A stretch of DNA of 33,416 nt from Methylococcaceae bacterium. Its GTDB lineage: Bacteria; Pseudomonadota; Gammaproteobacteria; Methylococcales; Methylomonadaceae. Shown here piece after piece: positions 1-33,416 of the stretch. A program made the position numbers and the translations under genes. The first letter of the stretch is position 1; every line of letters begins with the position of its first letter. Under the pieces are notes generated by a model that worked only from the letters and a program-made list of their open reading frames with translations, was not told the DNA's origin and did no database searches. The stretch is taken from positions 1 to 33,416 of the forward strand of contig CANNKG010000039.1 of NCBI GenBank assembly GCA_947505105.1, in the 5' to 3' direction.

Positions 1-51
1 AATTCATTCCGGGGTACGAGTCTGTTTTACGGGTCACGTTAGGTTTCAGGA

Positions 52-989
52 TTAAATCTCTAAAAAATTGAACGACCTCGCTTTGCCGCCTCCCGCACAG
101 TATCTTTCATTCTCTGGGGTGATGAAAGCTTCTTCATGATCGTTAGGTTGAGTCATTAACGCGGGCAAAATACTGACGATTTCCTGATAGGCAAGACGAT
201 TTCTCCGATCCGAAATATTCGCCGCTCCGATCATCGAGGCATCGGAGGTCAAAAAACGTAGATCGCGTGCAGGCTCCTCGACGACGCGCACCCAGCCATA
301 AAGCGATTCTTGTTCGGAGAGAATTTTAAAATGCTGATAATCGCCAACAATACACAGGGTAAAATAGCGACACTGACCGCTAACTGCTTTTGTTCATAGA
401 TGGCGACAACCGTTGCCCAAGCCAGTAGAACTAAACTTAGACCAATCAATATTTCTCGAGAGCCCACCAGCGGAAACAGAAAAAATCCCAGCACTAAAGT
501 ACCTATTACGCTGCCGAGAGTGCTGATTGCGTATATATTTCCGGAGCTCGCACCAATACCCTCTAAACGGGTCGTCGCTAACTTGATCGCGAAGGGTCCG
601 ACCATGCCGAGCAAAGTCAAACAGGGCGAAAACAGCACCAACGCACTGACGAAAGATCCAGCTCTTAAGCCCAAGGGATCGGTTGCCAGTAACACCGGTC
701 GGGTTACCCACGGAATAAGCAAAATCATTAGTGCTGCCATCGCAATAATCATTGATAAACCGGTCCGTTTAGTCCGATCCGCCCAGCGACCGCCGCAAAA
801 ATAACCTAAGGCCAGCGCAATCATGGTCACGGAAATCAATGACGACCAGACATATAAACTTGCCCCATAAAATGGCGCAATCATTCTTGTACCTAAAAGT
901 TCAACGACCATTACCGCCGCGCCGGTCAAAAAAACCGTCAGATAGAGCCCGTATCGTCCTGCATTATTGAGAGAATTTTGACGCATCAT
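52..989 (-). pseudogene. Broken fused membrane / spermidine-synthase-like protein
   Basis: The first frame (989 down to about 324) encodes several membrane segments, with VVELLGTRMIAPFYG and a GGRWADR loop typical of the membrane half of fused MFS/spermidine-synthase-like proteins. At about 324 homology jumps to the -1 frame, which reads ILSEQESLYGWVRVVEEP and then LRFLTSDASMIGAANIS, the start of the soluble half. The jump lies at T_TTA_AAA (330-324, minus strand); a lost A in the A run explains it. The second frame keeps about 90 residues, then leaves the family after ALMTQP and stops at 52, before any SAM-binding glycine motif. The gene therefore has two lesions and is probably dead. I chose ATG 989, preceded by a GGA element, over the TTG at 1034. 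It lies just downstream of apbE on the same strand. The family is recognised from memory of its motifs; the frame jump is seen directly. Confidence 0.72.
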
Positions 990-1039
990 TTTTCCAATAA
1001 AGTTTCTTGAGTGAGTGAAAAGATCACCCGCCAATAATT

Positions 1040-1936
1040 TTAATTCAGCAGCGTTCCGCCGCTATTGCCAAACACATCGATCCACAAGTGCGCTAGGCCT
1101 AAATTTTCCAACCAGACAACACCCTGCTCCTCTTTAAGTAAGGCAATGGTGGACGCACTCCCGGCGACCACGCAAAAGTCGCCTAGTACGCTGACGGAAG
1201 CCAGATGTTTTACTGGCCACCCGGTTTTAGGATTTATGATGTGACTATAGCGAACACCATCGATCACGAGACACCGCGTATAATCGCCACTGCTGGCCAT
1301 AGCGCCTGCCTGTAACAGCACCGACTCTGCCACTTGCCCCGGCTTGCGCGGATGTTGAATGCCGATACACCAGGGAGCGCCATCATCACGCGGGCCGATA
1401 ATTTTAAGGTCACCACCCAAATTAATCAGGCCATGACGAATGCCAGCGGCCTGACACTGCGCCGCGACGCGGTCAACCGCATATTCTTTGACGATGCCGC
1501 CGAAATCGATTGCCATACCGGGGATTAAAAACTCAAGGATCGGGGCTTCCCAACGGAGCTTATGCCAGCCGATCTTATCCAATACGCTGGAGATATGTTC
1601 CTGCTCGGGCAATTGTGTAGCATCAAAACGCCAAACGGTTCGCAACAGACCTGAGGTAATGTCAAACAAGCCATCGCTTTGTTGATAGCAGGTTGCCGCA
1701 TAATTCAACAGACTTGCCGTTTCAGGGTCAACCGAGATCTGGCCACCTTGCGCGGCAATTCGGTTAATCGCCGAGATCACACTGTCTTCACGGTAGCGCG
1801 AATACGCAGCTTCAAGACGTCGAACTTCCGCAATGGCCGCCTCGGCAATTTGTTGCGCCAGAACTTGCGATTGGGCATATAACTGGATTTCGCAGGCAGT
1901 GCCCATAGCTTGAAAATTTACGTGAAGATATTCCAT
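1040..1936 (-). CDS. apbE: FAD:protein FMN transferase (ApbE family), divergent
   Basis: ApbE enzymes move FMN from FAD onto a Ser/Thr of a target protein by a phosphoester bond. The 298-residue product shows family landmarks in order: AMGT (about 10-13), GLFDIT (about 90-95), DFGGIVKEYAVD (144-155), NLGGD (172-176) and HIINPKTGWP (232-241). Two things are odd. The protein starts almost directly with the first beta strand (FQAMGTACEIQLY), so it has no signal peptide or lipobox and should be cytoplasmic as annotated. The usual ADALAT segment reads AGSAST, so the Asp known as a metal ligand is Gly (codon at 1160-1162) while the Thr is kept. ATG 1936 is preferred to the upstream GTG 1942 and TTG 1945. 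The gene lies 39 bp after the DUF3570 gene, whose product has likely acceptor motifs, so that is its probable substrate (inference). Confidence 0.88.
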   Translation of the reverse strand: MEYLHVNFQAMGTACEIQLYAQSQVLAQQIAEAAIAEVRRLEAAYSRYREDSVISAINRIAAQGGQISVDPETASLLNYAATCYQQSDGLFDITSGLLRTVWRFDATQLPEQEHISSVLDKIGWHKLRWEAPILEFLIPGMAIDFGGIVKEYAVDRVAAQCQAAGIRHGLINLGGDLKIIGPRDDGAPWCIGIQHPRKPGQVAESVLLQAGAMASSGDYTRCLVIDGVRYSHIINPKTGWPVKHLASVSVLGDFCVVAGSASTIALLKEEQGVVWLENLGLAHLWIDVFGNSGGTLLN

Positions 1937-1975
1937 AGCCACCAAGCGCAGAGGTGTGAATCTTGGCGAGAGAAT

Positions 1976-4564
1976 TTAAAACCCGTAACTCCAGGTCGCC
2001 GATAACGCGCCCGAACGCTCAAGTTGATAGCCATTAACATCATCGGAAACCGGTTCAATCCATTCAAAACTTAAACGATTACCTTGTAAATCGCCGCTCG
2101 GGACCGTTAAATTAAAGCCGAAACCGACATCCCAAAAGCGTCCGCCATAACTATTGCCGTAATCCATCGGGCCAATTTTGGTATAGGTATCGTTATATTG
2201 GCCTTGAAGTCCGCCCTGCACCGTATATACACCACGCACCGACAACGCGAGCCAATCGACAACGTTATAACTACCCCACGCAGTTGCTTGGAAAATATCG
2301 CCGAACGCAAACCCGGAGCTATTTTGACTTTCCAAGCGCTTGGTGCCGTTTAATTGCGCGCCCCATGACCATTCATTCCAAAGACCTGTATAGGTCAGAC
2401 TCGGTTTGAAATCCCAAGTGCCGCTGCCAAGCTGCATGCCGTAGTGAATGAAACCGATCGAAACACCGTGAGTATCTCTAAGTTTGATGCCGACATCGCC
2501 GGTTGGTGCGCTGATCCCAAGCGTGGCGTGGAAATGATGCCCAACTTGGTCAAACAGTTTGAACATCGCATACATACCGGTATCACCAACGCCACCGGTG
2601 GTATGCTCATGGTCGGCGTGAATAACTGCGGCCCGCGTGACCGGGTCCTGGGCCAAATCGACTAACGATGCTCCATCAAGTTTGCGCATCGACATATTCA
2701 TATCAACAAATTGCGGCATTAACATCAGCGTCAACCAATCGGTCGGTGCGATCATCAAGTCGAGCATGTGCATGTGCATATTCATTTCCTGCGGAGTCAC
2801 ATAACACGGATTACCATTGCACCCTTGCGTAACAATTTGTTGATCGCCCACCTGATTGAAACCATTCAAGGTGTGTCCGTTCTGCCCACTGTACATATAA
2901 CGATAGCCAACCATCATGTCGCCGGTTTTTTCGAGCATATGATCGAACATCACCCCCGCTGGCGCATGGCTTCCATGATGATGCGCGTGGCCTTCATGGC
3001 CATGACCTGCATGTTTGATATTTGCTAAGGAAACAGTTGATAAGTCGACTTTTAGCGCCGCATTTGCCATGTAGGAATTGTAATCGGCATAAGCGCCCTC
3101 ACCGCCGCCACCGAGTTTCAGCGAACCGGCATGAACATAATATTCGGCCCCTATTTCGAAACTGACGCCTTTAGCGAATTTTTTGCTGAGCGTCAACCCA
3201 CCGCTTAACGCGCCAAAACCTGACAAGCGCTGATCGCTTGAATAATTATCGGGTAATTGCGCGGTATTTAACTGGGTCACGACCGCATTGCCATCGCTGT
3301 CGATCGATTGAAACTTGCCGGGGGTCGCCTGTTTCGAGACCAGATAGGGTTGATAAAAATCGGCCTGACTTTGCGAATAATAGCGGATACGCGGGGTTAC
3401 CACCCAATCGTTGCTAATCGGCTGCACCCAGTCAGCTTCGAAGGTATGGGCATTAATCCCCCAATCGTCATGGAAAAATCGATAATCTAAATGTAAGGCA
3501 GAGTTTAAAGCATCAATATGTTGCACATAGCGCAAGCCCGTGAGCAATTGGTTGCGTTGATCGGGGCGCTTTTCCATCAACGCCCGAATATCGCCGGAAT
3601 ATACGCCATCATTGTTAGGCGCTTTAGCCGGATCAACAAACACAGTGGTAACAGTTTTGTAAGGATTAGCCAAATATCCGGTACTGCGGGTATAACCGGC
3701 ACTGAATTCAACCAAGGCGCTTTTATTGAGCACTTGAGTCAAGCCGAGTGTTGAGCCCCAGTCTTCACGTTGGGCATGCAGCGTTTTATTATTTAACGGG
3801 CCGGAAATTTCCAACTGGCTAGTCGAATGCGTCGCGTTATAGGTTTTTAAACCACCGGAGGTTTCATAGATATAAGGCGTTGCATCATGATCCAGAAGCG
3901 CCTTAGTTTCACTTGAGGTGTAGCTTAAATTCCCGCTAAGGCTGGTCAGTTTTTGGTTAAAATCCAGCCGTCCACCGACATTACCAAACACCGACAAGTA
4001 ATCATTTTCACTCGACACCCCAGCACCGCCCTGAACTTCCGCTTCATTCCAGGCGTAACTCAAATTCACGTTGCCTTGTTTACGCGTTTCAGGCGAAGCC
4101 ATCGCAAGGGTATGGACTAACTGGCTGGCTTGCTGCTGTGCGCCAGTTACCGGATCAAGCGTTACGGGTTTATAGGCGGCATCAAGGGTCGCCACGCCCG
4201 GATTCAGCAACGGTGATGCCCCACTGACACTTTTGGCATGATTGCCGCCAAAAGCCAAGGGCGCGGTAGTCACCGGCGTTGCTCCGCTCCAGGTATCTTG
4301 CAGATAATCAAAGGCCAGCTTGATTCGATCGGAAATTTTAAGATGGGTCTTGCCGAAAATGCTTTCGACTTCAATTGGGTTGAAATCACTAGCCACGCCA
4401 CCGAGGTCGCGCTTACCCTCCTGGTAATGACCATATTGAAAGGTCGTGTCTTGCCCCTCGGCCTGTCCGGTGTCGGGCATCATCAGTCCCGGCAACGCAA
4501 GTGCTGCAACCGTCAGCGCTTGTAATGCCGGATTTACGAAATTCGTCGGCTTAATAACAGCCAC
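1976..4564 (-). CDS. DUF3570 outer-membrane beta-barrel protein fused to a second barrel-like domain
   Basis: This is an exported, probably outer-membrane protein. From the GTG at 4564 it has 862 residues. The signal peptide spans about 1-36 (hydrophobic LQALTVAALALPGLMM). Next comes FQYGHYQEGKRDL, typical of DUF3570, then alternating amphipathic strands to about residue 510. DTWSGAT (90-96) and SGAS (114-117) resemble ApbE flavinylation acceptor motifs. A His-rich linker (518-533) leads to a second barrel-like region with a Met/His-rich stretch (594-604), MNMSM (622-626) and DHEHT (651-655). The protein ends in Phe (ATWSYGF), as outer-membrane barrels usually do. DUF3570 proteins are, as I recall, usually about half this length. 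An upstream in-frame ATG at 4621 would overlap the DUF4266 gene by 71 bp and add an Arg-rich stretch, so GTG 4564 (14-bp overlap, G-rich sequence upstream) is preferred. Function is unknown; metal-linked redox chemistry is inference. Confidence 0.85.
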   Translation of the reverse strand: MAVIKPTNFVNPALQALTVAALALPGLMMPDTGQAEGQDTTFQYGHYQEGKRDLGGVASDFNPIEVESIFGKTHLKISDRIKLAFDYLQDTWSGATPVTTAPLAFGGNHAKSVSGASPLLNPGVATLDAAYKPVTLDPVTGAQQQASQLVHTLAMASPETRKQGNVNLSYAWNEAEVQGGAGVSSENDYLSVFGNVGGRLDFNQKLTSLSGNLSYTSSETKALLDHDATPYIYETSGGLKTYNATHSTSQLEISGPLNNKTLHAQREDWGSTLGLTQVLNKSALVEFSAGYTRSTGYLANPYKTVTTVFVDPAKAPNNDGVYSGDIRALMEKRPDQRNQLLTGLRYVQHIDALNSALHLDYRFFHDDWGINAHTFEADWVQPISNDWVVTPRIRYYSQSQADFYQPYLVSKQATPGKFQSIDSDGNAVVTQLNTAQLPDNYSSDQRLSGFGALSGGLTLSKKFAKGVSFEIGAEYYVHAGSLKLGGGGEGAYADYNSYMANAALKVDLSTVSLANIKHAGHGHEGHAHHHGSHAPAGVMFDHMLEKTGDMMVGYRYMYSGQNGHTLNGFNQVGDQQIVTQGCNGNPCYVTPQEMNMHMHMLDLMIAPTDWLTLMLMPQFVDMNMSMRKLDGASLVDLAQDPVTRAAVIHADHEHTTGGVGDTGMYAMFKLFDQVGHHFHATLGISAPTGDVGIKLRDTHGVSIGFIHYGMQLGSGTWDFKPSLTYTGLWNEWSWGAQLNGTKRLESQNSSGFAFGDIFQATAWGSYNVVDWLALSVRGVYTVQGGLQGQYNDTYTKIGPMDYGNSYGGRFWDVGFGFNLTVPSGDLQGNRLSFEWIEPVSDDVNGYQLERSGALSATWSYGF

Positions 4565-4760
4565 AACCGCCCCCGCCCGTCGAACCGCCGCCCGAAGCCG
4601 CTTCACGACTGCCATAGACATGCGAACGCAGCAAGTTTTGCATTGGATTAGGGTCTAAAGCCATTTCGGGTTTAGCGAGAATACCGCGTTCCCACGGTGA
4701 TATCTGAGTACAAGCAGAAGTCAGTCCTACCAAAGCGATAATCAGCAAACGGCTTTTCAT
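4551..4760 (-). CDS. DUF4266 lipoprotein with Gly/Cys C-terminal tail
   Basis: The product is a 69-residue lipoprotein. A short hydrophobic leader ends in the lipobox LTSAC (Cys17), so the mature protein is lipid-anchored. The core SPWERGILAKPEMALDP and HVYGSREAASGG is what I recognise as DUF4266. The C terminus is a low-complexity tail ending GGGGCGCY, with Cys66 and Cys68. Its role is not established; a paired-Cys tail suggests metal binding, disulfide exchange or modification. It sits between a TlpA-type thiol oxidoreductase and the DUF3570 gene. The codons for the Gly/Cys tail also supply the G-rich upstream region and start of the DUF3570 gene, so the two are probably translationally coupled. 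Confidence 0.85.
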   Translation of the reverse strand: MKSRLLIIALVGLTSACTQISPWERGILAKPEMALDPNPMQNLLRSHVYGSREAASGGGSTGGGGCGCY

Positions 4761-4864
4761 TCCACAAGACTAAGACAATGAAATAATAGACAATTTTAAG
4801 CCAACGCCGACTAAGTTCGATCCTGAAGACTGATTCACTCGTTCGCGTGCATGATTTAGTCGAC

Positions 4865-5368
4865 TCATTTTTCGGCCAATAATTGCTCAATCTGAGTGCG
4901 AAGCGCTTGGGCATCATCATCCTTGAAACCTAAATGCACCTGCCGAATGACTCCTTTTCGATCAATGAGGTAAGACGACGGCATGGCTTGGACATCGAAA
5001 TCTTTAGCGCATTGTTTGGTCGCATCGACCAACACGCTAAAATTAGTCGGGTGCTCGGTCAAAAATGCCTTAGCATCATCAACTTGTTCATCCAGGTTTA
5101 CCACCGCCACTTCCAGACCTTGAGCTTTCAATTCGTGATTTATAGCATTCAGAAAAGCAAAGGATTTGGCACAAGGCGGACACCAGGAAGCCCAAAAGTC
5201 GACGTACAAGACTTTCCCCACCAAGGGTTGAAAATCAAAATTTTGCTCAGTCGCTAAGGAGGTCAATTGGCAATGCGGAACTTTCTGCCCAACTTCAGCG
5301 GCATGAAGTGACGAAATAAAACCAAACACGACAGTGACACAACAAACTTTAAAAATACGCAATATCAT
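4865..5368 (-). CDS. TlpA/ResA-type periplasmic thiol-disulfide oxidoreductase
   Basis: This 167-residue protein has a Sec signal peptide (about 1-24, ending near LHAAE) and one thioredoxin fold. The active site is WCPPC (Cys63 and Cys66) after VLYVDFWAS, and the cis-proline is in AMPSSYLID (Pro130). Extra cysteines at 33 and 120 could take part in a relay. Such proteins usually reduce, or sometimes oxidise, specific exported cysteine partners. It is the first gene of the run TlpA, DUF4266, DUF3570, ApbE, and the nearest exported Cys-pair protein is the DUF4266 lipoprotein 104 bp downstream. That lipoprotein is therefore the likeliest partner (inference). No lipobox is seen, so a periplasmic location, soluble or tethered by an uncleaved leader, is expected. 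Confidence 0.88.
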   Translation of the reverse strand: MILRIFKVCCVTVVFGFISSLHAAEVGQKVPHCQLTSLATEQNFDFQPLVGKVLYVDFWASWCPPCAKSFAFLNAINHELKAQGLEVAVVNLDEQVDDAKAFLTEHPTNFSVLVDATKQCAKDFDVQAMPSSYLIDRKGVIRQVHLGFKDDDAQALRTQIEQLLAEK

Positions 5369-5444
5369 TTGCAGTCTAACTCAAGCAACAACAAGAAACA
5401 AAACCTAGACGGATAGGCAATAAAATAGCTTTGACAGGAGTGAG

Positions 5445-5475
5445 CAATGCTTGCTGCCCACCCTTCAAAGCATTG
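5445..5475. repeat. 8-bp inverted repeat in the gap before the TlpA gene
   Basis: CAATGCTT (5445-5452) and AAGCATTG (5468-5475) are perfect inverted copies around a 15-base loop. They lie between the stop of the small exported gene (5481) and the start of the TlpA gene (5368). No T-run follows on either strand, so it is not a classical terminator. It may be a regulatory or processing hairpin, or chance. Confidence 0.3.
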
Positions 5476-5480
5476 ATTGA

Positions 5481-5936
5481 TTAGTCAAGTTGATAACCCA
5501 CCACATCGGTCCCGGTATGGTTACCCTCGGCAGTTTCGCAGTGATAGGTCAAAAAAACATTACGACTCCCTTCTGCCGTTTTATTGATCGAAACATAGTA
5601 TGATCCTGCGCCGCCTTTCAGTGAAACGAACGAACTCCCTTTACCATCTCCCGACACTGGATCGGTCACATTAATCATTTTATTGTTTTTCAAAATTTGG
5701 GCACTGAGTAGCATTCCCGAAACTGGAACTGAAAGATCGGTAATCTGGATCGTCAGACGATCTGCAGGGCCATTACCATCATTACCACAGCTAATAGCAC
5801 CAAGCGCCACAGCATTCGGATTATTCCCGGCACCGTCAAGAGTAAATCCTAATTCGTGCGCCATCACAGTTCCTACAACGAGATTGGATATCACTAAGCC
5901 TACTGCTAATTTATTCATTTTGTCTTTTTGGGTCAT
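5481..5936 (-). CDS. Small exported protein of unknown function
   Basis: I do not recognise this 151-residue protein. It has a clear Sec signal peptide (MNKLAVGLVISNLVVGTVMA, cleavage predicted before HELGF at about residue 26). The mature domain is about 125 residues with alternating hydrophobic strands, many Gly/Asn residues and exactly two cysteines (50 and 133) that could form one disulfide. This suggests a small secreted or periplasmic beta-sandwich. The start could be ATG 5936 or ATG 5918; neither has a strong ribosome-binding site. It lies 112 bp upstream of the TlpA gene on the same strand, so it may belong to that cluster. A thiol oxidoreductase next to a two-cysteine exported protein is suggestive only. 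Confidence 0.72.
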   Translation of the reverse strand: MTQKDKMNKLAVGLVISNLVVGTVMAHELGFTLDGAGNNPNAVALGAISCGNDGNGPADRLTIQITDLSVPVSGMLLSAQILKNNKMINVTDPVSGDGKGSSFVSLKGGAGSYYVSINKTAEGSRNVFLTYHCETAEGNHTGTDVVGYQLD

Positions 5937-6439
5937 AAAGATTATTGATTTTAATAGTATTTATATTGCTACTAAATACTATTTTGGTGGGTATTTTAAA
6001 TAACTTTGCTAAGCGTTTGTGATTTATTTTCCGAAATTAGTGTGACTTCAGCGCCCTAAGCCTCACCAAAAATCTTGGCAAAAGACGCTGGTTTCTAACA
6101 CCACTGGCTAAGACTAATCATTCGCCATAATCACCTAAACGCATGCCAATACTACTTTAACCTGCCGCATTTTCACTTAATATTTCATATTTTAAATAAT
6201 GCCGCCGCTATAGGACCATCAATGCAAGCACAAGACATACCAGAATTAAAATACTTATTTTTACAATGAACTAAAAAACGATTTCGCTAAATCATCAACT
6301 TTAGACACAGCAATTAAGGGATATCACCATACAAAATAAGTTAAATAACATAGTTTAATTATTTTCAATAACACTATTTTCAATAAATTCCGCTTTTCAA
6401 ACCGCAATGCTTGCGACGACAAGACGAGTTCATTTTTCG
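5937..6439. other. Gene-free AT-rich intergenic stretch
   Basis: No convincing gene was found on either strand between the permease stop and the small exported gene. The stretch holds the inverted repeat at 5953-5983 and a direct repeat ATTTTCAATAA at 6361-6371 and 6376-6386 (15-bp period). The region just below 6440 has no strong terminator for the efflux operon. The only open frames are very short, such as 15 codons near 6222. Confidence 0.5.
5953..5983. promoter_or_regulatory. Perfect 11-bp inverted repeat, candidate operator
   Basis: AATAGTATTTA (5953-5963) and TAAATACTATT (5973-5983) form a perfect inverted repeat with a 9-base spacer. The proximal arm ends 17 bp before the ATG at 5936. 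Centre-to-centre spacing is about two helical turns, as for many dimeric regulators. It would overlap the promoter or leader of the small exported gene. The bases are seen directly; the regulatory role is inferred. Confidence 0.45.
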
Positions 6440-7645
6440 TCATTCATGGCGCAAAGCCTCAATCGGATCCAGCCGCGCCGCTTTCCGCGCCGGAAAATAA
6501 CCAAAAATAATCCCGACCGACGCCGAAAACAAAAACGCAATGGCCACAATACCGCCTTCGAACACAAACGGGACCTGCATGATCCCCGATAACGCTATCG
6601 CCGTCGTTAATGCCAGCGCAATGCCGATTAAGCCACCAAACGAAGACAAGACTACCGCTTCAACCAGAAATTGCAATAACACTTCACGTTCTAAGGCGCC
6701 AATTGCCAGCCTGATGCCAATTTCGCGGGTTCGCTCAGTCACCGACACCAGCATGATATTCATGATGCCGATACCGCCGACCAACAAACTCACTGCACCG
6801 ACAGCACTCAATAGACCGGTCATGGTGCGCGTGGTCGTCGTCAACATCGCGGTGATTTCTTTCATATCCAGGACATTAAAATTGTTTTCTTCATTACTCG
6901 CCAAATGTCGTCGGGTGCGCATAATTCGCTCAATGTCGCGTTTTACCAGATCGGCGTCCACACCATCTTTGACCGAGACCTTGATTAGATTGACATCCTG
7001 ATTGCCCGCAATACGACGCTGAAAGGTGCGCAGCGGAATAACAATCAAATCGTCCTGATCGGAACCCATCGTCGATTGTCCTTTCGACAGCAGCACGCCA
7101 ATAACTTCACAGGATATTTTTTGCAAACGAATCCGATTACCAAGGGGATTTTGCAGGGCAAACAATTTAGTGGCGACAGTCTGCCCAATAATACACAACG
7201 CCGCCCCAACCCTTGCCTCACTTGCCGTAAATAAGCGTCCTTGGGCAATCTGCTGATTACTGACCGGAAAAAATGCGTCGGTGCTTCCCGTCACATTGGT
7301 TGACCAATTTTCATTGGCAAAGATTGCAGTCGTCGCACTCGATGCGACCGGCGCGACGGCCGCTAACTCCGGAATTTCGTGCAGTAATGCCTCGGCATCG
7401 GCAATTTTAAACGCCTCAGCCCCCGACATCTGCCCCGGTCCGGTGCGCTTGCCGACACTGATCATCATCAAATTGCTACCGAGACTTGCAATTTGCTGAG
7501 TCACTTGCCGGGTCGCGCCATTCCCCAAAGTTACCAAGGTAATCACCGAGGCCACGCCGATAATGATGCCGAGCATCGTCAAAATCGAGCGCATCACATT
7601 GCGCCGTAATTCTCTAAACGCCAACAGCAAGGCATTCCCTAACAT
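6440..7645 (-). CDS. MacB-like ABC transporter permease
   Basis: This 401-residue inner-membrane subunit has MacB/FtsX architecture. It has a short cytoplasmic N terminus (AFRELRRNVMRSILTMLGI), a first membrane helix (about 20-42), a periplasmic domain of about 220 residues, and three C-terminal helices (about 275-300, 320-350, 362-388). It ends PARKAARLDPIEALRHE, a signature of the family. MacB-type permeases do not move substrate through the membrane; they use ATP hydrolysis to drive a periplasmic adaptor and an outer-membrane channel. The ATPase is a separate gene here rather than fused as in E. coli MacB. The start overlaps the ATPase gene by 7 bp. The substrate cannot be read from sequence; macrolides, peptides or lipoproteins are family possibilities. 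Confidence 0.9.
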   Translation of the reverse strand: MLGNALLLAFRELRRNVMRSILTMLGIIIGVASVITLVTLGNGATRQVTQQIASLGSNLMMISVGKRTGPGQMSGAEAFKIADAEALLHEIPELAAVAPVASSATTAIFANENWSTNVTGSTDAFFPVSNQQIAQGRLFTASEARVGAALCIIGQTVATKLFALQNPLGNRIRLQKISCEVIGVLLSKGQSTMGSDQDDLIVIPLRTFQRRIAGNQDVNLIKVSVKDGVDADLVKRDIERIMRTRRHLASNEENNFNVLDMKEITAMLTTTTRTMTGLLSAVGAVSLLVGGIGIMNIMLVSVTERTREIGIRLAIGALEREVLLQFLVEAVVLSSFGGLIGIALALTTAIALSGIMQVPFVFEGGIVAIAFLFSASVGIIFGYFPARKAARLDPIEALRHE

Positions 7646-8376
7646 GTCAAAGCGTTCTCGGAAACATGATCGGCTTCAATCAGGCCATCCTTAAAATGCA
7701 CAATGCGCCTAGCATAAGCCGCCATTTCGGGTTCGTGCGTGACCATGACCACCGTAATGCCTTGATCTCGATTAAAGGCGGTCAACAAATCCATGATTTC
7801 GATACTGCGCGCTGAGTCGAGATTACCGGTAGGTTCATCGGCGAGCAATAAGGACGGACCGGTCACAATGGCTCGCGCGATCGCAACCCGCTGTTGCTGA
7901 CCGCCAGATAATTCTCCAGGAGTATGATTGGCTCGATCCGAAAGCCCAACCTTCCGCAAAGCTTCTCGAGCCATAGTGCGACGCTGCTGGGTTGGACTGC
8001 CTCGGTAGATTAACGGCAATTCGACATTTTCCAATGCTGAGGTCCGATTCAACAGATTAAAGCCCTGAAAGACAAAGCCTAAGTAATGCCGCCGCAACAA
8101 GGCACGTTGATTGCGATTCAACGCACCGACATCCACGCCTTGAAACAAATAAGTGCCAGAAGTCGGCGTATCAAGGCAACCCAAAATATTCATACAAGTG
8201 CTTTTGCCCGAACCGCTTGGCCCCATCACCGCGACGAATTCGCCGGGATAAATACTCAAATCAATGCCCGCCAAGGCGTGCATTTCGGCATCGCCTTTAC
8301 CGTAGATTTTGGTCACCTGCTGTAATTCAAGCAAAGGCGCTGCCTGATGCAATGCTTGATTCACTTCAGCGTTCAT
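7639..8376 (-). CDS. MacB/LolD-type ABC transporter ATPase
   Basis: This 245-residue nucleotide-binding subunit has all core motifs: Walker [10 protein letters not shown] (52-60), Q-loop Gln104 in VFQGFNLL, signature LSGGQ (156-160), Walker B LLLADE (176-181) with the following PTGNLD, and switch His214 in VMVTHEPE. It is the energy unit for the adjacent MacB-like permease, with which it overlaps by 7 bp. Its start ATG shares ATGA with the adaptor stop, indicating translational coupling. LolD and FtsE are related, but the adaptor and outer-membrane factor next door point to tripartite efflux. Confidence 0.93.
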
Positions 8377-9671
8377 GGCTCTGTCACAATCCCAACAACC
8401 AGTTCGGTTCCTACCTCCAGCGGACCTGCGATAATTTCAGTGTTCACACCATCGGTGACGCCTTTGGTAATGGTCAGGGATTCCAAGACTTTAGGACCTT
8501 CCCGCCACACCAGTTGTTCCTTGGTATTAATCGCAACGGCTGTCGTTTTGGATTCACTATGCGGTGGACGCGGCAACATTGCACTTAATAATCCACCGTT
8601 AGTTTTTTGCTCCCGTACCGGTGTCTTAGGTGGACTAAATCTGAGCACCGCATTACTGACCAGCAGTACATTAGTTTTCTTATTCACCACAATCATCGCC
8701 GTGGCGGTCATCCCCGGACGCAACGCCAGCGCCGAATTATCGACCGTCAGGACAGTTTTGTAAGTGACGACCCCATCAACCGTTTGTGACCCATAGCGAA
8801 CTTGGGTGATTTTGGCCGGAAAGGTCTGGTCGGGATAAGCATCGACCGTAAAGGTCGCCTCCTGCCCTTCTTTAACCAAGCCAACATCGGCCTCGTCAAC
8901 ATCGACCTGCAATTCCATTTGGGTTAAATCTTCAGCTAATTTAAACAGGACCGGCGCCTGAAATTGAGAGGCGACGGTCTGTCCCGGTTCAACCAATCGT
9001 TCCAACACTACGCCATTGATCGGCGAATGAATAACGGCTTTGAGAATATCGGTCCGATTGACGTCCAAAGCCCCCTGCGCTTGTTCCACCGCAGCCTTGG
9101 CGCTTGCGAGATCGGCCTTGGCGCGCGCCAGCGTAGCGATCGCGGTATCCAGATCGTAGGGCGCCGGTACTTTGCCATCACTCAAACGTTTAACTTCATT
9201 CAAGCGATTCATTTTAACCTGCGCCTCCTGCAAGGTCGCTTCGGCCTGCATCACTTTCGCCTTGGCCGAATTCAATGCCGATTCCGATTGCAACGCTTGC
9301 GCTTCAAGTCGAGTGGTATCCAATACCGCAAGCACTTGGCCGATACTGACACGATCATTGTAATCGATCGGCACATCCTTGATGGTGCCCGAGACTTCAA
9401 TACCGACCTGAACTTCCTTAACCGGGGCGAGCGTACCGGTTGCACTCACCGTCACCACTAAATCACCCCGGCGGACCGGTTCAGTTTGGTAATTGACCGG
9501 TTTGGACTCCCGTTTAAAAACAAAAAAAACGCCCCCCAAAGCCAGCAAGAGAACAAGCAATCCACCCCATCGCCACGGGTGTTGCTTGAGTCGGGAGATT
9601 GCTTGCTGCTCAAGACCCAAGGTTTGTTCAATGCTGGGTGTAGGTTTGGTTTTAATATCACTCATGGCCAT
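8373..9671 (-). CDS. MacA-like periplasmic adaptor (membrane fusion protein)
   Basis: This 432-residue adaptor has one N-terminal membrane anchor (about 36-53, WGGLLVLLLALGGVFFVFK). A lipoyl/barrel-sandwich half follows (VSATGTLAPVKEVQVGIEVSG), then a long alpha-helical coiled-coil hairpin rich in Ala/Gln/Lys (about 110-200), then the second lipoyl half (IHSPINGVVLERLVEPGQTV) and beta-barrel domains. Such proteins link an inner-membrane MacB to an outer-membrane TolC-type channel. ATG 9671 is preferred because it overlaps the upstream stop as TGATG; ATG 9665 is an alternative. The gene ends in an ATGA overlap with the ATPase gene. A segment near residue 350 (KTPVREQKTNGGLL) looks like a variable insertion. 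Confidence 0.9.
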   Translation of the reverse strand: MAMSDIKTKPTPSIEQTLGLEQQAISRLKQHPWRWGGLLVLLLALGGVFFVFKRESKPVNYQTEPVRRGDLVVTVSATGTLAPVKEVQVGIEVSGTIKDVPIDYNDRVSIGQVLAVLDTTRLEAQALQSESALNSAKAKVMQAEATLQEAQVKMNRLNEVKRLSDGKVPAPYDLDTAIATLARAKADLASAKAAVEQAQGALDVNRTDILKAVIHSPINGVVLERLVEPGQTVASQFQAPVLFKLAEDLTQMELQVDVDEADVGLVKEGQEATFTVDAYPDQTFPAKITQVRYGSQTVDGVVTYKTVLTVDNSALALRPGMTATAMIVVNKKTNVLLVSNAVLRFSPPKTPVREQKTNGGLLSAMLPRPPHSESKTTAVAINTKEQLVWREGPKVLESLTITKGVTDGVNTEIIAGPLEVGTELVVGIVTEP

Positions 9672-11203
9672 CAGGAAGGTTTTGTAGTCTCGTGAGCATC
9701 CCAACCGCCTCCGAGCGCTTTGAATAGCCGAATTAAATCAGACGCGACTTCAGCTTCGCTTGCAGCGAATTGGATTTGGACGCTTAATAAAGATCGTTGA
9801 GCGTCAAGCACCCTTAAAAAATCGATGGTGCCGGATTCGTATTGGTTTTCGGCTAATTTTAAAGCTCGCTGACCCGCATCGACGGCGGTTTGTAAATTAT
9901 CGCGGCGCAGTTGTTCCTGCAAGAAGGTGGTCAAAGCATTTTCGACATCGCGCTGGGCTTGTAAGAGTGTCGATTCATACAATGCCAAGGCCTGTTCCTG
10001 CAAAGCGGTCTGAATATCGATATTACGCCGGAGTCGACCGGCATCAAACAAAACCATGGCGGTGTTCGCCGCGATTTGAAATGCCTTGGCGCCCGCGCTG
10101 TAAAGATTCGCCGAACCTAGCGTTTCCAGCCCGATAAAACCGGATAAGGTAAAATTTGGATAACGTGCAGCTTTGGCAACACCAATTTGGGCAGTTTGCG
10201 CCGCCAGTTTTCGTTCGCTGCGACGTACGTCGGGACGTTGCCTAAGCAGATCAGCCGGCAAACCAATAGCGATGTTTAACGGTGCAACTGGAATCGGCCG
10301 CATCGGATTGAGCAACAACTTCAGGGCACCGGGTGGCTGTCCAATGAGCACGCCGAGTCGATGCTGCGCCTGTTCAAAGCCACTGCGCAAAGTCGGGAGC
10401 GTTGCCTGGGTTGTAGCAAGATTCTGCTGCGCTTGCTCGACGTCGAGTTGCGTCGTAAGACCCGCCTGATAGCGCCATTGAGTTAACTGAACGGTATTTT
10501 GTTGCGCCGCGATGTTCGCTTCGGTCAGCGCCACCCGAGTTTGAAAAGAACGCAGATCAACATAATTCAACGCGACTTCAGCATACAGACTAATCAGGAT
10601 ATCGCGTAAATCTTCTTGAGAGGCTTGCAGGGTCGCATCCGCGGATTCGATACCGCGGCGTAATTTGCCCCAGATATCCAGTTCCCACGTGGCATCCAGT
10701 TTGTTCGAATACAATTCGGTGGTAATGTTGTTACCGGCTTGACCGTTACCACTTGATTGATTGACTGTGCCCTTGGCTGATATCGTCGGAAATAGCCCGG
10801 CTTCGGCAAGGTCGCGCCGGGCGCGGGCTTCACGTAAACGCGCCTGCGCTTGGCGCAAATCCAGATTTCCTGCCGACACCCGTGCAATCAAGCCGGAAAG
10901 CACTGGGTCCTTAAAAGCGCTCCACCATTGTACAAGCCAGGGATTTGACTTCGAGACATCCAGGCTGGGCGATTGAACGCTCCAAGCCTCTGCTAACGGG
11001 CTATGGGGCCGACGATAATCCGGCCCCACCATACAACCTGTGATCAGCAAACAAAAAAACAGCCCAGCACAGCTTAAGATTCGATCGCAAATAACTTCGC
11101 TATTTATCCGCTCAGCCCAGCCCTCGCCCCGACGGGGCGAGGGAGCAAATGCGGAGATTATTGTTGACAATGTCCTTAATCTGAATGTCAGACTATTCTT
11201 CAT
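9671..11203 (-). CDS. NodT-family outer-membrane efflux lipoprotein (TolC-like)
   Basis: This protein forms the outer-membrane and periplasmic channel of the efflux system. The lipobox LITGC precedes MVGPDYRRP, the classic start of mature NodT-family factors. Two repeated OEP halves follow, each with long Ala/Gln-rich helices, such as DLRQAQARLREARARRDLAEAG and the later QRDVENALTTFLQEQLRR. The start is uncertain. ATG 11203 gives 510 residues; a TTG at 11248 is further upstream. Either start places about 50 residues, including the translated palindrome at 11121-11143, before the hydrophobic core. No in-frame ATG, GTG or TTG lies between the palindrome and the hydrophobic core of the signal peptide. 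It lies 48 bp after the FAD-oxidase gene and shares TGATG with the adaptor gene. Confidence 0.88.
   Translation of the reverse strand: MKNSLTFRLRTLSTIISAFAPSPRRGEGWAERINSEVICDRILSCAGLFFCLLITGCMVGPDYRRPHSPLAEAWSVQSPSLDVSKSNPWLVQWWSAFKDPVLSGLIARVSAGNLDLRQAQARLREARARRDLAEAGLFPTISAKGTVNQSSGNGQAGNNITTELYSNKLDATWELDIWGKLRRGIESADATLQASQEDLRDILISLYAEVALNYVDLRSFQTRVALTEANIAAQQNTVQLTQWRYQAGLTTQLDVEQAQQNLATTQATLPTLRSGFEQAQHRLGVLIGQPPGALKLLLNPMRPIPVAPLNIAIGLPADLLRQRPDVRRSERKLAAQTAQIGVAKAARYPNFTLSGFIGLETLGSANLYSAGAKAFQIAANTAMVLFDAGRLRRNIDIQTALQEQALALYESTLLQAQRDVENALTTFLQEQLRRDNLQTAVDAGQRALKLAENQYESGTIDFLRVLDAQRSLLSVQIQFAASEAEVASDLIRLFKALGGGWDAHETTKPS
11121..11143. repeat. REP-like 10-bp palindrome with 3-base loop
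   Basis: CCCTCGCCCC (11121-11130), GAC, then GGGGCGAGGG (11134-11143) form a perfect GC-rich hairpin. No T-run follows on either strand, so it does not look like an intrinsic terminator. The shape and sequence resemble dispersed REP-type palindromes of proteobacteria. It falls within the 5' coding part of the NodT-type gene, where it translates as SPRRGEG. Confidence 0.6.
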
Positions 11204-11251
11204 CAGTATGCTTGAACTCAACCACCTTGTTGAGTTTTCGATATCCAAACG

Positions 11252-14200
11252 CTATACCAAAACCCGTTCAATTCCACCATTAGCGGCTTGCTTGATATAG
11301 TGCTTCATCCAATCCTCGCCCAAAACACTTCGCGCAATTTCGACCACGATATAGTCGGTTTCCATTTGTTTACCTTGATCCTGATAACGTTGCAAGCCCT
11401 GCATACAGGATGGACACGAAGTTAACATCTTAACCTGTCCCTGATAATCATCCTCACGTAACACCGCGATGTTTTCTTTTAATTCAACCTCTTTACGATA
11501 GCGTACCTGAGTTGAAATATCAGGACGGGCCACCGATAGAGTTCCAGATTCGCCACAGCAGCGATCAGATTTGCTAACCGGCATACCCACCAAGCCACTG
11601 ACGGTTTTTAATGGATCCTGCTGTTTCAATGGACTATGACAAGGATCGTGATATAGATAGCGTTGACCGTTCACCGCATTGAGTTTGACGTCTTTTTCAA
11701 GCAAATACTCATGAATATCGATCACCCGGCAGCCCGGAAAGATTTTCTCGAATTCATAATCGGCTAATTGATCAAGACAGGTGCCGCAACTGACCAACAC
11801 GGTTTTGATATCCAAATAGTTCAAGGTATTGGCCACCCGATGGAACAGCACCCGGTTGTCGGTACTAATCTGCTGAGCCTTGTCATATTGACCGGCGGCA
11901 CGTTGGGGATAACCACAGCAGAGATAGCCCGGCGGTAATACCGTCTGCACACCGATTTCGTATAACATCGCTTGCGTCGCCAGACCAATTTGCGAAAACA
12001 GCCGTTCAGAGCCACAACCTGGAAAATAAAACACCGCTTCAGAATCTACGCGAGTTTTATTTCGATCACGAATCACCGGGACGATCAAATCGCTCTCAAT
12101 TCCGAGCATCGCGCGCGAGGTTTTGCTCGGCAACTTGCCCGGCATTTTACGATTCGTAAAATGAATGACGTATTCTTGTAACGGCGGCTTGCCGATCGAT
12201 GATGGCGGATGCGCTAACTGAGCTTTGCCCCACGGTCGCATAAAGAAATTTCCGAGCCGCTGTCCCTTGTAGGACCATTCGATCAATATTTTGCGCATGA
12301 ATTTAACGCTATTCGGGCGCCCGGTTGACAAAAATGCCATTGCTGCGGCCTTAACCGGATTAAAGCTTTGTTTGCCCATTTTGCGCAGTAAATTACGCAT
12401 GTTCATGGAGACATCGCCAAAATCGATATCGACCGGACACGGGTTATAACATTTATGACAGACCGTACAGTGCTCTGCGACATCCTCGAATTCTTTCCAA
12501 TGGGTAATCGAAATGCCGCGTCGAGTTTGTTCCTCATATAGAAACGCTTCGATCAACAACGAGGTCGCGAGGATTTTATTGCGCGGGGAGTATAAAAGAT
12601 TGGCCCGTGGCACATGCGTAGAACATACTGGCTTACATTTTCCGCAGCGTAGACAATCCTTTACGGAATCCGAGATTGCACCGATATCGCTCTGTTGCAT
12701 AATCAGGGATTCATAACCCATCAAACTGAATGACGTGGTATAGGCCGCACTCATGTCAGCGCCGGGCATCAATTTGCCCCGGTTGAACCGCCCGTCAGGA
12801 TCGATGCGTTGCTTATAGGCATGAAAATCCGCCAATTCTTCTTTCGAAAGAAACGCATATTTGGTAATGCCGATGCCATGCTCTCCCGAAATCACCCCAT
12901 CCAAGGAACGCGCCAGCGCCATAATTTGTTCGACGGCGGCATTGGCTTCCTGCAACATTTCGTAGTGATCGGAATTGACCGGTAAATTGGTATGCACGTT
13001 GCCGTCGCCCGCATGCATGTGCAGCGCGACAAAGACGCGCCCGCGCAGAATTTCTTTATGCACGGCCTCAATGCGTTCAATAATCGGTTTGAAATTATCG
13101 CCTTGGAAAATTTCTTTCAGCGCCGGGAGTAATTCAACCTTCCAGGAAACGCGCAGCGAATGGTCCTGTAACCGATGGAACAAGGTCGGTTGCTCTGCTC
13201 GATTGGTCATCGGCGTGACTTCGATACCTAACGAGGCAAAGGCGGCTTCAGCATCCGTTAATGGCAGATCAAGATTATCATGCAGCCATTGCCAGCGCTC
13301 CCGCACTTGCTTGACTGCGGCAAGGCTCTGAATGCGCCGGTCGCCAATCAATTCGACTTTATCGAGACCATCGCCGTAAAAACGTAACGGTAGCTCCCCC
13401 TCAAAAAGCGAATTCAAGGCGTCGCAGAGCCTCAATTTATTGCGGAGCGATAACTCTATATTGATGCGCTCGATACCATCACAATAATCGCCCATACGCG
13501 GCAATGGAATCACGACGTCTTCGTTAATCTTGAACGCATTGGTATGCTTGGCGATGGCGGCGGTTCGTGCTCTATCCAACCAAAAGGTTTTTCTTGCTTC
13601 GGAACTGACCGCGACGAACCCTTCCGCATTACGCGCATTACATAAACGCACGACTTCAGAGGCGGCCATTGCCACCACTTTATCATCATCGCCAACGATA
13701 TCGCCGATCAACACCATTTTCGGTGTACCGCGATGCTTGGCTTTACTGGCATAACCGACCGCCTTAACATAGCGCTCATCCATATGCTCAAGCCCTGCGA
13801 GCATCACGCGCTCTGTGCCATTTTTCGGCAGACTTGCCAAATAATCGCGGATTTCGACAATCGCCGGCACCGCTTCCCGCACCTGTCCGAAAAATTCCAG
13901 GCAAAAAGTGCGCGTTTGAGGTGGCATTTTGTGCAAAATCCAACAGGCCGAAGTAATGATGCCATCACAGCCTTCTTTCTGAATGCCCGGTAAACCACCC
14001 AAAAATTTGTCGGTGACATCTTTGCCGAGTTCGCCCTTCCGGAAGCTCTTACCGGGAATATTAAGCTGCTCCTCGGACAATAATTTCTTTCTATCTGCGT
14101 CAAAATACTTAAGCGCAAAAGTCACCAGTTCTTGATCATGAATTTTGCCGAGGTTATGGTTCAGACGTTCGACTTCAAGCCAATTTCCATCGGGCGTCAC

Positions 14201-15163
14201 CATCCGCCAGGACAGTAAATTATCGAGCGCAGTTCCCCAAAGTACAGCCTTTTTACCCCCCGCATTCATCGCAATATTGCCGCCGATACACGATGCATCC
14301 GCAGAAGTTGGATCGCACGCAAAAACCAAACCGGCATGGTCAGCGACATCCATGACCCGACGCGTCACCACACCCGCACCGGTATGAATTGTCGCATACG
14401 ACTCAGTAACTCCCGGCAGCGTGGTTTGATGATTGACTTTGGAAATATCAATCAGCTTTTCGGTATTGATGACGACACTATAAGGTGTCAATGGAACAGC
14501 TCCTCCGGTATAGCCGGTCCCACCCCCACGTGGAATAATTGTTAAATCAAGTTTGATGCAATCACGCACTAAATGAACAACTTCATCTTCATTACTCGGA
14601 TACAGCACGACAAACGGATATTCAACCCGCCAGTCGGTTGCATCGGTGACATGGGCGACGCGCGCAAAACCATCGAAACAGATATTGTCTGTGCGGGTAT
14701 GCTTGGATAATAACGCCAATACTTTACGGCGCATTGCACTAGTTTGCTCAAAATGTTTTTGAAAGGCATCCACCGCCTGATGAGCGGCTTTAATCAGCAA
14801 TGCCACTCGTCTGGCGCGATCGGGATGCTCTTGTTCATATTCGGCATGACGAATTTCCATCTGTTGGAGACGATGACGCAGAGCGCCAAGCAAGGCCTTT
14901 CGACGCTGGCGATTGCCGAGTAGATCATCTTCAAGATAGGGATTGCGTTGGACCGCCCAAATATCGCCCAATACCTCAAACAACATTCGGGCCGATCGAC
15001 CGGTAATGCGCTCGGTACGTAATGATTCGAGAATCTGCCAGTTGTCCTCACCGAGCAATCGAATCACGATTTCACGATCAGAAAAGGATGTATAGTTGTA
15101 CGGAATTTCACGTAGCCGCGAAGCAGTTGCTTCGGGCGCTAAGGAAAGTAAATCTGAATCCAC
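11252..15163 (-). CDS. Long FAD-linked 2-hydroxyacid oxidase / 4Fe-4S / Cys-rich fusion protein
   Basis: This 1303-residue oxidoreductase is related to D-lactate, glycolate and D-2-hydroxyglutarate dehydrogenases. Domains in order: an N-terminal helical extension of about 160 residues (I believe DUF3683); a PCMH-type FAD-binding domain with [11 protein letters not shown] (211-221) and [17 protein letters not shown]; the FAD-oxidase C-terminal domain with [10 protein letters not shown] (715-724) and EHGIG (761-765); two 4Fe-4S motifs (Cys837/840/843/847 and Cys899/902/905/909); and two CCG-type cysteine-rich domains (Cys1050, 1082-1083, 1126, 1129 and Cys1175, 1202-1203, 1250, 1253). Electrons would pass from FAD through the clusters to a carrier, probably quinone or a cytochrome (inference). 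The start is GTG 15163. E. coli YdiJ has a similar core but is about 1018 residues. No leader or membrane helix is seen, so it is cytoplasmic or peripheral. The substrate is not determined. Confidence 0.88.
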
Positions 15164-15221
15164 GGTAATATACCCGGTGTTTGCTGGAAAGATTCTATTT
15201 TAGCACCCTCAAACCATTGCG

Positions 15222-15250
15222 GATATATGATATATAGGGATAAGCATCAA
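15222..15250 (-). promoter_or_regulatory. Possible sigma-70 promoter for the FAD oxidase gene
   Basis: On the minus strand TTGATG (15250-15245) and TATATC (15227-15222) are separated by exactly 17 bp, about 60 bp before the GTG start. Each hexamer matches four of six consensus bases, so this is a modest prediction. Confidence 0.3.
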
Positions 15251-15366
15251 GCAAATTTTTTCGCTTCCAAATCAGGTTAACCATGAAGGGCTTTACTTTA
15301 AATTACTTACCAAAAATAAGATCGAATATCCGTTAGTTAACTTTTTATCCAAAATCATAAAGTCCA

Positions 15367-15398
15367 CTGACTAAAGAGCAAATCCAGCACGATATAAT
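15367..15398 (+). promoter_or_regulatory. Possible promoter for dusB-fis
   Basis: A perfect TATAAT -10 box lies at 15393-15398. The best upstream hexamer, CTGACT at 15367-15372, is 20 bp away, longer than ideal. The implied leader is about 120 bases. In enterics dusB-fis is growth-rate controlled from a single upstream promoter; whether that holds here is unknown. Confidence 0.3.
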
Positions 15399-15526
15399 AA
15401 TAACCATTTGTTTTAATTGATAATAGTTAGGTGCTAAAAAAATTTCAAAACGCCATTCGAATTAAATTAATCCGTTCCAAGCCATTTTAAGTTATCATAG
15501 ACTGCCTTTTACCAAAGTTATCCCTG

Positions 15527-16501
15527 ATGCAAATTGGCCCATTTTCTCTCGATAACCGCTTAATTTTAGCGCCCATGGCGGGCATTACCGACCCACCCTA
15601 CAGAAGATTATGCCTTGAATTTGGCGCCTCTGTCGCAGTCTCGGAAATGGTTTCAGCCAATCCTGAGCTACGTAAGAATCCTAGAACGCTTTTAAAATTA
15701 AGCCGCCAAGCCGATGAAAGTTTGCACTGGGTACAAATTTTGGGAACCGACCCGGATCAAATGGCTCAAGCGGCAATACTTAATGTGCAACATGGCGCCG
15801 ATATTATTGATATCAACATGGGTTGCCCAGCAAAAAAAGTGTGCGCCGTAGCGGCTGGTTCTGCCTTGATGAAAAATGAGGAACTTGTCAAACGCATCCT
15901 CGATAAAGTCGTCTCGGCAGTCACCGTTCCTGTTACGCTCAAGATCAGAACCGGATGGGATTTAGAGAACAAAAATGCTTTAACGATTGCAAAAATTGCT
16001 GAAAACGCAGGTATTTCGGCTATTACGATCCATGGACGAACTCGCGCTTGCAAATTCGAGGGTCATGCCGAATATCAAACGATCACTGAAGTTAAGCAGC
16101 AGCTTAATATTCCGGTGATCGCTAACGGTGATATCGATAGCCCCGAAAAAGCACGCCGGGTACTCAATAGCACTGGCGCAGATGCCCTTATGATTGGTCG
16201 GGCCGCGCAAGGCAATCCGTGGATTTTTAAAGATATTAATAATTTTCTTTCGACTGATAAAGTTCTTGATACGCCTTCAATTAACGAATTTCATGCTGTA
16301 GTCATTTCTCATCTTGAGCAACTCTACAGCTTCTACGGACAAACAACTGGCGTTAGAATGGCTCGAAAGCATATTCATTGGTATTTTTCACATTTAAATC
16401 AACTACCTAATACGCTTAAAAACCATATTAATCAAGCTGAGCAACCCAAAGAGCAGCTTGCCGCCGTGAATCTGGCACTTCAATCTTACAACTCTTTTTG
16501 A
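15527..16501 (+). CDS. dusB: tRNA-dihydrouridine synthase B
   Basis: This FMN- and NADPH-dependent enzyme reduces uridine to dihydrouridine in the tRNA D-loop. The 324 residues match the usual length (321 in E. coli). APMAGITDPPYRRL opens the TIM barrel. The catalytic Cys100 sits in INMGCPAKKV, at the same number as in E. coli. KIRTGW, TIHGRTR and IGRAAQGNPW are the FMN and tRNA contact segments, and a helical tRNA-binding domain follows. It lies 13 bp upstream of fis on the same strand, the classic gammaproteobacterial dusB-fis arrangement. Confidence 0.97.
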   Translation: MQIGPFSLDNRLILAPMAGITDPPYRRLCLEFGASVAVSEMVSANPELRKNPRTLLKLSRQADESLHWVQILGTDPDQMAQAAILNVQHGADIIDINMGCPAKKVCAVAAGSALMKNEELVKRILDKVVSAVTVPVTLKIRTGWDLENKNALTIAKIAENAGISAITIHGRTRACKFEGHAEYQTITEVKQQLNIPVIANGDIDSPEKARRVLNSTGADALMIGRAAQGNPWIFKDINNFLSTDKVLDTPSINEFHAVVISHLEQLYSFYGQTTGVRMARKHIHWYFSHLNQLPNTLKNHINQAEQPKEQLAAVNLALQSYNSF

Positions 16502-16514
16502 GCATCATTACCCT

Positions 16515-16799
16515 ATGGAAGCCTTTAAGCTTAAATTAAATTCTATTGAGTCTGAAGATCAAAAAACTATGGATATCACTTTATCTACCCACGTAAAACA
16601 TGCAGTGGAACTTTATTTTGCTCAATTAAACGGTCATTCCGCTGCAAATTTATATGCCATGGTGTTAAGCGAAGTTGAAAAGCCTTTACTTGAAACTACG
16701 CTGCAACAAACCGGCTTTAATCAAACCAAAGCCGCAAAAGCGCTAGGCTTAAGTCGCAGCACATTGCGCAAAAAACTTGAGCAATACAACATATCCTGA
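16515..16799 (+). CDS. fis: Fis nucleoid-associated regulator
   Basis: Fis is a DNA-bending homodimer that activates stable-RNA promoters and shapes the nucleoid in fast growth. The 94 residues (98 in E. coli) include YFAQLNGHSAANLYAMVLSEVEKPLL, the dimer core, and the C-terminal helix-turn-helix NQTKAAKALGLSRSTLRKKL (69-88). ATG 16515 gives the expected length; an internal ATG at 16569 would remove the N-terminal hairpin arm that family members usually keep. It is co-oriented with dusB upstream and purH 83 bp downstream. Confidence 0.95.
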   Translation: MEAFKLKLNSIESEDQKTMDITLSTHVKHAVELYFAQLNGHSAANLYAMVLSEVEKPLLETTLQQTGFNQTKAAKALGLSRSTLRKKLEQYNIS

Positions 16800-16813
16800 G
16801 CAGAAACAACCGA

Positions 16814-16838
16814 TCGTATGAGTCAAACGACTCGACGA
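16814..16838 (+). terminator. Weak terminator-like hairpin after fis
   Basis: TCGT-AT-GAGTC (16814-16824) pairs with GACTC-G-ACGA (16829-16838) around the loop AAAC, with a small internal mismatch. A T-rich stretch (TATTTTTTG) begins about eight bases later, too far for a strong intrinsic terminator. It may partly separate dusB-fis from purH-purD, or be chance. Confidence 0.3.
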
Positions 16839-16882
16839 CTTTAGATATTTTTTGACTATTCCGTTACATTTTAGAGGCAGTT

Positions 16883-18442
16883 ATGAATAAAAAGGTGACC
16901 CGAGCGCTAATCAGCGTTTCGGATAAATCTGGACTCATAGAATTTTGTCAGCAATTACATGACTTAAACATTGAGATTTTATCGACCGGCGGAACCGCCA
17001 AAGCTTTGCTGGAAAACAGCATTCCGGTGACCGAAGTTTCCGATTATACGGGCTTCCCTGAAATGATGGATGGCCGCGTGAAAACCCTACATCCAAAAGT
17101 ACACGGAGGAATTTTGGGTAGGCGCGGTATTGACGATAAGATCATGGCAGAAAATGCGATTAAACCGATTGATCTGGTCGTGGTTAATCTTTATCCATTC
17201 GAAAAAACTGTCGCCAATCCAGACTGCCCTCTGGAAGAAGCCATTGAAAATATCGATATCGGTGGCCCCACTATGATTCGGGCTGCCGCTAAAAATTATG
17301 TGGATGTTGCCGTTATTGTGGATCCGTCCGATTACTCATCAATCATTGCCGAATTGCGCTGTGATAACGGCTATCTAACCGAAACCACACGTTTTAAATT
17401 AGCGGTTAAAAGCTTTGGACATACCGCGCATTACGATAAAGCCATTAGTGATTACCTCGGAAAATTAAATCAAGAGGAATTTCCTGCAACGTTAAATTTG
17501 CAGTTTCATCACAGCCAAAGCATGCGCTATGGTGAAAATCCACATCAAAATGCCGCATTTTATAAAGAAAAAATGCCTTCACCCGGCACTGTGTCTACCG
17601 CGACGCAGATACAAGGCAAAGAATTATCTTACAACAACATCGCCGATACCGATGCTGCATTAGAATGCGTCAAATCATTCACTCTTGATCCTGCTTGCGT
17701 TATCGTCAAACACGCCAATCCTTGCGGGGTCGCTGTTGCCGACGATTTACTGAGCGCTTACGATAAAGCCTATTCAACCGATCCAACTTCGGCATTTGGC
17801 GGCATTATCGCGTTCAACCGTGAACTCGATCCGGTGACCGCCCGAGAAATTATCAAACGCCAATTTGTCGAAGTCATCATTGCACCAAGCATCCATGAGG
17901 CCGCACGCACTATTTTGGCGGAAAAAGCTAATATTCGTGTGCTCGCCTGTGGACAATGGCCGTCAACACCACCTGCCAGCTTTGACTTCAAAAAAGTCGC
18001 CGGTGGGCTTTTGGTGCAGAATACTGATCATGGCAGCATCGCGATAAGCGATATTAAAATTGTCACACAGCGTCACCCCACCGAACAGGAAATCAATGAT
18101 TTGTTATTTGCTTGGAAGGTGGCTAAGTTCGTTAAATCCAATGCGATTGTTTATTGTAAAAATAATCAAACCATTGGCATCGGAGCCGGCCAGATGAGCA
18201 GAGTCTATTCGTCCAAAATTGCCGGCATTAAAGCTGCCGATGAAAACCTGGAAGTTCCAGGATCCGTCATGGCATCGGACGCATTTTTCCCCTTCAGAGA
18301 TGGAATTGATTCAGCAGCGGCAGCAGGAATTTCCGCAGTTATTCAACCAGGCGGTTCGATGCGTGATCAAGAAGTCATTGATGCTGCCAACGAACATAAC
18401 ATGGCAATGGTATTTACCGGGATGCGTCATTTCAGACACTAA
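16883..18442 (+). CDS. purH: Bifunctional AICAR transformylase / IMP cyclohydrolase
   Basis: PurH catalyses the last two steps of purine synthesis: formyl transfer from 10-formyl-tetrahydrofolate to AICAR, then ring closure to IMP. The 519 residues (529 in E. coli) begin with the MGS-like cyclohydrolase domain ([35 protein letters not shown]). The transformylase domain follows with [25 protein letters not shown] and [24 protein letters not shown] lies nine bases before the ATG at 16883. purD follows after 30 bp, so the two are co-transcribed, a common gammaproteobacterial pairing. Confidence 0.98.
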
Positions 18443-18472
18443 TCCTAAATTCAACGGACACCTAAGATTATT

Positions 18473-19744
18473 ATGAAAATTCTTATTGTTGGAAGCGGCG
18501 GTCGCGAACATGCATTAGCCTGGAAAATCCTGCAATCGCCAAACGTTCAAGAAGTATTTGTAGCACCTGGTAACGCAGGCACTAGTTTAGAGAAAGGCTT
18601 ACAAAATATTGAGATTAATGCTGACGATATACCCGCCTTGGTTGATTTTGCCAAACAAAAACAGATTGATTTAACCATTATAGGCCCCGAAGCTCCATTA
18701 GTCGCCGGGATCGTAGATCAATTTCAAGCGAATAAGCTAGCTTGTTTTGGCCCAAGCGCAAAAGCGGCACAACTGGAAGGCTCGAAAGCCTTCTGCAAAG
18801 ATTTTATGGCTCGACATAACATTCCTACCGCCGAATACAAAAGCTTTACTGAAATCCCTGAGGCAATTGCGTACATTCATCAAAAAGGCGCGCCGATTGT
18901 CGTTAAAGCTGATGGCTTAGCGGCCGGAAAAGGCGTGATTGTCGCCCAAACAGAAGCCGAAGCCATCAATGCCGTTAACGATATGCTTGCCGACAATTTA
19001 TTCGGCGTTGCCGGAAGCAGGGTCGTGATTGAAGAGTTTTTGGAAGGTGAAGAAGCCAGCTTTATTGTCATGGCCGACGGTGTTCATGCCTTGGCGATGG
19101 CAACTTCGCAGGACCATAAAGCGCGTGACGATGGAGACAAAGGTCCTAATACTGGCGGCATGGGCGCCTATTCCCCCGCTCCAGTTGTGACACCGGAAAT
19201 CCATCAACGCATTATGCAAGAAGTTATCCAGCCTACCTTAATTGGAATGTCCAAAGAAGGGAACAGCTACACAGGCTTTTTATATGCCGGATTGATGATT
19301 AGTAAAACCGGTCAAATAAAAGTTCTCGAATACAATTGTCGCTTTGGGGACCCCGAGACTCAGCCGATTATGATGCGTCTAAAAAGCGATTTGGTCGCGC
19401 TTTGTCAAAGCGCCTTAAGGCAGGAATTGAACCAAGTAACAAGCGACTGGGATGAGCGTTGCGCTTTAGGCGTAGTGCTCGCCGCTGGAGGCTATCCGGA
19501 CAGTTACCAAAAAGGTGATGTGATTACCGGTTTTGAAGATAATGGGTCAGCTACTATCAAAGTTTTTCATGCCGGTACTCAGCGTCTGGATAACCAAGTA
19601 GTGACTAATGGCGGACGAGTTTTATGCGTTTGCGCTTTAGGAGAAACCGTAAAGGACGCCCAAGATGCGGCCTATAAAAAATGCCAAGACATCCATTGGA
19701 AGAATATTTATTACCGAAAAGATATCGGCTTTAAAGCAATTTAA
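18473..19744 (+). CDS. purD: Phosphoribosylamine-glycine ligase
   Basis: PurD makes glycinamide ribonucleotide from phosphoribosylamine, glycine and ATP, the second step of purine synthesis. The 423 residues have normal length. They show KILIVGSGGREHALAW at the N terminus, IIGPEAPLVAGIVD, the ATP-grasp segment IVVKADGLAAGKGVIVA, SFIVMADG, GPNTGGMGAYSPAP and LEYNCRFGDPETQ. It is the last gene of the plus-strand group and is followed 19 bp later by a strong terminator. Confidence 0.98.
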   Translation: MKILIVGSGGREHALAWKILQSPNVQEVFVAPGNAGTSLEKGLQNIEINADDIPALVDFAKQKQIDLTIIGPEAPLVAGIVDQFQANKLACFGPSAKAAQLEGSKAFCKDFMARHNIPTAEYKSFTEIPEAIAYIHQKGAPIVVKADGLAAGKGVIVAQTEAEAINAVNDMLADNLFGVAGSRVVIEEFLEGEEASFIVMADGVHALAMATSQDHKARDDGDKGPNTGGMGAYSPAPVVTPEIHQRIMQEVIQPTLIGMSKEGNSYTGFLYAGLMISKTGQIKVLEYNCRFGDPETQPIMMRLKSDLVALCQSALRQELNQVTSDWDERCALGVVLAAGGYPDSYQKGDVITGFEDNGSATIKVFHAGTQRLDNQVVTNGGRVLCVCALGETVKDAQDAAYKKCQDIHWKNIYYRKDIGFKAI

Positions 19745-19763
19745 TAAAAAATCAACATCCACA

Positions 19764-19788
19764 AAAAAGCCGGTAAAACCGGCTTTTT
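19764..19788. terminator. Bidirectional intrinsic terminator between purD and rplQ
   Basis: AAAAAGCCGGT (19764-19774) and ACCGGCTTTTT (19778-19788) form a perfect 11-bp stem with loop AAA. The T-run serves the plus strand and the A-run gives a T-run on the minus strand, so it can end both convergent operons, purHD and the alpha operon. It begins 19 bp after the purD stop and ends 25 bp before the rplQ stop. Confidence 0.92.
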
Positions 19789-19813
19789 CAACGTAAGAAT
19801 CAAACTGGAGAAA

Positions 19814-20182
19814 TTACTTCTTTTCAGCTCGATCAACTAACTCAACATACGCCATAGGCGCAGCATCACCAGTTCTCAACCCACACTTCAAAATCCGAGT
19901 GTATCCACCCGGTCTATCTTGAAATCTAGGTCCTAATTCATTAAACAGTTTGGTAACCATATCACGATTACGCAATTTAGCGAAGGCAAGACGTCTTTTT
20001 GCAACTGAATCAACTTTTGACAAAGTGATCAATGATTCAGCAAAACCACGTAATTCTTTAGCTTTAGGCAAGGTAGTTCTAATTAACTCATGTTCAAATA
20101 ATGAATTTGCCATATTGCTGAACATAGCCTTACGATGACTACTATTTCTATTTAATTGTCTTCCTGATTTACGATGTCTCAT
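19814..20182 (-). CDS. rplQ: 50S ribosomal protein L17
   Basis: L17 binds 23S rRNA near the exit tunnel region. The 122 residues (127 in E. coli) start [20 protein letters not shown], the invariant family opening, and contain [14 protein letters not shown] and [10 protein letters not shown]. It is the last gene of the alpha operon, 21 bp after rpoA, and is followed by the shared terminator at 19764-19788. Confidence 0.98.
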
Positions 20183-20203
20183 TGTAACAAAACCTATAAT
20201 TGA

Positions 20204-21214
20204 TTAAATGCCAGCTTGATTCTGATCGGAGAGCGATTCGGGCGGCCAATTTTCAAGGCGCATACCCAAAGTTAGACCCTTCAAAGCAAGAATATCTTTA
20301 ATTTCAGTTAAAGATTTCTTACCTAGATTTGGAGTCTTTAACAATTCAACTTCAGTCCGCTGAATGAGATCTCCAATATAAAATATATTTTCTGCTTTTA
20401 AGCAGTTTGCTGATCGAACAGTTAACTCTAAATCATCAACAGGTCTTAACAAGACAGGATCGAAAGCACTTTCCTCTACCCTTGTTTCTTCAACAACTTG
20501 CTCTTTTACTTTTTCAAAATCAACAAAAACAGACAGTTGATCATGTAAAATGGTGGCAGCCAATTTAATGGTATGCTCAGGATCAACCGTACCGTTGGTG
20601 GATAATTCAATGATTAAACGATCCAAATCGGTACGCTGCTCAACCCGAGTACTTTCAACGTGATACGAAACTCTCTCAATTGGAGAGAACGACGCATCTA
20701 ATTGCAGAGCACCAATTACGGTACTCTCTGAGTGGAGCTTGCGCTGACTCGCAGGTTCATAACCACGACCTTTCTTAACACGAATTTTCATGTTCAGACT
20801 ACTGGAAGGCTGCGTAATATTAGCAATCACTAAATCGGGATTATGTATTTCAACATCGTGCGGAATCTTAATGTCGGCTGCTGTTACAACACCCTGACCA
20901 CTTTTAGACAACGATAACTCAACTTCATCTTTTGAATACAACACCACAGCTAACTGTTTAAGATTCAACAGGATGTCAATGACATCCTCTTGAACGCCAT
21001 CAATCGTGGTGTACTCATGCTGAACCCCTTGAATTTCAACATCGGTAACAGCATAGCCTGGGATTGAAGATAATAATACACGTCTTAGCGCATTTCCTAA
21101 CGAGTGTCCAAAACCTCTTTCTAAAGGTTCAATAACAATCCTAGAATGATTGATTGATTCACTAACTACTTCAACCAATTTAGGTTTTAATAGACCTGAA
21201 ATAATGTCTTGCAT
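20204..21214 (-). CDS. rpoA: RNA polymerase alpha subunit
   Basis: The alpha subunit dimer nucleates RNA polymerase assembly, and its C-terminal domain binds UP elements and activators. The 336 residues (329 in E. coli) comprise the N-terminal domain ([28 protein letters not shown]) and, after a linker from about 240, the C-terminal domain. The latter includes [20 protein letters not shown], with the DNA-contacting Arg, and [17 protein letters not shown], nearly identical to enteric alpha. It lies between rpsD and rplQ as in E. coli. Confidence 0.98.
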
Positions 21215-21237
21215 TGTAGCCCTCGGAGCTGCCTAGA

Positions 21238-21858
21238 TTATTTTGAGTACAACTCAACAACTAACTGCTCGTTGATATCGGAACCCAGATCAACACGATC
21301 AGGTAATGATTTAAATGTAGCAGACATTGCTTTTGAATTTACGTCAACCCAAGCAGGAAAACCATACTGCTCGGCAACCGTCAAAGCATCAACAATACGC
21401 TGTTGCTTTTTTGCTTTCTCGCGAATTGAAATTATGTCACCAGGGGAGACTTGATAAGAAGGAATATTAGTCAACTTATCATTAATCAAAACCGCTTTAT
21501 GCGTCACTAACTGTCTAGCTTCGGCGCGCGTGGCGGCAAAACCCATTCTATAAACAACATTATCAAGACGACTTTCAAGCAGATTTAACAAATTTTCACC
21601 TGTAGCGCCTTTTCCCATCGCTGCAGAATGATAATAATTACGAAACTGCTTTTCAAGAATACCGTAAATTCTACGAATTCTTTGCTTTGCTCTTAGCTGT
21701 ACTGCATAATCTGAGTTACGTGTACGCTTTGTGCCATGCTGACCAGGGCGCTGTTCTAATTTGCATTTACCTTCGAGAGACTTGCCTCTGCTTTTTAATA
21801 AGAGGTCGGTACCTTCTCTACGACTTAATTTACATGTTGGCCCAAGATATCTTGCCAT
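21238..21858 (-). CDS. rpsD: 30S ribosomal protein S4
   Basis: S4 is a primary 16S rRNA binder that starts 30S assembly; in E. coli it also represses the alpha operon. The 206 residues equal the E. coli length. [19 protein letters not shown] opens the protein, and the S4 RNA-binding domain is [20 protein letters not shown] followed by [17 protein letters not shown] full four-Cys zinc set is absent, so it is the zinc-free form. It lies between rpsK and rpoA. Confidence 0.98.
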
Positions 21859-21878
21859 AACAAACTTTCTCCAAATAT

Positions 21879-22265
21879 TTATACGCGGCGTTTTTTAGGT
21901 GGACGGCAGCCATTGTGAGGAATTGGCGTGACGTCTACGATGTTATTAATTTTAAATCCAAGATTGTTCAATGAACGTACTGCAGATTCCCGTCCTGGGC
22001 CTGGTCCCTTAATCATAACATCCAGATTTTTCATCCCAAATTCCAATGCAACAGTACCGGCTTTTTCAGCAGCTACTTGAGCGGCAAATGGCGTACTTTT
22101 ACGTGAACCACGGAAACCTGAGCCTCCGGATGTTGCCCACGACAACGCATTTCCTTTACGATCTGTAATTGTCACAATTGTATTATTGAAAGTAGCATGT
22201 ACATGAGCGATGCCATCAGCAACTTCTTTCTTAATACGTTTTCTTGTACGATTTGGACTTGCCAT
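21879..22265 (-). CDS. rpsK: 30S ribosomal protein S11
   Basis: S11 forms part of the 30S platform and the E-site region. The 128 residues (129 in E. coli) contain [33 protein letters not shown] and the basic C-terminal end [15 protein letters not shown]. The asparagine in the PHNG motif is the site that forms isoaspartate in E. coli S11. Gaps to rpsM and rpsD are 24 and 20 bp. Confidence 0.98.
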
Positions 22266-22289
22266 TAAATTTAACCTCTTCTTGGATGT

Positions 22290-22646
22290 TTATTTTCTAA
22301 TCGGTTTACGCGGACCTTTACGAGTACGCGCATTGGTTCTCGTTCTTTGCCCTCTCAAAGGCAAACCACGACGATGTCTAATACCCCGATAACAACCAAG
22401 ATCCATTAACCGCTTAATATTCATTGAAACTTCACGACGGAGATCACCTTCTACGGTCATTTTTGAAATGACACCACGAATCAACTCCAATTGTTCTTCG
22501 GAAAGTTCTTTAATTTTTACAGATGGCGCAATACCCACCTTCTCGCAAATTTCATTTGCAGTTTGACGACCTATACCATAAATTGCAGTTAATGCTATTT
22601 CTGCATGTTTATGATCAGGTACATTAATTCCGGCAATACGTGCCAT
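22290..22646 (-). CDS. rpsM: 30S ribosomal protein S13
   Basis: S13 sits in the 30S head and contacts the P-site tRNA and 50S bridges. The 118 residues match E. coli. [20 protein letters not shown] and the basic tail [20 protein letters not shown] are diagnostic. It is the first gene of the alpha operon. A GGGGGAG ribosome-binding sequence precedes the ATG, and a good promoter lies 42-70 bp upstream. Confidence 0.98.
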
Positions 22647-22687
22647 CCAAATACTCCCCCGAGTTTTACTTTAAAGTTAAGAGCCGA

Positions 22688-22716
22688 ATCATAGCACCAA
22701 AGCGCTTTCGGCACAA
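22688..22716 (-). promoter_or_regulatory. Likely sigma-70 promoter of the alpha operon
   Basis: On the minus strand TTGTGC (22716-22711) and TATGAT (22693-22688) are exactly 17 bp apart. The -10 box matches five of six consensus bases; the -35 box matches the key TTG. Transcription would begin near 22681 and leave about 35 bases before the rpsM start. Its place between rpmJ and rpsM is where the separate alpha-operon promoter is found in E. coli. Confidence 0.5.
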
Positions 22717-22724
22717 CAAAAATT

Positions 22725-22838
22725 TTAACCTTGTCGTTGCTTATGGCGCCCATCGACGCAAATCACTCTAACAATGCCATTTCTTTTAACAACTTTGCAA
22801 TTACGACAAATTGTTTTTACCGAAGCACGAACTTTCAC
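22725..22838 (-). CDS. rpmJ: 50S ribosomal protein L36
   Basis: L36 is a 37-residue zinc-ribbon protein of the large subunit. Translation from GTG 22838 gives (M)[18 protein letters not shown], then [18 protein letters not shown] and TAA at 22725. Zinc ligands Cys11, Cys14, Cys27 and His32 are all present, so it is the zinc-binding (C+) form. AGGTG lies upstream of the GTG. It closes the spc operon, 30 bp after secY. It is easily missed because it is short and starts with GTG. Confidence 0.96.
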
Positions 22839-22868
22839 AGTCAACACCTATTTTTTTAATTTAATTGC

Positions 22869-24170
22869 TTATTTTTTTAAGTTAGCTTTCTTCATTAATC
22901 CTTCATATTGTTGAGACATCATATGAGTTTGCATCTGCGCGATGAAATCCATTACAACGACAACAATAATTAAGAGCGAAGTTCCACCAAAATAAAATGG
23001 GACATTCCAATATACGATCAAGAATTCAGGTAACAAACACACTAATGTAATGTAAAAAGCCCCCATCAAGGTAAGACGAGTCATGACCTTATCAATGTAA
23101 GCGCTGGTTTGTTGACCAGGACGAATACCCGGTAAAAATGCACCTGATTTCTTTAAGTTCTCAGCTGTTTCTTTAGAATTAAAAACCAAAGCAGTGTAAA
23201 AGAAACAGAAGAAAATTATTGCAACCGCATAACATAACACATAAACCGGCTGACCAGGAGATAACATAGTTGAAATATCTTGCAACCAACCCAACCCATC
23301 CGCATTACCAAACCAACTTGCAATTGTTGCAGGAAATAAAATTATACTTGATGCAAAAATCGGCGGGATTACACCAGCCATATTCAATTTCAATGGCAAG
23401 AAGCTGCTCTGAGCAGCAAACATCCGATTTCCCTGTTGCCGTTTTGGGTAATTAATAATAACTCTACGTTGCCCCCGCTCAACAAACACTACCAGAGCTG
23501 TAACAGCAACCGCAATCAAAAAAAGCAAAATGATAAAACCACCATTCATTTCACCTGTCCGAGCCAACTCAAGCGTACCACCTATAGCACGAGGAAGACC
23601 CGATACGATACCCGCGAAAATTATCATGGAAATACCATTACCTAAACCGCGCTCAGTGACCTGTTCACCTAACCACATTAAGAAGATTGTGCCAGTAACC
23701 AACGTAACCGCGGTTACCATTACAAAACTCGGGCCCGGATTTATTACAACCGACATACCACCAGCAGTTTGGTTTTGCAAAGCAATTGAAATACCGATAG
23801 ACTGGAAGAAAGCCAGGACCACTGTTCCATAACGCGTATATTGAGATATTTTGCGACGACCCGATTCCCCTTCTTTTTTCATTTGCTCAAAAGTCGGAAT
23901 AACTACGGTCATTAATTGCATTATGATAGATGCCGAAATATAAGGCATAATCCCTAAGGCAAATAAACTCAGACGACTTAACGCACCACCTGAGAACATA
24001 TTGAACATATCAAGTATCGAACCACTTTGCTGCTCAAACATTGCAGCTAAAGCTTTTGGATCAATTCCTGGAACAGGGATATGAGCCCCCACTCGAAATA
24101 CAACGAATGCACCAAGAACGAACAACAATCTCGACTTTAACTCGCTGAGATTTCCTACTTTGCCTGCCAT
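22869..24170 (-). CDS. secY: Preprotein translocase subunit SecY
   Basis: SecY is the pore subunit of the Sec translocon in the inner membrane. From ATG 24170 it has 433 residues with ten membrane segments. It starts [20 protein letters not shown], lining up with the enteric N terminus. [26 protein letters not shown] covers the plug and helix 2, and [17 protein letters not shown] and [11 protein letters not shown] are family signatures. A GTG at 24191 abuts rplO and would add seven residues, but the ATG has an AAGAGA ribosome-binding sequence and a better family fit. Confidence 0.97.
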
Positions 24171-24191
24171 TACGTCTCTTGATGTATTCAC

Positions 24192-24626
24192 TTACACCTC
24201 GACCTTTCCACCAGCAGCTTCAATAGAAAGCTTCGCACCTTTAGTTACATTAATACCCTTAACAGTAATTGCTTTAGACAATTTTCCTGAAAGTATCACC
24301 TTAGCAATCTTGGTGAACGCCGGGACTAAATTTGCATCTAACAATACCTGAAGATCAACGGTGTCGACAGTAAGACCATCAAGTTCGTTAAGCCTTACTT
24401 CAGCGGAGTATTTTTTAGATTTAGAATTAAAGCCAACTTTTGGCAATCTACGCTGCAAGGGCATCTGACCACCCTCAAAGCCTACCTTATGAAATCCACC
24501 TGAGCGCGCTTTCTGACCTTTGTGACCACGTCCACAAGTTTTTCCATCAGTACATCCGATACCTCTACCTACACGTTTAGATTTTTTTCGAGTTCCATAG
24601 GTAGATTGGATAGAATTTAGAAACAT
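24192..24626 (-). CDS. rplO: 50S ribosomal protein L15
   Basis: L15 is a late-assembly 50S protein. The 144 residues match E. coli in length. The Gly/Lys-rich N-terminal extension ([22 protein letters not shown]) and [17 protein letters not shown] are typical. Its ATG shares TAATG with the rpmD stop, so the two are translationally coupled. Confidence 0.98.
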
Positions 24627-24811
24627 TAGATTTCCTCTACTTTTAACATGTACGAAACTTTATTAATCATTCCACGATTTTCATGAGTATCAATCACTTG
24701 AACCGTTTGTCTGATTCTACTCAAACCCAAACCTTTTAGGCAGGCTTGATGACTAGCTAATCGACCAATTTTACTTTTGGTCATCGTAACATTTAATTTT
24801 TTATCAGCCAT
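24626..24811 (-). CDS. rpmD: 50S ribosomal protein L30
   Basis: L30 is a small 50S protein of 61 residues (59 in E. coli). It has [23 protein letters not shown] followed by [20 protein letters not shown]. The gene follows rpsE after 4 bp and overlaps the rplO start as TAATG. Confidence 0.97.
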
Positions 24812-24815
24812 TGTG

Positions 24816-25322
24816 CTATCCGATTATTTGATCAACACTCAATCCACGTTTTGCAGCAATAGTTTTTGCATCACGCATACTTGTTAAGCCATTGATGGTT
24901 GCTCTCACAACATTGATTGGATTATTAGTTCCAATACATTTTGCCAGTACGTTATGCACACCAACAACCTCGAAAACAGCGCGCATAGCGCCACCGGCGA
25001 TAATGCCGGTACCTTCAGAAGCTGGCTGCATAAATACTTTTGCAGCTCCGGTTGTAGAGACTACTGGATATTGCAAAGTATCGCCTTTTAAAGAAACTTT
25101 ACGCATATTTTTGCGAGCTTGATCAAGTGATTTCTGGATTGCTATAGGCACTTCACGCGCTTTACTAACCCCATAACCAACACGACCTTCCCCATCACCC
25201 ACGACGGTTAATGCGGTAAAACCGAAAACTCTACCACCTTTCACTACCTTTGCCACACGCCTTACATTGACTAATTTTTCTTGTAAACCGTCAGTACTAC
25301 CTTGAGTTGGTGCCGTTGCCAT
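24816..25322 (-). CDS. rpsE: 30S ribosomal protein S5
   Basis: S5 takes part in mRNA entry and decoding accuracy. The 168 residues (167 in E. coli) include the N-terminal double-stranded-RNA-binding domain ([40 protein letters not shown]) and the C-terminal domain with [20 protein letters not shown]. It is preceded by rplR after 9 bp. Confidence 0.98.
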
Positions 25323-25331
25323 TATTCCCCC

Positions 25332-25685
25332 TTAGAATTTCAAACCAGCTTCACGTGCAGCATCAGCTAATGCTTTAACACGACCATGGTACTTAAAACC
25401 AGAACGATCAAAGGCTACCACGGTAACTCCCGCAGCAAGAGCATTCTGAGCTATTTTCTTACCAACTTCTATCGCCGCAGTTATATTGCTGGTATTTTTC
25501 AGGGCAGATTTGATTTCAGCCTGGGTTGTAGAGGCACTTGCCAAGGTACTAGTACCATCAACACTCATTACCTGAGCATAAATATGCTGCGAGGTTTTAT
25601 GAATAGTCAAACGGTTAACACCAGAATTTCTTATTTTAGAACGCAACTTTAATGCGCGTTTCATTCTTGAGGTATTTTTGTCCAT
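25332..25685 (-). CDS. rplR: 50S ribosomal protein L18
   Basis: L18 binds 5S rRNA together with L5. The 117 residues equal E. coli in length. The basic N terminus ([20 protein letters not shown]) precedes the core with [34 protein letters not shown] and ARE-AGLKF at the end. It lies between rplF and rpsE. Confidence 0.98.
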
Positions 25686-25694
25686 TATCTTACC

Positions 25695-26231
25695 TTATTT
25701 CTTCTTAGCTTCTTTTCTAGCAATCTGCTCATCAGCATACTTAACACCTTTACCCTTATATGGCTCAGGTGGTCTATAGGCTCTGATCTTTGCCGCCGCT
25801 TGACCTACTTTCTGCTTATCATTTCCTTTGATTATGATTTCAGTTTGCGTTGGTGCCTCGATAGTAACACCTGCGGGAAAAGGAAAATCAATAGGATGTG
25901 AAAAACCCAATGATAAATTGAGAACTTGTCCTGAAATCTGAGCTCTATAACCTACTCCAACAAGGTTTAGTTTTTTCTCAAAACCTTTAGACACACCAAT
26001 AATCATGTTATTGACGATTGCTCTGGCAGTACCTGCTTGAGCTTTCGCTGACTTATCACTCTCGTTCCACTTGACTTGAATGACGTTGTCATTTATATCC
26101 AAACTGACAGCATCATTTAATTTAAAAGATAACTCGCCGTTCGCACCTTTAACGACCATATTATTATCTTCAGCAACTTTTACATCTACCCCATTTGGAA
26201 TAGCAATCGGCGCTTTAGCAACTCTTGACAT
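25695..26231 (-). CDS. rplF: 50S ribosomal protein L6
   Basis: L6 lies near the sarcin-ricin loop and factor-binding centre. The 178 residues (177 in E. coli) comprise two related domains. The start is [19 protein letters not shown], and the conserved C-terminal end is [19 protein letters not shown]. It is flanked by rpsH and rplR. Confidence 0.98.
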
Positions 26232-26243
26232 TATTTCTAACCT

Positions 26244-26639
26244 TTAGCAAACAGTACAAATAACTTCACCACCATGACCACCCGCACGCGCTGCGCGATC
26301 AGTCATTACCCCTTTTGAGGTCGAAATAACAGCGATGCCTAAGCCACCTAAAACTTTAGGTAACTCATCTTTGGATTTATAGATGCGCAAACCGGGTCTG
26401 CTTATCCTTTTTACCTTTTCGATTACAGGTACACCGTTGTGATATTTCAGAACAATCGTCATTTGGGTATGACTTCCGTTTGTTTCTGTTGCATAGTTAG
26501 AAATATAGCCCTCATCTTTTAACACTTTTGCAATTGCAACTTTTAATTTTGATGAAGGTAAAATTACACTTTCTTTACCCGCAGACTGACCATTTCTTAT
26601 CCGGGTCAGCATATCTGCAATAGGGTCTGTCATACTCAT
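26244..26639 (-). CDS. rpsH: 30S ribosomal protein S8
   Basis: S8 is a primary binder of 16S rRNA helix 21 and, in E. coli, the repressor of the spc operon. The 131 residues (130 in E. coli) open [18 protein letters not shown] and end [12 protein letters not shown], with the core [21 protein letters not shown] second ATG at 26633 (MTDP) is an equally plausible start. Confidence 0.98.
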
Positions 26640-26671
26640 TTATCAGCTCTCCAAATTCGAACAAGTAGGCA

Positions 26672-26977
26672 TTACCAACTAGCCTTAACTAAACCAGGTA
26701 CATCACCACGCATAGTGGCTTCTCTTAGCTTATTACGTGAAAGACCAAATTTACGATAATAACCATGAGGCCGACCCGTTAAATTACATCTGTTACGCTT
26801 ACGTGATGCACTAGAGTCACGAGGTAATTTTTGCAATTTAAGATGAGCTGATTCTTTGTCTTCAAAGCTTGCATTCGGGCTTCTGATAATTTCTTTCAAG
26901 CTAAGCCGCTTCTCTTGAAATTTTTTTATTAATTTGATGCGCTTTGTTTCACGCGCAATCATTGATTTTTTTGCCAT
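26672..26977 (-). CDS. rpsN: 30S ribosomal protein S14 (zinc-free form)
   Basis: S14 sits in the 30S head. The 101 residues equal the E. coli long form. [20 protein letters not shown] and the end [11 protein letters not shown] are diagnostic. Only one cysteine is present, so the zinc CxxC pairs of the short form are absent. It lies between rplE and rpsH, the standard spc order. Confidence 0.98.
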
Positions 26978-26991
26978 GCTTTAAACGCCCT

Positions 26992-27531
26992 TTAGTTCTT
27001 AAATGGAAATTCAAAAAGCTTCAACAATGCCAAGCCTTCTTCATTTGTTTTTGCTGTTGTAGTAATGGTAATGTCCATTCCACGAATAGTGTCGATTTTA
27101 TCATAATCAATTTCTGGAAATATGATCTGCTCTTTAACACCCATAGAATAATTACCACGCCCATCAAAGCTTTTAGGGCTCATTCCTCTAAAATCACGGA
27201 TTCTAGGAATTGAGATATTTATTAACCGATCCAAGAATTCGTACATACGAGCACCACGCAAGGTTACTTTACACCCGATTGGCATATCGTCACGAATCTT
27301 AAAACCCGCTATAGATTTTCTTGCTAATGTCACAACCGCTTTTTGACCGGATATTTTTTCCATGTCGCTTACAGCGGACTGTAATACTTTTTTATCAGCA
27401 ACCGCGCCACCCACACCCATATTAAGGGTAATTTTTGTAATTTTTGGAGCTTGCATTACCGATGTATAACCAAACTGCGTCATCAGCGCAGATCGTATTT
27501 TTTCTTTGTAGATAGCATCTAATCTTGCCAT
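26992..27531 (-). CDS. rplE: 50S ribosomal protein L5
   Basis: L5 binds 5S rRNA and contacts P-site tRNA. The 179 residues equal E. coli in length. [41 protein letters not shown] and [20 protein letters not shown] are family signatures. The gap to rplX is 15 bp. Confidence 0.98.
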
Positions 27532-27546
27532 GTCTATTACCTCGCC

Positions 27547-27861
27547 TTAAGAACTAACAATGTCTTTAGTTGATTTAAAATATCTCACTTTTTTTCCATC
27601 ATCTAATATCTTAAAGCCGACACGATCTGCTTTTTTAGTTTTAGGATTATAAATACCAATATTAGAAATATCGATTAGCATTTCTTTCTCAATGATGCCG
27701 CCTTCAACACCAGCGTTTGGATTGCCTTTCTGATGCTTACGAACTTTATTAATACCTTCGACTAAAACTTTATTTTCCTTAATTTTTAATACCTTGCCTA
27801 ATTTCCCTTTATCTTTGCCGATGCGAACAATGACATCGTCACCTTGTTTTATTTTTTGCAT
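27547..27861 (-). CDS. rplX: 50S ribosomal protein L24
   Basis: L24 is an assembly initiator at the tunnel exit. The 104 residues equal E. coli in length. The KOW motif reads [40 protein letters not shown] and the KADRVGFKI segment are also typical. It is the second gene of the spc group after rplN. Confidence 0.98.
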
Positions 27862-27875
27862 TTTGGATCCTTACC

Positions 27876-28244
27876 TTATAAGACTTCAGGTGCTAAAGAG
27901 ATAATTTTCATGAATTTATCACCTCTCAATTCGCGGGTTACCGGCCCAAAAATACGAGTTCCTAAAGGCTGTAACTGATTATTCAAGATAACGGCTGCAT
28001 TACTGTCGAAGCGAATTACCGAGCCATCGGCCCGACGAACACCTTTTTTGGTTCTGACAACCAATGCATTGTAAACATCACCTTTTTTGACCCTACCACG
28101 CGGGATTGCATCTTTAATACTTACTTTGATAATGTCACCAATTCCAGCGTATCGACGATGTGAACCGCCCAATACCTTGATACACATGACCCTTTTTGCG
28201 CCACTGTTATCGGCGACGTCAAGGCTAGTTTGCATCTGAATCAT
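27876..28244 (-). CDS. rplN: 50S ribosomal protein L14
   Basis: L14 lies at the subunit interface. The 122 residues (123 in E. coli) contain [38 protein letters not shown] and FGPVTRELR. It follows rpsQ after 33 bp, the position where the spc operon starts in E. coli; no clear promoter is seen in that short gap. Confidence 0.98.
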
Positions 28245-28277
28245 TGTTTTTTCCCAATATAATTAACGACTAGTTTC

Positions 28278-28547
28278 TTACTTATTTACACTTTCAAGCA
28301 CACTGACCAATTTGAAAGTTTTATTTTTTGAAAGTGGACGACATGAAGCTATTGCAACCAAATCACCTTCTTGACATTGGTTTTGCTCATCATGAGCCAA
28401 TAGTTTTGTCGAACGTTTTACGTATTTTCCGTATACTGGATGTTTTACCAGACGCTCAACCAATACAGTAATGGTTTTATCCATTTTATTGCTTACGACT
28501 CGACCATTAACGGTACGCTCAACTTGAGTTTTTTCTAAAGTAGTCAT
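28278..28547 (-). CDS. rpsQ: 30S ribosomal protein S17
   Basis: S17 is a primary 16S rRNA binder with an OB fold. The 89 residues (84 in E. coli) include [18 protein letters not shown] and [19 protein letters not shown]. Its ATG overlaps the rpmC stop as TAATG, so translation is coupled. In E. coli it is the last gene of the S10 operon. Confidence 0.98.
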
Positions 28548-28738
28548 TATGCACCCGCCATTTCATTTAAAACTGTTTGTATCCGTGCAATATCACGTCT
28601 ACCTTTTTTTACTTGATCTGGCTTGGTAAGTTGTCCAGTATTTTTTTGCATTCTTAAATTAAACTGTTCTCTTGATATTTCATTCAACAGACTTTTTAAT
28701 TCAGCACTTGATTTTTGACGTAATTCACTTGCTTTCAT
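28547..28738 (-). CDS. rpmC: 50S ribosomal protein L29
   Basis: L29 lies at the tunnel exit near the site used by trigger factor and SRP. The 63 residues form two helices: [20 protein letters not shown] and the segment beginning [15 protein letters not shown]. It overlaps rplP and rpsQ by one base on each side (TAATG), making a tightly coupled rplP-rpmC-rpsQ trio. Confidence 0.97.
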
Positions 28739-29151
28739 TACATTATGGTCCGTACAGTGAAGGTTGTTTTAAGAGGTAACTTTGCAGCTGCCAGAGTAAA
28801 AGCTTCTCTCGCCATTTCTTCGGAAATGCCTTGCAATTCATAAAGCATCATACCAGGTCTAATTTGTGCAACCCAATATTCTACACTACCTTTACCTTTA
28901 CCCATACGAACTTCTAAAGGTTTTTTAGTAATTGGCTTATCCGGAAATATTCTTATCCACAATTTACCGCCACGTTTTACATGACGATTAATTGCTCGAC
29001 GACCCGATTCAATTTGTCGCGCCGTTAAACGACCTCTTGAAATTGATTTAAGTCCGAATTCTCCAAAACTGACGGATGAACCCTTAACTGCAACACCAGT
29101 GTTTCTACCTTTGTGTTGCTTACGAAATTTTGTTCTTTTTGGTTGAAGCAT
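28738..29151 (-). CDS. rplP: 50S ribosomal protein L16
   Basis: L16 organises the A-site tRNA region of the 50S subunit. The 137 residues (136 in E. coli) contain [20 protein letters not shown], the [17 protein letters not shown] segment and [13 protein letters not shown]. Its stop overlaps the rpmC start. Confidence 0.98.
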
Positions 29152-29167
29152 CGCTATTTCCCTTCAA

Positions 29168-29839
29168 CTATTTTTTAGTTTCAGTATTATCAGATACCAC
29201 ATGTGTATCTGTATTAAAGACTTCGCCTTTGAAGATCCAGACTTTGATCCCAATTATGCCGTAGGTTGTTTTAGCCTCAGCAGTACCATAGTCGATATCA
29301 GCTCTCAAAGTATGCAAAGGCACACGCCCTTCCCGATACCATTCACCACGAGCAATTTCAGCACCATTTAAACGGCCACCTACGTTGATCTTGATACCTT
29401 CAGCACCTAGACGCATAGTATTGGTCACTGCACGCTTCATCGCACGGCGATACATAATTCTTTTTTCTAATTGCTGAGCGATACTCTCAGCAACCAAATA
29501 GGCATCAAGCTCAGGCTTTCTGATTTCTTCGACATTTAGCTGCACAGGAACACCCATCATGATGGAGATTTCCTGTCTTAATTTATCGATGTCCTCACCT
29601 TTCTTACCAATGACAATACCTGGACGCGCAGTATGTATGGTAATGTTTGCATTACGAGCCGGTCTATTGATTTGAATTCGACTGACTGACGCATGCGCTA
29701 ATTTTTTTCTTAGATATTCTCTTACCTTCAAATCTTGATGTAAAAGAACAGGATACTCTTGACTATTGGCGTACCAACGACTTGTCCAATCTTTTACGAT
29801 TCCAAGGCGAATACCAGTTGGATGAACTTTTTGGCCCAT
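29168..29839 (-). CDS. rpsC: 30S ribosomal protein S3
   Basis: S3 forms part of the mRNA entry site and helicase. The 223 residues (233 in E. coli) include [20 protein letters not shown], the KH domain [20 protein letters not shown] and the C-terminal domain with [20 protein letters not shown]. The C-terminal tail is short, which accounts for the lower length. Confidence 0.98.
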
Positions 29840-29847
29840 GTAATCCT

Positions 29848-30183
29848 CTACTCGTTCTCTGCTACTTTAATTGTGATATGACAGGTTCTTTTCAGGATAT
29901 GGTTTGCACGTCCTTTAGCCCTGGCGCGAAATCTTTTTAATGGTGCCCCTTCATTAACGTAAACGGTACTTACTCTCAATTCGTCGATATCGGCACCATT
30001 GTTATGTTCGGCATTTGCAATCGCTGATTCCAAGACTTTTTTAACAACTAAGGCAGCTTTTTTGGAACTAAATTTAAGAATATTTAAGGCCTTATCAACA
30101 GGCAAGCCTCTTATTTGATCACCAACTAAGCGTGCTTTTTGAGCAGACATTGGTGCATTACGTAACATTGCAGAAATTTCCAT
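29848..30183 (-). CDS. rplV: 50S ribosomal protein L22
   Basis: L22 lines the exit tunnel with its long beta hairpin. The 111 residues (110 in E. coli) include [20 protein letters not shown] and the hairpin region [19 protein letters not shown], where macrolide-resistance changes occur in other bacteria. It sits between rpsS and rpsC with 8-bp gaps. Confidence 0.98.
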
Positions 30184-30191
30184 GTCAGAAC

Positions 30192-30464
30192 CTATCTTGA
30201 TTTCTTATCAGCCACATGGCCTTTATATGTTCGAGTAGGCGCAAATTCACCTAATTTATGACCAATCATATTCTCAGAGACTAAAATCGGAATATGTTGT
30301 TTACCATTATGTACAGCAATGGTCAAACCGATCATATCGGGTATTATCATCGACCTTCTAGACCAAGTTTTAATTGGTTTCCTATTATTGCTTCCGACAG
30401 CATCATCCACTTTCTTTTGCAAGTGATGATCAATAAAAGGACCTTTTTTAATTGAACGTGGCAC
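30192..30464 (-). CDS. rpsS: 30S ribosomal protein S19
   Basis: S19 is in the 30S head and contacts S13 and the A-site region. The 90 residues (92 in E. coli) start (M)[18 protein letters not shown] and contain [14 protein letters not shown] and [15 protein letters not shown]. The start codon is GTG, supported by a strong GAGAGG element upstream. Confidence 0.98.
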
Positions 30465-30476
30465 GTTATTTCCTCT

Positions 30477-31304
30477 CTATTTCTGCTTACGACGTCTAAC
30501 AATCATGTTATCGGTACGTTTATTTTTTCTTGTTTTATAGCCTTTAGTTGGCATACCCCATGGTGATACTGGGTGCCTACCGCCTGATGTACGCCCTTCG
30601 CCACCACCATGTGGATGGTCAACCGGGTTCATAACGACACCACGAACCGTGGGTCGCACACCTAACCATCGCTTAGCGCCAGCCTTACCCAAAGATGCAA
30701 GATTGTGCTCTGTGTTGGAAACCTCACCAACTACTGCTTTACAATCACTCATTACTTTACGCATTTCGCCGGATCTTAATCTCAAAGTTGCGTATACACC
30801 GTCTTTAGCAACTAACTGAGCAGACGTACCTGCACTACGCGCGATTTGAGCTCCTTTACCCGGCTGTAATTCTACGCAGTGTACGTTTGTTCCCAAAGGA
30901 ATATTACGTAACGGCATGCAGTTTCCTACTTTTACAGGCGCGGATTCAGCTGATAACACTTCTTGACCTACAACCAATCCCTTAGGTGCGATGATATATC
31001 TGCGCTCGCCATCTTTGAATAAAAGCAATGCAATATTTGCTGTTCTGTTGGGATCATATTCCAAACGCTCAACTACACCGGAAATATCAACTTTGTTTCG
31101 TTTAAAATCAATAAGCCGATAGTGCTGCTTATGCCCACCGCCGATATGACGCGTTGTGATGCGTCCTTGATTGTTTCTTCCACCTGTTTTAGACTTTTTA
31201 TCTAATAAAGGCGCGTGTGGTTTACCTTTGTGTAAATCATCACTTTTTATACGTACTACAAACCGAGATCCTGGCGATGTTGGTTTAGACTTTACAATAG
31301 CCAT
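30477..31304 (-). CDS. rplB: 50S ribosomal protein L2
   Basis: L2 is needed for subunit association and peptidyl-transferase function. The 275 residues (273 in E. coli) include [20 protein letters not shown] and the highly conserved [19 protein letters not shown], which carries the functionally important histidine. The gene ends 12 bp before the rpsS start. Confidence 0.98.
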
Positions 31305-31344
31305 GTTTTCTACCGTTCCTATTGATTTTATATACTTTTGCTAG

Positions 31345-31644
31345 TTATGCTGCTGAAAATTGGATGTCATGTCCTGGTTTCAATTTTACATAAGCCTTCT
31401 TCCAATCAGAACGCTTCCCTAGACTACGCCCAAAACGTTTTTGCTTTCCTAAAACATTTAGCACGTTGACTGACTCAACTTCAACATTGAACATTTTTTC
31501 AACTGCACTTTTTATTTGTGGTTTACTCGCTTCTCTAAGTACTTTAAATACTACGCGATTTTGTTTTTCAGCGGCTAAGGTGCTTTTTTCTGAAATAATC
31601 GGTCCTTGAATTATTTTAGCTAATTTACTTTCTGGCAAACTCAT
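31345..31644 (-). CDS. rplW: 50S ribosomal protein L23
   Basis: L23 is the tunnel-exit docking site for trigger factor. The 99 residues (100 in E. coli) include IIQGPIISEKSTLAAEKQNR and KSAVEKMFNVEVESVNVLN. The ATG overlaps the rplD stop as ATGA, so translation is coupled; a 40-bp gap precedes rplB. Confidence 0.98.
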   Translation of the reverse strand: MSLPESKLAKIIQGPIISEKSTLAAEKQNRVVFKVLREASKPQIKSAVEKMFNVEVESVNVLNVLGKQKRFGRSLGKRSDWKKAYVKLKPGHDIQFSAA

Positions 31645-32261
31645 AACAAACGTTCCTCAATAATCTTAATTGCCGCTGACGTCACAATTACTTTATCTGC
31701 TGAAATTAATGAAACCGGATTTAAATTTTCAGCCAGTACCAAATTCACATTAACAAGATTCCGCGACGCCAACCATAGATTATCTTCTAACGTATCAACC
31801 ACAATTAAAATACGCTGAGCATCTATGTTATTTAACTTAGCTACAAAAGATTTTGTCTTTGGTGTTTCTGGCACAATATCATTACTCACAACCAAACGAT
31901 TTTGCCTTAATAATTCTGACAAAATCGATCGAATACCGGCACGAAACATTTTTTTATTAAGTTTTTGCTCGTAATTACGCGGTTGAGCCGCGAAAGTAAC
32001 ACCACCTGTACGCCACAATGGACTGCGTATTGTACCAGACCTTGCGCGACCTGTCCCCTTTTGTTTCCAAGGTTTTATTCCACCACCACTGACGGCAGAT
32101 CTATTTTTTTGTGCTTTGGTGCCAGATCGAGCACCTGCAAGATATTTAACAACCAACTGATGCACAAGAGTTTCATTATATTCAACTCCAAATACTGCAT
32201 CATTAACAGTTATCGCTCCTGCTGAGTCTTGGCTACTAATAGCCGGTACTTGCAAACCCAT
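31641..32261 (-). CDS. rplD: 50S ribosomal protein L4
   Basis: L4 reaches into the exit tunnel; in E. coli it also represses the S10 operon. The 206 residues (201 in E. coli) include KPWKQKGTGRARSGTIRSPL, the tunnel loop, and LIVVDTLEDNLWLASRNL-type C-terminal segments. It lies 3 bp after rplC. The usual leader target of L4 is not present upstream of rpsJ here. Confidence 0.97.
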   Translation of the reverse strand: MGLQVPAISSQDSAGAITVNDAVFGVEYNETLVHQLVVKYLAGARSGTKAQKNRSAVSGGGIKPWKQKGTGRARSGTIRSPLWRTGGVTFAAQPRNYEQKLNKKMFRAGIRSILSELLRQNRLVVSNDIVPETPKTKSFVAKLNNIDAQRILIVVDTLEDNLWLASRNLVNVNLVLAENLNPVSLISADKVIVTSAAIKIIEERLL

Positions 32262-32264
32262 AAA

Positions 32265-32915
32265 TTACCCTTTATTTCTCATTTTCGTTGCAGGAATAAT
32301 CACTACATCCCCGTTTTTAGCTCCGGGAACAGCACCTTTAACTAAGATTAAGCTTCTTTCAACATCAACTGACTGAATAGCCAAATTTTGGGTAGTAGTC
32401 ACCACATTTCCCATATGTCCGGCCATTTTCTTCCCTTTGAATACACGTCCAGGTGTCTGATTCATACCGTTTGAACCTGCTGAACGGTGAGATCGCGAGT
32501 TACCATGGGTTGCATCCTGCATGCTAAAGTTATGTCTCTTAATTGCACCAGCGAAACCTTTACCGATACTTGTTCCTTGAACATCAACTTTCTGACCTGG
32601 AGAAAAAATCTCAACGGAAAGCTCAGAACCAACCGCCAATTCATGCCCCTCACCTTCAGAAAGCCTAAATTCCCAAAGCCCTCTTCCAGCAGTTACATTA
32701 GCCGACGCATAATGCCCCGCCATTGCTTTATTGACTCTCGATGATTTTTTATCACCAGCCGTGACTTGCACAGCACGATAACCATCGTTTTCAATACTCT
32801 TAACCTGAGTAACTCTGTTTGATTCAATCTGAAGAACAGTTACCGGCACAGAAGTACCATCTTCACAAAACACTCGGGTCATTCCACATTTACGACCAAT
32901 AAGACCTATTGACAT
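32265..32915 (-). CDS. rplC: 50S ribosomal protein L3
   Basis: L3 helps start 50S assembly and reaches toward the peptidyl-transferase centre. The 216 residues (209 in E. coli) start [20 protein letters not shown] and carry the loop [20 protein letters not shown], which contains the Gln methylated by PrmB in E. coli, and [14 protein letters not shown] near the end. Confidence 0.98.
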
Positions 32916-32945
32916 TAGCCAATTCCTCTACACTTTATTTAGCTA

Positions 32946-33257
32946 CTAATTAAGCTTAATTTGAACATCAACACCGGCGGCAAGATCTAACTTCATCAAT
33001 GCATCAACGGTTTTTTCGGTTGGCTCCACAATATCCAGCAGCCTTTTATAAGTTCTCAACTCATATTGATCTCGCGCATCTTTATTAGCATGTGGAGATA
33101 TCAAAATGGTGAAACGCTCTTTCTTAGTAGGCAACGGAATAGGACCCTTAACCTGCGCCCCTGTTCTTTTAGCTGTTTCGACTATCTCGCCAGCAGATTG
33201 ATCAATTAATTTGTGATCAAAAGCTTTAAGACGGATTCTGATAGTTTGATTTGACAT
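32946..33257 (-). CDS. rpsJ: 30S ribosomal protein S10
   Basis: S10 is in the 30S head and also acts with NusB in antitermination. The 103 residues equal E. coli in length and contain [39 protein letters not shown] and [17 protein letters not shown]. It starts 6 bp after the tuf stop, so it must share a transcript with tuf or use a promoter inside tuf. Confidence 0.98.
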
Positions 33258-33263
33258 TACTTT

Positions 33264-33416
33264 TTACTCAATAATTGAAGCGACGACACCCGCACCCACT
33301 GTGCGACCACCTTCGCGTACTGCGAAGCGTAAACCCTCATCCATTGCAATTGGGGCTATTAATTTAATTTGAACGGTAACGTTGTCACCTGGCATCACCA
33401 TTTCAACACCTTCTGG
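33264..33416 (-). CDS. tuf: Elongation factor Tu, C-terminal end (partial)
   Basis: Translation on the minus strand from the window edge reads [20 protein letters not shown], then [20 protein letters not shown] and VASIIE before TAA at 33266-33264. This is the C-terminal barrel domain of EF-Tu, which delivers aminoacyl-tRNA to the ribosome. About 50 residues are visible; the rest lies beyond the window. A tuf gene upstream of rpsJ is the standard str-S10 junction. Confidence 0.98.

Follow-up and report, generated by a model that had tools for sequence, protein, structure and literature searches.

Covalent flavinylation of a DUF3570 protein has been reported previously, and the suggestion of the initial annotation that such a modification would be new can therefore not be upheld. 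The DUF3570 protein of Chlorobium luteolum (ABB24424) was flavinylated in combination with its ApbE unless both serines were replaced, and ApbE-associated DUF3570 proteins hold two conserved [S/T]GA[S/T] motifs, as summarized in a logo of 228 (Meheust 2021, PMC8238504). The corresponding clusters contain genes for DsbD, thioredoxin-like and DUF4266 proteins, with a VIT1 iron transporter present in 25 of them. The expressed DUF3570 protein was recovered mostly in the pellet and purified in denatured form; according to the methods, DUF2271 and its ApbE were cloned without their signal sequences, and DUF3570 by 'a similar cloning strategy'. Given this pellet-derived, denatured material and the cloning strategy, flavinylation seems not to require a membrane barrel that is already folded. 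In the available parts of the main text, the word 'barrel' is not found and 'outer membrane' appears once, in connection with TonB receptors; neither a barrel, nor an outer-membrane location, nor the compartment of the ApbE is described there. Within the main articles of the open-access literature, DUF3570 and DUF4266 are each named only in this paper.

The locus described here belongs to a 33,416 nt stretch of DNA, hereafter the window (GCA_947505105.1, contig CANNKG010000039.1), originating from a Methylococcaceae bacterium, a probable methane-eater. It has in common with the proteins of Meheust 2021 the DUF3570 domain, the two motifs, a cognate apbE and the DUF4266 and thioredoxin-like neighbours, and its DUF3570 chain differs from them by the addition of a His-rich linker and a second barrel (Table 1). 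Relative to the available text of PMC8238504, the present analysis adds a predicted 16-strand barrel, its fusion to a second barrel and a distinct ApbE clade devoid of signal peptide. The fused ORF comprises 862 aa from GTG 4564 or 881 aa from ATG 4621; the GTG codon is probably the translation start, because the upstream DUF4266 gene overlaps the ATG of the ORF. The Pfam DUF3570 profile (PF12094) matches residues 34-516 of the 881-aa ORF (E 2.1e-116, 389.7 bits for a cut-off of 25), i.e. the N-terminal part only of the fused chain. The latter begins with a hydrophobic stretch (mean hydropathy 2.02, a crude signal-peptide measure) and its C-terminal residue is Phe in 74 of the 77 aligned rows. 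As annotated initially, apbE starts 39 bp past the DUF3570 stop (1976) when ATG 1936 is used; this distance is 30 bp with TTG 1945. The DUF4266 protein displays a lipobox (LTSAC) and a C-terminal CGCY sequence. The thioredoxin-like matches at the locus belong to the Redoxin, AhpC-TSA and Thioredoxin families, the ResA-like NCBIfam match being under its cut-off, and PF13899 is the family named in PMC8238504.

Table 1. Coordinates of the features of the locus within the window
Feature	Coordinates	Strand	Description
Fused DUF3570 protein	1976..4564	minus	Signal peptide, DUF3570 barrel, His-rich linker, second barrel; ORF, Pfam and AlphaFold2
DUF3570 domain	3044..4450	minus	Residues 39-507; predicted 16-strand outer-membrane barrel
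Motif 1 DTWSGAT	4277..4297	minus	Acceptor Thr96 (4279-4277), strand 3
Motif 2 SGAS	4214..4225	minus	Acceptor Ser117 (4216-4214), loop 2 (residues 103-148)
His-rich linker	2954..3049	minus	About residues 506-537, between barrels
Second barrel	1979..2917	minus	Residues 550-862, about 12 strands
apbE (FAD:protein FMN transferase)	1040..1945	minus	PF02424 E 3.2e-76, 256.8 bits (cut-off 25.6)
DUF4266 small lipoprotein	4551..4760	minus	PF14086 E 3.3e-21; overlaps DUF3570 gene start
Thioredoxin-like (TlpA/ResA-like) protein, probably secreted	4865..5368	minus	Redoxin PF08534 E 1.2e-23
151-aa protein, probably secreted, unnamed	5481..5936	minus	Conserved partner gene

Both motifs noticed initially agree exactly with the minus-strand translation, and their conservation was computed here on 80 of 291 relatives. 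Four of these 80 loci were omitted for stops, frameshifts or N, and the resulting alignment (A2) contains 77 rows including the window. The acceptor of motif 1 is Thr in 75 rows and Ser in one, with a single gap (Ser or Thr in 76/76 readable rows), and that of motif 2 is Ser in 58 rows and Thr in 19 (77/77). A wider DUF3570 alignment was built from 88 of 92 matches, namely those of at least 395 aa; one of the 88 is without the motif region, and the motif 1 acceptor is Ser or Thr in 87/87 proteins with data. The fourth residue of motif 1 deviates from the strict consensus, being Gly or Ala in 19 of 76 rows. The conservation expected at the SGA[S/T] positions was thus found among the homologues and, together with the flavinylated homologue of PMC8238504, it upholds the proposal that the DUF3570 protein is an ApbE substrate with two sites.

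The AlphaFold2 model of the full chain displays two barrels (pLDDT 83.8, pTM 0.78), and that of the DUF3570 domain only displays 16 strands (pLDDT 91.1, pTM 0.87); the alignment restricted to this domain (A4) comprises 76 rows, L214 being excluded. All 50 structural matches of the domain, among the matches listed, are outer-membrane barrels (Z 15.5-21.8), and the outer-membrane barrel proposed initially is borne out, as a prediction, by the models and these matches. Both motifs had been placed in the first long loop, which is correct for motif 2, located in the loop between strands 3 and 4, and incorrect for motif 1, located on strand 3. The predicted structure also agrees with an outward-facing site, as the long loop 2 carrying Ser117 is probably external; model confidence is low around residues 112-119. 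Thr96 probably faces the lumen, its side having been assigned by polar/apolar alternation along the modelled strand. The top whole-chain Foldseek match was 6r2q_B (MtrB of the Mtr complex, E 2.9e-13). This match is regarded as artefactual and is not taken to indicate homology with MtrB, because the alignment spans both barrels with an rmsd of 21 A; MtrB is not at the head of the domain-only match list.

In this lineage, composed mostly of methanotrophs, DUF3570 is fused via the His-rich linker to the second barrel. The linker contains 3 to 13 His in every one of the 77 rows and its pLDDT falls below 50 at residues 512-529. By VIA-align, the second barrel resembles in fold the COG4313 channel 4rl8 (Z 22.8, 16% sequence identity) and FapF 5o65 (Z 22.1, 13%), FapF being an amyloid secretion protein, unlike the role proposed here. 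The PF13557 profile (Phenol_MetA_deg) matches one of 21 second-barrel members (E 3.1e-7) and does not match the window member at E up to 1. Eleven Met, conserved at 95% or more, lie on strands 550-568, 589-605 and 611-628 and likely point to the inner face of the barrel; by a hydropathy test, two of these three strands have nearly equal faces. Porin-cytochrome conduits such as MtrCAB transfer electrons at or through an outer-membrane barrel. The fused DUF3570 protein may be compared to them by analogy, as a proposed electron mover, but the CxxCH haem motif is missing from its barrel chain (0/77 rows) and C582 and C587 are the two cysteines of the window protein. GfcD is likewise predicted with two barrels on one chain and serves capsule export, unlike the fused DUF3570 protein (PMC11494523).

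The window ApbE shares PF02424 and the His, SGD and Thr residues with the ApbE of E. coli, V. cholerae and T. pallidum, but differs from these by the lack of a signal peptide. The open frame has about 20 residues ahead of the domain, without any signal-like stretch, and neither a signal peptide nor the lipobox of periplasmic lipoprotein ApbE was seen in this frame. The protein scores 103.1 bits against the PRK10461 equivalog (NF007774), below the 498-bit cut-off. Fragments shorter than 230 aa (5 of 50 ApbE matches) were removed before the signal-peptide and clade counts. Of the 45 ApbE located at most 2.6 kb from DUF3570, 43 are without a hydrophobic stretch when translated from their first start codon (for three of these, a default score, as no upstream start is present), and a laxer count, read from the preceding stop, gives 40; the same crude test was positive in 83/87 DUF3570 proteins. 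The test was positive in 23 of 31 other ApbE rows (that of contig C118 of the same genome and 30 of 44 matches in 21 genomes), 16 of the 23 having a lipobox, and the 8 signal-negative rows group with the DUF3570-linked clade. This clade contains 51 rows (48 distinct) with a support of 100/100. The residue following Lys is Glu in 51/51 clade rows versus Gly in 25/25 signal-bearing ApbE, and the metal-ligand Asp position is Gly in 51/51 versus Asp in 25/25. Counted from ATG 1936, these changes correspond in the window ApbE to Glu151 (1486-1484), at the E169 position of E. coli ApbE, and to Gly259 (1162-1160), which replaces the metal-site Asp of DAxxT (E. coli D280). D280 is a metal-site ligand in E. 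coli ApbE (PMC4767422), and the aligned Asp is listed as conserved and as a member of a triad in PMC12052999. Activity of the clade ApbE is not guaranteed, because this Asp is absent. Their His, Ser and Asp of SGD are however kept in 51/51 rows and Thr in 50/51, which, with the new Glu beside Lys, points at the sequence level to re-tuning and not to decay. Since the DUF3570 ApbE form a distinct clade without signal peptide, we infer that FMN attachment probably takes place in the cytosol and precedes export. A cytosolic ApbE without signal peptide is also described in Klebsiella pneumoniae, where the substrate is a soluble intracellular fumarate reductase, in contrast to the exported DUF3570 protein (PMC12052999). 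The initial annotation mentioned neither the second barrel, nor the lack of a signal peptide in ApbE, nor the altered active site of this enzyme.

We consider it likely that the product of the cluster is an outer-membrane protein with covalent flavins, loaded with FMN in the cytosol by the adjacent ApbE and predicted to function in metal reduction. The enzyme would put one FMN each on Thr96 and Ser117, the transfer taking place in the cytosol while the chain is still nascent or unfolded. The precursor, with its flavins, would then cross SecYEG, and BAM would fold the barrel around the flavins. Periplasmic thiol proteins (the TlpA-like protein and the CxC lipoprotein DUF4266), which we infer to be the electron donors, would feed the two-barrel pair. 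The latter would most plausibly reduce a metal at the cell surface and pass it inward, copper being one guess for methanotrophs.

This guess is opposed by a credible reading, to which we give somewhat less than an even chance and which leaves flavinylation itself unaffected: the flavinylated barrel would be an iron or thiol redox device, devoted to iron reduction or envelope thiol chemistry and not to copper. Electrons would flow from a DsbD-type protein to the thioredoxin-like protein and DUF4266, then to FMN, in keeping with the gene content of the clusters of PMC8238504, VIT1 included, and with the thioredoxin-like and DUF4266 genes of the window. However, this reading leaves unexplained the His-rich linker (at least 3 His in 77/77 rows) and the Met conserved in the second barrel. 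Copper is perhaps suggested by these Met and His patterns. In its complete form, a surface copper reductase coupled to a Cu(I) channel, with cytosolic FMN loading and covalent passage via SecYEG, appears rather improbable. In this scheme, Cu(II) would be captured by the linker and by N-terminal-His partner proteins, reduced by FMN in the DUF3570 lumen, then conducted through the Met-lined second barrel, the flavins being loaded by the ApbE subclass whose metal site is rebuilt (Asp to Gly, Gly to Glu). The 151-aa family is found in 66 of 81 loci and has no credible Pfam match. A simple pattern places an AH junction close to where the signal peptide ends in 37/46 members of a 365-aa partner family and in 57/104 of the 151-aa family, an arrangement which we take to resemble that of copper proteins with an N-terminal His (e.g. 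YcnI). Searches of Pfam and PDB profiles with both families returned nothing usable. Four neighbourhoods, examined out of 15 of stand-alone second-barrel relatives, displayed no shared copper genes or common theme, and no paper combining copper, methanotrophs and an FMN transferase was found in the open-access literature.

The expected co-occurrence of apbE with DUF3570 was observed by genome across the class, and by adjacency in only half of the fused copies. In Gammaproteobacteria, among the matches listed, clade-type ApbE (profile match E <=1e-60) is present in 49/50 genomes with strong DUF3570 (best E <1e-48), 2/45 with weaker DUF3570 and 1/274 without it, and DUF3570 is present in 51/52 genomes with clade-type ApbE; here, as in a wider phylum sample, genomes were typed by profile score and not by the two diagnostic residues. 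In this wider sample, only 11/16 genomes with clade-type ApbE hold DUF3570, and clade-type ApbE is missing from 2/11 strong-DUF3570 genomes. Within the sampled regions, apbE lies at most 4 kb from the fused gene in only 24/48 copies, and an ApbE is found somewhere in 21/21 genomes checked. The ApbE on contig C118 of the same genome is of the signal-bearing lipoprotein type and could act in the periplasm. It is nevertheless unlikely that the adjacent ApbE is inactive or otherwise employed and that such a lipoprotein-type enzyme, encoded elsewhere, flavinylates DUF3570 in the periplasm. The Asp to Gly change, the C118 enzyme and the 24 copies devoid of a nearby apbE favor this possibility, which is countered by the retained His, SGD and Thr residues and invariant new Glu, by the association of the clade type with strong DUF3570 across the class, and by the flavinylation of a DUF3570 protein by its cognate ApbE in PMC8238504. 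Lastly, it is extremely improbable that the SGA[S/T] matches are due to chance in a Ser/Thr/Gly-rich loop of an ordinary porin: when the mature protein is shuffled 20,000 times, 16% of the shuffles do contain at least one [ST]GA[ST], but 1.2% contain at least two and 1.1% D-x-x-[ST]GA[ST], and such an origin is ruled out by acceptors remaining Ser/Thr across homologues, one of them experimentally modified (PMC8238504), this conservation appearing as stronger support than the shuffle frequencies.

Cytosolic attachment of FMN to an outer-membrane protein, if true, would constitute an exception to the usual periplasmic flavinylation of exported flavoproteins, and would imply that Sec moves chains bearing a covalent redox cofactor. 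The ApbE clade serves as a natural experiment to learn which acid is required in the active site of the enzyme, and the fused barrel with its conserved Met might be a concrete candidate for surface metal handling by methane-oxidising bacteria.

Both motifs named in the initial annotation were found exactly where it had placed them in the translated DUF3570 ORF (see the table), and apbE follows the DUF3570 gene at the claimed 39 bp if it starts at ATG 1936, or at 30 bp if it starts at TTG 1945. As the DUF4266 gene overlaps the first ATG of the DUF3570 ORF, residues are numbered from GTG 4564; the acceptors are then Thr96 (motif 1) and Ser117 (motif 2). In 20,000 shuffles, at least two [ST]GA[ST] motifs occurred in 1.2% and D-x-x-[ST]GA[ST] in 1.1%. 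The available sections of PMC8238504 describe two conserved [S/T]GA[S/T] motifs, shown in a logo of 228, for DUF3570 proteins that are associated with ApbE, note the DUF4266 and thioredoxin-like neighbours, and report that the Chlorobium luteolum homologue is flavinylated with its own ApbE, the modification being abolished only by replacing both serines. The proposal that DUF3570 is an ApbE substrate is thus correct, but the novelty attached to it is not borne out, since it is already in print; the observation is confirmed and its interpretation is right in substance, not new. A full-text search did not meet DUF3570 in the literature outside this paper, and the word is absent from the main text, as far as available, of the later ApbE papers PMC11334425 and PMC12052999.

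Features of the DUF3570 gene cluster in the window
Feature	Coordinates	Strand	Basis or position
Motif 1, DTWSGAT	4297-4277	-	translation of DUF3570 ORF
Motif 2, SGAS	4225-4214	-	translation of DUF3570 ORF
DUF3570 protein (862 aa)	1976-4564	-	Pfam DUF3570, E 2.1e-116
apbE	1040-1945	-	Pfam, E 3.2e-76; 3' of DUF3570 gene
DUF4266 lipoprotein	4551-4760	-	upstream of DUF3570 gene
Thioredoxin-like protein	4865-5368		upstream of DUF3570 gene
151-aa protein	5481-5936		upstream of DUF3570 gene

A related protein was retained at 80 loci, 68 of them titled as methanotroph groups (Methylococcales, Methylococcaceae, genera such as Methylobacter), 9 as uncultured proteobacterium and 1 each as Gammaproteobacteria MAG, Nitrosomonas and Methylotenera. 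Four loci were left out of the alignment, which holds 77 sequences (the window and 76 others). The motif 1 acceptor is Thr in 75, Ser in 1 and a gap in 1, and the motif 2 acceptor Ser in 58 and Thr in 19. The Asp, Gly and Ala of motif 1 are each present in 76/76, its fourth residue being Ser (57), Gly (18) or Ala (1). Among 79 Ser/Thr positions of the DUF3570 domain, 14 stay Ser/Thr in at least 98% of rows; only positions 117 and 397 of these carry both residues at 10% or more. A wider set comprised 88 DUF3570 proteins (the window and gammaproteobacterial genomes), 87 with data at motif 1, which reads [DE]xx[STGAI]G[AS][ST] in 78 and is DxxSSAS-like in 9. The conservation expected of a substrate was observed, with Ser/Thr at the acceptors in 76/76 and 77/77 aligned rows and, for motif 1, in 87/87 of the wider set. 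As to the expected co-occurrence, apbE lies within 4 kb of 24/48 fused copies, 21/30 unfused and 2/9 SSAS-type (DxxSSAS-like) proteins, and ApbE is present somewhere in 21/21 genomes tested afterwards. GA-motif proteins without a nearby apbE number 33, 6 of them close to a region end. In one genome, G387 (L072, L087, L089, L091-L093, L096, L099), there are 13 fused copies of full length, and no apbE lies within 4 kb of any of them. The window's own genome holds a second cluster (L101 5317-7869, contig C13) of DUF4266, an unfused 416-aa DUF3570 protein with motifs RDVISGASP and KQILSGASI, and an ApbE of the signal-less type described below.

The operon survey covered 81 loci (the window and 80 others) with a mechanical gene caller, many contigs being cut. 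The fused protein was found at 81, the 151-aa family at 66, the thioredoxin-like family at 63, ApbE at 52, DUF4266 at 44 (too low a count because of the gene overlap), a 365-aa family at 43, a HEAT_2-type family (labelled from a match in its single scanned member) at 33 and MFS/spermidine synthase at 25. The window ORF of the latter kind (249-1034, minus strand, 261 aa) covers positions 2-202 of a 480-position model; ending near the contig end, it is truncated or frameshifted. At the C-terminus of DUF4266, 33/38 matches within the window's family read CGCY, and 37/43 in the other families sampled read CGCN. Many members of the 151-aa and 365-aa (e.g. L148 3230-4204) partner families have an AH junction at the presumed end of a signal peptide, and both families are probably secreted; Pfam gave a credible match for neither.

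The 862-aa chain was modelled by AlphaFold2 with the 77-row alignment (pLDDT 83.8, pTM 0.78) as two barrels, at about 39-507 and 550-862. Modelled alone (pLDDT 91.1, pTM 0.87), the DUF3570 part shows 16 strands, and the 50 matches listed by VIA-align (Z 15.5 to 21.8, BamA top) consist entirely of outer-membrane barrels. Structural matches to the second barrel include FapF (Z 22.1) and, with 254 residues aligned at rmsd 2.8, the COG4313 channel 4rl8 (Z 22.8). Such barrels have both termini in the periplasm and long loops outside, so that loop 2 (103-148), which carries Ser117, would be external; model confidence is below 50 around this residue. Thr96 lies on strand 3 and, by polar/apolar residue alternation, probably faces the lumen. 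Of the placement of both motifs in the first long loop, perhaps outside the cell, the model would thus retain motif 2, in loop 2, while motif 1 appears to point into the lumen from a strand. The available part of PMC11494523 offers GfcD as a precedent for two barrels predicted on one chain.

In the first 81 regions (the window and 80 others, picked by DUF3570 or long frames), 48/50 second-barrel matches lie on a DUF3570 chain; the remaining two are disrupted genes that lie next to fragments of DUF3570. Short-frame relatives (349-355 aa) occur in G378, G385 and G399, genomes that share the window's family. In a phylum sample, relatives were found in 34/299 genomes; all but three of their open frames measure 232-446 aa, so most of them there stand alone. 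In the fused family, 11 Met conserved at 95% or more occupy three adjacent strands of the second barrel, likely on its inner face by a hydropathy test in which two of the three strands score nearly alike for both faces. Two cysteines of this barrel are present in 77/77 rows, and the linker preceding it has 3 to 13 His in all 77.

Of 50 ApbE matches, 5 fragments were dropped; the remaining 45 all lie within 2.6 kb of DUF3570. Read from the first start codon, 43/45 have no hydrophobic N-terminal stretch (3 by default, having no upstream start), and 40/45 when read from the preceding stop codon. The window ApbE has about 20 residues ahead of the domain in open frame, with no signal-like stretch. 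Comparison ApbEs comprised 31 rows (the genome's own copy on contig C118 plus 30 of 44 matches in 21 genomes); 23 have the stretch, 16 of these matching a simple lipobox pattern, and the 8 lacking it belong to the DUF3570-linked clade, 3 being genes fetched twice. All 51 signal-less rows (48 distinct) fall on one side of a 100/100 branch in a tree whose bootstrap is not fully settled. The clade retains the catalytic His in 51/51 rows, whereas the residue after the conserved Lys is Glu (51/51) versus Gly in the others (25/25), and the DAxxT Asp is Gly (51/51) versus Asp (25/25). In the alignment this Asp pairs with D280 of the E. coli enzyme, which is a ligand at the metal site (PMC4767422, in part), and by position it would correspond to V. 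cholerae Asp285, described as conserved and a member of a triad in the text available of PMC12052999.

ApbE type was assigned to genomes by profile score, and DUF3570 was considered strong at a best E below 1e-48. Among 369 gammaproteobacterial genomes, 52 have the clade-type ApbE, 51 of them with DUF3570; it occurs in 49/50 strong-DUF3570, 2/45 weaker-match and 1/274 DUF3570-less genomes (Fisher p 8e-35, kinship ignored). The link is looser in the phylum sample, where, counted by eye, 11/16 genomes with this type (again by profile score) have DUF3570 and 9/11 strong-DUF3570 genomes have the type. The clear signal-bearing exceptions, L133 and L136, are partners of SSAS-type DUF3570, a second type of 9 proteins (L132-L137, L139-L141); in these two cases the Asp is retained in the neighbouring ApbE, which carries a signal peptide. 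ApbEs of that subclade also occur on the SSAS-type contig, about 11 and 22 kb off, in G335 and G350. SSAS-type DUF3570 and signal-bearing ApbE may form a periplasmic counterpart system.

The DUF3570-linked clade is apparently cytosolic. With an ApbE devoid of signal peptide and an exported substrate, FMN would be transferred to the DUF3570 chain before export. SecYEG reportedly tolerates sizable attached groups, a result attributed to Bonardi (2011). According to the portion of PMC8238504 available, signal-truncated constructs were used, with a similar strategy for DUF3570, and denaturing conditions served to recover the flavinylated protein from the cell pellet, which would fit transfer to an unfolded chain. 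The electron donors and metal of the flavinylated barrel are approached here by inference; a role in copper is no more likely than one in iron or thiol chemistry, and the latter agrees with that paper as far as accessible. Beyond the known flavinylation of DUF3570, the family is distinguished by a fused Met-bearing barrel and an Asp-less, apparently cytosolic ApbE clade.
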